Below are positions 1 through 64,000 of a DNA stretch of 64,000 bases, in pieces (position 1 is the stretch's first letter; every line of letters starts with the position of its first letter). The notes under the pieces were generated by a model. The model worked only from the letters and a program-made list of their open reading frames with translations, made no database searches and was not told the DNA's origin. The DNA lies in contig JAFKEE010000020.1 of the NCBI GenBank assembly GCA_017307505.1, positions 1 through 64,000 on the forward strand, read 5' to 3'. Origin of the DNA: Acidobacteriota bacterium (lineage in GTDB: Bacteria > Acidobacteriota > Terriglobia > Bryobacterales > Bryobacteraceae). The position numbers and the translations under genes were made by a program.

Positions 1-2223
1 ACCACCCAGTGGAAGGGTGCGAAGTTCGACCACAGCACGATGACAAAGTTCGCGCTGACCGGCAAACACGCACAGGCGCAGTGCTCCTCCTGCCACGTCA
101 ACAACCTCTTCAAAGGTACGCCGCAGACTTGCGACGGCTGCCACCTGCCGGACTACCAGAAGACGAGCAATCCTAATCACGCTTCAGCCGGTTTTTCGAC
201 GAGCTGTTCTGTTTGCCACACGACCACGCAGTGGAAAGGCGCCCAGTTCGACCATTCGAAAACAAAGTTTGCCCTGACTGGCGCGCACGTCGCCACCGCC
301 TGCCAGAGTTGTCATATCGGGAATAAGTTCGTGGGTACCCCGTCCACTTGTGAGGGCTGCCACACGCCGGACTTCCAGAAGACCACCAGCCCCAATCACA
401 CCGCCGCCGGCTTCCCGAAGGACTGCACAGTCTGCCACACAACCACCCAGTGGAAGGGTGCGAAGTTCGACCACAGCACGATGACAAAGTTCGCGCTGAC
501 CGGCAAACACGCACAGGCGCAGTGCTCCTCCTGCCACGTCAACAACCTCTTCAAAGGTACGCCGCAGACTTGCGACGGCTGTCACCTGCCGGACTACCAG
601 AAGACCACCAACCCCAACCACGCCTCGGCCGGGTTCTCTACCAGTTGTTCCACTTGCCATACCACCATCCAGTGGAAAGGCGCGGTCTTCGACCACTCCA
701 AAACGAAGTTCGCCCTGACTGGGGCTCACGTGGCCACCGCCTGCCAAAGCTGCCACATTGGCAATAAGTACGCCGGCACCGCTTCCACCTGCGAGGGGTG
801 CCACACGCCGGACTACCAGAAAACAACGAATCCTAATCACGTCACAGCCGGCTTCCCGAAAGACTGCACGGTCTGCCACACAACCACCCAGTGGAAAGGT
901 GCCGTTTTTGACCACTCCAAGACGAAGTTTGCGTTGACCGGCGCTCACGTCGCCACGCCCTGCCAGAGCTGCCATATCGGCAACAAGTACTCCGGCACGG
1001 TCTCGACCTGTGAGGGATGCCACACGCCGGACTACCAGAAGACCACCAATCCGAACCATGTCGCCGCGAGCTTCCCGAAAGACTGCGCCGTCTGTCACAC
1101 AACTACGCAGTGGAAGGGCGCCAAGTTCGATCACACCGCCATGACCAAGTTCCCCCTCACCGGGGCTCACGTCCAGACCCAGTGCTCACTCTGCCACGTG
1201 AACGGCCTCTATAAAGGGACACCTCAAACGTGCGAAGGCTGCCATCTGCCTGATTATCAGAAGACCACTACCCCCAACCATGCGACCGCCGGCTTCCCGA
1301 AAGACTGTACCGTCTGCCACAACACGACTCAGTGGAAGGGCGCCAAGTTCGACCACACTGCCATGACCAAGTTCCCCCTGACGGGAGCGCACGTCCAAAC
1401 GCCGTGCCTGAGCTGTCATGTCAACAATGTCTTCAAGGGAACTCCGCAGACGTGCCAGTCCTGCCACTTGGCACTCTACAAGTCCACTACCAACCCCAAC
1501 CACGCCGCCGCTGGCTTCCCCACTGACTGTACAGCCTGTCACAACACCACCCAATGGAAGGGCGCGGTCTTCAACCACAGTGCCACACGCTTTGCTCTCA
1601 CCGGCAAGCATGCCACCACCCAATGCAGCCTCTGCCATGTGAATGGTGTGTATGCGGGAACGCCCATGAACTGCGATGCCTGCCATCTGCCGCTTTACAA
1701 CTCCACCATCAATCCCAATCACGTCACGGCAGGCTTCCCGAAGGACTGCTCGGTCTGCCACTCCACAACCCAATGGAAAGGTGCGGTCTTCAATCATGCC
1801 CTGACCAAGTTCCCACTCACCGGCGCGCACACCACCGTTGTCTGTGCGAACTGCCATGTGGGCGGACGCTACACCGGCACCCCGACGGACTGCTACGCCT
1901 GCCACCAGAAAGTGTATGAGCAGGTCTCCAACCCCAACCACCTGACGGCAGGCTTCCCGCATACCTGCGCTTCCTGTCACACGACTACTCAATGGAAGGG
2001 CGCGAAGTTCAACCACAACTTCCCCATCTACACGGGTAAGCACGCAGGCAAGTGGACCACCTGCAACGATTGCCACACGACGCCCTCCAACTACGCCGTC
2101 TTCAGCTGTATTGACTGCCACGCCCACAACAAGACCGACATGGATAAGAAGCATAACGGCCGCAAGAACTATGTCTATGCGAGCCCAAGCTGCTATCAGT
2201 GCCACCCGAAAGGGAGCGAATAG
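1..2223 (+). CDS. Giant multiheme c-type cytochrome, 5' partial
   Basis: The reading frame is open from base 1, so the start codon and any signal peptide lie outside the window; the ATG at 40 is internal. The visible 740 residues are nine tandem units of about 73 residues, each with three CxxCH haem motifs, plus a divergent end unit with three more, giving 30 CxxCH. Each unit has conserved extra His (PNH, FDH/FNH, LTGxH) that could be distal ligands. CxxCH repeats of this density are typical of periplasmic or surface electron-transfer cytochromes. Unit types alternate (CSSCHVNN and CQSCHIGN), and bases 1-164 repeat at 442-605 with one synonymous change, indicating recent duplication. Followed 2 bp later by a beta-barrel gene in the same operon. 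Function as an electron conduit is inference. Confidence 0.93.
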   Translation, partial: TTQWKGAKFDHSTMTKFALTGKHAQAQCSSCHVNNLFKGTPQTCDGCHLPDYQKTSNPNHASAGFSTSCSVCHTTTQWKGAQFDHSKTKFALTGAHVATACQSCHIGNKFVGTPSTCEGCHTPDFQKTTSPNHTAAGFPKDCTVCHTTTQWKGAKFDHSTMTKFALTGKHAQAQCSSCHVNNLFKGTPQTCDGCHLPDYQKTTNPNHASAGFSTSCSTCHTTIQWKGAVFDHSKTKFALTGAHVATACQSCHIGNKYAGTASTCEGCHTPDYQKTTNPNHVTAGFPKDCTVCHTTTQWKGAVFDHSKTKFALTGAHVATPCQSCHIGNKYSGTVSTCEGCHTPDYQKTTNPNHVAASFPKDCAVCHTTTQWKGAKFDHTAMTKFPLTGAHVQTQCSLCHVNGLYKGTPQTCEGCHLPDYQKTTTPNHATAGFPKDCTVCHNTTQWKGAKFDHTAMTKFPLTGAHVQTPCLSCHVNNVFKGTPQTCQSCHLALYKSTTNPNHAAAGFPTDCTACHNTTQWKGAVFNHSATRFALTGKHATTQCSLCHVNGVYAGTPMNCDACHLPLYNSTINPNHVTAGFPKDCSVCHSTTQWKGAVFNHALTKFPLTGAHTTVVCANCHVGGRYTGTPTDCYACHQKVYEQVSNPNHLTAGFPHTCASCHTTTQWKGAKFNHNFPIYTGKHAGKWTTCNDCHTTPSNYAVFSCIDCHAHNKTDMDKKHNGRKNYVYASPSCYQCHPKGSE

Positions 2224-2225
2224 CC

Positions 2226-3878
2226 ATGTGGAGATGGATCACCACTGTCCTGGCGCCGGCCAGTCTTCTGCTGGCGCAGCCAGCGCCCACCCCGATACAC
2301 ATCCGCCAGGTGGTAGCCGGCGGTGTCTACCTCGACCAGGGAAGCGCTACCGGCCTGGCGGAAGGCATGAAGGTTACCTTCCAGCGCCTTGCTCCTGGCG
2401 AAGCCCGAATGTCAGCCAAAGCCGTCGGAGAAGGCACCGTCGTCTCGGTCGCGACCCAGTCTGCCTTTTGTGAGATCAAAGCCACCGTCGACAACCTGCA
2501 GCCGGAACCTGGTGACCTGGCCGTACTGGCCGCGGCCGACCAGGAGAACCTTGAGCGAATCCGCAACTCTGCCCGCCGCCAGCGCTATGCCCAGGTCGTG
2601 AGCTTCACCAGTGGGGATCCGCTGGAAGAGGAGGTCCGCGAGTACGTACCCAGCCCGCCGCTCAGCGAGGAAGGGCGCCTCACCGGCCGCCTCGGTTTCG
2701 AATGGAACTCGTTGAATGACCGCAGCGGAGCAGGTCTCTCCTCCCATCAGGAAGGCATGGCGATCCGGATCGACTGGACTCGCATCGAAGGTTCCTACTG
2801 GTCCATTTCCGGTTACTGGCGAGGCCGCGTGAATTCCACCAACGGCGGTCAGGCGCAGACCTTGACCGACCTCGTCAACCGGACCTATCACATCGGCCTG
2901 TTTTACTCGAACCCGCGCAGTCCCTATCAAATGGGCTTCGGGCGGATCCTTCTACCCTGGGCGTCCAGCCTGAGCACCCTCGATGGTGGTTACCTCGCGC
3001 GCTCCCTGGGAAAAACACTGACCGTCGGTGTCTTTGCCGGATCCACCCCGGATCCTTCTCAGTGGAACTACGATCCCAACCGGCAGATGCTGGGCACATT
3101 CCTGAACGCCCAACGCGGCAATTACGAATCCGCCCGCTGGAGCGGCACACTCGGTGTGGCAATCACACGAGTCCGCTGGCGCCCGGAACGCCAGTTCCTG
3201 TTCGCTGAGAACTCCATCTTTGTCGGTACGAAGTTCACGCTCCTCCACACCATGGAGGCCGATCAGCGCAACCCCAAACTCTTCAACGGCCAGACCGGGT
3301 TGCAGCTCACAAGAAGCTTCACCAGCGCTCGCTTCCAACCGCACCGCCGTGTCACTTTCGACCTCAGCCACAACCACCTTCGCGGCACCCCCACCTTCGA
3401 CGTTCGCCTGCTCGGCACAGGCCTCCTCGACAACTTCCTGTTCCAGGGCTTCAGCGGCGGCATCCGACTGCAGCCCATCGAGCGCCTGACGCTCAGCGGC
3501 AACTGGGGCCGGAGCCATCGCGAAAACGATCCGCGCTCCTCCCTCAATCAGATGTATAGCGCCGGCTGGAGCCGTTTGCCCTGGATCAGTTCCAGGCTGG
3601 AGGGTCGCTATAGCAGCTTCACCAGCAGCTTCGGCACTGGCCGCTACTCCTCCGTCACGCTCACCCGGAACGTTGGTGAACAGTTGCGCCTCGAAGCCCA
3701 GGCCGGACAGCAGGAGTTCCACGGCGCGCTCACCCAGCAGACCCGGGCGCGCTTTATCGGCGGCACCATCGACTGGTCTTTCTCCCGTCACTACTTCATT
3801 ACCGGAGGCTGGATGACCTACCGGGGCCAGGTTCAAAACTACGATCAGACATTTCTCACTTTGGGGTATCGCTTCTGA
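2226..3878 (+). CDS. Outer-membrane beta-barrel protein (porin-like)
   Basis: 550 residues. The ATG at 2226 is chosen because it follows GGGAG by 9 nt and opens a signal peptide (MWRWITTVLAPASLLLAQ). Residues about 20-105 form a small beta-rich domain that resembles the SH3-like domain of FlgT-type envelope proteins. From about residue 150 the sequence has alternating polar and aromatic residues with short turns, and it ends in GYRF, a C-terminal Phe as in BamA-assembled barrels. It starts 2 bp after the multiheme cytochrome and overlaps the next gene at TGATG (3876-3880). In porin-cytochrome complexes a barrel sheathes a multihaem wire; that role here is inferred from context. I do not recognise a named family. 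Confidence 0.8.
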   Translation: MWRWITTVLAPASLLLAQPAPTPIHIRQVVAGGVYLDQGSATGLAEGMKVTFQRLAPGEARMSAKAVGEGTVVSVATQSAFCEIKATVDNLQPEPGDLAVLAAADQENLERIRNSARRQRYAQVVSFTSGDPLEEEVREYVPSPPLSEEGRLTGRLGFEWNSLNDRSGAGLSSHQEGMAIRIDWTRIEGSYWSISGYWRGRVNSTNGGQAQTLTDLVNRTYHIGLFYSNPRSPYQMGFGRILLPWASSLSTLDGGYLARSLGKTLTVGVFAGSTPDPSQWNYDPNRQMLGTFLNAQRGNYESARWSGTLGVAITRVRWRPERQFLFAENSIFVGTKFTLLHTMEADQRNPKLFNGQTGLQLTRSFTSARFQPHRRVTFDLSHNHLRGTPTFDVRLLGTGLLDNFLFQGFSGGIRLQPIERLTLSGNWGRSHRENDPRSSLNQMYSAGWSRLPWISSRLEGRYSSFTSSFGTGRYSSVTLTRNVGEQLRLEAQAGQQEFHGALTQQTRARFIGGTIDWSFSRHYFITGGWMTYRGQVQNYDQTFLTLGYRF

Positions 3879-4660
3879 TGCTCGCCCTCACCTTCGGCTA
3901 TCTGCTTGCCTTTGCGGCGCAGTCTCCAAGTCAAACGACCCAGTCCGCTACGTTGCTGCAGCGCGCACAGAGCCGCGCCGAACAGTTCGCCACCGAGTTC
4001 CCCTCCATGGCCTGCACCGAACGGCTCGAGCAGCTGAAGCTCGGGGATGGCTCCAAAGTCCAGGAACGGCGCGACAGCGAGTTCGATTACCTCCTGCTGG
4101 TCGACGCGGCCGGAGGCGACTTCTCGGTGGAGGAATCCCGGCTGGAGAAGAAGCACCTAAAAGCGCCTGCCCAGCCGCTGCTTTCTACCACGGGCTTTGC
4201 CGTTCTGCTCATGATCTTCCTCCCGCGCTTCGCGGATAGCTACCACTTTGAACAACTGGAGCCGCAGGTTCTTGACGGTGTGAAGTGGGCGCGGCTCAGC
4301 TTCGAACATCTCGGCACGAAGGACTCACCATCTGTCCTCGAAGTCTCGGGCCGTCAGTACCCCATCCCCTGGAAGGGCATCGCCTGGCTCGATGAGTCCA
4401 CCGGCCAGGTCCGTCAGATCGAAGTGGACCTGCGCGAACCGCTGGAAGACATCGGCCTGGTCGGCCTGCACAGCCTGGTTCGATACGGAGCCACAGGTGC
4501 AGCTTCACCAGTCTGGCTGCCCCTTTCGGCGGTGATCGACGCTCGCACGCGCCATCAGCATTGGCGCAACACACACACATTTATGGGCTACCGCCGGTTC
4601 TCCGTTGAGACGGAATCGAAGGTCACCCAGGTCAAAGGAGATACCACAGGGAAACAATGA
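3878..4660 (+). CDS. Exported protein of unknown function
   Basis: 260 residues with an N-terminal hydrophobic segment (MLALTFGYLLAFAAQ) that looks like a signal peptide. The body is predicted mixed alpha/beta, with a short hydrophobic stretch near residues 105-115 and a basic, His-containing segment (RTRHQHWRNTHTFMGY) near the C-terminus. No haem motif. The layout vaguely recalls outer-membrane lipoprotein-sorting-like folds, but I cannot assign a family. Translation is coupled on both sides: the ATG overlaps the barrel stop (TGATG), and its own stop overlaps the next start (ATGA at 4657). The tight coupling suggests it serves the same cytochrome/barrel assembly. Confidence 0.75.
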   Translation: MLALTFGYLLAFAAQSPSQTTQSATLLQRAQSRAEQFATEFPSMACTERLEQLKLGDGSKVQERRDSEFDYLLLVDAAGGDFSVEESRLEKKHLKAPAQPLLSTTGFAVLLMIFLPRFADSYHFEQLEPQVLDGVKWARLSFEHLGTKDSPSVLEVSGRQYPIPWKGIAWLDESTGQVRQIEVDLREPLEDIGLVGLHSLVRYGATGAASPVWLPLSAVIDARTRHQHWRNTHTFMGYRRFSVETESKVTQVKGDTTGKQ

Positions 4661-5565
4661 GTACGGCTCAATCTGAACTGCCGCATCGCCTGCGCGCAAG
4701 CCTGCTGATGTTCGGAGCGATGGCGCTGATCCTCTGGCTCACGGTGATTGGTTTTGACTACTACCGCCTGCCGCTGGCGGAACGTCCTGTCCATCCTCGA
4801 CATTGGCAGCTGAGGCCGTCAGGACAGATCGGCTTGCGTGTGGGCATGCTTTCACTCGCCATCTTCTTATGCCTGTTTCTTTATCCGCTCAGAAAACGCT
4901 GGAAGCCCCTGCAACGCATCGGGAAGACCCGGCACTGGCTCGACATCCACATCATCCTGGGCCTGGCCGTGCCGGTGCTGGTCACATTCCACTCTTCCCT
5001 CAAACTGCAGGGGCTCGCAGGCATGGCCTACTGGATCATGATGGCCATCGTCGCCAGTGGCATCGCCGGACGCTACCTCTACGCCCAGATACCGCGTAGC
5101 GTGACCATGGCCGAAGTCAGCCTCCGCGAACTGCAGGACACCAGCGAGACTCTGAATCGCGAGATTTGCAGCCAGAGCCTCTTCGACCAGTCGGACCTGC
5201 GGGAAGCCTTGCGATTGCCCACCCCGGAACAGGTGGACAGCATGCCGCTCCTGAGTGTGCTTGCCTGGATGACCTGGCTGGACCTGCTGCGGCCGTTTCG
5301 CATGGCACGCCTGCGTCGCCGGGTCCTGAGCGGAGGTGAGTTGGTTCTTTCCTTCGGCGGCCTCCGGCGCTCCGGCCACCCCGAATTGGAGGCCGTACTC
5401 GCCACTGTGCGCAGCCAGGGCTGGCTGACGGCCAAGATCCTTTTCCTCAGACGCGCCGGCGAGATCTTCCACCTCTGGCACGTGATTCACAAGCCGTTCA
5501 GCTATTCTTTCGCCGTTCTGGTCTTTCTCCACATCGGGCTCGCCGTACTGATGGGCTATTTCTGA
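4657..5565 (+). CDS. Integral membrane protein, probable di-haem b cytochrome
   Basis: 302 residues. Hydrophobic helices lie at about 12-33, 56-76, 96-116, 122-143 and 280-300. Two helices each carry a His pair 14 residues apart: H98/H112 and H278/H292. That is the spacing used by bis-His b-haems stacked across a membrane in cytochrome b and ferric-reductase-like proteins. H93, H272 and H275 add further candidates. A soluble loop of about 125 residues separates the helix groups. The start overlaps the upstream stop by ATGA. As last gene of the cytochrome/barrel operon it could pass quinol electrons to the periplasm; this is inferred from the His pattern and context. It could also be a generic PepSY/ferric-reductase-type protein. 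Confidence 0.7.
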   Translation: MSTAQSELPHRLRASLLMFGAMALILWLTVIGFDYYRLPLAERPVHPRHWQLRPSGQIGLRVGMLSLAIFLCLFLYPLRKRWKPLQRIGKTRHWLDIHIILGLAVPVLVTFHSSLKLQGLAGMAYWIMMAIVASGIAGRYLYAQIPRSVTMAEVSLRELQDTSETLNREICSQSLFDQSDLREALRLPTPEQVDSMPLLSVLAWMTWLDLLRPFRMARLRRRVLSGGELVLSFGGLRRSGHPELEAVLATVRSQGWLTAKILFLRRAGEIFHLWHVIHKPFSYSFAVLVFLHIGLAVLMGYF

Positions 5566-5591
5566 CCGGGCATTCCGCCATTAAAGCCGCT

Positions 5592-5619
5592 TTGCGCTTC
5601 GGCTCCCACTCGATATACT
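5592..5619 (+). promoter_or_regulatory. Candidate sigma70-type promoter of the DUF1080 gene
   Basis: TTGCGC at 5592-5597 and TATACT at 5614-5619, separated by 16 bp, lie 10 bp upstream of the ATG at 5629, so any leader is very short. The -10 context GATATACTTGG recurs at 33521-33531 in front of the VWA gene. Read by eye. Confidence 0.4.
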
Positions 5620-5628
5620 TGGCACGTC

Positions 5629-6489
5629 ATGAAACCGCTACTCCTTGCCCTTGCCCCGGTTGTTTTGCTGGCTCCCTTACACGCGCAGGCTCCCGCCGGA
5701 GCTCAGGATCAGAAGGATTGGGTCCAGCTCTTTAATGGGAAGAACCTGGACGGCTGGAAGCCAAAGATCACCGGCTACGCCTTCGGTGACAACTTCGGCA
5801 ATACTTTCCGGGTGGAGGACGGCCTGCTGAAGGTCTCCTACGACAAATACGACCAGTTCAAAGACCGCTTCGGCCACATCTTCTACAAGGACAAGTACTC
5901 GCACTACATCATTGCCGTCGAATATCGCTTCACCGGGGAGCAGGCCAAGGGCGGCCCCGCGTGGGCGTTCCGCAACAGCGGCATCATGATCCATTGCCAG
6001 CGGCCCGAGACGATGGGCAAGGATCAGGATTTCCCCATCTCGATCGAAGTCCAGTTGCTGGGTGGGAACGGCAAGGATGCCCGCAGCAACGCGAACGTCT
6101 GCACGCCGGGCACGAACCTGGTCATGGATGGTTCACTGGTGACGAAGCACTGCATCAATTCCACCTCGAAGACATTCCATGGCGACCAGTGGGTGCGTGT
6201 GGAAGCCGTGGTGCATGGCGACAGCGTCGTGCGCCATGTGGTGAATGGTGAGACGGTGCTGACTTACGAAATGCCCCAGATTGGCGGAGGATCTGTCAGC
6301 AACTTCGACCCCGCGGCGAAACCCGATGGCCAGCTGCTGAACGAAGGCTACATCTCCCTGCAGAGTGAAAGCCACCCCATCGAGTTCCGCAAGGTGGAAC
6401 TGCTTAACCTGGTGGGCTGCATCGATCCCAAGGCGAAGAACTTCAAGTCCTACTACGTCAAGGCCGATAACTCTACCTGCAAATACTAA
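5629..6489 (+). CDS. Secreted DUF1080 (3-keto-disaccharide hydrolase-like) protein
   Basis: 286 residues. Signal peptide MKPLLLALAPVVLLAPLHAQ, then the DUF1080 hallmark LFNGKNLDGW near residue 38, followed by a concanavalin-like beta-sandwich (NSGIMIHCQ, ISIEVQLLG). Some members of this fold are 3-keto-glycoside hydrolases; many remain uncharacterised, so the substrate is unknown. The C-terminal tail (about residues 262-286) carries two Cys (VGCIDP, STCKY), possibly a disulfide. It is monocistronic with its own promoter-like sequence and converges on a second, divergent DUF1080 gene, with a hairpin between them. Confidence 0.9.
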   Translation: MKPLLLALAPVVLLAPLHAQAPAGAQDQKDWVQLFNGKNLDGWKPKITGYAFGDNFGNTFRVEDGLLKVSYDKYDQFKDRFGHIFYKDKYSHYIIAVEYRFTGEQAKGGPAWAFRNSGIMIHCQRPETMGKDQDFPISIEVQLLGGNGKDARSNANVCTPGTNLVMDGSLVTKHCINSTSKTFHGDQWVRVEAVVHGDSVVRHVVNGETVLTYEMPQIGGGSVSNFDPAAKPDGQLLNEGYISLQSESHPIEFRKVELLNLVGCIDPKAKNFKSYYVKADNSTCKY

Positions 6490-6494
6490 GGGAC

Positions 6495-6522
6495 TGGGCC
6501 GGATTCCCTCGAACCCGGCCCA
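6495..6522. terminator. Hairpin between convergent DUF1080 genes
   Basis: TGGGCCGG (6495-6502) pairs with CCGGCCCA (6515-6522) around a 12-nt loop. There is no T-tract. It sits between two convergent stop codons, so a bidirectional terminator is likely. Confidence 0.55.
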
Positions 6523-6531
6523 ACTCCTCAG

Positions 6532-7338
6532 CTAGAACGTTTTGACGCGGATGTTCTTGACCTCGATCTTCATGCCCGTGTTAGTCAGGTGCAACTGAAG
6601 GCCGATCAGTCCGTCCATCTTGCGCTTGGCCGTGTCGTCATCCACCAGGGCAGACATCACGTGGCCGTTGATCAGCTGGACGATTGTGTTGCCCCGCGCA
6701 ATGATGTGGATCTCGTTCCAGTCGTCGTTCTTGATGAAGGCCTTCAGGTCTTCATTCTCCCCGACTTTACCAATCATCCCGGTCTTCTTCCCATCGCCCA
6801 CGTAGGCAATCATTCCACGCAGTGCCAGGAAGCCGCGCCCGCGCTCTTCATAGATCTGCCCTGTGAACTGCTGCTGCGCATCGATATCGGCCTGATAACC
6901 CTGCAGCACCCATTTCGCGACATCGGTCCGCTCAATGCTGCGGTACTGGATCCCGCTGTTGCCGCCAGTCATCCGGTACTGAGCCTTGAACTCGAAATCC
7001 GCCGGCTTGCCACCCCGCCAGATCGCAAAGATGTTCTGCTTCGGCTGGTGATCGGCCTTGGTCTCACCCACAAGCGCGCCATCTTCCACCCGCCAGAAAT
7101 CGGGATCCGCGTCCCAGCCATTGAGACTCTTCCCGTCGAAGATCTGGGTGAAGCCGGACTCTTCCAGCGGCGGCACCAGATTCGCCGGATTCATGCCACG
7201 GCCCCCGCCGCGCGGACGCCCCTGCGCCCCTGCCGCCGCACCGGCCGGCGGCGCCTGCTGGGCGCTGACCATAGCGCCGATCGCCATGCCGCAGACGATC
7301 ACCCGCATCAGCTTGGATGGAACGCCAATTAGATTCAT
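6532..7338 (-). CDS. Secreted DUF1080 domain protein
   Basis: 268 residues. The ATG at 7338 is preferred over an in-frame ATG 33 bp upstream because GGAG lies 7 nt before it and it opens a signal peptide (VIVCGMAIGAMVSAQ). A Pro/Gly/Ala-rich linker (residues about 30-50) precedes the DUF1080 core: FDGKSLNGWD, WRVEDGALVGE, NSGIQYRS, DDWNEIHIIARG. The fold is a lectin-like beta-sandwich and the family includes putative sugar 3-keto hydrolases. It is convergent with another DUF1080 gene but clearly diverged from it, so a recent duplication is unlikely. Confidence 0.9.
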   Translation of the reverse strand: MNLIGVPSKLMRVIVCGMAIGAMVSAQQAPPAGAAAGAQGRPRGGGRGMNPANLVPPLEESGFTQIFDGKSLNGWDADPDFWRVEDGALVGETKADHQPKQNIFAIWRGGKPADFEFKAQYRMTGGNSGIQYRSIERTDVAKWVLQGYQADIDAQQQFTGQIYEERGRGFLALRGMIAYVGDGKKTGMIGKVGENEDLKAFIKNDDWNEIHIIARGNTIVQLINGHVMSALVDDDTAKRKMDGLIGLQLHLTNTGMKIEVKNIRVKTF

Positions 7339-7991
7339 ACTTTGCTCCTGGCCCTCTACGTGAAGTGGCAATAGCCCGGCGCGATTATATCAACTGTTCC
7401 AGGCAGGCAAGAATGACCCTGTCGACAACCTGGCGAGAGGTCTCTCTGATCTTTGGATCTCAAAACCAAGCAATAGCGTCCAAAATCCCGCAGGATGATG
7501 CCTTGGTTTGATCGAACCTACTTGACAACCGTCACTTTTCCGAAATACAGTAGCCCCCCAGGGAAGCGGCTCCGCGCAGCTGGGAAGCAGCATCCTGCCG
7601 GGCTTAGGCTCAGCGGGAGCGGGCGGGCGAACTGGCGCATCCGCGCCGGCACTGCCTTCAGGCATCAGCCGCAACGGGCAACAGAAGGGGCTGGACCATG
7701 AACAAGCTGCGTACACACGGATTGACGGGCCTTCCAATCATCAACAGGTTCTCGCCGCCGCAAGGCCGTCCAGCGACCGAACGACCGCGTCATGCCCGTC
7801 CGGGATTTCATTGCTCCGGGCTGGCGGGTCCCGTCACCGGTCCCGATGGTGGTATGTTACTCAACATCGACGGAGAGGCTGGCTGAAGGATTTTGATCGA
7901 TAGTCGCGATGGCGTCCGTCATCGTCTGCACTTCCAATCCTGCGTGCGCTCTGGCACCCCGTTCGTTGGCCGAGATGAGGAGATGGCACTG
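7339..7991. other. 653-bp intergenic region with no convincing gene
   Basis: The gap separates divergent genes. It holds a promoter-like TTGACA/TACAGT on the plus strand, a GC-rich self-complementary stretch at about 7558-7680, and a weak 62-codon plus-strand frame (7698-7886) with AAGGGG upstream of its ATG. That frame has no recognisable domain or signal. I could not match the structured part to a riboswitch, 6S, SRP or RNase P core. A long 5' leader of the propeller gene at 7992 or a small RNA are both possible. Confidence 0.5.
7522..7551 (+). promoter_or_regulatory. Candidate sigma70-type promoter
   Basis: TTGACA at 7522-7527 and TACAGT at 7546-7551 with an 18-bp spacer. If used, transcription would start about 430 bp before the propeller gene and cross the GC-rich structured stretch, implying a long leader or a separate small RNA. 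Confidence 0.4.
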
Positions 7992-9539
7992 ATGCGAAGA
8001 CACTCTGTTTGGATCCTGGGACTGATGGGCTGCGGCCTGCTCCGGGGCGCCGACTGGCCCACGGACGGCGGCAACCCGCAGCGTACCGCGTGGCAGAAGG
8101 ACGAGAAGATTCTCACGAAAGACAATGTGAAGAATCTGAAAGTCCTGTGGAAACTCAAGCTCGACAACGTGCCGCAGGAGATGCACTCCCTTTTCGCACC
8201 GATGATCGTCGAGAATGTCCCCACGTCCAGCGGCCCGAAGGAGATCGGAATCGTCGGCGGAATCTCCGACAACATCTACGCCATCGATGTCAAAACGGGG
8301 AAACTCCTCTGGAAGAAGCATTTTGAGTATCCCGAGCCGGAACGCCGCGGACGTCCGGGCGATCCGCTCTGCCCGCCTGGCATGACGGCCGCGCCAACCG
8401 TAGGTCCTGCCGCCGCCAATGGCGCGCGAACCCTCTACGCCTTGGCCGGCGACGGCAAGCTGCACTCATTGAACGTCAGCGACGGGGAAGAAGTCGCGGC
8501 GCCGTTCCCGTTTGGTTATCCCAACGGCAAGCACTACTCGCTGAATCTCTGGAATGACATCCTCTTCACCTCCACCTCGCAGGGCTGCGCCGGCAACCCC
8601 AACCAGATGTGGGCAGTCAACCTGAAAGATCCCGAGCACAAAGTGATGGTCGCCCACCCGAAGAGCGGCGGACTCTGGGGTCGCAGCGGCGTCGCCATCG
8701 ACTCCACCGGCACCGCCTGGGCACCCACCGGCGACGGCCGCTACGACGCCGCGAATCAGGTTTATGGCAACGGCCTCATTGGGGCGAAGGTCACTGACGG
8801 TGAACTGAAGATCCGCGATTGGTTCGAACCCTCCAACTGGGTCTGGCTGCAAAAACGCGACCTCGACATGCAGGTCACACCCGCCATTTTCGACTACAAG
8901 GGCCGCGAATTGATGGTCACGGGCAGCAAGGAATGCCGCGTCTACCTGCTCGACACCCGTTCCGCCGGTGGCGAGAACCACATGGTCCCCCTGTTCCGTA
9001 CGCAACTGCTCTGCAACGAGGAAGTCGACTTCCAGTCTGCGGGTATCTGGGGCAGCATGGCCAGTTGGCTCGACGACAAAGGCACCCGCTGGGCCCTGAC
9101 ACCTTTCTGGGGTCCATCTCACCCGAATTTCAAACCACCGGTCTCGCACGGTCCCGTGGAGCACGGCGCGGTCGTGGCCTTCAAGGTCGAGGACGTCAAT
9201 GGCAAGCCCCAATTGACCCCGGCCTGGATGTCACGCGATATGGACCAGGCCGAGCCGCCCGTCATCGCCAACGGCATCGTTTTTGCCTATGGCAGCGGCG
9301 AGAATACACGGCAGGCCTACCCGGACAAGGGTTTGGCTGACTTCAGCCCCCTTCGCATCAAGGCCTCTACGCACGCAGTTCTCTACGCCCTCGATGGGCA
9401 GACCGGCAAGGAACTCTACAATAGCGGCGACGAGATCTCCTCGTTCGTCCATTTCGGAGCCTTGTCCGTGGCGAATGGCCGGGTCTACCTCGGCTCGTTC
9501 GATAGCGTCCTGTACTGCTTCGGCCTGCCGGGGAAATAG
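7992..9539 (+). CDS. Exported PQQ-like beta-propeller protein
   Basis: 515 residues. The ATG at 7992 is chosen because GAGGAG (7977-7982) sits 9 nt upstream and the product opens with a signal peptide (MRRHSVWILGLMGCGLLRG). The ATG at 7983 would leave no Shine-Dalgarno spacing. The mature N-terminus (DWPTDGGNPQRTAW, then NLKVLWKLKL) is typical of quinoprotein dehydrogenase-like propellers, and several blades end in YAIDVKTGKLLW-like repeats. No CxxCH and no vicinal Cys pair of true PQQ alcohol dehydrogenases is visible, so catalysis is uncertain. It is followed 70 bp later by a paralogous propeller gene; the pair probably forms a transcription unit. Confidence 0.88.
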   Translation: MRRHSVWILGLMGCGLLRGADWPTDGGNPQRTAWQKDEKILTKDNVKNLKVLWKLKLDNVPQEMHSLFAPMIVENVPTSSGPKEIGIVGGISDNIYAIDVKTGKLLWKKHFEYPEPERRGRPGDPLCPPGMTAAPTVGPAAANGARTLYALAGDGKLHSLNVSDGEEVAAPFPFGYPNGKHYSLNLWNDILFTSTSQGCAGNPNQMWAVNLKDPEHKVMVAHPKSGGLWGRSGVAIDSTGTAWAPTGDGRYDAANQVYGNGLIGAKVTDGELKIRDWFEPSNWVWLQKRDLDMQVTPAIFDYKGRELMVTGSKECRVYLLDTRSAGGENHMVPLFRTQLLCNEEVDFQSAGIWGSMASWLDDKGTRWALTPFWGPSHPNFKPPVSHGPVEHGAVVAFKVEDVNGKPQLTPAWMSRDMDQAEPPVIANGIVFAYGSGENTRQAYPDKGLADFSPLRIKASTHAVLYALDGQTGKELYNSGDEISSFVHFGALSVANGRVYLGSFDSVLYCFGLPGK

Positions 9540-9609
9540 CACCATGCAGTTCCCTGCGACCATTCCGCCCCACAACGTCCGTGCCACGGGAATTCTTCGA
9601 GGTGATTAC

Positions 9610-11154
9610 ATGAGATCGATTGGAGCACTGGTTCTGACCGCATTGGCCACCGCCGGCATCGCCACGCCGCAAGGCCGTCCGGTGGACTGGCCCGCCGCCG
9701 GGGGAGACGCCCGGCGCACCGGATGGGCGAAAAGCGACGTCCGAATCACCAGGGACAACGTCAAGGACTTCCAGCTCGTCCTGAAGCGCAAGATCGACGG
9801 ACCTACCCCGGGCCTCAAAGCTCTAACACCGCCCGTGGTCATCGGACTGCTCATCTCCTACAAAGGGTTTAAGGAGCTCGGCTTCGTCTACGGCAACTCC
9901 GGCGATCTGTGGGCCATCGACCTCGACCTGAACCGGCCATTCTGGAAGACAAAACTGAATACAGCCGCACAGGGTGGTCCCGAATGCGCCGGCCTCGCCA
10001 CAGTCCCGGCACTCACCCCGCCTGCGGTCTTCGGCCGCCGTCCTGGGGGCCCCCGGCCTGCCGGCGGTGCCGCCGCGACGCCGCGGCCCACGCTGCCCGC
10101 CCGCCTGGGCGGTGGTGGCTTCGGCGGCTCCCGCTCCGTCTACGTGCTCGCCGGAGACGGCACCCTGCACATGATCAATTCGTCCGACGGCAGCGATCAG
10201 TTCCCCGCCCTCAAGTTCCTGCCCGCCAATACCAAACCGGCCAGCCTCCTCATGACGGACAATACGGTCTACGCGATGACAACAGGCGGCTGCGGCGGAG
10301 TCGCGAACGCCATCTACGCCATCGATCTCGCCCAGGAAGAGACTTCGCCAGTATCTTTCCCGCTCGCCGGCACAGACTCAAACGGCACCGGCGGCTTCGC
10401 CGTCGGCAACGATGGTACGGTTTACGTTCAAACAGGTTCCGGCGCAGCCGACCCTGCCACCGGCAAGTGGGGCAATGCTGTGCTGGCGCTCAGCTCCAAG
10501 AAAGTCGAGCAGAAGGACTACTTCCTGCTCCCCAAATCCGCCGCCAAAAAGAATCCGGCCCTCAACGTAGCAGCGCCAGTGGTCTTTGAATTCAAAGGCC
10601 GCGATGTCGTCGCCACCGCCTCGCCGGAGGGACGCATCATCCTGCTCGATTCCAAATCGCTCGGCGGAGCCGACCACAAAACACCTCTGGCCCAAAGTGC
10701 CGTCATCTCTTCCGCGCAGGGTGGAATGTACGGCGGGCTCTCCACCTGGGAAGACGCGGACGGTGCGCGCTGGCTTGCTGCTCCTGTGTGGGGCGCCCTC
10801 AACGCCTCCTTTAAGCCTGCTGCGTCCAACGGCGCGGCACCCAACGGCTCCATCGTCGCCTTCCGCGTCGAAGAGAAGGACGGCAAGGTGGAACTCGTGC
10901 CGGCCTGGGCTTCGCGCGACCTCAGATCGCCAGTGGCTCCGGTGATCACCAGCGGTGCGCTCTTTGCCCTGTCGACCGCCGGCCAGGCCACGCTATACGG
11001 CCTGGACGCTGCCACAGGGAAAGAGCTCTACTCCACCGGCAATCAGGTCACGGTCCCGGCCAGCCTGACGGGGCTTACCCTCGCCAACGGCCGCGTCTTC
11101 TTCACCACCACCGACAACACCCTTTACGGCTTCGGCATCTTCATGGAGATCTGA
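9610..11154 (+). CDS. Exported PQQ-like beta-propeller protein
   Basis: 514 residues. The ATG at 9610 follows GAGGTG with 6-nt spacing and opens a signal peptide (MRSIGALVLTALATAG). The frame is open upstream, but that part overlaps the preceding gene and is not used. The protein parallels its neighbour: DWPAAGGDARRTGW, ITRDNVKDFQLVLK, LWAIDLDLN, YVLAGDGTLHMI and a C-terminal LYGLDAATGKELY blade. A low-complexity Pro/Gly/Arg insert (about residues 140-175) is absent from the first propeller. No haem motif. It converges on the YVTN lipoprotein gene with only 6 bp between stops. Confidence 0.87.
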   Translation: MRSIGALVLTALATAGIATPQGRPVDWPAAGGDARRTGWAKSDVRITRDNVKDFQLVLKRKIDGPTPGLKALTPPVVIGLLISYKGFKELGFVYGNSGDLWAIDLDLNRPFWKTKLNTAAQGGPECAGLATVPALTPPAVFGRRPGGPRPAGGAAATPRPTLPARLGGGGFGGSRSVYVLAGDGTLHMINSSDGSDQFPALKFLPANTKPASLLMTDNTVYAMTTGGCGGVANAIYAIDLAQEETSPVSFPLAGTDSNGTGGFAVGNDGTVYVQTGSGAADPATGKWGNAVLALSSKKVEQKDYFLLPKSAAKKNPALNVAAPVVFEFKGRDVVATASPEGRIILLDSKSLGGADHKTPLAQSAVISSAQGGMYGGLSTWEDADGARWLAAPVWGALNASFKPAASNGAAPNGSIVAFRVEEKDGKVELVPAWASRDLRSPVAPVITSGALFALSTAGQATLYGLDAATGKELYSTGNQVTVPASLTGLTLANGRVFFTTTDNTLYGFGIFMEI

Positions 11155-11160
11155 GGCTGT

Positions 11161-12210
11161 TTACTGTTCCACCGCAACGACACCCCACGGCGAGCCGGTC
11201 AGCTTCACCTTCCGGCTCACTGTGCGGGTGGCAAGATCCACAACAGAGAGATCGTTCGACGGTCCGTTCGCCGAGAAAAGTGTCTTCCCATCCGGCGAGA
11301 GCGCAATCCCCCAAGGCCGCTGCCCCACCTCAATCGACGCCTCCACCTTCCGGTTTGCCGCATCCAGAATGAACACCTTCTTCCCTCGGCCAGAGCTCAC
11401 ATAAAGTGTCTTCGCATCGGGCGACAACAGCACTGCCATCGGCTTCACAACACCGCGCTCGCCAAGTTGCACGCTGTCCACAATCTTGTGCTTGACCGCA
11501 TCCACCAGGACAACCGTTCCGTCATTCTCAGCGTTCACCCAGGCCATCGAACTGTCTGGCAGAAACGCAATGGAACGTGGCCTTCGGCCCACTTTGAAGG
11601 TGTCCACCACCTTGTTCGTAGTCGTATCGACCACCGCCAGCGTGCCGGCCTCTTCCGATGTCACGAACACCCACTTGCCATCCGGGCTGATCCGGACGCC
11701 TTCCGGTTCCTCCCCGGTCTGTAGCGTCGCGATCACCTTCTCAGTCTCCAGGTCGACGACCGAAATCCCTGCCACGTCTTCGTTGGAGACGTACATCCGC
11801 TTGCCGTCCTTGCTGATGTCGAAGTTCTCCGGATCGGAGCCGCTGTGCATCACCCGCACTAGCTTGTTCGTCTTCACATCGAACACACCGATGCCGTCCG
11901 CGCTCTTGTCGGGCGGCGGCAGAGTGCTCTCATCCACACCGGGCCCTGCAATGGGGGATCCGCTCAGCGCCACATAGATCGTCTTGCCGTCTGGGCTGGG
12001 GTGAATCCCGCGTGGACGCTTGCCGAGCGGAATTGTCGCGATTACGTTCATCGTCGAGGAATCGATGACACTCATATCGCCCGACGCCTCGTTCGTCACG
12101 TAGATCCGATAGGCCGAGGAGGAGGGCTCGGGAGCAGCAGGCGGCCGCGTACAACCAGCCAGCAGAACCGTCAATCCGGCCGTGAGCAGCGTATATTTCC
12201 GTGTCGTCAC
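11161..12210 (-). CDS. YVTN-type beta-propeller lipoprotein
   Basis: 349 residues. I choose the GTG at 12210 because AAGGAG lies 6 nt upstream; an ATG at 12240 would place that Shine-Dalgarno inside the coding region. A lipoprotein signal ends in LLAGC (Cys20). The rest is a seven-blade-like propeller with repeated units such as YVTNEASGDMSVID, VFVTSEEAGTLAVVD and LFSANGPSNDLSVVD. YVTN propellers are extracytoplasmic; some heavy subunits of quinoprotein amine dehydrogenases share this fold. It is the last gene of a four-gene operon with a diheme peroxidase-like protein and a cupredoxin-like lipoprotein, starting 1 bp after the latter's stop. Substrate unknown. Confidence 0.9.
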   Translation of the reverse strand: MTTRKYTLLTAGLTVLLAGCTRPPAAPEPSSSAYRIYVTNEASGDMSVIDSSTMNVIATIPLGKRPRGIHPSPDGKTIYVALSGSPIAGPGVDESTLPPPDKSADGIGVFDVKTNKLVRVMHSGSDPENFDISKDGKRMYVSNEDVAGISVVDLETEKVIATLQTGEEPEGVRISPDGKWVFVTSEEAGTLAVVDTTTNKVVDTFKVGRRPRSIAFLPDSSMAWVNAENDGTVVLVDAVKHKIVDSVQLGERGVVKPMAVLLSPDAKTLYVSSGRGKKVFILDAANRKVEASIEVGQRPWGIALSPDGKTLFSANGPSNDLSVVDLATRTVSRKVKLTGSPWGVVAVEQ

Positions 12211-12211
12211 C

Positions 12212-12988
12212 TCAGTCTCCTTTGAATGTAAACGTGACATTCTGTTGCGACGAAGGGGACAGCGTCACCGTCTGCTCCTCCGATCCGAACCGCTCCTGCC
12301 AGGCCGCCAGCGTGTAGTTGCCGGGAGGGATATTGCGAATCTCAAACGAGCCATCCGCACCTGTCACCGCGAAATAGGGATGCGGCAGGACGCCCACCCA
12401 GGCGCGCATCCAGCCGTGAACATTGCACTTCACCCGGATCATCACCTCTTCACGCACGAAGCGGCGCGACAGCGGCGGATCCTCGGGCGCCTGGCTGTGA
12501 TTCCACTCGTTGTTGATCTTCGCCATCGGATGGATGTTATGCGTCACCGGATCGGAATTGGTTACCTTCAGCGACTGCCCGGTCTGCATGCCCAGTACCC
12601 GCGGTTCAAACCAGCAGCCCTTCTGGTTGATCACCACCGGAGTCGTGAGCGGCTCGAAGCTCTTGCCCTCCAGCCCCTTCTTCAGGAACACAAAGACATT
12701 GGCCAGAGTCCCGTTGGGATTGACCACGATATCCTCGTCCAGCACTTTGCCCCCTTTGTGCAAATGGGCGCACTCCGGCTCCTGGTCCATGTCGATCAGG
12801 CGTCGCACGGGCTTCTTTCCGCTAAACCGGATGACACCACGGATCGTCCCCGCCGTTCCGACATCGACGTGAAAATAGGCCGGCTTCGCCTTCTCCTGCT
12901 TCTGTTCAGGCTGAGGACGGGAGCATCCGCCAAGAACCACCAGCGCCGCCGCTCCCAGGGCGATGCGCCGCGCAGGGCTGTGTTGCAT
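12212..12988 (-). CDS. Cupredoxin-like lipoprotein with carboxypeptidase-regulatory domain
   Basis: 258 residues. Lipobox LGGC (Cys22). Residues about 45-200 form a cupredoxin-like sandwich with candidate type-1 copper ligands: His in THNIHPM (H150 or H153) and C188-x2-H191-x2-M194 in KCNVHGWM. A beta-sandwich of the carboxypeptidase-regulatory type follows (GSFEIRNIPPGNYTL). Such proteins are often labelled methylamine-utilisation proteins by distant similarity, and function is untested. It lies between a diheme MauG-like gene and a YVTN propeller gene, which fits a periplasmic electron-transfer role. The C-x2-H-x2-M spacing is shorter than in classical plastocyanin. Confidence 0.82.
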   Translation of the reverse strand: MQHSPARRIALGAAALVVLGGCSRPQPEQKQEKAKPAYFHVDVGTAGTIRGVIRFSGKKPVRRLIDMDQEPECAHLHKGGKVLDEDIVVNPNGTLANVFVFLKKGLEGKSFEPLTTPVVINQKGCWFEPRVLGMQTGQSLKVTNSDPVTHNIHPMAKINNEWNHSQAPEDPPLSRRFVREEVMIRVKCNVHGWMRAWVGVLPHPYFAVTGADGSFEIRNIPPGNYTLAAWQERFGSEEQTVTLSPSSQQNVTFTFKGD

Positions 12989-13006
12989 GTCTGGTGTTCA
13001 GTGTAC

Positions 13007-14065
13007 TCAGTTGGCCGGCGGGCCCGCATCGGCCGGCATTTCGCCGGTCAACGACTCGAGAAACGCCAGCAGGTCGTCCCGTTCGGCTTTGTTCAGGCGC
13101 AGCGGCTTCAGATTTTTGTCCAGAGCTGGATTCGAGTTGCCGCCGCCGGCATAGTATTCCAGCACGGAGCGCAAAGTCTTCAGGCTGCCGTCATGCATAT
13201 ACGGCGCGGTGAGCGCGACATTGCGCAGCGAAGGAGTTTTCACGGCACCTTTATCTCGTTCTGCCTTCGTCTCCTGAAAGCGGCCCACATCCGTCAACAC
13301 GCCTTCCTCATTCACGCCCACACCGATGTTGCGGAACTTGCCATCCGTGAACAGTGCACTCTTCTCGCCGATGGGATGGCAGGCAATGCAATTGCCCTTT
13401 CCCGGATCGCGGAAAATCGCCAGTCCACGCACGGCAGCCGGAGAGAGCGCGGATTTGTCGCCCCCATACTGATACCGGTCGAACGCCGAGTTCCCGCTGA
13501 CCACCGTCCGCTCGAAGCTCGCCAGCGCCTTCCGTACCTGGCTCATCGTGATGCTGCCCGGCCCAAACGCCTTCTCGAACTGGGCACGATACTCCGGGTC
13601 CGCCTGCAGCTTGGCAACCAGCACGTCGTATTTCTGATTCATCTCCACCGGATTCGCGATGGGTCCGCCCGCCTGGTCTTCCAGTGTCGCAGCGCGCCCG
13701 TCCCAGAACTGCAGCGGGCTGTAGGCAGCGTTCACCACCGGCGGAGCGTTGCGCGTGCCCTGCTGGTTGTGGAACCCCGTCGAAAACCGCCGGCCGTCGG
13801 TGAACCCCTTGCCCGGATCGTGGCAACTGGCGCAGGCAATCGTATCGTCCGCCGAGAGCCGCCGGTCATAGTAGAGCTTCCGTCCCAGGGCCACAGTCTC
13901 CACGGTCACCGGATTGTCCGCCGGCACGGCCATCTCCGGCAGCCCCAGCGGAGTCTTCAGCTTGACGGGACGCCCGATCGGCCTGTCAGAGCCCGGCTTC
14001 GAGCTTCGCTGGCAGGAAGCGGCCGCTAAGGCGAGCAGAACAACGGTACAACTCGACAGTTTCAT
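13007..14065 (-). CDS. Di-haem cytochrome c peroxidase / MauG family protein
   Basis: 352 residues. The ATG at 14065 overlaps the upstream stop (ATGA). The N-terminus is a signal with a possible lipobox (ALAAASC, Cys18). Two haem c sites, C78-A-S-C81-H82 and C226-I-A-C229-H230, in a DPGKGFTDGRRFSTG and PSLRNVALTAPYMHDGS framework, identify the CcpA/MauG superfamily. Members reduce peroxide in the periplasm or, as in MauG, oxidise protein residues to build cofactors. Length fits the family. Its operon with a cupredoxin-like and a propeller lipoprotein fits electron donor and target roles, but whether it is a peroxidase or a modifying enzyme cannot be told here. Confidence 0.93.
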   Translation of the reverse strand: MKLSSCTVVLLALAAASCQRSSKPGSDRPIGRPVKLKTPLGLPEMAVPADNPVTVETVALGRKLYYDRRLSADDTIACASCHDPGKGFTDGRRFSTGFHNQQGTRNAPPVVNAAYSPLQFWDGRAATLEDQAGGPIANPVEMNQKYDVLVAKLQADPEYRAQFEKAFGPGSITMSQVRKALASFERTVVSGNSAFDRYQYGGDKSALSPAAVRGLAIFRDPGKGNCIACHPIGEKSALFTDGKFRNIGVGVNEEGVLTDVGRFQETKAERDKGAVKTPSLRNVALTAPYMHDGSLKTLRSVLEYYAGGGNSNPALDKNLKPLRLNKAERDDLLAFLESLTGEMPADAGPPAN

Positions 14066-14511
14066 GGATGTGCAGCGGGTGAAGGCTTCCACGCGTGGGC
14101 CAGGCGAGTCGCCTCCGCAATCTCTTCCTTCGTCATATGGGCCCCGGCCGCGTCGCGCAATTCCGCCAGCGAATCGGAGTCAGGCCCGTGTGTCGCCGAG
14201 GTGGCCAGCGAAAGCCACATGTAAGCCTGCACCAGATCTTTCGGTACGCCCTTTCCGAAGCGGTAGAGCAGGCCGATGCTCGCCTGCGCCCACGGATCCC
14301 CCTGGTTCGCCGACAACAGATACCAGTGATGAGCCTGGACATAGTCCTTCGTCAGGCCACCGCGCCCCGCCTCGTAGTTCTTCGCAAGAGTGAACTGCGC
14401 CTCAGGGTCACCCTGGGCAGCGCGTACTTTCAGGGGTGCCCGTCCGGGTGGCGGCCCGTCCTGGGCAACAGCGAGTGTCGTGGCAATCAGGGCCAACAGC
14501 AGAAGTCGCAT
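14062..14511 (-). CDS. Exported Sel1-repeat protein
   Basis: 149 residues with a signal peptide (MRLLLLALIATTLAVAQ). I chose the ATG at 14511 for that reason; the longer frame to 14613 would bury the signal and overlap the divergent gene. Sel1/TPR-like repeats follow: KVRAAQGDPEAQFTLAKNYE, AHHWYLLSANQGDPWAQASI and AYMWLSLATS. Sel1 repeats are helical scaffolds for protein contacts. First gene of the operon leading to the diheme protein, with which it overlaps by 4 bp (ATGA). Probably an assembly or partner protein of that periplasmic module. Confidence 0.85.
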   Translation of the reverse strand: MRLLLLALIATTLAVAQDGPPPGRAPLKVRAAQGDPEAQFTLAKNYEAGRGGLTKDYVQAHHWYLLSANQGDPWAQASIGLLYRFGKGVPKDLVQAYMWLSLATSATHGPDSDSLAELRDAAGAHMTKEEIAEATRLAHAWKPSPAAHP

Positions 14512-14611
14512 AGGCAATCCCAGCCTCTCCCTCTCATCCCGCGGTTTGATACACAATGAAACTAGCGCATCTGGGCGAGCGCTCTCTACTTCCAGCATAC
14601 AAGGATGGTGC

Positions 14612-15118
14612 ATGACAGGATCTCAGCCAGGCCGCCACATTCTTTCCAGGTCGATCGTATGTATCATGTTCGCAGGCCTGCTCGGCACACTGCCCGTCGA
14701 GGCTCAGCAGAAGTCGAAGCTGCCAGAGGGACCGGGCCGGGCCACCACCGAGAAGCTCTGCGGCTCCTGCCACGGAACGAATATCTTTCTGAACCGCCGC
14801 GAGAGCCGCGAAGGCTGGAGCGGCATCGTCGAAGACATGATCCAGCGCGGAGCCAAGGGCGACGACGATCAATGGGGCGAAGTCGTCGACTACCTCAGCC
14901 AGCACCTCTCGAAAAGCACGCCTGTGGCCCGCGTCAACGTCAATACAGCCGATGAAAAAGACCTCGCCGCCGGTCTTGGCATTCCTGACGCACAGGGCGC
15001 GGCGATCGTGAAGTACCGGGCGGAAAAAGGCAAGTTCAAGACAATCGAGGATCTGCTGAAGGTTCCAGGACTCAAGGCAGCCGCCATCGAAGCCAGGAAG
15101 AGCAGTATCGACTTCTGA
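14612..15118 (+). CDS. Exported monohaem cytochrome c fused to ComEA-type helix-hairpin-helix
   Basis: 168 residues. ATG at 14612 with AAGGA 8 nt upstream. Signal segment at about 12-31. A short cytochrome-like part has one haem site, C50-G-S-C53-H54, with M76 a possible sixth ligand. Residues 107-168 form a ComEA-like tandem HhH: VNVNTADEKDLAAGLGIPD, then AIVKYRAEKGKFKTIEDLLKVPG. HhH domains of this type bind DNA without sequence specificity. Divergent from the Sel1/MauG operon (100 bp apart). Whether it binds DNA outside the cell or uses HhH as a structural module is unknown. Confidence 0.85.
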   Translation: MTGSQPGRHILSRSIVCIMFAGLLGTLPVEAQQKSKLPEGPGRATTEKLCGSCHGTNIFLNRRESREGWSGIVEDMIQRGAKGDDDQWGEVVDYLSQHLSKSTPVARVNVNTADEKDLAAGLGIPDAQGAAIVKYRAEKGKFKTIEDLLKVPGLKAAAIEARKSSIDF

Positions 15119-15144
15119 TTCAGGCCTTCCGGCGCCTCTCGGCA

Positions 15145-15166
15145 GGCGGGCTCTCCCGGGCCCGCC
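15145..15166 (+). terminator. GC-rich hairpin downstream of the HhH-cytochrome gene
   Basis: GGCGGGC pairs with GCCCGCC around a short CT-rich loop, about 27 bp after the stop. There is no T-run, so it may be a weak terminator. Confidence 0.35.
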
Positions 15167-15188
15167 GGTTCGGGAATAGGATATAGAG

Positions 15189-16037
15189 ATGCTGAATCTC
15201 CACCGCCGTGGTTTCCTCGCCGCGCTCACTGTCTCCGCGGTCCCGTCCTTTGCCCGCACCCTGAAGACTGTGGGCGTCCAGTTATACACCCTCCGCTCCG
15301 TTCTGCCGCAGAAGCCTCTCGAGACGCTGAAGGCGCTGGAAGAGATCGGCTACACGGAAGCCGAAGTGATCGGCGGCAGCCTCGACGCGGTCTGGCCCAG
15401 CCTCATGCAGACTAAGCTGAAGCCGGTCAGTGTCCATCTTGACACCGCCCTCTTCACGACAAACCAGGACAAACTGCCGGCCGCCCTCGAAGACGCGAAA
15501 AAGCGCGGTTTGAAATTCGCCGTTTGTCCTTACATCGCCCCCAAGGATCGCGGAGGCGTCGATGTCATCAAGAAACTCGGCGAAACCCTGAACAAGGCAG
15601 GCGAAACTTGCGCGAAGTCAGGTCTCAGCCTCTGCTACCACAACCACGCCTTCGAGTTCGAACCCGCCGCGGGCGGGACGCTTCTCGACGTCCTGATGCA
15701 GACCACCGATCCTAAGTACGTCAGCCTCGAACTCGACATCATGTGGTCGAAAGTCGGCGGCCATGACCCGGTGGAAATCCTCAAGAAGTACAACAAGCGC
15801 ATCGCGCTCATGCACCTCAAGAACGTCGCCGCCGGCGTCGGACCGCAATTCAACGAGAAGGTCGCCAAGGAAGCCTTCAAGGAAGTCGGCAACGGCTCCA
15901 TCGACATTCCGGCCGTCCTGAAAGCCGCGTCCGAAGTAGGCGTCAAGCACTACTTCGTCGAACAGGACCAGACCCCCGGCAACCCGCTCGACTCCCTCAG
16001 GCAGAGCTTCGAGTACCTGAAAAAGACCAACTTCTAG
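15189..16037 (+). CDS. Tat-exported sugar phosphate isomerase/epimerase-like TIM barrel
   Basis: 282 residues. The N-terminus HRRGFLAALTVSAVPSFA has a twin-arginine pattern (RRxFLxxL), so export of a folded, metal-loaded enzyme is likely. The body is a xylose-isomerase-like TIM barrel: VGVQLYTLRS, EIGYTEAEVIGG, LCYHNHAFEF, LELDIMW, ALMHLKN and YFVEQDQ, giving the usual Glu/Asp/His metal-site positions. Such proteins isomerise or epimerise sugars or inositols. Monocistronic, ending in a strong hairpin. Exact substrate cannot be read from the sequence. Confidence 0.9.
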   Translation: MLNLHRRGFLAALTVSAVPSFARTLKTVGVQLYTLRSVLPQKPLETLKALEEIGYTEAEVIGGSLDAVWPSLMQTKLKPVSVHLDTALFTTNQDKLPAALEDAKKRGLKFAVCPYIAPKDRGGVDVIKKLGETLNKAGETCAKSGLSLCYHNHAFEFEPAAGGTLLDVLMQTTDPKYVSLELDIMWSKVGGHDPVEILKKYNKRIALMHLKNVAAGVGPQFNEKVAKEAFKEVGNGSIDIPAVLKAASEVGVKHYFVEQDQTPGNPLDSLRQSFEYLKKTNF

Positions 16038-16062
16038 CCGCGGTATAGCCGGACTTCAGCAG

Positions 16063-16091
16063 GCGGGGCTCCCTCCTCCAGGGAGCCCCGC
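16063..16091. terminator. Perfect 12-bp hairpin between convergent genes
   Basis: GCGGGGCTCCCT (16063-16074), loop CCTCC, AGGGAGCCCCGC (16080-16091). The stem is perfect and lies between the convergent isomerase and YXWxPGxW genes. No T-tract; likely a bidirectional terminator. Confidence 0.7.
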
Positions 16092-16102
16092 GCCCGACAG
16101 CC

Positions 16103-16396
16103 TTACCGCCAGTGGCCGCTGAACCAGATGTATCCGCCCCGCCGCGGAGCCCAATACCCCGGCACCCACGCCCCCCGCCCGCGTGGCGGCACCGCCCAAT
16201 ATCCATTCGTCCAGACATAGCGTCCGTGGTGCCACTGGTAGTAACCGGGCACCCAGACATGCCGCCGGCTGGGCTGCACGACAACGACCTCACGAGGCGC
16301 AGGCGGTGGTCCAAAGCGCACGAATACATCCGCTGCGCTCGCCACACCGCTCGTCAACGCCAGCGCAAAAACTCCAATAGCCACGAATCTCTTCAT
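16103..16396 (-). CDS. Exported YXWxPGxW-repeat protein
   Basis: 97 residues. The ATG at 16396 is chosen because GAGGA lies 5 nt upstream and a signal peptide follows (MKRFVAIGVFALALTSGVASA). The mature part is mostly repeats of the YXWGXW/BcpO type: RHVWVPGYYQWHHGRYVW, NGYWAVPP, AWVPGYW and YIWFSGHW. These small aromatic repeat proteins are common in Gram-negative envelopes and their role is unknown. A GC-rich leader with two small hairpins precedes it. Confidence 0.85.
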   Translation of the reverse strand: MKRFVAIGVFALALTSGVASAADVFVRFGPPPAPREVVVVQPSRRHVWVPGYYQWHHGRYVWTNGYWAVPPRGRGAWVPGYWAPRRGGYIWFSGHWR

Positions 16397-16484
16397 TTTG
16401 TCCTCGCTTCCGTCCGCATCGGACTCGCTGAGGTAAATGCACTTACCGTGCCAGAACGAACATGTTGTTGGTGATAAAGGGATT

Positions 16485-16527
16485 ACCCGCAATCTGCGGG
16501 TTCTCACTGGTGGCTGAAATCCACCAG
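16485..16527. other. Two consecutive hairpins in a 279-bp gap
   Basis: ACCCGC-aatct-GCGGGT (16485-16501) and CTGGTGG-ctgaaat-CCACCAG (16507-16527) lie 5 bp apart, about 90-130 bp upstream of the YXWxPGxW gene on its leader side, and downstream of the metalloprotease gene. They could end transcription of the protease gene or structure the leader of the small gene. Confidence 0.4.
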
Positions 16528-16675
16528 CTTCGCTTCAATTTCAGCACCGCCGCCCGAGGGCGCGGTTTCGCCGTTCCTGCTACCCCGTAAAAAGTACAAA
16601 CGCCGCCGCCACAGTCTCCGACGGTGACTTCCAGTAAATAACCCGCCGCACGATTCACGATCACCCGTGCCTCAA

Positions 16676-19357
16676 TTATTCCGCCGGACCGGCCTCCTGC
16701 AGAACTGTGAACCGTCTGCCTCCAATTACGAGCGTGCCCAATCGAGGAGTCCTCTCCGGATTCTGCTCGAACAGGAACACCACTTCGCGGCGGTCGGCGC
16801 TTCGTTCCACACGGATCACCTGCAACCAGGCGTCCTCGGAAACGGCCGGAACCAGATCCGCCAAACCGTAGTAATAGGCAATTGTGGCAACCCCGCCCAA
16901 CCCGGAAACCACGGTTTCCGTCGGACGAAGGGTGACGTAATACGGCTGGACCTCCTCCAGTCCAAATTGCACGAAGCGAACCGGCGTTCCGTTGATAAAG
17001 ATTCGGCCTTCTCTGTTCGCCGGTCCCGTATTGGGCGCAATGCTGAATCGCAGGTCGCCGCTATCACTGCCAGCCGGCGTCCCTACCTGGATCCAGTCGG
17101 AGTCGGAACTCGCCGTCCATGCACAGGGCGAGGGCGACGACTTCACAGGCATGCTGTTGTTTGTGCCGCCGCCGGAGAGATACATGAAGTAGTCCATGAT
17201 CGGCAGGGCTCGGCACTGGTTCACCGCCACCATTTCGGTCGCCTTCACCCAGGGACCAGGAACACCGTTGGCATCCTCCGCTCGCACCGAAAGTATCAGG
17301 GTCTCTCCAGCCTCACCAGCAAACAGCAGCGAGAACCGGAAGATGAGATCAGTGCTGTTGGGCTGAAAAGTAGTGGCCTCCAGCGCGCAGGCGCCCGCGA
17401 AACCGGTTGTGGGCGATTCCGATTCCCGGTACTCCACTCCGTCATAGCTCACCTCGATCACACGGCGGAGGGTTGAGTAGCGGAAATAGCACGGCGCCGC
17501 GGCCGACCCCTCACGCGGCAGCACCGAAAGCTGAATGGCCTGCATATCGCCGGTACCATTCCGATCCCGCAGGTAGAACAGGAACGGCACGCTGGTGCCG
17601 GCAGGCAACGTCGATCCGGGCGGAGACACCGACAGGATTTCCAGGTCATGGTCCGGACCCCTTTGGTTCACCCGGAGGGTCCGCCGGCCCACGCTCACAA
17701 CTCCGTTGCGATGGAAGTCATCCGGGACCGCATCGACGTGAAGCACTACCGAGGCAGCCGGAACCTCGACGCCCTCCACGTTCTCCACACCTCGTGCCAC
17801 CCTCATCCAGCTTCGACCGCTGGACGCCTCCCATTGACAGCCCTCGTCCGCTGTGACAGGCAGCAACAACTCGTGGGACTCGCTGGATAAGGTGATTGCC
17901 CCTGCATCCAGTTCGGCACAGCGCCCTCCATAGGTCACAGTCACCTCTATACCGTCAGGCCCGATCTCACCGGCGTGGATTGCCAGATCGCTGTGAGGAT
18001 CCACCCATGTGGCCCCGGGCTGCAGTTCCATCTGCGAGCCGCTGCCAACACCAGAATCCAGCCTTGCCTCATCCAGGCTGGGCGGCGACAGATCCAACAG
18101 ATTCGTCCAGGTTTCGTTGGGCGCGGCCTCCAGTCTGATCAACACCCCATTCATGCCCGCGCTCGTCCGGTTCTGCCCCTCGGTGATGCTTCCTTCCCGC
18201 CACCTGCGGTGCTCCAGCCAAAGCCATTGATCGGAAGCCGCCTTTCGGCGCACTCGCAAGGCTCGCGTCCCGGAATCATTGCCCAATGGTGCGATCTTGA
18301 AGCTCCCCTCGCCCTCCACGCTGAGAACGTCGGTCCCCTGCTCCAGCCACCCCAGTTGGGTCTTTTGTACAGCCGCAAAATCGCCCAATCGCGATTCGCC
18401 CATCATCGCCGTGGAATCGCCATACTCCACCGGCACCGCTCGGAAATCGTCCGCCTCCAGTGCGGTCCCAGGGAAGCGCAATAGGCGGGAATGTCCCAGC
18501 CGCAGATTGTGACCGAACTCGTGCATCAAGAGATTCTGCAGCGCGCCCAGACTGCCGCCATAGTTCATCCAGACCCACGACGCCTGGACCGTGCCGTCCT
18601 CGGATTGCAGGTCGCTGCAGCCGAGCGACCCCATCCCGCCCCAACTGCACCCTGGAATGTAAGGGAATATCAGGACGTACCGGTCAAACTGCTGAAAGTT
18701 GATGTCCCGGTCCGCCGCACGGATCCCTGCAGTCCTCAACTGGTTGGACTCCGCGCACGTGTATGCCCGGTCGAGCGTGTAAGGACCAAACACTTGTCCC
18801 GAGAGGGAAATCTTGCCGTACGACATCTCCCGGTACCAGGTGTTCACCGACAAAGCACTCTCATCGAACATCATTCGCTGCACACTGCTCACGGCAGGCA
18901 GCTGTGCTGACGAACCGGGGAATCGTGCCAGAATCACCGCAACCCGCTGCTCGCCTGATGTGCTGCAACTAGCGCCGTCAGCCCCGCGGCCCGTTACCAG
19001 CGCCCGGTTCACCGCCATCGTGTCGCCCAACCGCACACCTTCAACTCGAACCCGATCCCCACACTGAACCTGCAACGCAGGGGAGGACTGCTGGTACGCC
19101 AAGACATCGAGGCCGTCGCGCCGGAACCGGTAGATGGTTGTGCTCGCCCCATGCTCGATGTCGTCAGCCACGGAGACTTCTGCCGGACCCTCGTACACAT
19201 CACGAAGATCCGGAGCCGACTCTACCGCCAGCGCCGGCGACTGCCTCATCAAAGCCTTCAATCGGTCCAGTTCGGCAGCCGAACGCGCCGGCCCGGACTG
19301 CCCGCACAAGAGGCAGGGCAACCAGCCCATCATTAGCTTCAGTTTCCAGCCATGCAT
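16676..19357 (-). CDS. Secreted M11 (gametolysin-like) metalloprotease with BACON-like domains
   Basis: 893 residues. A short hydrophobic start (LMMGWLPCLLCGQSG) suggests export. The catalytic zinc motif is H279-E280-x2-H283-x5-H289 in LLMHEFGHNLRLGHS, with a Met-turn candidate in STAMMGES, as in gametolysin-type M11 peptidases. Behind the catalytic part are Ig-like segments resembling BACON domains: about 520-615 (CQWEASSGRSWMRV), about 735-815 (CAWTASSDSDWIQVG) and a last one to the C-terminus. BACON modules usually bind glycans or mucins. The start region has only a weak Shine-Dalgarno. Stands alone on its strand. Substrate unknown. Confidence 0.85.
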   Translation of the reverse strand: MHGWKLKLMMGWLPCLLCGQSGPARSAAELDRLKALMRQSPALAVESAPDLRDVYEGPAEVSVADDIEHGASTTIYRFRRDGLDVLAYQQSSPALQVQCGDRVRVEGVRLGDTMAVNRALVTGRGADGASCSTSGEQRVAVILARFPGSSAQLPAVSSVQRMMFDESALSVNTWYREMSYGKISLSGQVFGPYTLDRAYTCAESNQLRTAGIRAADRDINFQQFDRYVLIFPYIPGCSWGGMGSLGCSDLQSEDGTVQASWVWMNYGGSLGALQNLLMHEFGHNLRLGHSRLLRFPGTALEADDFRAVPVEYGDSTAMMGESRLGDFAAVQKTQLGWLEQGTDVLSVEGEGSFKIAPLGNDSGTRALRVRRKAASDQWLWLEHRRWREGSITEGQNRTSAGMNGVLIRLEAAPNETWTNLLDLSPPSLDEARLDSGVGSGSQMELQPGATWVDPHSDLAIHAGEIGPDGIEVTVTYGGRCAELDAGAITLSSESHELLLPVTADEGCQWEASSGRSWMRVARGVENVEGVEVPAASVVLHVDAVPDDFHRNGVVSVGRRTLRVNQRGPDHDLEILSVSPPGSTLPAGTSVPFLFYLRDRNGTGDMQAIQLSVLPREGSAAAPCYFRYSTLRRVIEVSYDGVEYRESESPTTGFAGACALEATTFQPNSTDLIFRFSLLFAGEAGETLILSVRAEDANGVPGPWVKATEMVAVNQCRALPIMDYFMYLSGGGTNNSMPVKSSPSPCAWTASSDSDWIQVGTPAGSDSGDLRFSIAPNTGPANREGRIFINGTPVRFVQFGLEEVQPYYVTLRPTETVVSGLGGVATIAYYYGLADLVPAVSEDAWLQVIRVERSADRREVVFLFEQNPERTPRLGTLVIGGRRFTVLQEAGPAE

Positions 19358-19503
19358 TACAGGACGATTCCGGTACTAATATCTGACAGTCCTGTAGTAA
19401 TCGTCAAAACCCGGCACCGGCGGCCTACCGCCAAAACGGTCATTTAGGGAGACAAGAAATGCCACTGCTTCTGATTTCCGGCTGAACCTGAGGCACAACA
19501 ATC

Positions 19504-20910
19504 TCACCCAACCATCGTGGGCGATCCGGAGAACAGATACACCAGTCCTTCGGAGTAAGTGGGGTGCGCAAAGATCGAATCCCGCAGCGCCGTGTAAGGC
19601 AGCCCAGCGCTCATGGCGAGTTGCACGGTCGCCATCATCTCGCCCGCGCACGAACCCAGCGCTGTGAATCCAAGAATCCGGTCATCCTCCCGTGCCACCA
19701 ACGCTTTGAGGAAGCCCACGGTATGTCCTGTGGTCAGATTCCGCAGCACCGCCGCCATGGGTAGTTTCAGCAGTCTGTACGGAGTGCCTGTCCGGCGCGC
19801 CTCCGTCTCGCTAAGTCCGATCTGCGCGAGCTCCGGATCCACAAACAGGCACGACGGCACAAGCCGGCCCGTAGTCGTCCTCATCCGGCCCGCCAGCGTC
19901 TCGCGAACAATCCGGTAGTCGTCGAACGCAACGTGCGTGAAATGCGGACTCCCGGCACAATCGCCGACCGCAAAGACGCCCTCGGCAGTCGTCCGCAACT
20001 GCTCATCCACCTGGATAAATCCAGCCTTGGTCAGCACGACGCCGGCCTCTTCCAGGCCAATGCCTTGCGTATTCGGAATCCGGCCCGTCGCCACCAGCAG
20101 ATGAGTGCCGCTCACCTGCAGCGACCCGCTGCCTCCGTTAAGGTGCAGCACCACGTGCTCGCCGGAGCGCCCCTCCACCCGGCTCACCTGAGCCTCGGTC
20201 ACCAGCTCGATTCCCTCCGCCAGGAACTCGTGCGTCACCACCTCCGCCACATCCTCGTCCACGCGCGAAAGCAGTCGCCGGTTGCGGTCGACGATAGTGA
20301 CCTCACTGCCCAGCCGCCGGAAAGCCTGCGCCAGCTCCAGCCCGACATAACCTCCGCCCAGCACCACCAGTCGTTCCGGCACCGCGCCGAGTTCCAATGC
20401 CTCGACATGGGTCAGAGGAGCGCTCTCCGCCAGTCCGGGAATGGGATCAATCAAAGCTCTCGATCCCGTGCTGATCACCACGTGTTCGGCTTGTAGAACA
20501 CGGGTTCCTCCGCCATGCAGGGCCACCTCAATTGTTCTTGGCCCACTGAATCGGCCCTCGCCCCGGACGAGCTCAGCACCGCTCTGCGCAAACCTGCCCT
20601 CGTGCGTTTTGATCAGCCCATCAACCATAGCCCGCTTGCGCGCGCGCACCACCTGCATATCGACGCCAGGGTCCATTGGATGCAGCCCAAATCCGGCCGC
20701 GTGGGACGCCAGGCGCGCCACGCTGGCCGAATAGATCACATTCTTGCTGGGCAGGCATGCGATGTTCGGACATGATCCGCCAATGTAGCGCCGCTCAATA
20801 AGCGCGGTCTTCTTGCCGGAAGACGCGGCGTTCCAGGCAAGATACTTGCCGGCTTCGCCGCTCCCCAGCACCAGCAGATCGTAAGAGTCCACTGCGGGTT
20901 TTGTGGTCAT
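19504..20910 (-). CDS. Class I flavin disulfide reductase (mercuric reductase / lipoamide dehydrogenase-like)
   Basis: 468 residues. FAD motif GSGEAG (16-21), redox pair C47-PNIA-C52 in GGSCPNIACLPSK, NAD(P) motif GGGYVGLELA, second FAD motif VFAVGDCAG, and the C-terminal His-Glu catalytic pair in FAHPTYSEGL. The fold is that of lipoamide dehydrogenase, glutathione and mercuric reductases. The N-terminal HMA domain and C-terminal vicinal Cys of MerA are absent, so mercury reduction is unlikely; a general thiol-disulfide reductase is more plausible. The ATG at 20910 is chosen although the frame is open far upstream into the neighbouring gene. It lies 11 bp after an alpha/beta hydrolase gene, probably co-transcribed. 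Confidence 0.9.
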   Translation of the reverse strand: MTTKPAVDSYDLLVLGSGEAGKYLAWNAASSGKKTALIERRYIGGSCPNIACLPSKNVIYSASVARLASHAAGFGLHPMDPGVDMQVVRARKRAMVDGLIKTHEGRFAQSGAELVRGEGRFSGPRTIEVALHGGGTRVLQAEHVVISTGSRALIDPIPGLAESAPLTHVEALELGAVPERLVVLGGGYVGLELAQAFRRLGSEVTIVDRNRRLLSRVDEDVAEVVTHEFLAEGIELVTEAQVSRVEGRSGEHVVLHLNGGSGSLQVSGTHLLVATGRIPNTQGIGLEEAGVVLTKAGFIQVDEQLRTTAEGVFAVGDCAGSPHFTHVAFDDYRIVRETLAGRMRTTTGRLVPSCLFVDPELAQIGLSETEARRTGTPYRLLKLPMAAVLRNLTTGHTVGFLKALVAREDDRILGFTALGSCAGEMMATVQLAMSAGLPYTALRDSIFAHPTYSEGLVYLFSGSPTMVG

Positions 20911-20921
20911 CTCGATTGCGT

Positions 20922-21827
20922 TTATCTCCTGCGGTTCAGATGTTGAGCCAGGAACCGGTTCATCGCCGCTGCGACCTCGACTGCGTGGGTCTCCAACGCA
21001 AAATGCCCCGTATCCATCAATTGAATCTCGGCGTTCGGAATGTCCCGCCGGTAAGCCTCCGCCCCCGCCGGAATGAAGAACGGATCGTTCTTGCCCCAGA
21101 TCGCCAGTAACGGCGGCTGCCATGTCCGGAAGTATTCCTGAAAGTCCGGATACAGCTTCACATTGCTGGCATAGTCCAGAAATAGATCCAGCTGAATCTC
21201 GTCGTTGCCCGGCCGTCCGGCCAGAGCAGCATCCAACGTATAACCCTCGGGAGCAATCGCCTCTGGATCCACCACCCCATGGGTATATTGCATCCGGATC
21301 CCTTCCAGCGAGAACATGGCCCGCATCGCTTCCCGGTTCTCCGGCGTAGGGCTCTCCCAATAGCGCCGGGTCGTCGCCCAGGCCGCGCTCAGACCTTCCT
21401 CGTAAGCATTGCCGTTTTGCGAAACGATGGCAGCGATGCGCTCCGGATGCGCCAGCGCAAGACGATAGCCGGTAGGCGCCCCGTAGTCGAAGACATACAT
21501 CGCGAACCGCTCCAGCCCCAAAGCTTCTGTAAACTCGTTGAGCGTCCGCGCGAGTGAGTCGAACGAGTATCGGTAGCCGCGCCCCGCCGGCACATCAGTA
21601 AATCCGAAACCCGGCAGATCGGGCGCAATCACTCGATACTGCCCGGCCAACAGAGGCATCAGCATCCTGAACTGAAAAGAAGACGAGGGAAAGCCATGGA
21701 GCAACAGAACCACCGGAGCGTCCATCGGCCCTGCGGCGCGATAGAACACACTCACGCCGTCCGCCTCCACTCGGTGTACTGAGGTCTGAGGCACACATGG
21801 ATCGGTTAGAACCTGATTTGAAGTCAT
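20922..21827 (-). CDS. Alpha/beta hydrolase, epoxide hydrolase / haloalkane dehalogenase-like
   Basis: 301 residues, no signal peptide. Oxyanion motif HGFP (44-47), nucleophile-elbow VFDYGAPTG with Asp114 in place of Ser, and a C-terminal catalytic His in MDTGHFALETH. An Asp nucleophile is typical of epoxide hydrolases and dehalogenases. Length fits those families. It precedes the flavin disulfide reductase gene by 11 bp in the same direction. No clear Shine-Dalgarno at the ATG. Substrate unknown. Confidence 0.9.
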   Translation of the reverse strand: MTSNQVLTDPCVPQTSVHRVEADGVSVFYRAAGPMDAPVVLLLHGFPSSSFQFRMLMPLLAGQYRVIAPDLPGFGFTDVPAGRGYRYSFDSLARTLNEFTEALGLERFAMYVFDYGAPTGYRLALAHPERIAAIVSQNGNAYEEGLSAAWATTRRYWESPTPENREAMRAMFSLEGIRMQYTHGVVDPEAIAPEGYTLDAALAGRPGNDEIQLDLFLDYASNVKLYPDFQEYFRTWQPPLLAIWGKNDPFFIPAGAEAYRRDIPNAEIQLMDTGHFALETHAVEVAAAMNRFLAQHLNRRR

Positions 21828-22027
21828 GTTAAGGTCATCCCGTCCGCCCTCGCTTTATTCCAACTCTATACGCAGCGCCCATCCCGGTCATCATGAACCC
21901 AGGTAGTTTTGCAGTACCTCGATTCCGCTAGGGCGCTCACCCCCAAACAGGGAATAATTCGCGGCACCATCGCTTCCCATGCCAACTGGAAGAGGGAACC
22001 ATTGCGCACAATTGCTACTCAGGCACA

Positions 22028-22912
22028 ATGGAGGGAATGACTCTGCTCAGCCGGGTCCGCGATTGGTGGACTGAATTCCTCAGCGGCACGCCTGCGGCCC
22101 CAAGAGCCGTCATCTTCAACAGGCTCGGCATATCCCTCGCCAGCCGGCCGGACTCCACAGGGCAAGTGCACCAGATTGAATGGAGCAAGGTCGGCGCCGT
22201 CTACGCCTACAAACAGGACTGCCTCAGCGTCGACCAGATCTGCATCCTGTTTGCCGACCTTGGCGGCGAAGTGCGCCTGGTCATCACCGAAGACGACGCC
22301 GGCTACCAGCAATTGGTGGAGGATCTGCCGAAGCATCTTCCAGGCTGTCTTGCGCCGGCCGATTGGTTCCAGAAGGTTGCGTTCCCCGCTTTCGAAACGA
22401 ATTGGACTGAACTCTACCGCATCCCGTTCGTCACCTCACCCGATGGTGCAATCGTCGCATCGATGGAGAAAATGGCGGATTCGGTATCCACGGCCGAGCT
22501 GCAATTGATCACCGGACACCTGCGGCAGGCAATCCCTGCTGGCCTCAGCGGAAGCCTGTGCTTCTGGGGAGAGTGGTTCGGCCGCCCGCACGATAACCGG
22601 CACACGCTGATCTCCTGCGAGGCCGGCCCCAACGCTCTGCGCCTTTTGTTCGACCAGAACGAGTCGCTTTCCATCTGGTCCCCCAGGGGCCTCACCATCA
22701 AAGGGCCCTGCTTCTCCATCGCCGATGCCCGCCGCGTGCGCTGGGAATGGTTCGCCTACGGCCGGGCCGCGACGCACGAGCATCTGTATTTCATGGAGTT
22801 CGTCCGCTCGGGTGAGATCATCACCCCCTCCACCAATGTCGATTGGTATAACCCCTCGCTCGAGCCTGATGCAGCGCAGCCCGCGGTGGAACTGGTGAAC
22901 CGGCTGGATTGA
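22028..22912 (+). CDS. Hypothetical protein, two-part, cytoplasmic
   Basis: 294 residues with no signal peptide or membrane helix. The N-terminal half (about 1-125) contains a segment like WSKVGAVYAYKQDCLSVDQI, a pattern I associate with PH-like small beta-domain proteins of unknown function. The C-terminal half (about 150-290) has SGSLCFWGEWFGRPHDN and RRVRWEWFAYGR, probably a separate beta-rich domain. I do not recognise the family. The start could be 22028 or 22037. It lies 156 bp upstream of the large Gly-rich/coiled-coil gene on the same strand, and the two may be related functionally. Confidence 0.75.
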   Translation: MEGMTLLSRVRDWWTEFLSGTPAAPRAVIFNRLGISLASRPDSTGQVHQIEWSKVGAVYAYKQDCLSVDQICILFADLGGEVRLVITEDDAGYQQLVEDLPKHLPGCLAPADWFQKVAFPAFETNWTELYRIPFVTSPDGAIVASMEKMADSVSTAELQLITGHLRQAIPAGLSGSLCFWGEWFGRPHDNRHTLISCEAGPNALRLLFDQNESLSIWSPRGLTIKGPCFSIADARRVRWEWFAYGRAATHEHLYFMEFVRSGEIITPSTNVDWYNPSLEPDAAQPAVELVNRLD

Positions 22913-23068
22913 GCACTGCCCAGCCAGTCGCCGGCGGACGAGCCGCTGAGCAAAAACAAGAAAATTAAGTAACGATTCCGGCCCAACCGGCACTATACTC
23001 CGGGTCTGACGTGCGCCCGCTCTTGCCGCGGGCATGCCCATCTTGCTGTGCGCTCAGGAGGGCCAACC

Positions 23069-25549
23069 ATGCCGCAAACTATCCGCTTCTTCCGGGACAC
23101 TCTGAGTATCGACGAGAGTATCCCTGCTTCCATTCAGGCCAACCCAGGAGACACGCTGGTCCTGGGTGGCCGGCAGGTGACCCTCATCGGCCTGCTGCCG
23201 GACTGCAACTACGTCATCCTGGCAGAGCAGTTGACGGTCGTCCCAAATGCCGGAACCACACTGGCCGGCGTCGCCGGCAATCCATCCCCCTCCGTTACCG
23301 TGCTCGCCCGCGTCATCACTGGCGCGCCCCTGGCAATCACCGCTGCGGGCCTCATCGGCGAGAACGGGGCCAACGGCGAACCGGGCATCGGCGGCATCGA
23401 GCGTCCGGAGGGCGGCGGAAAGCCCATCCTGCTACCCGGAGGCGACGGAGGTGACGGCGAGAATGGCGGAAATGGAGGGCGTGGCGGCAATATTGTAGTC
23501 CGGTACGCTTCCGCTTCACCCACCCCCACCGGTCAGGTGCCGGGAGGCAAAGGAGGCCGTGGCGGAGCAGGTGGGGCCGGAGGCGCCGGAAAGCCTCGCG
23601 GGAAACGCGGCAAAAGCGGGAAACCCGGCAGGTCCGGCGGGGTCGGTACCATCGACATCGCTCAGACTACCGCGGACCAGGTCTGGACTCTCCTCGACGC
23701 CACCTCCGCCCAGGGTTGGGCGGCCTATCGCGCTGAAGTCGCCGGTTTCTTCTTCCGCAGGTTCGATCCCGGTTCCCAGCTCTTCGCCTTCGAGGAAGCG
23801 CAATCCGCCCTCCTCATCAATCCCAACGACCCCGATGCCCTCACCATCCGCGACCGCATCGCCAATCGTCAAACCCCCTCCGGCCTGGCTCGCGACCTCG
23901 ATATCGCTCCGGACATCCAGGCCCTCTCCCGCAATCTGACCGCCGAGATCGCGGTCGTGCAAAACTCCTTCCAGGCCTACGTCTCTGTCGTCTCTCTCGA
24001 GACCATTGCCGAGTCGATCCGCGACAGCCTCACACTCATGGCCACCCAACTGGCCAACCGCCGCCTGGAAGCCCAGGCCGACGCAGCCATCGCCCAGCAG
24101 GACGTCCGCATCGCCCAGGCCGAAGCGGCGAACCTTCAGCTCCGGATCAAAGATATCGACGACCAGATCGAAACCATCCGCGAGAACCGCTTCAGCATCG
24201 GCGGCATACTCTCGGACGTGGGCGCCATAGCGGGCGTCGTTGCCGGAATGGCCACCGGCGTCGGAGCCATCATCTCCGTCGCTGGCGGCCTCGCCACCCT
24301 ACAGCGCGTCACCGACGGCATCGACCTGGTTCAGTTCCTGAAATTCATGAAGGAGAAGCCTGACCCCAACAGCAACACCTCCGAGGACATCGAAGAGGTG
24401 AAGAAGCTGGGCGGCGGCTTCAAGGACCTGATCGAAGGCACCAACTCCTTCATCAGCTTCGGCAAAGTCATGGCCGATCTCGAAAACGCCATGTCGTTGC
24501 CCGGCCAGGACGCCATTGGCAAACTCCTCAAGCAGCAGATCCTGCTGGTCCGCGAAAAAATGGTCGCCGGCCTCCGCGAAACCCAGGCCAAGTCGCGCGT
24601 GGCCGCGGCCCAGTTCAGGGCCAGCAATCTCGAAGCCGAGTTGGCGCAGGTCCAATCGACCCTTGCCCACTGGTCGGCCGACGCGGCCGCCCTGAAAGCC
24701 GCAACCAGCCTCCTCATCCGCTCCGCCCGCGACATCGTCGACATGGTGATGGAGGACGTCTTCCTCGCCCAGCGAGCCCGCGAAATCTATCAGATGGACC
24801 GCATCTCCGGATTGCGCTTCGACTACGGGTTTCTCCATCCCGACATCGACCGCAGCCTCTCCCCGGCCATGCGCGCCAGCGCCAGCCTCACCAGCCTCTC
24901 CGGCATGGCCATTCAGGTGCTCGCCTGGGATCAGATCTTCCAACAGCTGAACACCGCGCAAATCGGCTTCGACGTCATCCACCCGCAACTGAGCGTGGCC
25001 ATCACCGATGCCGCGAAACTACAGGCATTCGCCTCCGGTGCAACGCTCGACTTCAGCCTCGACCTCACCGACATGCCCGACAAGATGTTCGAGCTGAAGG
25101 TCAACGCCATGACTCTGGAACTGGTGGGCGCCACCTCCGCCCAGAGCTCCAACATCTGGATCACCCATTCCGGCCACTGGACCATGAAACGCCGCACCGA
25201 CGGCACCGTCTCGGAACTCATCCTGCTGCCCCGCTCTGAGCTGTTTGCCTGCAACCCGGGCGTCGGCACGCTGAGATCCAAAATCCCGACGAACCCGCAA
25301 TCGCCGGCGGAGCCCGGTCCCCCCTTCTCCTTCTGGGGCCGGGGCGTCGCCACCACCTTCCGCCTGCAGGTCTCTCAACCTTCGGTAATCGACCTCTCCC
25401 AATTGAGCGCAATCCACCTCACCATCGATTGCATCGGCTACGCGGTGCAGGGCGGCGGTTCCGCTGCACCCCTTCATGACTTGCGGCCCCAGGTGCGCAC
25501 GGCCCGAGCCCCGGCGCCCGAAAAGACGCTGGCGGCTTCAACGCATTAA
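23069..25549 (+). CDS. Large Gly-rich/coiled-coil protein with central hydrophobic hairpin
   Basis: 826 residues. The ATG at 23069 follows AGGAGG by 7 nt, an optimal site. No signal peptide. Order of parts: small beta-region (1-95); collagen-like Gly-rich stretch (about 98-192, GxxGxx with GGKGGRGGAGGAGGAG); helical region with long coiled coil (about 290-375); a 37-residue Gly/Ala/Ile/Val hydrophobic hairpin (about 376-412); second coiled-coil block (about 480-575); beta-rich C-terminal domain (about 600-826). Two long helices flanking a hydrophobic hairpin resemble alpha-helical pore-forming toxins and the pore region of Tc toxin A subunits, but I see no direct family motif. Function unknown; the toxin idea is inference. 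Confidence 0.85.
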   Translation: MPQTIRFFRDTLSIDESIPASIQANPGDTLVLGGRQVTLIGLLPDCNYVILAEQLTVVPNAGTTLAGVAGNPSPSVTVLARVITGAPLAITAAGLIGENGANGEPGIGGIERPEGGGKPILLPGGDGGDGENGGNGGRGGNIVVRYASASPTPTGQVPGGKGGRGGAGGAGGAGKPRGKRGKSGKPGRSGGVGTIDIAQTTADQVWTLLDATSAQGWAAYRAEVAGFFFRRFDPGSQLFAFEEAQSALLINPNDPDALTIRDRIANRQTPSGLARDLDIAPDIQALSRNLTAEIAVVQNSFQAYVSVVSLETIAESIRDSLTLMATQLANRRLEAQADAAIAQQDVRIAQAEAANLQLRIKDIDDQIETIRENRFSIGGILSDVGAIAGVVAGMATGVGAIISVAGGLATLQRVTDGIDLVQFLKFMKEKPDPNSNTSEDIEEVKKLGGGFKDLIEGTNSFISFGKVMADLENAMSLPGQDAIGKLLKQQILLVREKMVAGLRETQAKSRVAAAQFRASNLEAELAQVQSTLAHWSADAAALKAATSLLIRSARDIVDMVMEDVFLAQRAREIYQMDRISGLRFDYGFLHPDIDRSLSPAMRASASLTSLSGMAIQVLAWDQIFQQLNTAQIGFDVIHPQLSVAITDAAKLQAFASGATLDFSLDLTDMPDKMFELKVNAMTLELVGATSAQSSNIWITHSGHWTMKRRTDGTVSELILLPRSELFACNPGVGTLRSKIPTNPQSPAEPGPPFSFWGRGVATTFRLQVSQPSVIDLSQLSAIHLTIDCIGYAVQGGGSAAPLHDLRPQVRTARAPAPEKTLAASTH

Positions 25550-25629
25550 GATTCGAAGCTGAGATCCGCGGCCGCACACATTGGCAGGGCGGACAGCCCC
25601 GCGCCGGCGCCCCGCCAAGGCTCCTGAGC

Positions 25630-25658
25630 GGCCCTCTTACAGTCCCGGTGAGAGGGCC
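25630..25658. terminator. Hairpin between convergent genes
   Basis: GGCCCTCT (25630-25637) pairs with AGAGGGCC (25651-25658) around a 13-nt loop, flanked by GAGC/GGCTC that may extend it. It lies between the convergent large unknown protein gene and the ArsR gene. No T-run. Confidence 0.55.
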
Positions 25659-25695
25659 GGCTCTCAGGCCCGCTCGTAGCGGCGCTACAGCCGCT

Positions 25696-26022
25696 CTACT
25701 CCTCTTCGGCGAGGAAATCGCCCAGAAGATCCAGATTGCGCTCCCACATCGAGCGGCGGTCCGACAGCCACTTCTGCAACACTGCGAACCCTGCAGGCTC
25801 CACCCGGCAGGTCCTCACCCGCCCGATCTTTTCCGTCCGCACCAGACCACTCTCCTCCAACACCTGCAGATGCTGCATCACCGCCGTCAAAGTGACATCC
25901 AGCGGCGTAGCCAGCGACGACACCGACTGCGGTCCCGCGCTCAGGCGCTCCACCAGAGCCCGCCGGGTCGGATCGCCCAGCGCGTGGAAGATGCGGTCGA
26001 TGTCGTCTTTAGGGCTGTTCAT
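25696..26022 (-). CDS. ArsR-family winged-helix transcriptional regulator
   Basis: 108 residues. The N-terminus DRIFHALGDPTRRALVERL is the ArsR signature, followed by SVSSLATPLDVTLTAVMQHLQVLEESGLV, a recognition helix and wing (RTEKIGRVRTCRVEP). No metal-binding Cys is present, so it belongs to the metal-independent group usually paired with SRPBCC proteins. It sits 32 bp downstream of an SRPBCC gene in the same operon. The operon promoter overlaps three copies of an 11-bp sequence (see 26551-26616), so autorepression is likely. Confidence 0.93.
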   Translation of the reverse strand: MNSPKDDIDRIFHALGDPTRRALVERLSAGPQSVSSLATPLDVTLTAVMQHLQVLEESGLVRTEKIGRVRTCRVEPAGFAVLQKWLSDRRSMWERNLDLLGDFLAEEE

Positions 26023-26054
26023 CTCTCCTGCTTCCGGAAGCTTGCCGCACGTTG

Positions 26055-26525
26055 CTAAGCGAGCGCTTGCCCCAGATTGTCCAGCAGTTTCTTCCAGCCG
26101 GCTTCCCGCATTTCCGGACCATCGGCTCGTTCGAAGAATGCCCCCTGGTGCGTGCAGATGAGATCCGTTCCGCCCTCCACCCCGACCACTTCGATGGTCA
26201 GCAGCGAACTGGAGAATCGATGCTCCCCCATCGCCATGCTCGAGGCCGACACAATCCGGCGGTTCGGGATAATGTCCAGGTACGTGCCTTCGCTGACCAG
26301 TGGTACCCCGGGAAACGGGCTCTTCTCATTGAACCGGTAGCGCAGACGCTCCGCTCCGCCCACCCGGAAGTCCATCTCAAAGGCTTCAATGTCGTGGTGT
26401 TCCCCTACGGCAAACCAGCGCTTCTTCTTCTCCACGTCAGAGAACGCGGCGAACACCTGCTCAGGCGATTTCGAATACCTTCGCTCAATCACGAAGGTGC
26501 TGTGAATTACGGGTTGATCGGCCAT
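26055..26525 (-). CDS. SRPBCC / AHSA1-like domain protein
   Basis: 156 residues. The ATG at 26525 is chosen because AGGA lies 6-7 nt upstream; an open frame continues to 26651 but crosses the promoter. The START-like SRPBCC fold is seen in VIERRYSKSPEQVFAAFSDVEKKKRWF and the C-terminal helix EMREAGWKKLLDNLGQAL. These proteins bind small hydrophobic ligands or resemble Hsp90-ATPase activators. Typically found with an ArsR partner, as here. Ligand unknown. Confidence 0.92.
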   Translation of the reverse strand: MADQPVIHSTFVIERRYSKSPEQVFAAFSDVEKKKRWFAVGEHHDIEAFEMDFRVGGAERLRYRFNEKSPFPGVPLVSEGTYLDIIPNRRIVSASSMAMGEHRFSSSLLTIEVVGVEGGTDLICTHQGAFFERADGPEMREAGWKKLLDNLGQALA

Positions 26526-26550
26526 ACTGTTTCCTTTCTTGCATCCCGGC

Positions 26551-26616
26551 AATACTGAAGTCGTGACTTGAGTATTGATCGAGCCAGAGGGATTGTCAAG
26601 TAGAAACTTCAGTATT
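26551..26616 (-). promoter_or_regulatory. ArsR-type operator repeats embedding a sigma70 promoter
   Basis: On the minus strand TTGACA (26599-26594) and AATACT (26576-26571) are separated by exactly 17 bp, 46 bp before the SRPBCC start. The sequence ACTTSAGTATT occurs three times: 26566-26576 (over the -10), 26606-26616 (just upstream of -35, 40 bp from the previous copy) and inverted as AATACTGAAGT at 26551-26561. The inner two form a palindrome with a 4-bp spacer. Binding by the ArsR protein of the operon is inferred from position. Confidence 0.75.
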
Positions 26617-26650
26617 CTTACGCACGGGCAGCCGCCTGTCCTGCACCCCA

Positions 26651-26710
26651 ATGAAAGAAACCCGGCATCGGCGGATCCAGAGGATTCGCCAATACCGGGT
26701 TTGTTTTAAA
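26651..26710 (-). terminator. Intrinsic terminator of the MoeB-like operon
   Basis: AACCCGG and GGCGGATCC on one side pair with GGATTCGCC and CCGGGTT on the other around a 3-nt loop. On the minus strand the stem is followed by TTTCTTTC; on the plus strand by TTTGTTTT. It lies 13 bp after the moeB-like stop. Confidence 0.75.
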
Positions 26711-26722
26711 CAGGGTCTGGGT

Positions 26723-27811
26723 CTAGCTTGCCGGGTAGGCGTCGATCCCGCCCGTCATGTTCAGCACATTCGGATACCCGCTCTCGCGTAGCAGCGTACA
26801 GGCCTTCGCCGAACGCATACCCGACTTGCAGTGCACTATCACCAGCTTCGACCGGTCGATCTCCAGCATCCGCTGCGGCAGTTGGCCCAGCGGGATCAGC
26901 GTCGCTTCGGGAATGTTCCGCGCCTGATGCTCGTGCGGCTCCCGCACATCAATCAGGACGAAGTCGTCCTTCCGCGCCAGCTTGGCTTTCACTTCCAGGG
27001 CAGAGATTTCTTTAGGCATTCCACAGAATTGATGATAATCGATCAATTTGGTGACAGTCCGGTTAGTCCCGCATACCGGGCAATCCGGATTCTTCCGCAG
27101 CTTCAGCTCGCGGAACTTCATGTTCATGGCATCGTACAGCAGCAGCCGGCCGGCCAGCGTCTGCCCGATTCCCAACAGAATCTTCACCACTTCGGTCGCC
27201 TGAATCAGCCCGATCACGCCCGGCAGAATGCCCAGCACGCCGCCCTCGGCACAGCTCGGCACCAGTCCGGGAGGAGGCGGCTCCGGGTACAGACACCGGT
27301 AGCACGGCCCCTCTTCCGTGGCAAAGACGGAAGCCTGACCCTCAAACCGGAAAATCGACCCATAAGCGTTCGGTTTGCCCGTCAGCACGCAAGCGTCGTT
27401 CACCAGGTAGCGCGTCGGGAAGTTGTCCGTCCCATCCGCCACCACGTCATAGGCGCCCACGATCGCCAGTGCATTCTCACTGGTCAGAGCCAGCTCGTGC
27501 TTCACGATGTTGATGTTCGGATTGATATCCAGCAGGGTATCCGCCGCGGAATCCAGCTTCCGCCGGCCGATATCCTTCGTACCATGGATCACCTGGCGCT
27601 GCAGGTTCGACACGCTCACCGTGTCGAAATCCACCAGCCCGATCGTGCCCACGCCCGCCGCCGCCAGATACAGCCCCAGCGGGGCGCCCAGTCCGCCGGT
27701 ACCCACCAGCAGGACCTTCGAATTCTTGAGCTTTTCCTGCCCCTCAGCGCCCATCTCGGGCAGCATGATGTGGCGCGAATACCGCTCCAGTTCTTCCGCC
27801 GTCAGGCTCAC
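26723..27811 (-). CDS. moeB: E1-like sulfur-carrier adenylyltransferase with C-terminal rhodanese domain
   Basis: 362 residues. The ThiF/MoeB nucleotide motif GTGGLGAP (37-44), zinc Cys pairs C170-x2-C173 and C244-x2-C247, and Cys187 in SCAEGG identify an adenylyltransferase of the MoeB/MOCS3/MoeZ group. Residues about 268-362 are a rhodanese domain with active Cys328 in HCKSGMRS. It would adenylate the C-terminal Gly of the carrier and transfer sulfur to it as thiocarboxylate. Start is GTG at 27811, overlapping the carrier stop (GTGA); its Shine-Dalgarno GGGAGG overlaps the carrier's Gly codons. Operon with MoaD/CysO-like and JAMM genes. Confidence 0.93.
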   Translation of the reverse strand: MSLTAEELERYSRHIMLPEMGAEGQEKLKNSKVLLVGTGGLGAPLGLYLAAAGVGTIGLVDFDTVSVSNLQRQVIHGTKDIGRRKLDSAADTLLDINPNINIVKHELALTSENALAIVGAYDVVADGTDNFPTRYLVNDACVLTGKPNAYGSIFRFEGQASVFATEEGPCYRCLYPEPPPPGLVPSCAEGGVLGILPGVIGLIQATEVVKILLGIGQTLAGRLLLYDAMNMKFRELKLRKNPDCPVCGTNRTVTKLIDYHQFCGMPKEISALEVKAKLARKDDFVLIDVREPHEHQARNIPEATLIPLGQLPQRMLEIDRSKLVIVHCKSGMRSAKACTLLRESGYPNVLNMTGGIDAYPAS

Positions 27812-28086
27812 GCAGCGCCTCCCGCAATCGAGGGCACGATACTCAGCGTATCGGCGGCCGCCACGGCAGTCTTCTCCTTGTCCAGGTAGCGGATATCCTC
27901 ATCATTCACATAGATGTTCACGAAGGAGCGCAGGCGCCCTTCGTCATTGTAAAGATGGTTTTTCAGAGCGGGGTGCTGCGAAGTGAGCGACGCCAGTACT
28001 TCGCTCACGCTGCTGCCCGTTGCGTCCACACTGCTCTGTCCGCCGGCATACTGGCGGAGGGGAGTCGGAATCAGGATTGTGGCCAT
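27808..28086 (-). CDS. MoaD/ThiS/CysO-like sulfur carrier ending in GGAA
   Basis: 92 residues, ubiquitin-like beta-grasp: MATILIPTPLRQYAGG, LRSFVNIYVNDEDIRYL and the C-terminal tail SIVPSIAGGAA. The tail resembles CysO (ending AGG) but two Ala follow the diglycine at 89-90, so the carrier must be trimmed before it can be activated. The overlapping upstream gene encodes a JAMM protease and the downstream one an E1-like enzyme. ATG at 28086 overlaps the JAMM frame by 16 bp. It probably donates sulfur, in cysteine or cofactor synthesis; the recipient is not in the window. Confidence 0.92.
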   Translation of the reverse strand: MATILIPTPLRQYAGGQSSVDATGSSVSEVLASLTSQHPALKNHLYNDEGRLRSFVNIYVNDEDIRYLDKEKTAVAAADTLSIVPSIAGGAA

Positions 28087-28544
28087 GTCAGGATCTCTTC
28101 TGTCGATTCAGTCTGTGTCTCGTTGGCTCGGAAGGCCTTGGCTCGGTTCAACGCCCCGCCCACGATCGATATCACGACGTTCGAATACCAGGGCCAGGAA
28201 TTGGCCAGGTCCGTCGCCGAAAAATACGAGTCGCAGTCAGGGTGGGAATGAAAGAATCCCAGAACTTCGAGCTTCTGTTCCCTTGCCAGGCGTTGGGCGG
28301 CAAGCTGGTCCTTCGGATCCAGCTCAAAACGATCGGATTGGTCGCCTTCGTAGGAATTCCGGCAGGCGATGGCGGTGGTGACGGTGCGTTCGTCTCCATC
28401 CTGCAAAGTGCCCAGCATGATGCCGCAGCATTCGCGGGGGTAGCAGTCCAGAGCATGCCGCAACATCACGTCCCAGGGGTGCGGTTCGATTCGAATCACG
28501 TTTGTGCCCGTAGGATACCGAATCTGGAGTTTCTCTGTCAACAT
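28071..28544 (-). CDS. JAMM/Mov34 (M67) metallopeptidase
   Basis: 157 residues. JAMM site: Glu38 (RECCGIML), H99-S-H101-P and Asp112 (HSHPDCDSYFSATDL), with Ser109, the expected H-x-H-x10-D spacing. Bacterial members such as Mec and QbsD cut after the diglycine of CysO- or QbsE-type carriers. Here it is first in the operon, overlaps the carrier gene by 16 bp, and the carrier has two residues after GG, so tail removal is the obvious job; cleavage of carrier-bound cysteine as in Mec is the alternative. GGAGGG precedes the ATG by 10 nt. Confidence 0.92.
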   Translation of the reverse strand: MLTEKLQIRYPTGTNVIRIEPHPWDVMLRHALDCYPRECCGIMLGTLQDGDERTVTTAIACRNSYEGDQSDRFELDPKDQLAAQRLAREQKLEVLGFFHSHPDCDSYFSATDLANSWPWYSNVVISIVGGALNRAKAFRANETQTESTEEILTWPQS

Positions 28545-28647
28545 GGGCAGGATTCCCTCCTGCCACCCCCAACTGCCCGCAAATCAAACAAATCACAATA
28601 GTAGTTGTCTTGAAACGGAGCTTCCCACAGCCGCGTCAGGAGGGCGT

Positions 28648-29289
28648 ATGAAAAAAGCCTTGGTCTGCTTGATCGTATCGGCAATTGGGGCAGGCAGTGC
28701 CTTCGCGCAGTCGTGGGGGAGAGATTTCCAGCGCAACCACATCACGGCCGGCATCGGCGCCGCAGTCCCGGGAGCCGACCTGAAACCATACTACAAGGTC
28801 GCGCCAGCATGGACTTTCGATTACGGTTTCCGGCCCGTGAAATACCTGCAACTCGATGTCGGCCTCGACTCCGCCTACAATTCCGCCGACGTAAATGACT
28901 ATCTCGATACAGGATACGGCCCGCTCCGCATCCGGGACTTCCAGTTCTTCGTGCCCATGGGCGCGCGCGTCGTCGCCCCCCTGGCAAAAGGCCGCGTGGA
29001 GTTCTATGGCGGGGGCGGTGCGGCCTACGCCCGCTACACGGAACTGCTCAAGCAGCCCAGCGACTACTTCCAGATCGGCTGCCCGGTCTGCCAGGCGCGC
29101 GATGGCTGGGGGTATTACGCGCTGTTGGGAGGCAGCGTCGCCCTCGACCGCGGCCAGCACTTCCGTCTCGGCGTCCTGTCCCGGGTCTATGTCGTGGACA
29201 CCTCCGGCCCACCCATCGGCACCACCCCGGCCGTGAAGACAAACGACCGCTGGACGAATACCTACGCGACGTTCACGTTTAGTTTCTAA
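28648..29289 (+). CDS. Outer-membrane beta-barrel protein
   Basis: 213 residues. AGGAGG lies 4 nt before the ATG at 28648, and a signal peptide follows (MKKALVCLIVSAIGAGSAFAQ). The frame is open upstream but lacks a start with these features. The mature protein alternates polar and aromatic residues: ITAGIGAAVPGADLKPYYK, WTFDYGFRPVKYLQLDVG, FYGGGGAAYARY, ending YATFTFSF with a terminal Phe as in Omp barrels. One Cys pair (IGCPVCQA) sits in a loop. Size fits an eight-stranded OmpA/OmpW-like barrel. Function unknown. Confidence 0.85.
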   Translation: MKKALVCLIVSAIGAGSAFAQSWGRDFQRNHITAGIGAAVPGADLKPYYKVAPAWTFDYGFRPVKYLQLDVGLDSAYNSADVNDYLDTGYGPLRIRDFQFFVPMGARVVAPLAKGRVEFYGGGGAAYARYTELLKQPSDYFQIGCPVCQARDGWGYYALLGGSVALDRGQHFRLGVLSRVYVVDTSGPPIGTTPAVKTNDRWTNTYATFTFSF

Positions 29290-29292
29290 TCT

Positions 29293-29727
29293 TTACTGGA
29301 TTCGGGGGCTCGTCGCCGTAGCTGGCTCGGGCCCCCAGTTCTCTCGAATCAATCCACTGTGATCGGAATAGAAAGTCCGCCTGCCGGAAGTGCCAAATCT
29401 CAGCGGAGCTGCCCGAATCACATACTGGTTCAAAGACCCTTCCGTCTGGAACCGGTACCGGATATCAGGCAGATGCCTCGATAGGTTTCCGATACCTGGA
29501 CGCTGAAGCTCCGGTAGATTCGAAGCGTACCGCCCATGCTCGAGATGAAAGGTCAGCTGGGCTTCCTGGATTTCCTGGATTCGGCGAATCCCCCGGGATT
29601 CCAGATTGCGACCGCTCGTCCTTCGCGTCAGAAATGCCAGTGGCAGCAATAACATCAACAAGATACAGCCAGCGGCGAGGACCCAGTCGAGTATCGACAC
29701 ACGCATCGATTGGAGTTTGGACGGCAT
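29293..29727 (-). CDS. Pilin-like paralogue without prepilin cleavage site
   Basis: 144 residues. A single N-terminal membrane helix (ILDWVLAAGCILLMLLLPLAFL) leads into a pilin-like helix (RIQEIQEAQLTFHLEHGRYASNLPELQ). The C-terminal block RRTFYSDHSGLIRENWG matches the end of the adjacent pilin gene almost word for word. The GF-SLIE prepilin motif of the neighbour is missing, so PilD processing is not expected; it may be a membrane-anchored pilin-like protein or a decaying copy. It lies 27 bp after the intact pilin gene. The start may be the ATG at 29727 or at 29706. Confidence 0.78.
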   Translation of the reverse strand: MPSKLQSMRVSILDWVLAAGCILLMLLLPLAFLTRRTSGRNLESRGIRRIQEIQEAQLTFHLEHGRYASNLPELQRPGIGNLSRHLPDIRYRFQTEGSLNQYVIRAAPLRFGTSGRRTFYSDHSGLIRENWGPEPATATSPRIQ

Positions 29728-29754
29728 GGTGTGGAAGCCGACGCTCTTGTTTGG

Positions 29755-30225
29755 CTACTTGATTTCTTTGCTGGCGACCGTGGCGGGCTCGGCGCCCCAG
29801 TTCTCACGAATCACCAGGGACTGGTCGGAGAAGAACGTCCGGCGGCCCGTATTATTGAAGGCCTGCGGTACAGCGGTCACAGTGTACCCTTCCTTGGTGA
29901 TCGCCACCGTGAAGATGTACCCCGTCTTCTGGCCCAACGCCAGGTCACCAGGGATCAGATCGGCCGCGGCCGGGCCGGAATTCCCCGAGGCGGGCGGCCC
30001 AAGCTGAGCCAGATTCTCCGCAAACTTCCCGAACTGCGAAAAGTACTGTGTTTGCGCCGTGTGCACCGTATTGATCTGGCGGATCGCCGCCATCTCCTGC
30101 GAGTGCATACGGGCGTTGTTCAGTTTCGGAGCAGCGATAGCCGCAATCACCAGGATGATGGCAATAACGATGAGGAGTTCGATCAGCGAAAATCCCCGGC
30201 GGCGGCGGTCCTGAACACGGCGCAT
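29755..30225 (-). CDS. Type IV pilin-like protein with class III signal
   Basis: 156 residues. The prepilin motif RRRRGFSLIELLIVIAIILV gives cleavage after G11 and the conserved Glu at +5. The helix continues through AAIAAPKLNNARMHSQEMAAIRQINTVHTAQTQYFSQFGKF, typical of major or minor type IVa pilins and type II pseudopilins. AGGAG precedes the ATG. The globular end has RRTFFSDQSLVIRENWG, shared with the downstream paralogue. No other pilus genes are in the window, so its assembly system is elsewhere. Confidence 0.92.
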   Translation of the reverse strand: MRRVQDRRRRGFSLIELLIVIAIILVIAAIAAPKLNNARMHSQEMAAIRQINTVHTAQTQYFSQFGKFAENLAQLGPPASGNSGPAAADLIPGDLALGQKTGYIFTVAITKEGYTVTAVPQAFNNTGRRTFFSDQSLVIRENWGAEPATVASKEIK

Positions 30226-30299
30226 GGCTACTCTCTCCTTTGAGAATGGTCCCTGACTCTATTCTAGACGCAAGCCAAGGCCGCGGCGTGCAGCAGAAG

Positions 30300-31109
30300 T
30301 TAGCCGATTCTCGCCGCATGCAGGCGCCGCAGCGTCTCTGCCAGCGGCTGCAGCAGGTCCAGCTTCAGCGCGTTTGCTCCGTCGGAAAGCGCCGCCGCCG
30401 GGTTGTCGTGGACCTCCAGAAACATCCCGTCGATCCCGGTCGCCACAGCCGCGCGCGACAGCGGAGCAATAAACTCCGGCGAGCCGCCCGACTTCGCCCC
30501 CCCCGCCCCCGGCAACTGCACCGAGTGCGTCGCATCGAACACGACGGGATACCCGATGGAACGCATCATCACCAGCCCGCGCATATCCACTACAAGGTTG
30601 TTGTAGCCGAACGACGATCCCCGTTCGGTCAGGATAATCCTGGTATTCCCGGTGGAGGCCACCTTGTCCGCCGCGTGCCGCAGATCCAGCGGAGCCACGA
30701 ACTGGCCCTTCTTTATGTTCACGATGCGGCCCGTCTTGCCCGCCTCCAGCAGCAGATCCGTCTGCCTGCACAGGAACGCCGGAATCTGGAGAATATCCGC
30801 CACTTCGGCCACCTTGGCACACTGGCCCGGCTCGTGAATGTCGGTAAGGATCGGCAAGCCCATCGACTTCTTCACACTGGCCAGGATCTTCAGGCCCGCC
30901 TTCATTCCGGGACCGCGATAGGAATCCACCGACGACCGGTTCGCTTTGTCGAACGACGCCTTGAACACATAGGGGGCGCCCAGGCTCGCTCCGATGCCCG
31001 CCGCCAGCCGGTGGATGCTTTCCTCGGATTCGATCACGCAGGGTCCGCAGATGAACTGCAGCGAACCATCGCCAAATACCACCCCGGGAATTACGGTGAT
31101 CGGTGTCAT
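30300..31109 (-). CDS. kdsA: 3-deoxy-8-phosphooctulonate synthase
   Basis: 269 residues. KdsA signatures: FICGPCVIESEE, VFKASFDKANRSS, ILTDIHEPGQCAKVA, LCRQTDLLLEAG and FDATHSVQLPG. It condenses phosphoenolpyruvate with arabinose 5-phosphate to make Kdo-8-phosphate for lipopolysaccharide. The ATG at 31109 directly follows the pyrG stop, in the conserved order kdsB-pyrG-kdsA. The length is normal. Confidence 0.97.
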   Translation of the reverse strand: MTPITVIPGVVFGDGSLQFICGPCVIESEESIHRLAAGIGASLGAPYVFKASFDKANRSSVDSYRGPGMKAGLKILASVKKSMGLPILTDIHEPGQCAKVAEVADILQIPAFLCRQTDLLLEAGKTGRIVNIKKGQFVAPLDLRHAADKVASTGNTRIILTERGSSFGYNNLVVDMRGLVMMRSIGYPVVFDATHSVQLPGAGGAKSGGSPEFIAPLSRAAVATGIDGMFLEVHDNPAAALSDGANALKLDLLQPLAETLRRLHAARIG

Positions 31110-33507
<2,398 letters not shown>

Positions 33508-33522
33508 AAAAAGTACGCATGA

Positions 33523-33528
33523 TATACT
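33523..33528 (+). promoter_or_regulatory. Candidate -10 box of the VWA operon
   Basis: TATACT within GATATACTTGG, 24 bp before the ATG at 33552. The same 11 bases stand before the DUF1080 gene at 5612-5622. No convincing -35 box lies 16-18 bp upstream. Confidence 0.3.
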
Positions 33529-33551
33529 TGGGACACCAGACCGGGAGACAG

Positions 33552-34544
33552 ATGTTGAAATTTAGCAGAAGTTCCTTTATTTTCTGTCTCTTAGGCGGGA
33601 TGATGACCATCCCGGGAGGCGCTTCGGGCCAGCAGCCGAGGCCCCAGATTACCCCCCGTCCCAAACCGGGTGTAGAAACCCCGGAAAGCGATCGCATCAC
33701 CCCCAATCTGCGCATCGACACGAACGTCGTATTGATTCCGGTCACCGTCACCACGCCGCTCAATCAGTTTGTTACCGGCATGGAAAAAGAGAACTTCCGC
33801 GTCTTTGAGGACAAGGTCGAACAGGAGATCACCTACTTCGCCAGCTTCGACGCTCCGCTCTCCGTCGGCCTGGTTTTTGATGCCAGCGGCTCCATGGGCA
33901 GCAAGTTGAGCAAGAGCCGCCAGGCGTCCGCCCAGTTCTTCAAAACTGCGAATCCGGAGGATGAATTTTTCCTCATACAGTTCAACGACAGGCCTCAGCT
34001 CGTCGTTCCGTTCACCCAGAACACCGAGGACATTCAAAGCCGGCTTACGTTTACTCAGGCAAAAGGCCGCACTGCCCTGCTCGACGGCATCTACATGGCG
34101 CTGCAGACGTTAAAGAAAGCCAAGAATCCACGCAAGGCCCTGCTGATCATCTCCGATGGCGGCGACAACTCCAGCCGCTACACCGAGAACGAAGTCCGCA
34201 CACTCCTTCGCGAAGCCGATGCCCAGATGTACGCCATCGGCATCTACGAACCCATTGGCTCCCGCAGCCGCAGCGCCGAGGAACTTTCCGGCCCCGGGCT
34301 TCTGAGTGAGTTGACCGAAATGACCGGGGGGCGCAACTTCCCTGTCGACAATCTCAACGACCTGCCGGACATCGCCGCCAAGATCGGAATTGAGCTGAGG
34401 AATCAGTACGTTCTCGGTTACATGTCGAAAAACCAGACCCGGGATGGGAAGTACCGCCGAGTCACGGTAAAATTAAACCAGCCGCGCGGGATGCCGCCGT
34501 TAAAGCCGCTCCACCGGCAGGGATACTATGCACCTACGCAGTAA
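33552..34544 (+). CDS. VWFA-related acidobacterial domain protein
   Basis: 330 residues. The ATG at 33552 has GGGAG 4 nt upstream and opens a signal peptide (LKFSRSSFIFCLLGG). A Pro-rich spacer is followed by the domain start LRIDTNVVLIPVTVT and FRVFEDKVEQEITYF, then a VWA fold with the MIDAS motif DASGSMGSK and LLIISDGGDNSSR. It ends in the conserved RRVTVKLNQP and GYYAP. These exported adhesion-like domains are abundant in Acidobacteria and bind unknown partners. It overlaps the next, paralogous gene by 17 bp. Confidence 0.93.
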   Translation: MLKFSRSSFIFCLLGGMMTIPGGASGQQPRPQITPRPKPGVETPESDRITPNLRIDTNVVLIPVTVTTPLNQFVTGMEKENFRVFEDKVEQEITYFASFDAPLSVGLVFDASGSMGSKLSKSRQASAQFFKTANPEDEFFLIQFNDRPQLVVPFTQNTEDIQSRLTFTQAKGRTALLDGIYMALQTLKKAKNPRKALLIISDGGDNSSRYTENEVRTLLREADAQMYAIGIYEPIGSRSRSAEELSGPGLLSELTEMTGGRNFPVDNLNDLPDIAAKIGIELRNQYVLGYMSKNQTRDGKYRRVTVKLNQPRGMPPLKPLHRQGYYAPTQ

Positions 34545-35496
34545 GTTCGGCCTCCTCGCCGTCCTGGGCTCTTTGTTCCTTGGACACATAGACGCTCAGG
34601 TGAAGCCCGAGACGCCGGACGATCAAAGCGTGATTCGCGTTGATACGCGGCTTGTGGTCCTGCACTGCTCCGTACTCGACAGCAAGGGTAGACTGGTCAC
34701 GAATCTCCCCCAAAGCGCCTTCAAGGTCTATGAAAACAAAGTGGAACAGCCCGTCAAGCTGTTCCGCCGGGAAGACGTCCCGGTCTCCATGGGCCTGGTG
34801 ATCGACAACAGCGGCAGTATGCGCGACAAACGCCAGCGCGTGGAAGCCGCGGCCATCAAACTCGTGAAGGCTTCCAACCGTCAGGACGAAGTCTTCATCG
34901 TGAACTTCAACGACGACGCCTACCTGGATGTCCCCTTCACGAACGAGGTATCGAAGATGGAGGAGGGCGTGGCCCGCATCGACTCTCGCGGCGGTACCGC
35001 CATGCGTGACGCGATCTCCATGTCCATGGACCACCTGAAACAGGAAGGCAAGAAGGACAAGAAGGTCATCCTGGTGGTCACTGACGGCGACGACACCGCC
35101 TCCACGGGCATCACCCTGGAAAAACTGGTCGAGAAGGCCCACAAACTGGACCAAGTCATCATCTACGGCATCGGTATCCTGGGCAAAGAAGACGCGCGCT
35201 CCCGCAAGAAGGCGGAACGCGCCATCGATGCGCTCACGAAAGCCTCCGGCGGCGCCAGTTACTACCCGGGCGACGTAGCCGAGGTCGAGACGCTGGCCGA
35301 GCAGGTCGCGCAGGACATTCGAAGCCAATACGTGATCGCCTACTCGCCCACCAACCAGAATCTGGACGGAACCTTCCGCACGATCAAAGTCACTGCGAAT
35401 GGCGGCCGCTACACGGTCCGCACCCGCAGCGGCTACTACGCATCCCCGGAAGCGCCGAGGAAGAAGACCACCGCCGCAAACGGCACTCTGCAATAA
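34528..35496 (+). CDS. VWFA-related acidobacterial domain protein
   Basis: 322 residues with a signal peptide (KFGLLAVLGSLFLGHIDAQ). Same layout as its neighbour: VIRVDTRLVVLHCSV, FKVYENKVEQPVKLF, MIDAS DNSGSMRDK, VILVVTDGDDTAS, and the end TVRTRSGYYASP. It begins inside the upstream frame by 17 bp, so translation is probably coupled and the two products may act together. Function unknown beyond a probable metal-dependent protein contact. Confidence 0.93.
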   Translation: MHLRSKFGLLAVLGSLFLGHIDAQVKPETPDDQSVIRVDTRLVVLHCSVLDSKGRLVTNLPQSAFKVYENKVEQPVKLFRREDVPVSMGLVIDNSGSMRDKRQRVEAAAIKLVKASNRQDEVFIVNFNDDAYLDVPFTNEVSKMEEGVARIDSRGGTAMRDAISMSMDHLKQEGKKDKKVILVVTDGDDTASTGITLEKLVEKAHKLDQVIIYGIGILGKEDARSRKKAERAIDALTKASGGASYYPGDVAEVETLAEQVAQDIRSQYVIAYSPTNQNLDGTFRTIKVTANGGRYTVRTRSGYYASPEAPRKKTTAANGTLQ

Positions 35497-35500
35497 TCCG

Positions 35501-35701
35501 ATGCTCCGCTTCCTCTGGAGATCGACGCGCGGCTACCGCCTGACTCCCTGGCGGTCGCCCTACCTGTTGTGGCGCATCGAGACCTACTGGGGCCTGCACG
35601 CGGAACGCATCACCGCGGCCGACTTCTGGCGTTTCTCCTGGCAGCACCGCTCTGAACTATTGCGCTTTCTCCGCTGGGCCGACCGCATGGCCCAGGGCTG
35701 A
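35501..35701 (+). CDS. Small basic, aromatic-rich protein
   Basis: 66 residues, from the ATG at 35501, 4 bp after the VWA stop and in the same direction. Rich in Arg and Trp ([52 protein letters not shown]). No membrane helix or known domain. Codon use and tight spacing make a real gene likely. I do not recognise it. Confidence 0.65.
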
Positions 35702-35729
35702 GTTTCTGGCCCCGGAATGGATCCCGGAT

Positions 35730-35759
35730 TTGCGCCAACCGGGCCAACCGTGCCATATT
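35730..35759 (+). promoter_or_regulatory. Candidate promoter of the rplU-rpmA-obgE cluster
   Basis: TTGCGC (35730-35735) and CATATT (35754-35759) with an 18-bp spacer, just upstream of a leader hairpin. The -35 box equals the one at 5592. Weak match to consensus. Confidence 0.35.
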
Positions 35760-35770
35760 AGAGATTGCGG

Positions 35771-35808
35771 AACTTGCAGCGCACAGGCAGTGTGCTTGCG
35801 CGCAAGTT
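35771..35808 (+). promoter_or_regulatory. Structured leader upstream of rplU
   Basis: AACTTGC (35771-35777) pairs with GCAAGTT (35802-35808); the inner AGCGCAC and GTGTGCT (with one G-T pair) form the upper stem around AGGCA, with a 5-nt bulge TGCGC. The 14-bp hairpin lies between the promoter-like boxes and the rplU ribosome site at about 35849, a position where other bacteria have L21 autoregulatory leaders. Confidence 0.5.
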
Positions 35809-35861
35809 ACTCCCTCCCGCGTCGCTGTCAAAGCGCGCGTGACTTCAAGAGGATTCCAGCT

Positions 35862-36173
35862 ATGTACGCAGTGATCGAAACGGGCGGAAAACAGTATCGC
35901 GTCTCGCCGGGCGACACCATCGTGGTGGAAACGCTGGCCGGTGATGCCGGCGCGGCTGTAGAGTTCGACAAAGTTCTGGCCATCGGCAAGGACGACGGCG
36001 AGCTTGTGGTGGGTAAAGACGTGGCCGGCGCGAAGGTGAAGGGCTCCATTAAGGGTCACGATCGCGCGGACAAGATCCTGGTCTTCAAATTCAAGCGCAA
36101 GAAGCAGTACAAGAAGACGATCGGCCACCGGCAGAACCAGACCTCGGTGACCATCGCCGAGATTCTGGCGTAG
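35862..36173 (+). CDS. rplU: Ribosomal protein bL21
   Basis: 103 residues: [35 protein letters not shown], and the basic C-terminal [19 protein letters not shown], all typical of bL21. It binds 23S rRNA in the large subunit. GAGGA lies 9 nt before the ATG. Followed by rpmA (27 bp) and obgE, the usual bacterial order. Confidence 0.98.
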
Positions 36174-36200
36174 GCCTTCTGAGCTAGGAGAAGATTCGCA

Positions 36201-36461
36201 ATGGCGCATAAAAAAGGTCTTGGCAGCTCAAAGAACGGGCGTGATTCCAACGCGCAGCGTCTGGGCATCAAAGTTTTCAGCGGTCAGGTTGTCACCGGCG
36301 GCTCCATCATCGTGCGGCAGCGCGGCACGCGCTACAAGGCCGGCGAGAACGTCGGGGTTGGCAAGGACGACACCCTGTTTGCGACCGTCCCTGGCCGGGT
36401 CGAATGGAAAGACCGCGGCCGGATGGGCAAGTGGGTCAGCGTCTTCGCTCTCGAAAGCTAG
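36201..36461 (+). CDS. rpmA: Ribosomal protein bL27
   Basis: 86 residues beginning [20 protein letters not shown], the flexible N-terminal tail that reaches the peptidyl-transferase centre. No N-terminal cleavable extension as found in Firmicutes. AGGAG lies 10 nt before the ATG. A terminator-like hairpin lies downstream, before obgE. Confidence 0.98.
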
Positions 36462-37652
<1,191 letters not shown>

Positions 37653-37774
37653 TGTAAATTCCTGGTGTTCGCCGGCTCCAGTTTCGCTTTTTATTTGCCA
37701 TCCGAAACCGCCCACATTAAGATATCTAAAGCAGCCCGTTGAAGCTGCTATTTTGATCCTGGAGTGGAACCCCG

Positions 37775-38278
37775 ATGGCAATCAGCGAATTGTTAAAACC
37801 TGAACTTGAGCAGGAACTGGCCAAAACCCGGAAGACGCTCGAACGTCTGCCGGAAGACAAACTGACCTTCAAACCGCACGATAAGTCCTTCGAATTGGGT
37901 GCTTTGGCGACCCACCTGGCTACCATTCCGTTGTGGGGCAAAATGACGATGGAGTCCACTGAACTGGACCTCGCCCCCGGCGGCAAGCCCCTGGAGCAAC
38001 CGAAGCGCATCACCTCCGCCGCCGACGCCCTGGCCCGTTTCGACCAGTACGCCGCGGACATCACGGCCGCCGTCTCCGCCGCTTCAGACGAAGCCTTCCA
38101 GGCGGACTGGGCCCTCAAGATGAACGGCAACGTGATGTTCACGATGTCCCGTTACTCGGTCATCCGGTCGATGATTCTGAACCATCTGGTGCATCACCGG
38201 GCACAGGTCGGGGTCTACTACCGGCTGCTGGACATCCCGGTGCCGTCGATCTACGGCCCCACCGCCGACGAGCAGTAA
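37775..38278 (+). CDS. DinB-family protein
   Basis: 167 residues in a four-helix-bundle pattern. The likely metal triad is H47 (LATHLATI) plus H137 and H141 (ILNHLVHHRAQVG), as in DinB/YfiT proteins, which bind metal and may be thiol-dependent transferases. It lies 122 bp after obgE, on its own, and is followed by two hairpins. The exact reaction is unknown. Confidence 0.93.
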   Translation: MAISELLKPELEQELAKTRKTLERLPEDKLTFKPHDKSFELGALATHLATIPLWGKMTMESTELDLAPGGKPLEQPKRITSAADALARFDQYAADITAAVSAASDEAFQADWALKMNGNVMFTMSRYSVIRSMILNHLVHHRAQVGVYYRLLDIPVPSIYGPTADEQ

Positions 38279-38287
38279 CGCATTCCT

Positions 38288-38336
38288 GCCCGGCGGCTGC
38301 CGGGCGTCAGAGCCATGGGCCGGTTGGCGCCGGCCC
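38288..38336. terminator. Tandem hairpins between convergent dinB-like and ccmH-like genes
   Basis: GCCCGGC-ggct-GCCGGGC (38288-38305) and GGGCCGG-ttggcg-CCGGCCC (38317-38336) lie 11 bp apart. They probably insulate the two convergent genes; neither has a T-run. Confidence 0.6.
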
Positions 38337-38342
38337 TCCCCC

Positions 38343-38774
38343 TCACCAGTCGATCTCCTCATCCGGAACAGTCGCCAGCCGGGCTGGCTCCGGGGTCGTT
38401 TCTGGCCGGGCACGGCGGCGCAGAAAAACCACCAGCCCGAAAGCCGCAGCCAGCGTGACCACCACCGGAATCACCATCAGCCAGGTAAACTTGCTTCCGG
38501 ACGGCACCATCAGGATTCGCTCTCCATACTGGGTCACATAGCGTTGCGTGATCTCCTGCTCCGATACCCCCTGCCTGTAAAGTTTGGCGATCTCGACCCT
38601 CATTTCCGCCGCCGCCTCGGACCGGTGGACAGCCACGCTCTCACTCCAACAGCAGGGGGCGATGAACTTCTCCTGCAGACGGCGGATGGACTCTTCGGGT
38701 GTTGCGGCAGACACACATCCCGCGCAGGACAGCAGCGCGGCAGCCACCGCCAGGCTCCTGATTAAAAAAGACAT
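38343..38774 (-). CDS. CcmH/NrfF-like cytochrome c maturation protein, CCW variant
   Basis: 143 residues. Signal or lipobox-like start (AALLSCAGC), helical domain, then a membrane helix (FTWLMVIPVVVTLAAAFGLVVFL) and an acidic tail. The family has LRCxxCQ for thiol-disulfide handling of apocytochromes; here the site reads FIAPCCWSESVAVHRS, a vicinal CC followed by His. I recall similar CCW variants in other deep Gram-negative lineages. No other ccm gene is near. Its role would fit the many c-type cytochromes of this window. Confidence 0.8.
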   Translation of the reverse strand: MSFLIRSLAVAAALLSCAGCVSAATPEESIRRLQEKFIAPCCWSESVAVHRSEAAAEMRVEIAKLYRQGVSEQEITQRYVTQYGERILMVPSGSKFTWLMVIPVVVTLAAAFGLVVFLRRRARPETTPEPARLATVPDEEIDW

Positions 38775-38843
38775 AGTAGTTCTCCTTGGCCTTGAGCCAT
38801 AGTTGATGCAGCCGTCCTCCAGGGACGGCAGGCGGCACGGGCT

Positions 38844-39242
38844 TCAGGAGTTGGCGGGCGGCGGGCGCTGGAAGAGGGCGAAAGCGGCGGGGGTGCTGGA
38901 AGGCATCAACCCAGTGGACGTGAGGACCGTTTTGGAGGGCGCTGCGGCGCTCTGCGACAGGATGGTCTGCCCAGCCAGGCCCGGCAGCGCGGTGGGCAGG
39001 ACAGCGCGTTGGAGACACCCCGTGGGACAGCCACGAGCCGCCGTCCAACCGGACTCAGTCCGGGCCGAACGGGTACTGCGGCAGCAACAGGTTCCGCTGC
39101 GCCGGCAACAGCTCATCCCGCAGGTCTGGCCATCTTCCAGGGTGAGTGCGGGGAGAAAACCCCAGCTGTACGGACCCAGCGTCAGGCAGGCGGCCGCCAT
39201 AACGATGGCACGCAGAGGCCGGATTGAGAGGCCGATGCCCAT
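38844..39242 (-). CDS. Cys-rich exported hypothetical protein
   Basis: 132 residues. The first 28 residues look like a signal peptide (AIVMAAACLTLGPYSWG). Cysteines cluster at 41-54 (CGMSCCRRSGTCCC) with two more in GCPTGC (72-77). Such clusters suggest metal binding. The gene is on the same strand as, and 69 bp upstream of, the ccmH-like gene and has a palindrome and a -10-like box just before its ATG. There is no Shine-Dalgarno. I do not recognise a named family; it could still be a non-coding stretch with an open frame. Confidence 0.55.
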   Translation of the reverse strand: MGIGLSIRPLRAIVMAAACLTLGPYSWGFLPALTLEDGQTCGMSCCRRSGTCCCRSTRSARTESGWTAARGCPTGCLQRAVLPTALPGLAGQTILSQSAAAPSKTVLTSTGLMPSSTPAAFALFQRPPPANS

Positions 39243-39246
39243 AGTC

Positions 39247-39264
39247 GGGGTAGTGAACTACCCC
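39247..39264. promoter_or_regulatory. 18-bp perfect palindrome before the Cys-rich gene
   Basis: GGGGTAGT-GA-ACTACCCC, ending 4 bp before the ATG at 39242. On the minus strand TATAGT (39271-39266) lies just upstream, so the palindrome covers the predicted start of transcription. A repressor operator is likely; the regulator is not known. Confidence 0.55.
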
Positions 39265-39295
39265 AACTATAGCAACCGGGTAAAGGGAGGGAGGA

Positions 39296-40561
39296 CTAGT
39301 GGACGTCGCCCGAATGGATCATCGCCGTCGGGGCGATGGCGTGCGGCTGTTGCGTCGTGAAATACTGCGCTTCCGAAAGGTTCTTGTAGACCTGCCCGGC
39401 GATGCCGGCGGCCACCGGGCCGTTGACACTCTTGCCACCGGTGAGCAGGACTACCACCACCAGCTTGCTCTTGCCCACTTCATTGAAGCTGCCGAACCAG
39501 CCGAGGTGCGTCCGGGAATCGGTGCAGGTCCCGGTCTTGCCGAAGATCGGCTCATTCGTGTCGTAGTTGGCGCGGCGGGCCGTGCCGAATTCCACGGCGC
39601 CCATCATGCCGGGGCGCATCTCAGGAATCTGCTGTCCGATGTCGAGCTGCCGTTTCACCTGGGGCACCAGGCTGTTCACTTCGGCCAGGGTGCGCGGATA
39701 CTGCAGGTAGTAGAGGGTCCCGCCATTGGCGATGGAGGACACGATCGCAGCCAGTTGCAGCGGCGTCAGGCCGATCGCCTCGCCGAAGCTGGTCATCATG
39801 CCGTTGGGAACGCCTTTCGGCTTCTCTTCCGGGAAGATACCGGCGCTCTCGCCCTCGATGTTGATGCCGGCCTTCTCGCCCAGGCCGAACAGGCGGCCGT
39901 AGTAGTTGATCTTTTCAAAGCCGAGCTTTTCCCCGACATTGGCGAAATAGGCATTGTTCGACTTGGCCAGCGCGGTCGTCAGGTTCATCGACTCCCGGCG
40001 GGAAAGCCGCAGCCGCGTTTCACGTTCGATGATGCCTTCGCTCAGACCAGCCAGGCCGGCCACGAGCTTGATGGTGGAGCACGGTTGATAGGCGCCGGTC
40101 AGGGCCAGTTTCTGGTTGACCATGGTCATCACACGCCCGGTAGTTGGATCCACCACAACGACGCTGCCGTTATACGGCCCGAGGGCACGCACGGCTGCCC
40201 GGCGGATGGCGAGATCCTCACCGTCCACCACGTCTCCATACGTGGAGTCGGCGAAAGTGGGAGTATCCCAGGGGCTGTAGTATCTCCTGACGGGCCGCCG
40301 CGTCCGCGTAGTCGTTGTGCCGCGAGTCGCCACCGTCTTCGCGGTAGCGGTAGGCGTGGCTGCGAACGATTTGGCCACTGCGCTGCGTTTCCCGGTGGTC
40401 GACCGGGTGGCGGTCGTGGCCGCTGCGCGCTTTGCCTTGGCTCGTCGGGTGTTGGCGGTTGTGCTCTTCTGTGTGGTGGCGGTGACAGCGAACGCCGGTA
40501 CAGCAGCAGAGAGGATCAATGTAGAAAGAATGCCAAGCGGGATAAGGAAGTTCTGCTTCAT
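39296..40561 (-). CDS. Penicillin-binding protein transpeptidase domain protein
   Basis: 421 residues. Signal peptide, then a Thr/Ala/Lys/Arg-rich low-complexity linker (about 28-93) and a transpeptidase domain with all three motifs: S162-T-I-K165 (PCSTIK), S201-N-N203 (KSNNAYF) and KTG in FGKTGTC. It lacks a transglycosylase or dimerisation domain, so it resembles a small class D-like PBP or BlaR-like sensor domain. The linker may cross the peptidoglycan. It probably cross-links or trims cell wall; resistance to beta-lactams is possible but not shown. Confidence 0.9.
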   Translation of the reverse strand: MKQNFLIPLGILSTLILSAAVPAFAVTATTQKSTTANTRRAKAKRAAATTATRSTTGKRSAVAKSFAATPTATAKTVATRGTTTTRTRRPVRRYYSPWDTPTFADSTYGDVVDGEDLAIRRAAVRALGPYNGSVVVVDPTTGRVMTMVNQKLALTGAYQPCSTIKLVAGLAGLSEGIIERETRLRLSRRESMNLTTALAKSNNAYFANVGEKLGFEKINYYGRLFGLGEKAGINIEGESAGIFPEEKPKGVPNGMMTSFGEAIGLTPLQLAAIVSSIANGGTLYYLQYPRTLAEVNSLVPQVKRQLDIGQQIPEMRPGMMGAVEFGTARRANYDTNEPIFGKTGTCTDSRTHLGWFGSFNEVGKSKLVVVVLLTGGKSVNGPVAAGIAGQVYKNLSEAQYFTTQQPHAIAPTAMIHSGDVH

Positions 40562-40786
40562 TCTGCCTTCCGGTCAACCAATTCTGAACTCCCCCCAGGC
40601 GCCGACCAAAGCGCCCCCCATAAGACTCCCCTATTTTGTTGTATCGGCAGGGGTTCCGTCAAGCTTGATATTGACGGGAGGTTTTTTGGCGAAACCCCTG
40701 GCGACCCACCTTAGTTCCCCTCGGGAACATACCCCTCCACAAGGGCCGGAATTTGAGCGACAATGATGCGTGCTGAGAGTAAACAG

Positions 40787-41686
40787 ATGAAGCTCTCGAT
40801 GGGTACTTGGTCGTTTGCTTTCGGGCCGTATGCCGCTAGTCCGAAGAGCATTCCGGAGATTGCGCAGCGGCTCGCCGCGGCCGGATTCGACGGCATCGAG
40901 CTCAGCGGCTATCCACCGCATGTGACGCCAGAGGCCTATTCGACCCCGGCTTCCCGGGCGGAATTGAAATCCCTGATTTCCGACCTTGGTCTTGGGATCT
41001 CCGGCTTCTCGTCGGACCTCGGGTCCGCCAATCCGACGATTCCCGAGAACCGGACGGCCTATCTTGACCTCTTCCGTCGACTTCTGGAACTGTGCCATGA
41101 CCTGGGTTGCCCCATGATCCGCGTGGATTCGGTGGGGGCGCCAGGTTCGATTCCGGATGAGGATTACCACACCGCGTTCCACCGCCTCTCCGACCTATGG
41201 CGCGATTGCGCGGATGCCGCGCGCCAGGCGCATGTCCTGATGGCCTGGGAGTTCGAACCCGGTTTCCTGTTCAACAAGCCTTCGGAAGTAATTGAAATGC
41301 ATGAGCTTGTTGGGCATCCGTGGTTCCAGATCCTGTTCGACACCGCGCACGCCTACATGAGCAGTGTGGTGGGCGCCCGGCAGCACGGCAAACGGGAGAT
41401 CCTGGAGGGCGGCGTGGCTGAATTCATCGCCAGGCTCCACGGCTCCATCGGCGCGGTGCATATCATTGATTCCGATGGCACTTTGGTGAACGACGACACG
41501 AGCACGCATCTGCCCATTGGAGAAGGCCATGTGCCCTGGCAGTTCCTCGCCCCGAAACTGCTCAGCATCCCCCACATCGGCTGGTGGTGCGCCGACCTGT
41601 GTTTTTACGAGGGCGCCTGGGAGAAGATCGACGAGAACCTGCGGGCCGTGCGCGGGCTCCTGTCCGTAGCACCGGCCAGGCGATAG
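40787..41686 (+). CDS. Sugar phosphate isomerase/epimerase-like TIM barrel
   Basis: 299 residues from the ATG at 40787 (an ATG at 40763 is possible). No export signal, unlike the similar protein at 15189. Motifs: MKLSMGTWSF, AAAGFDGIELSGYPP, MAWEFEPGF, ILFDTAHAYM, GAVHIIDSDG and YEGAWEK, with the Glu/Asp/His metal positions of xylose-isomerase-like enzymes. The next gene starts 26 bp later. Substrate unknown. Confidence 0.9.
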   Translation: MKLSMGTWSFAFGPYAASPKSIPEIAQRLAAAGFDGIELSGYPPHVTPEAYSTPASRAELKSLISDLGLGISGFSSDLGSANPTIPENRTAYLDLFRRLLELCHDLGCPMIRVDSVGAPGSIPDEDYHTAFHRLSDLWRDCADAARQAHVLMAWEFEPGFLFNKPSEVIEMHELVGHPWFQILFDTAHAYMSSVVGARQHGKREILEGGVAEFIARLHGSIGAVHIIDSDGTLVNDDTSTHLPIGEGHVPWQFLAPKLLSIPHIGWWCADLCFYEGAWEKIDENLRAVRGLLSVAPARR

Positions 41687-41712
41687 GCCGCTGCTTCCAG
41701 GACCGACGTTCC

Positions 41713-42201
41713 ATGCCGTTCAAACTGGCAGTGCTGTGGCTGATTGGGGCCTCGAGCCTGGCGGCTCAGGATCCCCGGCCCGGCACCCTGCTGGTCGCCA
41801 GCCCCGAACTGCGGGACGAAGGGTTTGCCCAAACAGTTATCCTGACCATCCAGAACGACGGGCAGGCCGTCCTCGGGCTGGTGCTGAACCGCCCGTTAGG
41901 GGATGGCCGCTTCGCGGGTGGTCCGATTGCCACGGGCTTCCGGACGCTCGTTCGTGTTTCGCCCGGGCAAAAACCATCGGAAGGGACAAAGCTCCTTGAG
42001 GATGTCTACCTCATCAACCGCGCGCAGCCCCCCTCGGCCCAGGTCCGTCCGTTCGCCGGCTACACCGGCTGGTCTAGCAGCCAGCTCAAGGCGGAGGTCC
42101 GGCAGGGGCTGTGGCGTGTGATTCCAGGCAAAGCCGCCTTCCTCTTCGATCCGGAGCCGCGCACCCTCTGGCGGCGCCTGCAGCCCGGCAGCGGCCATTA
42201 A
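41713..42201 (+). CDS. YqgE/AlgH-family protein with signal peptide
   Basis: 162 residues. The DUF179 core is clear: PGTLLVASPELRDEGFAQTVILTIQNDGQAVLGLVLNRPL and RPFAGYTGWSSSQLKAE. Family members are about 185 residues and cytoplasmic, but this one starts with a predicted signal peptide (MPFKLAVLWLIGASSLAAQ). Whether it is exported or this is a membrane-tethering start is open. Function of the family is unknown. Spacing to the upstream isomerase-like gene suggests co-transcription. Confidence 0.88.
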   Translation: MPFKLAVLWLIGASSLAAQDPRPGTLLVASPELRDEGFAQTVILTIQNDGQAVLGLVLNRPLGDGRFAGGPIATGFRTLVRVSPGQKPSEGTKLLEDVYLINRAQPPSAQVRPFAGYTGWSSSQLKAEVRQGLWRVIPGKAAFLFDPEPRTLWRRLQPGSGH

Positions 42202-42282
42202 AGATATTCATGCCTGAATAGATCGAACCTATTCGCGGTTTATCTCCGGGCGCAGTACATTGGGGCTTTGGGCAGAGGTAAG

Positions 42283-43926
42283 ATGACCAGCACCACCATG
42301 GAGTGTGACCTTCGCAGCTATACGCACGGACCGGATGCGGAAGTTTGGGAGAGATCCATTGGCGAGGTGCTGCAGTCGACACGCCAGGCGTGCGGCAGCC
42401 ACCTGGCCCTGGTCTCGCGCCACCAGGGTCTGCGCTACACCTGGGAACAGCTCATCCATGAGGCCGAACGTGTCGGCGCCGGTCTCTATGCTCTCGGCCT
42501 GAACCCCGGTGACCGGGTCGGCGTCTGGTCCACCAACTGCGCCGAGTGGGTCCTGCTCCAGTACGCCTGCGCACTCTCGGGCCTGGTGATGGTCAACGTA
42601 AACCCAGCCTACCGGTCGCACGAACTGCGCTACGTCCTCCGGAAGAGCCGCATTCGGGTCCTGTTTCTCCACGAGTCCGATGCCCGGGCAAACTACCGCG
42701 CCATCCTGGCGGAATCCGTGGCCGGCGTGGAATGCGAACTGGAACGTGCGCTTTACCTGGGCACCCGCGACTGGCAGGCCATGCTGGACGCCGGCGAAGC
42801 GTTCCACCCGCCGCTCATCCTGCCCGGTGATGTCGCCAACATTCAGTACACCTCGGGCACCACCGGCTCACCCAAAGGCGTTCTGCTCACGCACAGGAAT
42901 CTGATCAACAACGGCCGGTTTATCGGCGAACGTCTGGGCGCCAGCGAACTCGATCGCATCTGCTTGCCGGTGCCGCTCTACCACTGCTTCGGCTGTGTAA
43001 TCGGCACGCAGGTCGCCGCCGCCACGGGCGCGGCCATCGTGCTGCCCGCCGCCACCTTTGACGTAGTGAAGACGCTGGAGGCGATCGAGGCGGAACGCGC
43101 CACCGCCTTGTACGGCGTGCCCACCATGTTCATCGCCGAGCTCGCGCATCCTGAGTTCTCGCGTTTCGATCTCACCTCGCTGCGCACCGGAGTCATGGCC
43201 GGAGCACCTTGCCCTATCGAGGTCATGCGGCGCGTCGTCGACGAGATGCACTGCCCGCAGATCACCATCTGCTACGGGCAGACCGAGAGTTCACCGGTCA
43301 GCACGATGTCGAGTATCGACGATCCGCTGGACCTGCGCTGCACCACCGTTGGACGCGCGATGCCCGCCACGGAAGTAAAGATCGTCGATCCGTCGAGCGG
43401 CGAGACCCTGCCTGCCGGCGAACCCGGTGAACTCTGCACGCGCGGCTACCTGGTAATGCGTGGGTACGACGGCGATGACGAGGCCACGGCGAAAGTCATC
43501 GATGCGGAGGGCTGGCTGCACTCCGGCGACCTGGCCGTGATGCGGCCTGACGGCTGCTTCCGCATGGCCGGGCGGCTGAAGGACATGATTCTGCGCGGAG
43601 GCGAGAACATCTACCCCCGCGAAATCGAGGAGTTCCTGTACACCCATCCCAAGGTGGCCGAAGCGCAGGTGGTGGGCCTGCCCGACGCGCGACTCGGTGA
43701 GGCGGTGCTGGCCTGGATCCGGTTGAAGCCCGGCGTGACCGCCACCGAGGAGGAGATCCGCAGCTACTGCGAGGGCAGGATCGCCTACTTCAAGATCCCC
43801 GCCTACATCCGCTTCGTGGACGAGTTCCCGCTGACAGTCACAGGCAAGGTGCAGAAGTTCAGAATCCGTGAGATGGAAATCGAGGAGCGCGGGCTGCAGC
43901 ACCTGACGCGAACGCAGACGGCGTAG
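42283..43926 (+). CDS. Acyl-CoA synthetase (AMP-forming)
   Basis: 547 residues. GAGGT precedes the ATG at 42283. Adenylate-forming motifs: YTSGTTGSPKGVLLTH, CYGQTESSP, GDLAVMRPDG, GRLKDMILRGGENIYP and the catalytic Lys in TVTGKVQKF. Closest in pattern to medium/long-chain fatty acyl-CoA synthetases (FadD type, AMP-dependent ligase). It would activate a fatty acid for beta-oxidation or lipid synthesis. Monocistronic; tail-to-tail with a small membrane protein gene. Confidence 0.94.
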   Translation: MTSTTMECDLRSYTHGPDAEVWERSIGEVLQSTRQACGSHLALVSRHQGLRYTWEQLIHEAERVGAGLYALGLNPGDRVGVWSTNCAEWVLLQYACALSGLVMVNVNPAYRSHELRYVLRKSRIRVLFLHESDARANYRAILAESVAGVECELERALYLGTRDWQAMLDAGEAFHPPLILPGDVANIQYTSGTTGSPKGVLLTHRNLINNGRFIGERLGASELDRICLPVPLYHCFGCVIGTQVAAATGAAIVLPAATFDVVKTLEAIEAERATALYGVPTMFIAELAHPEFSRFDLTSLRTGVMAGAPCPIEVMRRVVDEMHCPQITICYGQTESSPVSTMSSIDDPLDLRCTTVGRAMPATEVKIVDPSSGETLPAGEPGELCTRGYLVMRGYDGDDEATAKVIDAEGWLHSGDLAVMRPDGCFRMAGRLKDMILRGGENIYPREIEEFLYTHPKVAEAQVVGLPDARLGEAVLAWIRLKPGVTATEEEIRSYCEGRIAYFKIPAYIRFVDEFPLTVTGKVQKFRIREMEIEERGLQHLTRTQTA

Positions 43927-43938
43927 CGGGCGGCGGTC

Positions 43939-44175
43939 TCAAGGCGTGCTGTTTCGATCCGCGCGAGGTTTGGGTTTCATGAAGAACAGGTGTTCCATCG
44001 CGCATTCGAGCAGGAGTCCGGCAAAGAGATAGACCGCCATGAACAGGATCACAAAGACGTCTATCGATTTGTACTCGTAGTAATGCCAGCCGAGCATGCA
44101 GAGATAAATGGGAAGGCCGAATGGCTTCAGCAGGCGTTCCACCCGCTGTCCGAAGGTCAGATCCTCCAACGGCAA
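43939..44175 (-). CDS. Small two-helix membrane protein
   Basis: 78 residues. The start is TTG at 44175, with GGAGG 6 nt upstream. Two hydrophobic stretches (PIYLCMLGWHYYEY and VFVILFMAVYLFAGLLLECAMEHLFF) suggest two helices, with a basic tail. I do not recognise it. A structured intergenic region lies upstream. Confidence 0.65.
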   Translation of the reverse strand: MPLEDLTFGQRVERLLKPFGLPIYLCMLGWHYYEYKSIDVFVILFMAVYLFAGLLLECAMEHLFFMKPKPRADRNSTP

Positions 44176-44724
44176 GCGCTGCCTCCTTCCGAATCCAATG
44201 AATCAGCCGCCCGACGGATGCGAGCTCATCCTCTGCCGCAATTCTAACCTGAGGCGATCGAAGTTGGAACCGTCGGTGACAGAAGAGAAAGTGTCACCGG
44301 CAACACATGACTTCGAGGTTCCCGGTTTAACCGGAACCAGCGGATGCCGGTATCCACAGGCCTGCACTTCGGATCGTTAGCATCAGCCGTGAACTGGCTT
44401 GACTCCGAGGCCCTCCAATCTGGTGACCATCGCCTTGTCATCGCCATCTATCCCCAGGAAATGGGTGATCCTCATCTTCCACGCCTATCCCCTTCAGCAA
44501 TCATTCCAGCAAAAACCTCATCTCTTTCGACAGGTCCGGACGTCATTCTGCCTGCCGCCAGAGTAGCGCAATCCCATCCCCGGTCATCACCGCGGGCAAG
44601 CGGGACGGGCCGGGCAGCCCAGTTCGCGGAGGATCGATCAATTGCAGCGTCAGACCACTCCTGCGGCCCTAATAGGTTCAAATTATAGGAATTAAAACAA
44701 CGTGGTTTTATACTTTCCCCCACG
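44176..44724. other. 549-bp intergenic region with two hairpins
   Basis: No convincing gene on either strand. Two hairpins stand out: CGGTGACA-10 nt-TGTCACCG (44274-44299) and GGTTCC-c-GG-TTTAA-CC-GGAACC (44317-44338). A TATACT box at 44709-44714, 10 bp from the receptor ATG, is a possible -10. Both hairpins lie on the leader side of the small membrane protein gene. Confidence 0.5.
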
Positions 44725-47700
44725 ATGGCGAGAATCCACTTCTGGGCGTCCCTGGTCTTTGTGTGCCCGCTGCTCCAAGCTCAAAGCAATCTGGCAACTG
44801 TCAATGGCATCATCACCGATCCTCATCAGGACGCGGTCCTGAACGCTGTGGTGCAGGCCCGCAACGAAGAGACGGGCGCAGTCCGTTCTGTACCCACCGG
44901 TCCCACGGGCCGCTATGAATTCCTCGGCCTCGTACCCGGTCCCTACACGGTCGAAGCGCAGGCGCCGGGTTTCTCCACGGTCACACATAACATTCGCCTC
45001 GAGGTTGGGCAGAACATGCGCCTCGACCTGGCTCTCACCGTAGGCCCGGCGCAGAGTTCCGTCGAGGTGACCTCCACCGTCGAGATGCTGAAGACCCAGG
45101 ACGCCGCCCTCGGGGAGGTCGTCGAGACGAAGGCGGTGAAAGAACTGCCTCTCAACGGCCGGTCGCTGCTGGATCTCGCGCTCACCGTCCCGGGCTCGCA
45201 TCAGGGCCACGGAGCGCAAACCGGCTCCATGAATCCGTTGTACTGGCGCCCCGGCCAGAACTCCTCGCTGACCATCGGCGGCAACCGTCCGAACGCCAAC
45301 TACTTCCTCATCGACGGCGCAGTGAACACCGACCCCACCTTCAATACGCAGAATCTCAGCCTCTCCCCGGACGCCGTCCGTGAGTTCCAGGTGCAGACCG
45401 GCAGCTACACCGCCGAACTGGGCGGCGCGGGCGGCGGCCAGATCAACATCATCACCAAGAGCGGTACTTCCAAGTATCACGGCACGGCCTATGAGTTCCT
45501 GCGCAATGGAGCCATGGACGCGCATAGCTTCAACGAAGACCCAGGCGGAAAATTCCTCGTCCAGAACAACTTTGGCGCGGCGCTGGGCGGCCCGCTGGTG
45601 GGCAGCAAAACATTCTTCTTTGCCAACTACGAAGGGGTCCGCCGCGTGAAGGCCGTAACCTCCATCGGCACGGTCCCGATGGAAGAGGAGGCCAACGGAG
45701 ATTTCAGCGGAGCCGGCGTGGATATCTACAATCCCTTCAGCCAGCATCCCAACCCGGACTATGATCCCACCAAGCCCGTCAGCAGGACGAATCCGCAGAA
45801 CTTTCGCGACCCCTTCCCGGGCAACGTGATCCCCTCCAGCCTGCTAAACCCTGCTGCCCAGATCATGCTGAACCGCTATGTGCCCCGCCCCAACACTATG
45901 GACATGGGCGCCATGATCATGGACGGAGTCCCTTCGGTCGTCGGCGCCGGCAACGACTCCAACAACTTCATGGATCAGCGCAACCAGCGCAATACCAACA
46001 ACCAGGGCACGCTGCGGGTGGATCGCGTCTTCGACCAGGCAGGCAACATCACGGCCCGCTTCTCCGCCGGAGCCGAGCACGGTTTCACTCCACAGAACCT
46101 GCCCGGATTCGGGCTGTTCCACGACAACCTCTCCCAGAACGCCAACATCGGGTGGACCCGGGTCCTGACGCCCAACCTCGTCAACAGTGCCTTGGCCGCT
46201 TACTCTCGGCTCGCGATGACGCACTCTGAAGAGAACGCCGGCGTGAACGACATCATCGGCCAGTTGGGCATTCAGGGTGTCGGTTTCGGCGGAGCACGCG
46301 CCTGGGGTGCGCCCTACTTCAATGTCCAGGGGTACTCCGGCTTTGGCGATACTTTCCAGGCCACTCCGATGCAAAGTTGGGATACCGTCGTGGAGGGACG
46401 CGACACGCTTTCGTGGCAACACGGCCATCACAGCCTGCGGGTCGGCAGTTCGTACCGCCGCTTCATCTGGCCCATGTGGGCTTACGTGCTCAGCCGCGGC
46501 TACTATCAGTTCACCAGCGGTTACACCACGCGGACGGCCACGAACGACGGAACAGGGTCGGCCCTGGCCAGCATGGAACTGGGACTCCCCGCGGTGCGCC
46601 AGCGCCAGGTGGGTTCCCCGACGATGAACCTGCGCCAGTGGTACGCAGACGCCTATGTGCAGGACACCTGGCGCGTCACAACAACCACAACGTTGAACCT
46701 CGGCCTGCGCTACGAATTCATGAGTCCCCTCACTGACGTTTCCAACCAGTGGGCCGGCCTCTTCGTCACGCCCGACAAGCTCACCGCCTACATCGGCGGT
46801 CAGATGGGAACGCCCAAGGGCCTGTTCTACCCCAACAAATTGAACTTCGCGCCGCGGTTGGGCATCGCGCAGCAACTGCCGCGGTATGGAATGGTCCTGC
46901 GCGTCGGCTATGGCACCTTCTACACGCCCGTCGACATGAATACGTGGTGCAACAACCTCCACAATGTGCCCATTATCTTCCCGGAGACCAACCAGAGCGA
47001 CGCGTTCACGCCCTCTATCCGAAGCTTCGATTTCGCGGCGCCCGTTGTGGGGCGGACCGTCACCAGTTTCACCGCCTTCGATCCTTACCAGGCGCCGCAG
47101 TATGTGCAGCAATGGTCGGTGTCCATCGAGAAGAGCCTGGGCCAGTCCACCACTCTGGAGGCCGGCTATCAGGGCGATCGCGGCTTCCACCTGCAGCGCG
47201 CCCACCTGATCAACAATGCCCTGCCCGGACCCGGTTTGATCCAACCACGCCGGCCTTACGGCAGCGCCACATTCCTGCCGGGCACCGTGTTCCCGGACGG
47301 AGTCACAGTGGTCAGCAACACCATCCCGGTCAGCGCCGTGAACTGGCTGGAAAACACGGCCCAAAGCTGGTACGACGCAGGCTATGTCAATCTCCGGCGC
47401 CGCTACTCCGGCGGACTCAGCCTGCTGGCCAACTACACCTACGCTAAGAACCTCAGCGATGCGCCGGACTTCCGCTCGCCCATGTTCGAGGCCGCCATTC
47501 CGCAGAACAACCAGGACCTGCGATCCGAGAAGGGGCCCTCGTGTGACATCCGGCACCGCTTCGTGCTCAGTGCCGTTTATGACGTCCACTCACTGACCCG
47601 CTGGAACTGGTCTCGCGCCGCCTCGCGCAACTGGCAGCTGTCCACCATCTACCAGGCGCAAAGCGGGTTCCCGTTCACGATTTCCGTCTTCGGCGATACA

Positions 47701-48081
47701 GCGAATACGGGCGCGATCCTGGGCGAGAACTCGGTCCGCGCAAATTACACCGGACAACCAGTCTTCGGGCCGGGCACGCACAACGCCCAGCAATGGTTCA
47801 ACCCTCTGGCCTTCTCCACGCCGGCCCCCTACACCTTTGGCAATACCGGCCGGAACACGGTCTATGGCCCGGGGCAGCAGACGTTGGACCTGGCTCTCGC
47901 CCGCGTCTTTGCGGTCAGTGAGACAGCCCGGTTCCAGCTTCGCCTCGAGGCCTTCAATGCGCTGAACAAGGTGAACCTGGGCACCCCGAACCGCTTTGTG
48001 AATACGGCGCAGTTCGGGACGATTACGGAGTCTTCGACGCCCGGCCGCCAGATCCAGTTGAGCGCGCGATTTTCTTTCTGA
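44725..48081 (+). CDS. TonB-dependent receptor with N-terminal carboxypeptidase-regulatory domain
   Basis: 1118 residues. Signal peptide (WASLVFVCPLLQAQ), then a carboxypeptidase-regulatory-like domain (TVNGIITDPHQDAVLNAVV, GRYEFLGLVPGPYTV) at about 25-110. The plug shows VKELPLNGRSLLDL, NYFLIDGAVNTDP and INIITKSGTSKYHG; the barrel ends IQLSARFSF with a terminal Phe. This Oar-like family is greatly expanded in Acidobacteria and probably imports or binds large glycans or oligopeptides using TonB energy. No Shine-Dalgarno before the ATG. No SusD-like partner is adjacent, so the substrate cannot be inferred. Confidence 0.95.
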   Translation: MARIHFWASLVFVCPLLQAQSNLATVNGIITDPHQDAVLNAVVQARNEETGAVRSVPTGPTGRYEFLGLVPGPYTVEAQAPGFSTVTHNIRLEVGQNMRLDLALTVGPAQSSVEVTSTVEMLKTQDAALGEVVETKAVKELPLNGRSLLDLALTVPGSHQGHGAQTGSMNPLYWRPGQNSSLTIGGNRPNANYFLIDGAVNTDPTFNTQNLSLSPDAVREFQVQTGSYTAELGGAGGGQINIITKSGTSKYHGTAYEFLRNGAMDAHSFNEDPGGKFLVQNNFGAALGGPLVGSKTFFFANYEGVRRVKAVTSIGTVPMEEEANGDFSGAGVDIYNPFSQHPNPDYDPTKPVSRTNPQNFRDPFPGNVIPSSLLNPAAQIMLNRYVPRPNTMDMGAMIMDGVPSVVGAGNDSNNFMDQRNQRNTNNQGTLRVDRVFDQAGNITARFSAGAEHGFTPQNLPGFGLFHDNLSQNANIGWTRVLTPNLVNSALAAYSRLAMTHSEENAGVNDIIGQLGIQGVGFGGARAWGAPYFNVQGYSGFGDTFQATPMQSWDTVVEGRDTLSWQHGHHSLRVGSSYRRFIWPMWAYVLSRGYYQFTSGYTTRTATNDGTGSALASMELGLPAVRQRQVGSPTMNLRQWYADAYVQDTWRVTTTTTLNLGLRYEFMSPLTDVSNQWAGLFVTPDKLTAYIGGQMGTPKGLFYPNKLNFAPRLGIAQQLPRYGMVLRVGYGTFYTPVDMNTWCNNLHNVPIIFPETNQSDAFTPSIRSFDFAAPVVGRTVTSFTAFDPYQAPQYVQQWSVSIEKSLGQSTTLEAGYQGDRGFHLQRAHLINNALPGPGLIQPRRPYGSATFLPGTVFPDGVTVVSNTIPVSAVNWLENTAQSWYDAGYVNLRRRYSGGLSLLANYTYAKNLSDAPDFRSPMFEAAIPQNNQDLRSEKGPSCDIRHRFVLSAVYDVHSLTRWNWSRAASRNWQLSTIYQAQSGFPFTISVFGDTANTGAILGENSVRANYTGQPVFGPGTHNAQQWFNPLAFSTPAPYTFGNTGRNTVYGPGQQTLDLALARVFAVSETARFQLRLEAFNALNKVNLGTPNRFVNTAQFGTITESSTPGRQIQLSARFSF

Positions 48082-48182
48082 GGGACTGAGCGCAATCCCT
48101 GGGAAGCAGAGCTATGAACTGAACGCTCGTCCTACGTCTGCGAATCAGGGGTGACGGCCCCCCGGCGTAAAATGGTCACAGC

Positions 48183-49229
48183 ATGACGGAAGCAACGGAT
48201 TTGCGCGCGGTCGCGGAGTGGATGAAGAAGGACTGGAACGAACGCGCCCGCCAGGATGCCGAGCATTTCGTCTACACTCGCGATTCCCAGGCGGATGAGG
48301 CCGACTTCGATGCTTCCGGCCGCGCAAACTACGATCAACTCGTCCGTCCGTATCTCCCCGTACTACTGAACGGCGCGGAACCGCGCGTCTGCCGCGTCCT
48401 TGAGATCGGCTGTGGCGTCGGCCGGATGACGCGCTGGTTCGCCGAGAACTTCGGCGAGGCGCATGGCCTCGACATCGCCCCCGAAATGGTAGCCAGGGCG
48501 CGCGCCCGCCTCGCTCGCTTCTCGAATCTGGCAATCCATGCCGGCTCGGGTGTCGACCTGCAACCCCTGCCCGATCACCACTTCGATCTCGTCTTCTCCT
48601 ACATCGTCTTCCAGCACATCCCGTCCGCTGACGTGATCCGGAATTACATTCGCGAGGCGGCCCGCGTCCTGAAGCCGGGCGGTGCCTTCAAGTTCCAGGT
48701 GAACGGAGACCAGTCGGATGCTTACCGGGCCCATGTCCGCGACACCTGGCTCGGCGAGACCCTCTCGCGCGATCAGGTGAACGAGATGCTCGAGAGCGCC
48801 GGGTTGACCCTGGCTTCGCTGGAGGACCCGGGCACGCAGTACTTCGTCGTCACCGCCCGCAAGGGCGCAGGACCGGATCGCCGCACATACTTTCTGCCGG
48901 GCGAACCAGAGGATGGCGGCTGGAGGCCCGTCGCGCAGCGGAGCACGATCACGCTCCATTCACCCGGCGGCAGCAACGCCCGGCTCTACGCTGCCATGTA
49001 CTTCTGGCCTGGCGATCCCCACCAGCGGCATTCCGTCAGCATGACTGCCGGCGGCGCCGCGCTTCCGCCCCAACACAGCGACGGCCCAGGCGATCATTTC
49101 CTGGAATGGACCCTGCCGCCTCACGCCGAGGGCCCGCTGCAGATCGAAATGGAGATTGCTCCAGCCTGCGCCGAACCGCACTGGCCCGCGCTGCGGATCG
49201 TCGGTATCGCCACATCCCCGGCAAGCTAG
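48183..49229 (+). CDS. SAM-dependent methyltransferase with C-terminal beta-domain
   Basis: 348 residues. Class I methyltransferase motif I RVLEIGCGVGRMTRWF, then HGLDIAPEMVARA, FDLVFSYIVFQHI and VLKPGGAFKFQVNGD. The methyltransferase spans about 1-225. The last 120 residues (GAGPDRRTYFLPGEPEDGG onward) look like a beta-sandwich extension not usual in the family. No SD; AAAATGG precedes the ATG. It lies alone, 101 bp after the TonB receptor. The substrate is unknown. Confidence 0.88.
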   Translation: MTEATDLRAVAEWMKKDWNERARQDAEHFVYTRDSQADEADFDASGRANYDQLVRPYLPVLLNGAEPRVCRVLEIGCGVGRMTRWFAENFGEAHGLDIAPEMVARARARLARFSNLAIHAGSGVDLQPLPDHHFDLVFSYIVFQHIPSADVIRNYIREAARVLKPGGAFKFQVNGDQSDAYRAHVRDTWLGETLSRDQVNEMLESAGLTLASLEDPGTQYFVVTARKGAGPDRRTYFLPGEPEDGGWRPVAQRSTITLHSPGGSNARLYAAMYFWPGDPHQRHSVSMTAGGAALPPQHSDGPGDHFLEWTLPPHAEGPLQIEMEIAPACAEPHWPALRIVGIATSPAS

Positions 49230-49281
49230 CGGCCGGGGTTCGTTGCCCGAGTCTCATTCCGTTTGGCTACGATGAAGCGGA

Positions 49282-49665
49282 ATGTTCCTGCTCGTGGGCA
49301 CGCGCACGGTCCGGCGCAATCTTCCAGGCTCTGCCCCGGTGCGCGCACATTGCGCCCAATGCGGGCTCGTCTCGGAGATGCAGCCTCAGACTCTGCGGGA
49401 GTTCTTCACCCTGTTCCTGGTGCCGGTCATTCCCATTTCCAAGGCGAGACAGATAATCACCTGCGGCCGCTGCGGAGCATCCTATTCGCCGGACTACCGT
49501 GGTTTCACACCCGGCTCAAGCGAGGACCCCGACCCAACGATGACCGTGCTTCTCTGCCCGTCCTGCTCAGGCAAAGTACAGATCCCGCTACGGCCGGACA
49601 ACGCGATTCGAGTGACTTGTCCCCACTGCGGTGACAAGTTCACCGTCAGCATCAACAAATCCTGA
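49282..49665 (+). CDS. Zinc-ribbon protein
   Basis: 127 residues with four CxxC pairs: CAQC (24-27), CGRC (about 62-65), CPSC and CPHC near the C-terminus, two zinc ribbons. A short hydrophobic segment (EFFTLFLVPVIPIS) lies between the first two pairs. The second half resembles small zinc-ribbon domains found in transcription or RNA-handling proteins. I cannot name a function. The start codon could be at 49282 or a nearby alternative. Confidence 0.72.
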   Translation: MFLLVGTRTVRRNLPGSAPVRAHCAQCGLVSEMQPQTLREFFTLFLVPVIPISKARQIITCGRCGASYSPDYRGFTPGSSEDPDPTMTVLLCPSCSGKVQIPLRPDNAIRVTCPHCGDKFTVSINKS

Positions 49666-49693
49666 GGCACCCTCTCTGCGCCGCCGCCGGGAG

Positions 49694-51904
49694 TCATGGG
49701 TCGATGCGTAGGAGATGGTACCCATCCACGGCCGCCACATGCGTCACACCCCACACTTCCGGATGATCCAGCACGTCCCTCGCGCCATAGTCTTCATTCC
49801 TCAACACGAGCCACCCCACTCCGTTCGCAAGGATCTCCCGCGTCACCATACGGCAGTAGAGCGGCGAGACTTCAATGTGGCCCGCTACCTCCCGAGCCGC
49901 CGGCACGATCCAACGGCCATCCTGCTCCACCCTCACCTCCACCGGCACTTCCGCTTGCGATGGCCCCACCAGCAGTTCCACCTGATCGAGAGGAGTAGGT
50001 TCGGGCAGTTCCACCTCAACGAAGAGGCCGGGTTCCACCGCCCGCCCGGCGCTCCATCGGGAGGCGGCGCTGTTGTCAAAGGCCAGCGGCAGCTCCCAGG
50101 GATTGGCAGAGGCGCTCAGCTTCCAGCGGCTGCTCCTCTCGAGTTCGTGAACCCCGTCGAAAAGCCGCATCTCGTGGATCTGCCAGGCGGCCTCGCCGGA
50201 GCCTAGAGCGACCACCCGGATCCTCCGCACCGTCGTCCTTGCAAACGTCACTCGCCGCCGCCACGTGGGCATCTGGTCGGGGATCAGCGCCGACATGTAC
50301 ATGTCGAAGGTCCGCTTGCCCAGGGCGGAGCCGAACGAGTTCACGATTTCCCGATCGTGGTACGCGAGTTGGCCAAACGACGTAGAGAACACTCGCTCCT
50401 CGGCGGGCACGCGGCGGTTGAGTTCCAGGCCCATCCGGTAATCGCCCTGGTTTCGGACCAGGTACTCGGCCTCCGGCGTCAGGCGCAGCGCGGCCCGCCA
50501 GTCGAACTCTCCCAGTCGCCACGCGTACGGATCACAGTACTTCGGCACAATGCCCGGCCAGGACAGGACCACGTGCGCCGCCAGCACGACCAGGCCGAGT
50601 CCGGGCACGGAGGTGAACACAAGGCCCAGCCCCAGGGAGAGAAACGGGAGGCAGGGCAGCAGAAAGCGGGTCCCGATATTCGAGATGTATGGCAGCAGGC
50701 AGACCGCACACACCAACAACAATTGATGCCCGGCCCTCCATCGCAAGGCCAGAAGCGCCAACGGTGCCAGCAGGAATACCGGCCCGATCAGCCCGGACAA
50801 TTTGAAGCCCCGCATCGTGACCTCTGCCGGAATCTCCCAAACGGTCACACCGTTCCAATGAGCGAGGCTGGACTGCAGGTCTTTTTCCACATACTCGTAG
50901 AAGTAAGGCGAAGGGAGGACCCGGTTCATGAGCGGGTAGACCGGATTGCCCGTCACCAGCGCGTTCTTCGCCAGCCAGGGCACAATCACCACACCGGCCA
51001 CCGCGCACACCAGGGCTAGGTCGGCAAGCATCCGCCGCCTGTTCCGGATCTGCGCGTAACAAACCACGCCGAGGGTATAGAGCAGGACGGGCAATGCCGT
51101 GTACTTGATCGCGCATCCGAAGCCCCCCAGGGCAGCGGCCACCCACAGCAACCCGCGCTCCTGCCGTTTCCACCAGAGTTGCAGGGCAAAGAAGCTGCCG
51201 AATAGCACCGCGGCCAGCGCCACATCGTTATAGGCTGACGCAGCGTCCCGGCCCATCAGCGGAGTCACAAACACCAGCAGGGCGCCCACCACCCCTGCGG
51301 AAGGGTGCCCCTCTCGCTTCGCGTAGGCAATCATCCCCAGCGGCAGCACCAGCAGGAACAGGAGATGAACCAGTGCCGCGGCGGAATGCCGGCCAAACGC
51401 ATAGGCAAAGAGAAACAGCATCTCCACCGCGAACGGGAAGTTCGCGAACATATTCGTGGTGACCGTGGTGAAGCCGTGATGCTCGTAGTAGCGCCGCACA
51501 AAGCCCAGGTGATACGCCACCCCATCCGGACTGGTCTCCGGCAACAGCGCGGCCGCGAGGTAGTACACGCCGAAGACGGTGTAGACACACCAGAACACGG
51601 CGAACCAGATTCGAGGCAGCGGCGCACTGGCCGGCTCCGGCGGCGTCATCGAGGCGCGGATCCTGTAACGAGCAGCGATCGCCACCCCGGCAAAAGCGGC
51701 CAGCACAGGCCAATAGATCAGGTGAAGACTGCACAAGGCGAACTGCAGCAGACTCAACAGGGCCGCGCCCAGCAGGAAGCTGAAGAACCAGGATTCCTGT
51801 CTGGTCAGCCGGACACGCAGCCGGACCAGGGCCAGGTCGCCCAGATTGACGCAGACCAAGCCGGTGAGACATCCACCCGCGACGATCTCCGCGAACTCCC
51901 TCAA
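49694..51904 (-). CDS. GT-C-type glycosyltransferase-like polytopic membrane protein with discoidin-like tail
   Basis: 736 residues. Starts at TTG 51904, overlapping the upstream stop (TTGA). About 12 membrane helices over residues 1-470, with the GT39/GT-C loop feature SPDGVAYHLGFVRRYY near residue 130. The C-terminal about 180 residues are a soluble beta-domain (VVALGSGEAAWQIHEMRLFDG, LPEPTPLDQVELLVG) similar to F5/8-type discoidin folds. GT-C enzymes use lipid-linked sugars to glycosylate proteins or lipids. It overlaps a small membrane-anchored gene and the two are one transcription unit. The acceptor is unknown. Confidence 0.85.
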   Translation of the reverse strand: MREFAEIVAGGCLTGLVCVNLGDLALVRLRVRLTRQESWFFSFLLGAALLSLLQFALCSLHLIYWPVLAAFAGVAIAARYRIRASMTPPEPASAPLPRIWFAVFWCVYTVFGVYYLAAALLPETSPDGVAYHLGFVRRYYEHHGFTTVTTNMFANFPFAVEMLFLFAYAFGRHSAAALVHLLFLLVLPLGMIAYAKREGHPSAGVVGALLVFVTPLMGRDAASAYNDVALAAVLFGSFFALQLWWKRQERGLLWVAAALGGFGCAIKYTALPVLLYTLGVVCYAQIRNRRRMLADLALVCAVAGVVIVPWLAKNALVTGNPVYPLMNRVLPSPYFYEYVEKDLQSSLAHWNGVTVWEIPAEVTMRGFKLSGLIGPVFLLAPLALLALRWRAGHQLLLVCAVCLLPYISNIGTRFLLPCLPFLSLGLGLVFTSVPGLGLVVLAAHVVLSWPGIVPKYCDPYAWRLGEFDWRAALRLTPEAEYLVRNQGDYRMGLELNRRVPAEERVFSTSFGQLAYHDREIVNSFGSALGKRTFDMYMSALIPDQMPTWRRRVTFARTTVRRIRVVALGSGEAAWQIHEMRLFDGVHELERSSRWKLSASANPWELPLAFDNSAASRWSAGRAVEPGLFVEVELPEPTPLDQVELLVGPSQAEVPVEVRVEQDGRWIVPAAREVAGHIEVSPLYCRMVTREILANGVGWLVLRNEDYGARDVLDHPEVWGVTHVAAVDGYHLLRIDP

Positions 51905-52530
51905 TGGGGGCTCCGGCGGAACCCGATGGACTTCACCAGCAGCCCCAGCTTGGTGCCGTCCGATGCGACCAGGACCTTGTCGATATCAAACCCGGCCTTC
52001 ACAGGTTGCTTCGCGGCGAGGGCAGCAGGCGGCACTTTGTACTCCAGCGTGTAGCCCGTCGGCTCCTTGAGAACTTCCGTGCCAACCACGACATCATTCA
52101 CCAGAAAGGTCAATGTCTGCGGCCCGGTCTTCTTCATCACATCGCCCACCACGATGACGTCCACACTCAGCAGCCAGGGGCCATCGTCCTCCAGCCAGCA
52201 CTGTACGCGGGGATGCTGATTCGTCCATCGATACTCGGAATCGTCGCCGCCTGTCAGGATGTCGGACAGAGCCCGGGCAGGTGAGTTCTCGGATGCGACC
52301 ATGGCGAGAGGCGCCTTGGTCAGCGCGACCTTGCCCGTGGGCTCCGGCTTCTGTTGCGGCATGGAGTAGGCCGGAAAGCGGCTGCGCCCGATGCTGAGGC
52401 ACACCGCGAGGATAAGGAACAGGCCGGAGATCACCGAGAGAAAACTGCCATCCTGAGGGATCCGGCGAGGGCGGGATTCGAGCACACGAGCCCCGGAGCC
52501 TTCGGGACCTCCGGCAGGGGCATCGTTCAT
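51901..52530 (-). CDS. Membrane-anchored protein upstream of the GT-C gene
   Basis: 209 residues. One helix near residues 29-48 (SFLSVISGLFLILAVCLSIG) after a basic, Pro/Gly-rich N-terminus, so the rest is probably extracytoplasmic. The globular part is beta-rich: YRWTNQHPRVQCWL, WLLSVDVIVVGDV, FLVNDVVVGTEVL and KVLVASDGTKLGLLV. It resembles no family I know. It overlaps the GT-C gene start by 4 bp and may serve as its acceptor, partner or substrate-binding subunit. Confidence 0.75.
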   Translation of the reverse strand: MNDAPAGGPEGSGARVLESRPRRIPQDGSFLSVISGLFLILAVCLSIGRSRFPAYSMPQQKPEPTGKVALTKAPLAMVASENSPARALSDILTGGDDSEYRWTNQHPRVQCWLEDDGPWLLSVDVIVVGDVMKKTGPQTLTFLVNDVVVGTEVLKEPTGYTLEYKVPPAALAAKQPVKAGFDIDKVLVASDGTKLGLLVKSIGFRRSPH

Positions 52531-52636
52531 CGCGATTATTCCTCAACCTAGACTCGCACAACTCGTGATTTGACAAAGGAACGCGACGAATAACCCCAAA
52601 TTAGTGCAGGCAAATGCGAATGCCCTGGCGAAGTCT

Positions 52637-54169
52637 CTATCGCCCGGCCGGACTCGCGGGACGGGCCAGGATCTTCTCGAACAGTTGCACTCGCGCGGAA
52701 TCCGCGATCGGGCGCACCTCAAACCGCTCGCCGAGTTCCATCGTCACCGGCTTGCTTACATCCAAGGCGGGCCACTCCGGCAGCCCGTCCCCATTCGGAT
52801 TCCCGGTCTTGACGAAGTTTGCCCAGTAGCTCGTCGTCTTTTCCGCCATCGCCGAGTCCGCCGGCGTCCAGGGCCGCTTCACGCGAGCCAGGCTGTTGAA
52901 CATATATGGCAGCTCGGAGGAATGGAATGCTCCATAAATGTCCCGCTTCGGCCCCGGCAGCGGATGATCCCACAGATACGCGTAAACCGCCGTCTTCGAG
53001 TGCGCCGCCCGCTGCCGCGCCCAGAGCAGTGTCGACACCATGACCTGCGCGCGGGCGCTCTCGATCTGCGAGGGACCCGGCGTCGAGGCCGGGTACATCT
53101 TGAGGAACTCGTCAGCCAGATCGCCCGCCAAACGCCGTGCGAAGCGCTCAAATTCTTCCGGCGTGCTTTTGCCGTATTTCGCATCGGCGCTCCCCTCGTC
53201 GGCGCACCACCCTGTCAAGGTCGCCACGTCATTCTGCTTGCCCTGCTCGAAGATCGCTGCCACGCTTTCCGGCAGCAGCGCCCCGTCCACCACAGGGCCC
53301 CAACGGAATGCCGTCCCTTCCACCGGTGCCATCAGCAGGTACACCGGCATCGCACGCAACTCCTTCAGCGATCCTGCTCGCTTCGCCTCCTGAAACCTCA
53401 CCCCGTCCTTCTCCGCATCCAGCAGCGGCCGCTGCCGGTTACCCAACCTCGATCCGCTCTGCGCAATCGCCGCGTGGAACAGCCCTTTCGCCAGGGGCGA
53501 TGCGAGCAGTGCGTGCACAGCACTGGCTCCGGCCGACTGCCCCGCAATGGTCACCCGATCCGGATCGCCTCCGAATGCCGCGATGTTCGCCTTCACCCAC
53601 CGGAGCGCCGCCACGGCATCCAGCAGACCGTAGTTGCCGGACGAATGCGTTCCGGATTCCAGGGTCAGTTCCGGATGCGCGAAGAACCCGAAGGCACCCA
53701 GTCGGTAATTGATGGTCACGACCACGATGCCCTTCCGCGCCAGCGCCTCGCCGTTATAGAGCGCTACGGAGGTGGACCCCTGGTCGAACGCGCCGCCGTG
53801 AATCCAGAGGAAGACCGGCCGTTTCCCCGAGGTACCGCCCGTCCAGACATTCAGATAAAGGCAGTCCTCGCTCCGCTCGTTCTGGTCCATGTACTCCTCG
53901 GTCCAGGGCCCTAGCGAGCTGGCCGCCGCCTGCATGCAGGAGCGTGAAAAGTGATCCGCTTTCAGGACACCCTTCCAGGGCAGGGCCGGTTTCGGAGGGC
54001 GCCAGCGTAAATCCCCTACAGGCGGCGCCGCGTAGGGAATGCCCCGGAACACAGTGATGGCATTATCAGCCGTAGCTAGACCTTCCACCAGGCCTCGATC
54101 CGAACGGACGGGTTTCGCGGTAACCGCTGCACCCAGGACGAACACGGACAAGCAGATGAAACGAAACAT
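52637..54169 (-). CDS. Secreted type-B carboxylesterase
   Basis: 510 residues. The ATG at 54169 with AAGGTG upstream is preferred over 54208, since the signal peptide (ICLSVFVLGAAVTA) then starts normally. Family motifs: FRGIPYAAPPVGDLRW, EDCLYLNVWTG, IHGGAF oxyanion hole, nucleophile in TIAGQSAGA, and catalytic His in HSSELPYMF. It hydrolyses carboxyl esters. It is divergent from the xylan operon and shares its regulatory region, where an imperfect LacI-type palindrome sits at 54217-54230. Confidence 0.93.
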   Translation of the reverse strand: MFRFICLSVFVLGAAVTAKPVRSDRGLVEGLATADNAITVFRGIPYAAPPVGDLRWRPPKPALPWKGVLKADHFSRSCMQAAASSLGPWTEEYMDQNERSEDCLYLNVWTGGTSGKRPVFLWIHGGAFDQGSTSVALYNGEALARKGIVVVTINYRLGAFGFFAHPELTLESGTHSSGNYGLLDAVAALRWVKANIAAFGGDPDRVTIAGQSAGASAVHALLASPLAKGLFHAAIAQSGSRLGNRQRPLLDAEKDGVRFQEAKRAGSLKELRAMPVYLLMAPVEGTAFRWGPVVDGALLPESVAAIFEQGKQNDVATLTGWCADEGSADAKYGKSTPEEFERFARRLAGDLADEFLKMYPASTPGPSQIESARAQVMVSTLLWARQRAAHSKTAVYAYLWDHPLPGPKRDIYGAFHSSELPYMFNSLARVKRPWTPADSAMAEKTTSYWANFVKTGNPNGDGLPEWPALDVSKPVTMELGERFEVRPIADSARVQLFEKILARPASPAGR

Positions 54170-54216
54170 GGCAGGGGCACCTTTTACTGACTCCCGTGTA
54201 TATATCACAGCGCACG

Positions 54217-54230
54217 CGGGAGCGCTTGCC
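54217..54230. promoter_or_regulatory. LacI-type operator half, imperfect palindrome
   Basis: CGGGAGCGCTTGCC matches the perfect palindrome at 54317 in 11 of 14 bases. It lies 48 bp upstream of the carboxylesterase ATG (minus strand), exactly 100 bp from the other copy. Looping between the sites is possible. Confidence 0.4.
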
Positions 54231-54316
54231 AGCCCTGATTAATCGCCCTTTCAGAGCCTTCGTTTGGGTATCCCAGCAGTAAACTGAACCGGTACATCGG
54301 AATATCCGGTGCGAAC

Positions 54317-54330
54317 CGCAAGCGCTTGCG
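54317..54330. promoter_or_regulatory. LacI-type operator, perfect palindrome before GH3
   Basis: CGCAAGCGCTTGCG is a perfect 14-bp palindrome with the AAnCGnTT core typical of LacI-family operators. It ends 9 bp before the GH3 ATG, so a bound repressor could block initiation. No LacI-family gene is in the window. Confidence 0.65.
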
Positions 54331-54339
54331 ATAAATTAG

Positions 54340-56682
54340 ATGCGCATGAAAAACACCTCGAAGTCCGGTTCGGCCGCCACGCCCCCTGCCGTCAAGGATA
54401 AGGCACCCGGCTACAGAAACCCCAAGCTGACGCCGGAGAGAAGGACCAAAGACCTTCTCGGCCGCATGACTCTCGAGGAAAAGGCCGCGCAGATGGTCTG
54501 CGTCTGGCAGAAGAAGGCCGAGACCCTCGTCGATGCTGACGGCCGGTTTGACCCGGCGAAGGCCAGGGCCGCCTTCAAAAAGGGCCACGGACTGGGGCAG
54601 GTGGGCCGCCCCAGCGACGCCGGCAAAGGCCTGGATGCGCGCCAGATGGCGGAACTAACCAACTCCATCCAACGCTTCTTCCTGGAGGAGAGCCGTTTGG
54701 GCATCCCCGTGATCTTCCACGAGGAATGTCTGCACGGCCAGGCGGCCAAAGGCGGCACCAGTTTCCCGCAGCCCATCGGCCTCGGGGCGACCTTCGACCC
54801 GGAACTCGCCGAAGCCCTCTACACGATGACCGCGCTCGAGGCCAGGGCGCGGGGCGCGCATCAGGCGCTCACGCCGGTGGTCGATGTCGCCCGCGATCCT
54901 CGTTGGGGCCGTGTCGAAGAGACCTTCGGGGAAGACCCATTTCTCGTCGCCCGCATGGGCATCGCCGCCGTGCGTGGGTTCCAGGGCGACGCCACGTTCC
55001 GCGACAAAACCCGTCTCATCGCGACCCTCAAGCACTTCGCCGCCCATGGGCAGCCGGAGTCCGGCATGAACTGCGCACCCGCCAATGTCAGCGAACGAGT
55101 CCTGCGTGAGACCTTCCTCTATCCGTTCGAACAGGCCATCCGGCACGGCGGCGCGATCTCCATCATGCCGTCCTACAACGAGATCGACGGGCTTCCTTCG
55201 CACGCCAATCGTTGGCTTCTGCGCGATGTGCTGCGTAAGGAATGGGGCTTCCAGGGCTACGCCGTCTCGGACTATTACGCCATCTGGGAACTCTCCTACC
55301 GGCCCGATACGCACGGCCACTTCCTCGCCAAAGACAAGAAGGAGGCGTGCCGGCTGGCCGTGGAAGCCGGTGTCAACATCGAACTCCCTGAGCCCGATTG
55401 CTACCTGCACCTGGTCGAACTGGTCCGCAAGGGCATCCTGAAGGAATCGCAGCTCGATGAACTCGTGGCGCCGATGCTGCTCTGGAAATTCCGCATGGGC
55501 CTCTTCGACGATCCCTATGTCGATCCCGAATACGCGGCGTCGGTTGCGGGCTGCGAGGCACACCGCGCAGTGGCGCTGCGAGCCGCGCGCGAGACCATCA
55601 CCCTGCTGAAGAACGAAGGCAGCCTCTTGCCACTGGACGCGGGCGCCCTCAAGACGATCGCGGTGATCGGCCCCAACGCAGCCCGGCCCATGCTGGGCGG
55701 CTACAGCGGCCAACCGGTGCACTGCTCCACGGTGCTCGACGGCGTGAAAGCGCGCGCCGGTAGAGGCGTGAAAGTCCTCTACAGCGAGGGCTGCAAGATC
55801 ACCCAGCCGGGCTCCTGGAATCAGGATGAAGTGCTCCCCTCTGATCCAGTGGAGGATCGCCGGCTCATCGCCGAGGCCGTGCGGACCGCCCGCAAGGCGG
55901 ACGTCATCGTGCTGGCCATCGGGGGCAACGAACAGACCTCCCGCGAGGCCTGGTCATTGCAGCACATGGGCGACCGCACCAGCCTCGATCTCATCGGACG
56001 CCAGGATGAACTGGTACGCGCCCTGCTGGCCCTGGGCAAACCGGTAGTCGTCCTTCTCTTCAATGGCCGCCCGCTCTCCATCCGTGAGGTCTCGGAGTCG
56101 GTGCCCGCGATTCTCGAGTGCTGGTATCTCGGCCAGGAGACCGGCACAGCCGTTGCCGAAGTCCTGTTCGGAGACGTCAACCCCAGCGGCAAACTGCCCA
56201 TCACCATTCCGCGTTCCGTTGGACACGTGCCCGCTTATTACAACCACAAACCGTCTGCCCGGCGCGGATACCTCTTCGACGAAGTCTCCCCGCTTTTCGC
56301 CTTTGGCTTCGGGCTCAGCTACACGACCTTCGAGTTCTCTCCACCCCGGCTTTCCAAGAAGAACATCCGCCGCGACGGCTCCGCCCGGTTGTCGGTGGAC
56401 GTGAAGAACACCGGAACCCGGGCCGGCACCGAGGTCGTCCAGCTCTACATCCGCGATCTCGTCAGTTCGGTGACGCGGCCCGTCAAGGAACTGAAAGGCT
56501 TCCAGCGCGTGGAACTGCAGCCGGGCGAATCACGCACGGTGACTTTCGAAATCACGCCCGAACTGCTCGCATTCTGGGATGTGAACCTGCGCTTCACCGT
56601 GGAGCCGGGCGACTTCGAGTTGATGACGGGCCAGTCGTCACGCGATGGCGACCTGCAGAAAACCACGTTGCGGGTGAGTTGA
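54340..56682 (+). CDS. Glycoside hydrolase family 3 (beta-xylosidase/glucosidase)
   Basis: 780 residues, no signal peptide, so probably intracellular. The ATG at 54340 or 54346 may be used. GH3 N-terminal barrel from about 30 to 350 with LTPVVDVARDPRWGRVEETFGEDP, KHFAAHG and the nucleophile D311 in GYAVSDYYAIW. The C-terminal sandwich and fibronectin-like domain show AIGGNEQTSREAWS and VKELKGFQRVELQPGESRTVTFEI. The enzyme removes terminal beta-xylosyl or glucosyl units from oligosaccharides brought in by the next gene's transporter. First gene of the xylan operon. Confidence 0.95.
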   Translation: MRMKNTSKSGSAATPPAVKDKAPGYRNPKLTPERRTKDLLGRMTLEEKAAQMVCVWQKKAETLVDADGRFDPAKARAAFKKGHGLGQVGRPSDAGKGLDARQMAELTNSIQRFFLEESRLGIPVIFHEECLHGQAAKGGTSFPQPIGLGATFDPELAEALYTMTALEARARGAHQALTPVVDVARDPRWGRVEETFGEDPFLVARMGIAAVRGFQGDATFRDKTRLIATLKHFAAHGQPESGMNCAPANVSERVLRETFLYPFEQAIRHGGAISIMPSYNEIDGLPSHANRWLLRDVLRKEWGFQGYAVSDYYAIWELSYRPDTHGHFLAKDKKEACRLAVEAGVNIELPEPDCYLHLVELVRKGILKESQLDELVAPMLLWKFRMGLFDDPYVDPEYAASVAGCEAHRAVALRAARETITLLKNEGSLLPLDAGALKTIAVIGPNAARPMLGGYSGQPVHCSTVLDGVKARAGRGVKVLYSEGCKITQPGSWNQDEVLPSDPVEDRRLIAEAVRTARKADVIVLAIGGNEQTSREAWSLQHMGDRTSLDLIGRQDELVRALLALGKPVVVLLFNGRPLSIREVSESVPAILECWYLGQETGTAVAEVLFGDVNPSGKLPITIPRSVGHVPAYYNHKPSARRGYLFDEVSPLFAFGFGLSYTTFEFSPPRLSKKNIRRDGSARLSVDVKNTGTRAGTEVVQLYIRDLVSSVTRPVKELKGFQRVELQPGESRTVTFEITPELLAFWDVNLRFTVEPGDFELMTGQSSRDGDLQKTTLRVS

Positions 56683-56707
56683 CCCGATCTCCGAAAGAGG
56701 CACTACG

Positions 56708-58192
56708 ATGGCTGACAGCTCACAGAAACTCGCGGTCCGCGAAAAGCTCGGCTACGCCTGCGGCGACATCGCTACGAACTTCTTCTTCCAATCGATGATT
56801 CTCTACCAGACCCGTTTCTACACGGACACGGTAGGGCTCTCCGCGGTGGCGGTCGGCACCATGTTCCTTGTGCTGCGGCTCGCCGACGCTGTCTTCGATC
56901 CGGTCATCGGTGCACTGTCAGACCGTACCCAGACACGCTGGGGCAAGTTTCGCCCCTGGATCCTGGGCACCGCCCTGCCCTTCGGACTGATCTTCTGGCT
57001 GGTGTATGTCTCACCCGACTTCGGACCGCAGGCCAAGCTGATCTACGCCTACCTCACCTATTCGCTCGTCATGATCCTCTACTCGGCGAACAACACACCC
57101 TATGCCGCGCTGATGGGCGTCATGACTCCGGATGTGAGCGAGCGGAACAATGTCGCGCGCTATCGCTTCGTCGGCGCCCTCATCGGCCAGTTCCTCATTC
57201 AGGCCTTGCCGCTGCCGTTGGTCGCCAAATTGGGCGGCGGCAATCCCGCGCGCGGCTGGGCCCTCACCATGGGCATCTTCGGCGGCCTCATCGTCCTGCT
57301 GAACCTGCTCACCTTCGCCAGCACCCGCGAGCGCGTGCAACCCGATCCGCGCCAGAAGTCCGACCTGCGCTCTGATCTCCGGAACGTCTTCACCTGCGGC
57401 CCGTGGATCGTGATGTTCATCCTTACCTTGCTCACCTTCACGATGCTCGTCGTCCGCGGCAGCTCTTCGAATTACTTCTTCGCGTACTACCTCGACCAGC
57501 AGCAGATCCGGTCGTTCCTCTCGGGCTTCGGCCTGGCGGGCGCCGCAGGTCCGGTGACCGGCGGGCGGGCCATCCTGGATGCGTTAGGCCTCCTCGTCAA
57601 CCCCGACGGCTCCAACGCCGCGGCGGTCGGCTTGAGCCTCTTCTTCGTCGTAGGGAGTCTGGTTCAGATCCTCGGCATTCTCGTGTCAAAGCCGCTGGCC
57701 GACCGTTTCGGCAACAAGGCCGTCTTCATCGCCGGCATGTTCGTGACGATGGTGGCCACGCTCCTCGTCTTCTTCGTCGGGCCGGCACAGATCCAATTGA
57801 TGTTCGCGCTGAGCATCCTCTGGGCCATCGGCTGGGGTCCGACGGTCCCACTGCTGTGGGTGATGATCGCCGATGTCGCCGACTATTCGGAATGGAAGAC
57901 ACACCGCCGGGCCACCGGCTTCATGTTCGCCGGTGTTCTGTTCGCTTTAAAGGCCGGCCTCAGCCTCGGCGGTGCATTGAGCGCCTGGGTGATCGACGCT
58001 TTTGGTTATGTCCCCAATGCCGTGCAGACGGAACACGCGCTGTTGGGGATTCGTCTTGGCGCGAGTGTCTACCCGGCGATCGCCATGGCGCTGGGCCTCG
58101 TCTGCCTGGCCAGTTACAAAATCGGGAAGAAACTCAACATTCAGATCCAGGAAGAACTCGCGGAGCGGCGCCGGAACTTTACCGCCGCCTGA
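56708..58192 (+). CDS. MFS sugar:cation symporter, GPH family
   Basis: 494 residues, 12 predicted helices. GPH/MelB features: KLGYACGDIATNFFFQSMILYQTRFYTD at the N-terminus, DRTQTRWGKFRPWI after helix 2 and DVADYSEWKTHRRATGFMF in the second half. Symporters of this group import melibiose, xylosides and glucuronides with Na+ or H+. An insertion of about 60 residues near the middle (YFFAYYLDQQQIRSFLSG and following) is long for the family. AGAGG precedes the ATG. It lies between GH3 and GH8 genes, so xylo-oligosaccharide import is likely. Confidence 0.93.
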   Translation: MADSSQKLAVREKLGYACGDIATNFFFQSMILYQTRFYTDTVGLSAVAVGTMFLVLRLADAVFDPVIGALSDRTQTRWGKFRPWILGTALPFGLIFWLVYVSPDFGPQAKLIYAYLTYSLVMILYSANNTPYAALMGVMTPDVSERNNVARYRFVGALIGQFLIQALPLPLVAKLGGGNPARGWALTMGIFGGLIVLLNLLTFASTRERVQPDPRQKSDLRSDLRNVFTCGPWIVMFILTLLTFTMLVVRGSSSNYFFAYYLDQQQIRSFLSGFGLAGAAGPVTGGRAILDALGLLVNPDGSNAAAVGLSLFFVVGSLVQILGILVSKPLADRFGNKAVFIAGMFVTMVATLLVFFVGPAQIQLMFALSILWAIGWGPTVPLLWVMIADVADYSEWKTHRRATGFMFAGVLFALKAGLSLGGALSAWVIDAFGYVPNAVQTEHALLGIRLGASVYPAIAMALGLVCLASYKIGKKLNIQIQEELAERRRNFTAA

Positions 58193-58222
58193 CCTCCTCT
58201 GCGGGCAACGGAGATTCCAGCC

Positions 58223-59500
58223 ATGAGACGAGCCCTGCTACTGACTCTCGCCATCTCACTCTACGGCGCTGCCGCCGCTGAAGCGCAATCCACCCCGGCC
58301 CGTCCAGTGACGGCCGGTGCTTTTGCCACCGGGCACTATCGCAACCTTTTTCGCGAGGCCGGGCATCCGCAAAAAGAGATCTCGGCAAAGATCCAAACCG
58401 CCTTCCAGCAGCTGTTCCACGGCGATCCGGAGACGCAGACCGTCTACTATGCCGCCGGGCAGAACGCCAACGGGCCGCTGGCCTACCTCAGTGACATCAA
58501 CAATCACGACGTACGCTCCGAAGGCATGTCCTACGGCATGATGATCGCCGTCCAGCTCAACAGGAAAGCCGAGTTCGACGCGCTCTGGAACTGGTCGAAG
58601 ACCTACATGTACCAGTCATCGCCCACCCACCCCTCCTATGGCTTCTTCTCCTGGTCCATGAAGCTGGATGGGACGCCCAATAGCGAGTCGCCGGCGCCCG
58701 ACGGCGAGGAATACTGGGCCATGGCGCTCTACTTCGCCTCCGGCCGCTGGGGCAATGGAAAAGGCATCTACGACTACCGCGCCGAAGCCGACCGGCTGCT
58801 GGACGCCATGAAGAACCGGAAGATCATCGACGGCCCCACAAACCGCGCTCCGGAGACCGGCGGCCCGGAGTTCCACCCGGAACACAAGATGGTGCGCTTC
58901 ACACCCAATCTCCGGCGGCCGGATCATACCGACCCCTCTTACCACCTGCCGGCGTTCTATGAACTCTGGGCCCGCTGGGGTCCCAAACCCGATCGCCCCT
59001 TCTGGGCGGCTGCGGCCACCATTAGCCGGGACTACCTCCAGAAGGCGACTCATCCGGTGACGGCACTCGCGCCAAACTACGCCAACTACGACGGCACGCC
59101 CGTAGCCGGCGCCGGTGGCCAGAACAACACCTTCGGGCCGGACGCCTGGCGTACCGCGGCGAACTGGGCTGTGGACTGGTCGTGGTGGGCCGCCGATCCG
59201 CGAGAGCGCGAATTAAGCGACAGGATCCAGGCCTTTTTCGAATCCGAAGGCATCGACAAATATGGGAACCGGTACACCCTCGGCGGCAAACCGCTGGGCG
59301 GCTCGCACTCCACCGCGCTGGTCGCCGCCAATGCCGTGACCAGCCTCGCGTCCACCAACCGCGAACGAGCTGCCAGGTTCGTCGAGGCGCTCTGGAAAGC
59401 CGAAATCCCATCTGGCCGCTATCGCTACTATGACGGCATGTGGTATCTCATGGGCCTGCTGCATTGCAGCGGGGAATTCCGCGTCTGGCCACCGAAATAA
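58223..59500 (+). CDS. Glycoside hydrolase family 8, Rex-type exo-oligoxylanase
   Basis: 425 residues with a signal peptide (LLTLAISLYGAAAAEAQ). GH8 motifs: general acid E100 in NNHDVRSEGMSYGMMIAVQ, WSKTYMY and ADGEEYW-like PDGEEYWAMALYFAS, and the Asp-containing DPSYHLPAFYELWARWG. This pattern fits reducing-end xylose-releasing exo-oligoxylanases rather than chitosanases. CGGAG lies 9-10 nt before the ATG. It acts outside the cytoplasm on xylo-oligosaccharides. Translationally coupled with the esterase gene 1 bp after its stop. Confidence 0.93.
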   Translation: MRRALLLTLAISLYGAAAAEAQSTPARPVTAGAFATGHYRNLFREAGHPQKEISAKIQTAFQQLFHGDPETQTVYYAAGQNANGPLAYLSDINNHDVRSEGMSYGMMIAVQLNRKAEFDALWNWSKTYMYQSSPTHPSYGFFSWSMKLDGTPNSESPAPDGEEYWAMALYFASGRWGNGKGIYDYRAEADRLLDAMKNRKIIDGPTNRAPETGGPEFHPEHKMVRFTPNLRRPDHTDPSYHLPAFYELWARWGPKPDRPFWAAAATISRDYLQKATHPVTALAPNYANYDGTPVAGAGGQNNTFGPDAWRTAANWAVDWSWWAADPRERELSDRIQAFFESEGIDKYGNRYTLGGKPLGGSHSTALVAANAVTSLASTNRERAARFVEALWKAEIPSGRYRYYDGMWYLMGLLHCSGEFRVWPPK

Positions 59501-59501
59501 C

Positions 59502-60872
59502 ATGACCCGAACGAACTCACGCTTCGCCCTCGCCCTCTTGTTCGCCGGGACGGCCGCTCTCGCGCAGCCGCCCGCAATCCCGCAGCAACTTACCTTCGCG
59601 CCCGATCACGCGAACGGCATCTATGACGTAGGCGAGACTGTGGGCTGGACCGTCACACCCGGCCCGGTCCCGCCATCCTACGCCTACAAATGGACCATTC
59701 GCCGGAACAACGCCGTGGTCCTGAAGGAAGGCAAACTCGATCTGTCCTCAGGTAAGGACAGGATTGAAATCGCCGCCGATGAGCCATCGATGCTCTACGT
59801 CGCCGTCGAGCCTTACGCCGCACTCGCGCCGGAACCATCGGCGAAGTCCCCTGCCGCTACTCCGGAACAACCCGCGACAGTCACGTTCACCGGCGGCAAC
59901 ACAGGCCGCAATACCGGACTCTACGCGGTCGGCGCCGCGATCGCACCCACCAGGATCGGACTCTCGACGCCGCCGCCACCCGATTTCGACGTGTTCTGGG
60001 AAGCCAAACTCGCGGCACAGGCCAAGATCCCCATCAACCCGGACCTGGCGCCCCTCGACACAGATGTACCAGGCGTCGAGCTCAGAATGTTCACGCTCGA
60101 TGCACTGGGCTCCAAGGCGCATGGCTATGTAGCCAAACCCGCCCGCGAGGGCAAGTTCCCTGCCCTGATCCAACTGCAGTACGCCGGCGTCTACGCCCTG
60201 AACGTGCGGGCCGTTGCCCAGCGCGCCGCCGCTGGCTGGCTGATGCTCAACGTCGACTCCCACGACAAGCTTCCCTCGGATCCGTCCGGCGGCATCCCGC
60301 GAAACTATCAGTCCGTGGGCAATACCGACCGCGAGAAATCCTACTTCCTGAACATGTACCTGCGCGACTCGCGCGTCCTCGACTATCTCCTCACCCGGCC
60401 CGATTGGGATGGCAGGACGATCGTTCTCACCGGCGGCAGCATGGGCGGCCAGCAAAGCCTCGTCCTGGCCGGCTTGCGGCCCGAAAAGATCACAGCCGCT
60501 CTGGTCTGCGTCCCCGCTGGCGCCGATACCAACGGAGCCCTGCACGGCCGCAAGCCCGGTTACCCCAACTGGCCATCGGACAACCCCGAGGTCATGAAGA
60601 CCGCGCTCTACTTCGATCCCGTCAACTTCGCACCCCACATCAAGGCGGCAGTCATGGCGGGCATCGGCTTCATCGATACCATCTCCCCGCCCGCCGGCAT
60701 CTGGACCGTGCTGAATCAGATCTCCGCCCCGAAGGAACCGCTCCCCCTGATCGAATCGGAGCACGACAATCTGACGCCCCAGAAAGGGCGTGCCTGCCCC
60801 GAGAGAACCCGGGAGTTGCTCAACCTGATGGTCAACGGCGGTGAGTTCAAGCCGGACGGGATCCGGCCGTAA
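59502..60872 (+). CDS. CE7-type acetyl xylan esterase, secreted
   Basis: 456 residues. ATG at 59502 with 1 bp after the GH8 stop; signal peptide (RFALALLFAGTAALAQ). An N-terminal Ig-like domain (about 25-135) precedes a CE7/AXE1 alpha/beta-hydrolase domain. Nucleophile S313 in TGGSMGGQQS, Asp in GIGFIDTISPPAG, His in ESEHDN. CE7 enzymes deacetylate xylo-oligosaccharides and cephalosporins. The gene completes a xylan operon (GH3, GPH, GH8, CE7). The N-terminal extension is unusual for CE7. Confidence 0.9.
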   Translation: MTRTNSRFALALLFAGTAALAQPPAIPQQLTFAPDHANGIYDVGETVGWTVTPGPVPPSYAYKWTIRRNNAVVLKEGKLDLSSGKDRIEIAADEPSMLYVAVEPYAALAPEPSAKSPAATPEQPATVTFTGGNTGRNTGLYAVGAAIAPTRIGLSTPPPPDFDVFWEAKLAAQAKIPINPDLAPLDTDVPGVELRMFTLDALGSKAHGYVAKPAREGKFPALIQLQYAGVYALNVRAVAQRAAAGWLMLNVDSHDKLPSDPSGGIPRNYQSVGNTDREKSYFLNMYLRDSRVLDYLLTRPDWDGRTIVLTGGSMGGQQSLVLAGLRPEKITAALVCVPAGADTNGALHGRKPGYPNWPSDNPEVMKTALYFDPVNFAPHIKAAVMAGIGFIDTISPPAGIWTVLNQISAPKEPLPLIESEHDNLTPQKGRACPERTRELLNLMVNGGEFKPDGIRP

Positions 60873-61158
60873 CGCGAGGGTTCCTGCGTAGGTTCGCACC
60901 GTCCCGGATCTGCCCTCAAGAGTAGGGCAAACAGACGGCGACAAGTTCAACCGCTGCGGCTGCGTTCCCACTGACACCTGCGACGTGCGGACCGCCGACT
61001 GGTCTACCTTGGCCGCTCTGCGGCCAGTCTACTCTCAGTGGGATTCAAACCTGACTCTGTACCCCGCCCCCTTCCCGGCCGATAGAAAGAGGGAAGGTCG
61101 GTTGCCAGTGTCACGGAGCAAAACACTTCTCTACGGCTACTTCCGGAAGCTCCGGGCA

Positions 61159-61818
61159 ATGACGGTTGCCTGCCGCTACATGGAGCGCCCTCAGCAGATC
61201 CGCTACCGCCATTTCACACTGGCGCCCGTCACCCTGCTGTGCCTGATACTCACTGTCAGTCTGAGCGCTGCCGAACGGCCTGGCTCCTGGACAGGACCTT
61301 ACCGTCCGTGTGACCGCCACGACGACGTTTTGAAGCGGGAGCCCATGAACCTCGGCGTTCGTTTCTCGACGGCCAACCCGGCCCTGCGAGCCGAGTTTGC
61401 GCACGCCATGAACTTCTGGGCCAGCATCCTTCAACTCGACTGGCACGAGGAAGATAGCCGGGCCTGCGCCATCCAGGTTGTCGACGGCGACCCAAGCCTG
61501 TTCCGCTCAGGTCAGGTCGCCCGGGCCCAGTTCCCCGGGCTCCCGGAGTATCAGGGCTGGATCGCCTTCAACCCCGGAGTGTCCTCTTCCTCAAATGAAC
61601 TGTTCGTGACCGCCGTCCATGAATTGGGACACATCCTGGGCTTGCCGCACAGCTCCAACGCGTCATCAGTGATGTACTTCCTCGCGCTCGATGGTCCGGT
61701 CTACCTCGATAGCGCCGATCTCACAGCCTTGGCAGCAAAGCACCGGCTGCGAGAAGTCACATCGACGAACAGCGCCCCCCAACCCTCACTCCAGGCCTGG
61801 CGGCGCGCGGCGTTGTAG
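61159..61818 (+). CDS. Secreted M10-type (matrixin-like) metalloprotease
   Basis: 219 residues with the start at 61159 (GGAAG upstream) or 61180; a hydrophobic signal follows (FTLAPVTLLCLILTVSLSAA). Zinc site HELGHILGLPHS, then SVMYF as Met-turn, which is the HExxHxxGxxH metzincin pattern. The domain is about 170 residues, small for a matrixin, with no visible propeptide or hemopexin repeats. It lies after the xylan operon but about 290 bp away, so probably independent. Substrate unknown. Confidence 0.85.
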   Translation: MTVACRYMERPQQIRYRHFTLAPVTLLCLILTVSLSAAERPGSWTGPYRPCDRHDDVLKREPMNLGVRFSTANPALRAEFAHAMNFWASILQLDWHEEDSRACAIQVVDGDPSLFRSGQVARAQFPGLPEYQGWIAFNPGVSSSSNELFVTAVHELGHILGLPHSSNASSVMYFLALDGPVYLDSADLTALAAKHRLREVTSTNSAPQPSLQAWRRAAL

Positions 61819-61852
61819 GGGTGCGATTTCCTTCTCCCGGCCGTCTCCCGCC

Positions 61853-63355
61853 TCACTCCGCCGGCCAGATGTACGTCCCCACCCCGCCGGGGCTCAACCG
61901 GATGTTCGCCACTGCCCCTCGATACTGGATGGCAAAGCCGCTCACCGACTGCGTTTCATTCGCGACCACCAGTACGATCTTTCCATCCGGAGTGCGGAAC
62001 GCCACATTCGGCAGAACCCGCGCACTGTCGGTGACCGCCACTCGCTTCACCCCCGGACGCTCCTCATCCTCGGTAAGCCCGACAGCCTTGTCGCCCGGAG
62101 CGGTCGAACCGATGCGCACCGAGCCCGGCCTCACGAACTTCGAGGCGTGGGCAATCGTGTAATACGCCAGGTTGATCGACACAGCATCCTTGTCCAGCGT
62201 CACCCCGCCCTGGCACATAGGACACCCTCCGTTGTCGGTATGCGGCTTGTTCTCCGGATCGGCGGCCAGGTTCCACAGGATCACATTCCGGCTCCAGTTC
62301 CGCGCCGTGTCGATTACCATCCGCTTGACGGTCGCCGCGATGTCGATCGTCGGACTACCCGGCTTTTCAATGATCATCTGTTCCGTGAAATAGACGTTCT
62401 TGTCGGGACGCGCCACATGCATCAGACCCATCGCCGCAATGTCGCCGCCGTAATGGTGGAAGCCCGAACCATCGGCAAAGCGGGAAATCACCGGATCGCT
62501 CAACAGCGTCAACGGATAATCGGGCCGGTCGCAGTTGTGATCGAACAGGATCACCTTCGTCTTCAGCCCCGCCTTGGTGAACGCCGGATAGAGATGGTCC
62601 CGCAGGAATACCAGTTGCTCGCCGACCTGCCACTGCATGCTGGGCGTATTCTTCGAATTCAGCGGTTCGTTCTGGATGGTGATCGCATCAATCGCGAGCC
62701 CCTCCTTCCGCATCTCTTCCACATACCGCACCAGATACTGCGCATACACCGGGTAACACCGCTCCGCCAGCGCACCGCCACGAACATTCTGATTCGTCTT
62801 CATCCACACCGGAGCCGACCAGGGAGACCCCAGGATCTTGATCCCCGGAGCAATGGCCAGAATCTCCTTCAGTACCGGAATCACATCTTTCCGGTCCTGC
62901 CCGAGGTCGAACTTCTTCAAGTCAAAATCCGTCTCACCGGGCGCCAGGTCGTCGTAGGAGAAGACGAAGCTGTTCAGGTCAGAGGCGCCAATGGTCAGCC
63001 GCAGGTAGCTCACACCGATCTGGTCCCCATCCCTGCCGAATACCCGCCGCAGCACCCCGGCCCGAGCCTGGGGACTCATCTTCGACAGCAGTTCCGCGCT
63101 TCCGCCTGTCAAGGCAAAGCCGAAGCCGTCGATCGTCTGCATCTGCTGGCCCGGATCCACAACAATCGCCGGCCCATGAGCGCGCCCACTCGTCTGGAAC
63201 GCCACCGTTCCTGGCTGCCTCTGAAACAGAGCGGACCGGTCCCTGGTGGTAACCCAGCTCTCGATCTGTGCCTGTCCGCTGTTCTGGGCGCACCCAATGC
63301 CGGCGCCGGCGGTCAGACACTCCAGCGCCAGAACCACACAAAGATCCGTTCTCAT
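61853..63355 (-). CDS. Glycoside hydrolase family 30, secreted
   Basis: 500 residues. The ATG at 63355 is chosen because a signal peptide follows (LCVVLALECLTAGAGIGCAQ); upstream frame is open but unlikely. GH30 (beta/alpha)8 motifs: QTIDGFGFALTGGSAELL, GSPWSAPVWMK, acid/base in ITIQNEP and nucleophile in VYFTEQM. The C-terminal beta-sandwich is present (VAFRTPDGKIVLVVANE). Family members are glucosylceramidases, beta-1,6-glucanases or xylanases. The neighbourhood favours a plant polysaccharide, but this cannot be settled here. Convergent with the M10 gene. Confidence 0.93.
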   Translation of the reverse strand: MRTDLCVVLALECLTAGAGIGCAQNSGQAQIESWVTTRDRSALFQRQPGTVAFQTSGRAHGPAIVVDPGQQMQTIDGFGFALTGGSAELLSKMSPQARAGVLRRVFGRDGDQIGVSYLRLTIGASDLNSFVFSYDDLAPGETDFDLKKFDLGQDRKDVIPVLKEILAIAPGIKILGSPWSAPVWMKTNQNVRGGALAERCYPVYAQYLVRYVEEMRKEGLAIDAITIQNEPLNSKNTPSMQWQVGEQLVFLRDHLYPAFTKAGLKTKVILFDHNCDRPDYPLTLLSDPVISRFADGSGFHHYGGDIAAMGLMHVARPDKNVYFTEQMIIEKPGSPTIDIAATVKRMVIDTARNWSRNVILWNLAADPENKPHTDNGGCPMCQGGVTLDKDAVSINLAYYTIAHASKFVRPGSVRIGSTAPGDKAVGLTEDEERPGVKRVAVTDSARVLPNVAFRTPDGKIVLVVANETQSVSGFAIQYRGAVANIRLSPGGVGTYIWPAE

Positions 63356-63505
63356 GATTGCTCTCAGTGTTTCAGAGCTTATCATCGCCGCCAGCCGGAG
63401 ACTAAACCACTCGGCAGCGGCGAAAGCAAGATCCGGACCCGGGGACACCTAGACGCGGACGCCGGGTTGCAGCGCAACCCGCCGCAGGCGCCGGATTCAC
63501 GCCGG

Positions 63506-64000
63506 TCACTCCTTCTTCGTGAAAACCCGCTTCTGTCCGGCCCGGGTAATGGTGAGCTCTTTTTTCTCGACATCAAACTCGAACAGGACCGCCGGATCGA
63601 TCTTGAACTTGTCCTCTGCTGTCGCTTCAATCGGGACGGCACTCTGCCCTGCCGGCTGAAAGTACAACGTGCTTCCGGTTCTTGTGATCGCGACATTCGC
63701 GGGCGTACCCGGAATCACGTAATGCCCCACATACCGGTCCAGCACTTCCGGCTTGACCTCAAATGCCTCGAAGGTGGGAATCTGGAACGGCCGGTTCCAG
63801 TAGATATCCAAAATGCCGCTCACGATGTTCACGACCGGGTAGATCTTCGCGTTGGTCGTATAGGCGAGCGCAAGCCGCTCCTCGGGCAGGTAGGCCAGCC
63901 ACGCCCCGGAGCTATTGCTGCCGCCCGTGTGACCATACAACGTCTTGCCCGCAAAAGAGAACGACTCCAGCCCCATGCCCTCCCGATCCTGCATGCTCGT
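63506..64000 (-). CDS. Serine hydrolase (beta-lactamase class C-like), 5' partial
   Basis: Only the C-terminal 164 residues are inside the window; the frame stays open through base 64000. The motif GKTLYGHTGGSNSSG corresponds to the KTG/HTG box of class C-like serine hydrolases, and YLPEERLALAYTTNA follows. A C-terminal about 95-residue beta-domain (LDRYVGHYVIPGTP, LYFQPAGQSAVPIEA, FEFDVEKKELTI) resembles DUF3471, common at the end of these proteins. The catalytic SxxK would be outside the window. Probably a peptidase or esterase, not a true beta-lactamase. Confidence 0.85.
   Translation of the reverse strand, partial: TSMQDREGMGLESFSFAGKTLYGHTGGSNSSGAWLAYLPEERLALAYTTNAKIYPVVNIVSGILDIYWNRPFQIPTFEAFEVKPEVLDRYVGHYVIPGTPANVAITRTGSTLYFQPAGQSAVPIEATAEDKFKIDPAVLFEFDVEKKELTITRAGQKRVFTKKE

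Follow-up and report, generated by a model that had tools for sequence, protein, structure and literature searches.

The gene cluster at the start of the window (the 64,000-nucleotide stretch of Bryobacteraceae DNA that was analysed) probably encodes an acidobacterial porin-cytochrome conduit of the PCC3 type, linked through a flavoprotein (FLV) to NAD(P)H or ferredoxin. The PCC3 porin-cytochrome system was put forward on the basis of Fe(II) oxidisers (He et al. 2017, PMC5566968), and the accessible descriptions place it in Proteobacteria; further sources treat Gallionellaceae (PMC10734462) and Sideroxydans ES-1 (Slit_1446-1449, in PMC12016527), and other background was drawn from parts of PMC12442390, PMC13386937, PMC7399161, PMC5615132, PMC6295460 and PMC10138318. 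The evidence is direct with regard to gene content, conservation, motifs, haem counts and co-occurrence. An earlier note on this DNA had proposed a trans-envelope conduit in which a giant cytochrome is combined with a barrel for outer-membrane passage and a di-haem b protein, and with invariant histidine pairs and a conserved cluster a conduit of this kind, with giant multihaem cytochromes, is still the best reading. Its further statement that the arrangement matches no nameable family is not supported, as the gene content and the signature of the inner-membrane protein (IMP) are those of PCC3 in the available account (He et al. 2017, PMC5566968).

In the proposed mechanism, the inner-membrane protein MEM would bind one b haem between H98 and H278 and a second one between H112 and H292, as suggested by invariant ligands in the third and last membrane helices. 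It would relay electrons between the cytoplasm-facing side and a putative periplasmic wire of 23 haems, CYT1, encoded just upstream (here on contig C37). CYT1 would then exchange electrons with CYT2, a chain of three-haem modules that may extend to or through the outer membrane, within or against the 22-strand barrel BAR. The cytoplasmic partner of MEM is most likely FLV, with a presumed role in NAD(P)H chemistry. Most relatives encode FLV beside MEM, and this genome encodes it at another site, which suggests a conduit that links NAD(P)H (or ferredoxin) to a partner outside the cell; substrate and direction are, like that partner, matters of interpretation.

Gene layout and conservation

The four genes with coupled or near-coupled starts that the earlier note had described, including an exported protein (EXP) and a barrel ending in GYRF, are real, overlapping and conserved (Table 1). 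The BAR start codon (ATG) lies 3 nt past the CYT2 stop, and an alternative GTG at 2199 would overlap CYT2; the BAR stop is overlapped by the EXP start, and the EXP/MEM junction is an ATGA overlap. The CYT2 frame is open at its 5′ edge and truncated because the window begins at base 1 of contig C57, a point missed when at least 30 CxxCH motifs were first reported for this cytochrome. The end of another contig of the same genome, C37 (L037), carries the 5′ part of CYT2 and the separate CYT1 gene. The first 127 nt of the window are repeated exactly at position 442, and the tandem duplication listed in Table 1 is the probable reason for the assembly break inside CYT2. Joining CYT2 across C37 and C57 gives a reading of 61 haems, a number that is not claimed here because the 129-nt contig overlap sits in a repeat and the join is not unique.

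Table 1. Features of the proposed PCC3-type gene cluster, in window coordinates
Feature	Position	Strand	Remarks
CYT2, 3′ part: triheme-repeat multihaem cytochrome c	1..2223	+	740 aa; 30 CxxCH (script count); Cytochrome_C7 4.9e-33
Tandem duplication inside CYT2, 441-nt unit	1..902	+	about two three-haem modules; 86% matches
BAR: outer-membrane beta-barrel protein	2226..3878	+	550 aa; 22 strands predicted
Small beta domain at BAR N-terminus, residues 24-101, ahead of barrel strands	2295..2528	+	
EXP: exported protein	3878..4660	+	260 aa; no Pfam or solved-structure relative
MEM: di-haem b-type inner-membrane protein (predicted)	4657..5565	+	302 aa; PCC3 IMP signature
H98, proposed haem ligand	4948..4950	+	helix 91-112; 69/69 aligned
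H112, proposed haem ligand	4990..4992	+	helix 91-112; 69/69 aligned
H278, proposed haem ligand	5488..5490	+	last helix; 69/69 aligned
H292, proposed haem ligand	5530..5532	+	last helix; 69/69 aligned

The earlier note had suggested a comparison of gene order in related acidobacterial genomes, and the cluster is conserved there. The usual order in Acidobacteriota is CYT1, CYT2, 22-strand barrel, exported protein and di-haem b protein, mostly followed by FLV. Fifty of the 80 named loci have at least 6.8 kb of sequence upstream of the MEM gene, and all five genes occur in this order on one strand in 46 of them by count, or in 45 without L112, a split CYT1 plus barrel remnant that was wrongly scored as a full cluster; L086 was scored as lacking EXP, yet an EXP match of 260 bits is present there. 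Five short loci (L060, L110, L123, L128 and L134) read CYT1-MEM-FLV with nothing between. On a plasmid of Emticicia (Bacteroidota) the order is ccsA-MEM-FLV-CYT1 (23 haems)-CYT2 (40 haems)-barrel, with no EXP. Named strains with the locus are Occallatibacter savannae AB23 (L109) and Emticicia oligotrophica DSM 17448 (plasmid-borne, L178). A pattern scan of viral contigs gave no relative.

The membrane protein and the proposed site of electron entry

The histidine pairs H98/H112 and H278/H292, each noted earlier as lying 14 residues apart, are confirmed, and their invariance across the aligned MEM sequences is beyond chance. Two WX3HX13H motifs are found in 68 of the 69 sequences and SGxxG in all 69. 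The predicted model has five helices, whose assignment as transmembrane is our own, and K+R counts favour the proposed topology only weakly. MEM thus matches the published outline of the PCC3 IMP, a protein of ~300 aa with five helices, SGxxG and two WX3HX13H motifs (PMC5566968). The ferric reductase/NOX transmembrane domain (PF01794) scores 14.5 bits against a Pfam cut-off of 28, and the ligand pattern is alike by motif alone.

FLV is a membrane-anchored flavoprotein with two 4Fe-4S motifs and a Pyr_redox_3 FAD/NAD domain, and lies inside the locus in 68 of 72 cases (69 when a 594-bit match in L110 is counted). In the phylum sample, with cut-offs for both proteins set after the lists were seen, strong MEM matches occur in 41 genomes and strong FLV matches (E up to 2.4e-101) in 30, all of them within the 41. 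Left out of these strong counts are 25 genomes with weaker FLV matches, one of which (G127) is MEM-strong, and 15 with weaker MEM matches. Relatives of MEM also have flavoprotein neighbours of other kinds. In Alteromonas, Salinimonas, Methylophaga and Legionella plasmids (Gammaproteobacteria), the genes adjoining MEM-like proteins carry the annotation 2Fe-2S or FAD-binding oxidoreductase; Pfam domains were checked for Alteromonas, where the flavoprotein is of the FAD_binding_6/NAD_binding_1/Fer2 type, and the rest stand by annotation. In other Acidobacteriota, MEM-like proteins adjoin a cNMP/FAD/4Fe-4S protein. The MEM family is coupled to three NAD(P)H-type flavoprotein architectures with NAD-binding domains and Fe-S motifs, which suggests pyridine nucleotide rather than (only) quinol as the redox partner.

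Quinones are frequent reaction partners of di-haem b proteins, and the earlier note had assigned quinol oxidation to this operon. A conduit tied to the quinone pool, with MEM exchanging electrons with quinol and FLV separate or regulatory, would follow the published proposal for the PCC3 IMP (He et al. 2017, PMC5566968, as far as its text was available), and would fit the lack of FLV beside MEM in this window and the 11 of 41 MEM-positive genomes that gave no strong FLV when four first-look candidates per genome were scored. Such a conduit is rather unlikely, given the three flavoprotein architectures found with MEM relatives, the restriction of strong FLV to genomes with strong MEM (0 of the 355 others), and the retention of FLV elsewhere in three congeners (G000, G005 and G006) whose cluster lacks it. 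The assignment of quinol oxidation is doubtful, with NAD-binding/Fe-S flavoproteins beside MEM relatives in Acidobacteriota and Bacteroidota and the annotated oxidoreductases in Gammaproteobacteria, and a pyridine-nucleotide or ferredoxin link appears at least as likely as one to quinol. Flow could also be directed inward: an extracellular donor, for instance Fe(II) or reduced humics, would supply electrons to the cytoplasm, and FLV would use them to produce NAD(P)H or reduced ferredoxin. Electron uptake of this kind, which we likewise regard as somewhat improbable, would suit the derivation of PCC3 from Fe(II) oxidisers and the small Alteromonas trio, which adjoins a [NiFe] hydrogenase as a plausible periplasmic donor; against this, sequence does not reveal direction, and the print sources available describe the function of PCC3 as unverified.

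The cytochromes and their proposed path to the outer membrane

CYT1 has 23 CxxCH motifs in 46 of the 48 frames counted as complete among the 80 named loci, and the two exceptions adjoin further pieces (19 in L087, with 2 nearby; 11 in L112, with 12 more giving 23). The number is not always 23 in other classes: L172 has 20, and L171, L174, L177 and L185 each have a single frame with a count in the range 40-53. CYT2 ranges from 12 to 79 haems over 49 frames, or from 19 to 79 without that of L112, although counts from draft MAGs may be too low and repeat collapse would also drop whole modules. Its haem number equals 1 modulo 3 in 40 of the 49 frames, and its length varies mostly in three-haem steps. 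The spacing is 32/33-16-25 in the joined C37 and C57 reading. Haem number differs between close loci (37 versus 19 at a MEM distance of 0.04) and keeps some phylogenetic signal, with 1 of 500 shuffles as low. Chain lengths are 1988 aa for 79 haems and 630 aa for 23 haems. Histidines outside CxxCH roughly match the haem number (65 for 61 and 82 for 79), which suggests bis-His ligation throughout CYT2.

The MtrC/MtrF domain II/IV model PF22113 matches CYT2 at 61.2 bits (cut-off 30) and CYT1 at 36.0 bits. The same CYT2 repeats match Cytochrome_C7 better, and the PF22113 hit is likely a cross-match from dense CxxCH repeats. Models that fell below their cut-offs are nanowire_3heme (TIGR04257, 21.3 bits against 40), the DmsE/MtrA decahaem cytochrome (TIGR03508, 9.6 against 192.2) and HmcA; a search of PDB sequences with the G005 CYT2 returned nothing at 1e-3.

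The BAR model has 22 strands (pTM 0.62), and its best structural matches are MOMP and pilus ushers by Foldseek and TonB-dependent receptors by VIA-align. These are general large barrels, so the evidence goes as far as a large barrel. MtrB is not among the 50 structural matches listed for BAR, which is uninformative either way; Pfam and NCBIfam searches gave BAR no match to MtrB/PioB, and PF11854 was not found in the genome. Matches to BAR reach at least 100 bits in 14 genomes, two of which (G220 and G355) are without MEM, and are weak or missing in other classes (about 76-112 bits in L169, L172, L173, L187 and L188). At E 10, hmmsearch failed to detect the Emticicia barrel, which was recovered only by pairwise profile comparison. 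EXP has no Pfam relative, a PDB profile search with it gave nothing up to E 10, and it is probably an accessory periplasmic factor.

That there is no trans-outer-membrane wire at all, CYT1 and CYT2 storing or moving electrons in the periplasm and BAR serving as an ordinary channel or assembly factor, is unlikely: the five short loci, the strong barrel in only 12 of the 41 MEM-positive genomes, the general nature of the BAR matches and the described periplasmic location of triheme-repeat 'nanowire' cytochromes such as GSU1996 would agree with it, but CYT2 and BAR adjoin in 45 of 50 loci and are jointly missing from the five short ones, an extended CYT2 with tens of modules would by our estimate exceed the periplasm, and the PCC3 multihaem cytochromes (MHCs) are predicted to be extracellular in the literature available.

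Relation to known systems and implications

The case for a PCC3-type conduit draws on gene composition, sequence motifs and descriptions in print, and by that comparison the locus fits proteobacterial PCC3. Shared features are a porin, a large 'extracellular' MHC, a 'periplasmic' MHC and the five-helix IMP with its motifs (together in 45 of 50 loci, with CYT1 and the start of CYT2 on contig C37 in this genome), the locus-tag order periplasmic MHC - extracellular MHC - porin, a low residue-per-haem ratio, internal repeats and variable haem number. The accessible accounts give about 21-27 haems for the 'periplasmic' MHC, a median of 34 for the extracellular one, 22-39 residues per haem, and repeats; the values here are 23 and 19-79 haems, in three-haem repeats. 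The same accounts describe four genes and name neither a flavoprotein nor EXP, whereas the present locus has a flavoprotein partner and, in Acidobacteriota, a conserved EXP. It differs further in occurring in Acidobacteriota and on a Bacteroidota plasmid, in a CYT1 with nearly always 23 haems, in a barrel of 22 strands against up to 42 predicted for the PCC3 porin, and in having the IMP gene last.

MtrCAB, MtoAB and PioAB share the idea of a barrel with a multihaem cytochrome, but not the barrel family or the decahaem model; the PF22113 match of CYT2 falls on the repeats that Cytochrome_C7 matches better. Geobacter GSU1996 and GSU2210 resemble CYT2 as single chains of c7-like modules, of three haems each in GSU1996. 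GSU1996 is 12 nm long. They have 12 or 27 haems against 19-79 in CYT2, and GSU1996 is described as having one His-Met haem per domain, in contrast to the ligation suggested for CYT2. The gammaproteobacterial trio of flavoprotein, di-haem b protein and cytochrome shares a MEM homologue and, in Alteromonas and Legionella, where haems were counted, a cytochrome of 7 haems that fits the CYT1 profile; it differs in its flavoprotein type and hydrogenase neighbour (both in Alteromonas), and no giant cytochrome is annotated beside it.

The spread beyond Proteobacteria, the pairing of a fixed with a telescoping cytochrome, the extra exported subunit and the flavoprotein tie look new; searches of the open-licence PMC literature, mostly at the level of listings, gave no paper joining PCC3 with Acidobacteriota and no title on such an operon. 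A bolder proposal, offered tentatively, is that electrons pass between NAD(P)H or ferredoxin, FLV, the di-haem b protein, a fixed 23-haem connector and a cytochrome that gains and loses modules (19-79 haems), the top end of which might be long enough to exit the cell through the 22-strand barrel as a single-chain wire, and that the trio of flavoprotein, di-haem b protein and c3 cytochrome could be a general, so far unrecognised, quinone-free route between NAD(P) and the periplasm.

With a flavoprotein partner, PCC3 would gain a point of electron entry that can be tested, and the quinone model is challenged; the combination of a fixed connector with a telescoping wire offers a direct way to ask how cytochrome length affects electron transfer. 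Occallatibacter savannae AB23 and Emticicia oligotrophica DSM 17448 make the system testable in named strains. If PCC3-type systems are common in soil Acidobacteriota, extracellular electron exchange in soils may be wider than annotation suggests.

The operon and its conservation

Base 1 of the window is also base 1 of contig C57, part of a 9.39-Mb genome, and the contig edge cuts CYT2, a long triheme-repeat cytochrome c gene, leaving its 3′ part ahead of genes for a predicted 22-strand outer-membrane barrel (BAR), an exported protein (EXP) and a putative di-haem b-type inner-membrane protein (MEM). The four frames are present as the earlier note described them, with overlaps of 1 to 4 nt at the last two junctions, and its number of haem motifs is borne out by count. 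The CYT2 piece matches Cytochrome_C7 (4.9e-33) and, also above cut-off, Cytochrom_CIII, Cytochrom_c3_2 and the MtrC/MtrF domain PF22113; a 441-nt unit is tandemly duplicated within it at 86%.

Features of the operon, in window coordinates
Feature	Position	Strand	Remark
CYT2 (3′ part)	1-2223	+	30 CxxCH counted
BAR	2226-3878	+	no Pfam match above cut-off
EXP	3878-4660	+	no Pfam match above cut-off
MEM	4657-5565	+	no Pfam match above cut-off

Contig C37 of the same genome ends with a 23-haem cytochrome gene (CYT1) followed by the start of CYT2, with 32 CxxCH to the edge. The two contigs have an exact 129-nt overlap in common and, because this overlap sits in a repeat found again at window position 442, the 61-haem CYT2 obtained by joining them is one possible reading and not a measurement.

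In a first set of 19 stretches, comprising the C37 end (L037) and 18 stretches from relatives (L038-L055), the order CYT1-CYT2-BAR-EXP-MEM was found again wherever the contig permits, except in L052, which holds CYT1-MEM only; L051 starts inside MEM, and the frames of L038 and L046 are broken. Profiles from this set were applied to 80 named loci, the best 80 of 223 candidates from a pattern scan of named genomes, all labelled Acidobacteriota or a subgroup of it. Fifty loci extend 6.8 kb or more upstream of MEM, and 45 of them have all five genes collinear on one strand, showing that the cluster is conserved in acidobacterial relatives. The loci outside this count are L112, in which CYT1 is split and the barrel is a remnant, and which was first counted as complete (46/50); L086, which has EXP (260 bits) and was dropped solely by a start filter; and L123, L071 and L118. 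A shorter arrangement is found in L060, L110, L123, L128 and L134, where a 23-haem cytochrome is directly 5′ of MEM, the barrel, EXP and the second cytochrome all being absent from between them, and MEM is followed by FLV, a membrane-anchored flavoprotein/4Fe-4S protein.

In a sample of 396 genomes from the phylum, 56 have a MEM match at E 1e-10, and for 41 of these the value is below 1e-45. Strong BAR matches (at least 100 bits) were obtained from 14 genomes of the sample, including 12 of the 41 with strong MEM, and the barrel outside close relatives is therefore diverged, missed or absent; matches of 76-112 bits are present in L169, L172, L173, L187 and L188. Weak matches (about 25-30 bits) to the N-terminal section of the BAR profile (window 2295-2528) occur across many acidobacterial genomes, most of these matches lacking the barrel part. 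In L038 (10164-15215), from the two-contig congener G006, the CYT2 region is split into several overlapping frames, a state due either to genuine decay or to indel errors within the repeats.

Haem numbers of the two cytochromes

CYT1 has exactly 23 CxxCH motifs in 46 of the 48 frames taken as complete among the 80 named loci; the exceptions, L087 with 19 and L112 with 11, have adjoining pieces holding 2 and 12 more. The number is less fixed in other classes, where CYT1 has 23 motifs in L169, L170, L173, L186 and L188 and 20 in L172, and single cytochrome frames of 40-53 CxxCH occur in L171, L174, L177 and L185. For L177 (4710-8246) and L185 (1-3045) this MEM-adjacent single frame has 40-44.

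CYT2 ranges from 19 to 79 haems across 49 counted frames (a lower value, 12, is the split frame of L112), and 40 of the 49 counts equal 1 modulo 3. The joined reading has a recurring motif spacing of 32/33-16-25 residues, which L108 follows closely. Histidines that do not belong to a CxxCH are about as numerous as the haems (65 against 61 in the joined reading, 82 against 79 in L108), making bis-His ligation throughout CYT2 plausible from sequence. Close relatives can differ widely, as in L087 and L091 (37 vs 19 haems, MEM tree distance 0.04) or L069 and L076 (54 vs 43, distance 0.09). Across 46 loci, counts of nearest relatives are more alike than shuffled ones (8.3 vs 11.7; 1 of 500 shuffles as low), and single counts are uncertain because draft assemblies can collapse tandem repeats. 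The 12-haem cytochrome GSU1996 is 12 nm long, or about 3 nm per module; as a rough estimate, if each CYT2 module added as much, 31 haems would approximate the width of the periplasm and 61-79 would exceed it.

MEM and its proposed flavoprotein partner

The AlphaFold2 model of MEM, from 69 sequences, has a mean pLDDT of 90 and helices at residues 4-36, 57-73, 91-112, 119-144 and, the long one, 242-298. Residues H10, H98, H112, H275, H278 and H292 are invariant in all 69 sequences, and H49 is kept in 65. The third helix bears H98 and H112, and the last bears H278 and H292; since these two helices run parallel in a five-helix topology, the expected pairs would be H98/H278 and H112/H292. Counts of K+R favour a cytoplasmic N-terminus only weakly, and Foldseek and VIA-align found no reliable structural neighbour of the model.

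FLV is the proposed cytoplasmic partner of MEM. In the 72 loci that extend 1.8 kb or more downstream of MEM, it starts within 700 nt on the same strand in 62 and lies within the locus in 69 (68 counted plus L110, 594 bits); it was not found in L090, L097 and L100. L090 and L097 are full clusters without FLV from two named MAGs that also have a second locus, CYT1-MEM-FLV (L123 and L134, from the same isolates). FLV is absent from the window and present elsewhere in the same genome (C46:30778-31956), and likewise in congeners G005 and G006. With 4 candidates scored per genome, strong FLV matches occur in 30 of the 396 sampled genomes, all among the 41 MEM-positive ones, and were not found in the other 11 (Fisher 3e-36, ignoring relatedness and with cut-offs chosen after viewing the lists). 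Since G127 and G359, the genomes of L185 and L177, yielded no strong FLV match, an FLV-free variant may exist.

FLV combines a hydrophobic stretch at the N-terminus with two 4Fe-4S motifs and a Pyr_redox_3 domain that is close to those of bacillithiol-disulfide and thioredoxin reductases; there is no CxxC past residue 190 in 72 of 73 proteins. One of the two cluster motifs has the form C-x2-H-x2-C-x3-CP in 72 of 73, with histidine in place of the expected second cysteine, and a His-ligated cluster is possible; examples are L166 6728-8179 (C46 of the same genome), L041 13291-14658 and other FLV genes.

Outside Acidobacteriota, one Emticicia oligotrophica DSM 17448 (Bacteroidota) plasmid encodes ccsA, MEM (198 bits), FLV (471 bits), a 23-haem CYT1 (539 bits), CYT2 with 40 haems and a protein of 538 aa. 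The last has no match to the BAR profile by hmmsearch and aligns with that profile by hhalign (489 columns, 97.3%, 2.6e-11, 17% identity), a single pairwise test among barrels, which resemble one another. Shorter MEM relatives on plasmids of Alteromonas, Salinimonas, Methylophaga and Legionella are flanked by an annotated 2Fe-2S or FAD-binding oxidoreductase gene and a cytochrome gene, the latter with 7 haems in Alteromonas and Legionella, the two counted. The Alteromonas oxidoreductase, the one domain-checked, has NAD_binding_1, FAD_binding_6 and Fer2. On the Alteromonas plasmid (L179 5177-16507) the trio lies just 5′ of [NiFe] hydrogenase genes and may be the electron partner of the hydrogenase. 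In other Acidobacteriota, a paralogous trio (L182 5547-10984, L183, L184) has a further MEM paralogue flanked by a 790-aa Pyr_redox_3/cNMP/4Fe-4S protein and by a frame with 10 CxxCH that has, by eye, an FHA-domain-like start. One di-haem b family is thus accompanied by NAD(P)H-type flavoproteins of three architectures.

Relation to PCC3

The porin-cytochrome system PCC3 is described as comprising a porin and two multihaem cytochromes (MHCs), one extracellular with a median of 34 haems (maximum 85) and one periplasmic with a median of 21, together with a conserved inner-membrane protein (IMP) of roughly 300 aa that has five helices, an SGxxG and two copies of WX3HX13H (PMC5566968). Gallionellaceae PCC3 MHCs have 21-27 and 10-35 haems and were modelled as long and mostly linear (PMC10734462); PCC3 has been termed functionally unverified (PMC12442390). 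By the published descriptions of proteobacterial PCC3, the acidobacterial cluster shows all of the features tested. It differs from the published four-gene set in adding EXP and FLV, in the near-constant 23 haems of CYT1 and in the position of the IMP gene. A Burkholderiales 24- and 49-haem pair 5′ of an OmbB-like porin, with variable haem number, is also reported (PMC7399161), whereas a Verrucomicrobia porin-MHC cluster is different, having 8-haem cytochromes (PMC5615132). The IMP was proposed to be quinone-active by He et al. 2017 (PMC5566968); for MEM, a pyridine-nucleotide or ferredoxin link is preferred over quinol, mainly because its family goes with the three NAD(P)H-type flavoproteins.

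The conduit role proposed in the earlier note is probably right in outline, and its suggestion of a new kind of system gives way to one already named, PCC3. The elements that appear new are the host range, the tie to a flavoprotein, and a second cytochrome that telescopes while the first stays nearly fixed.
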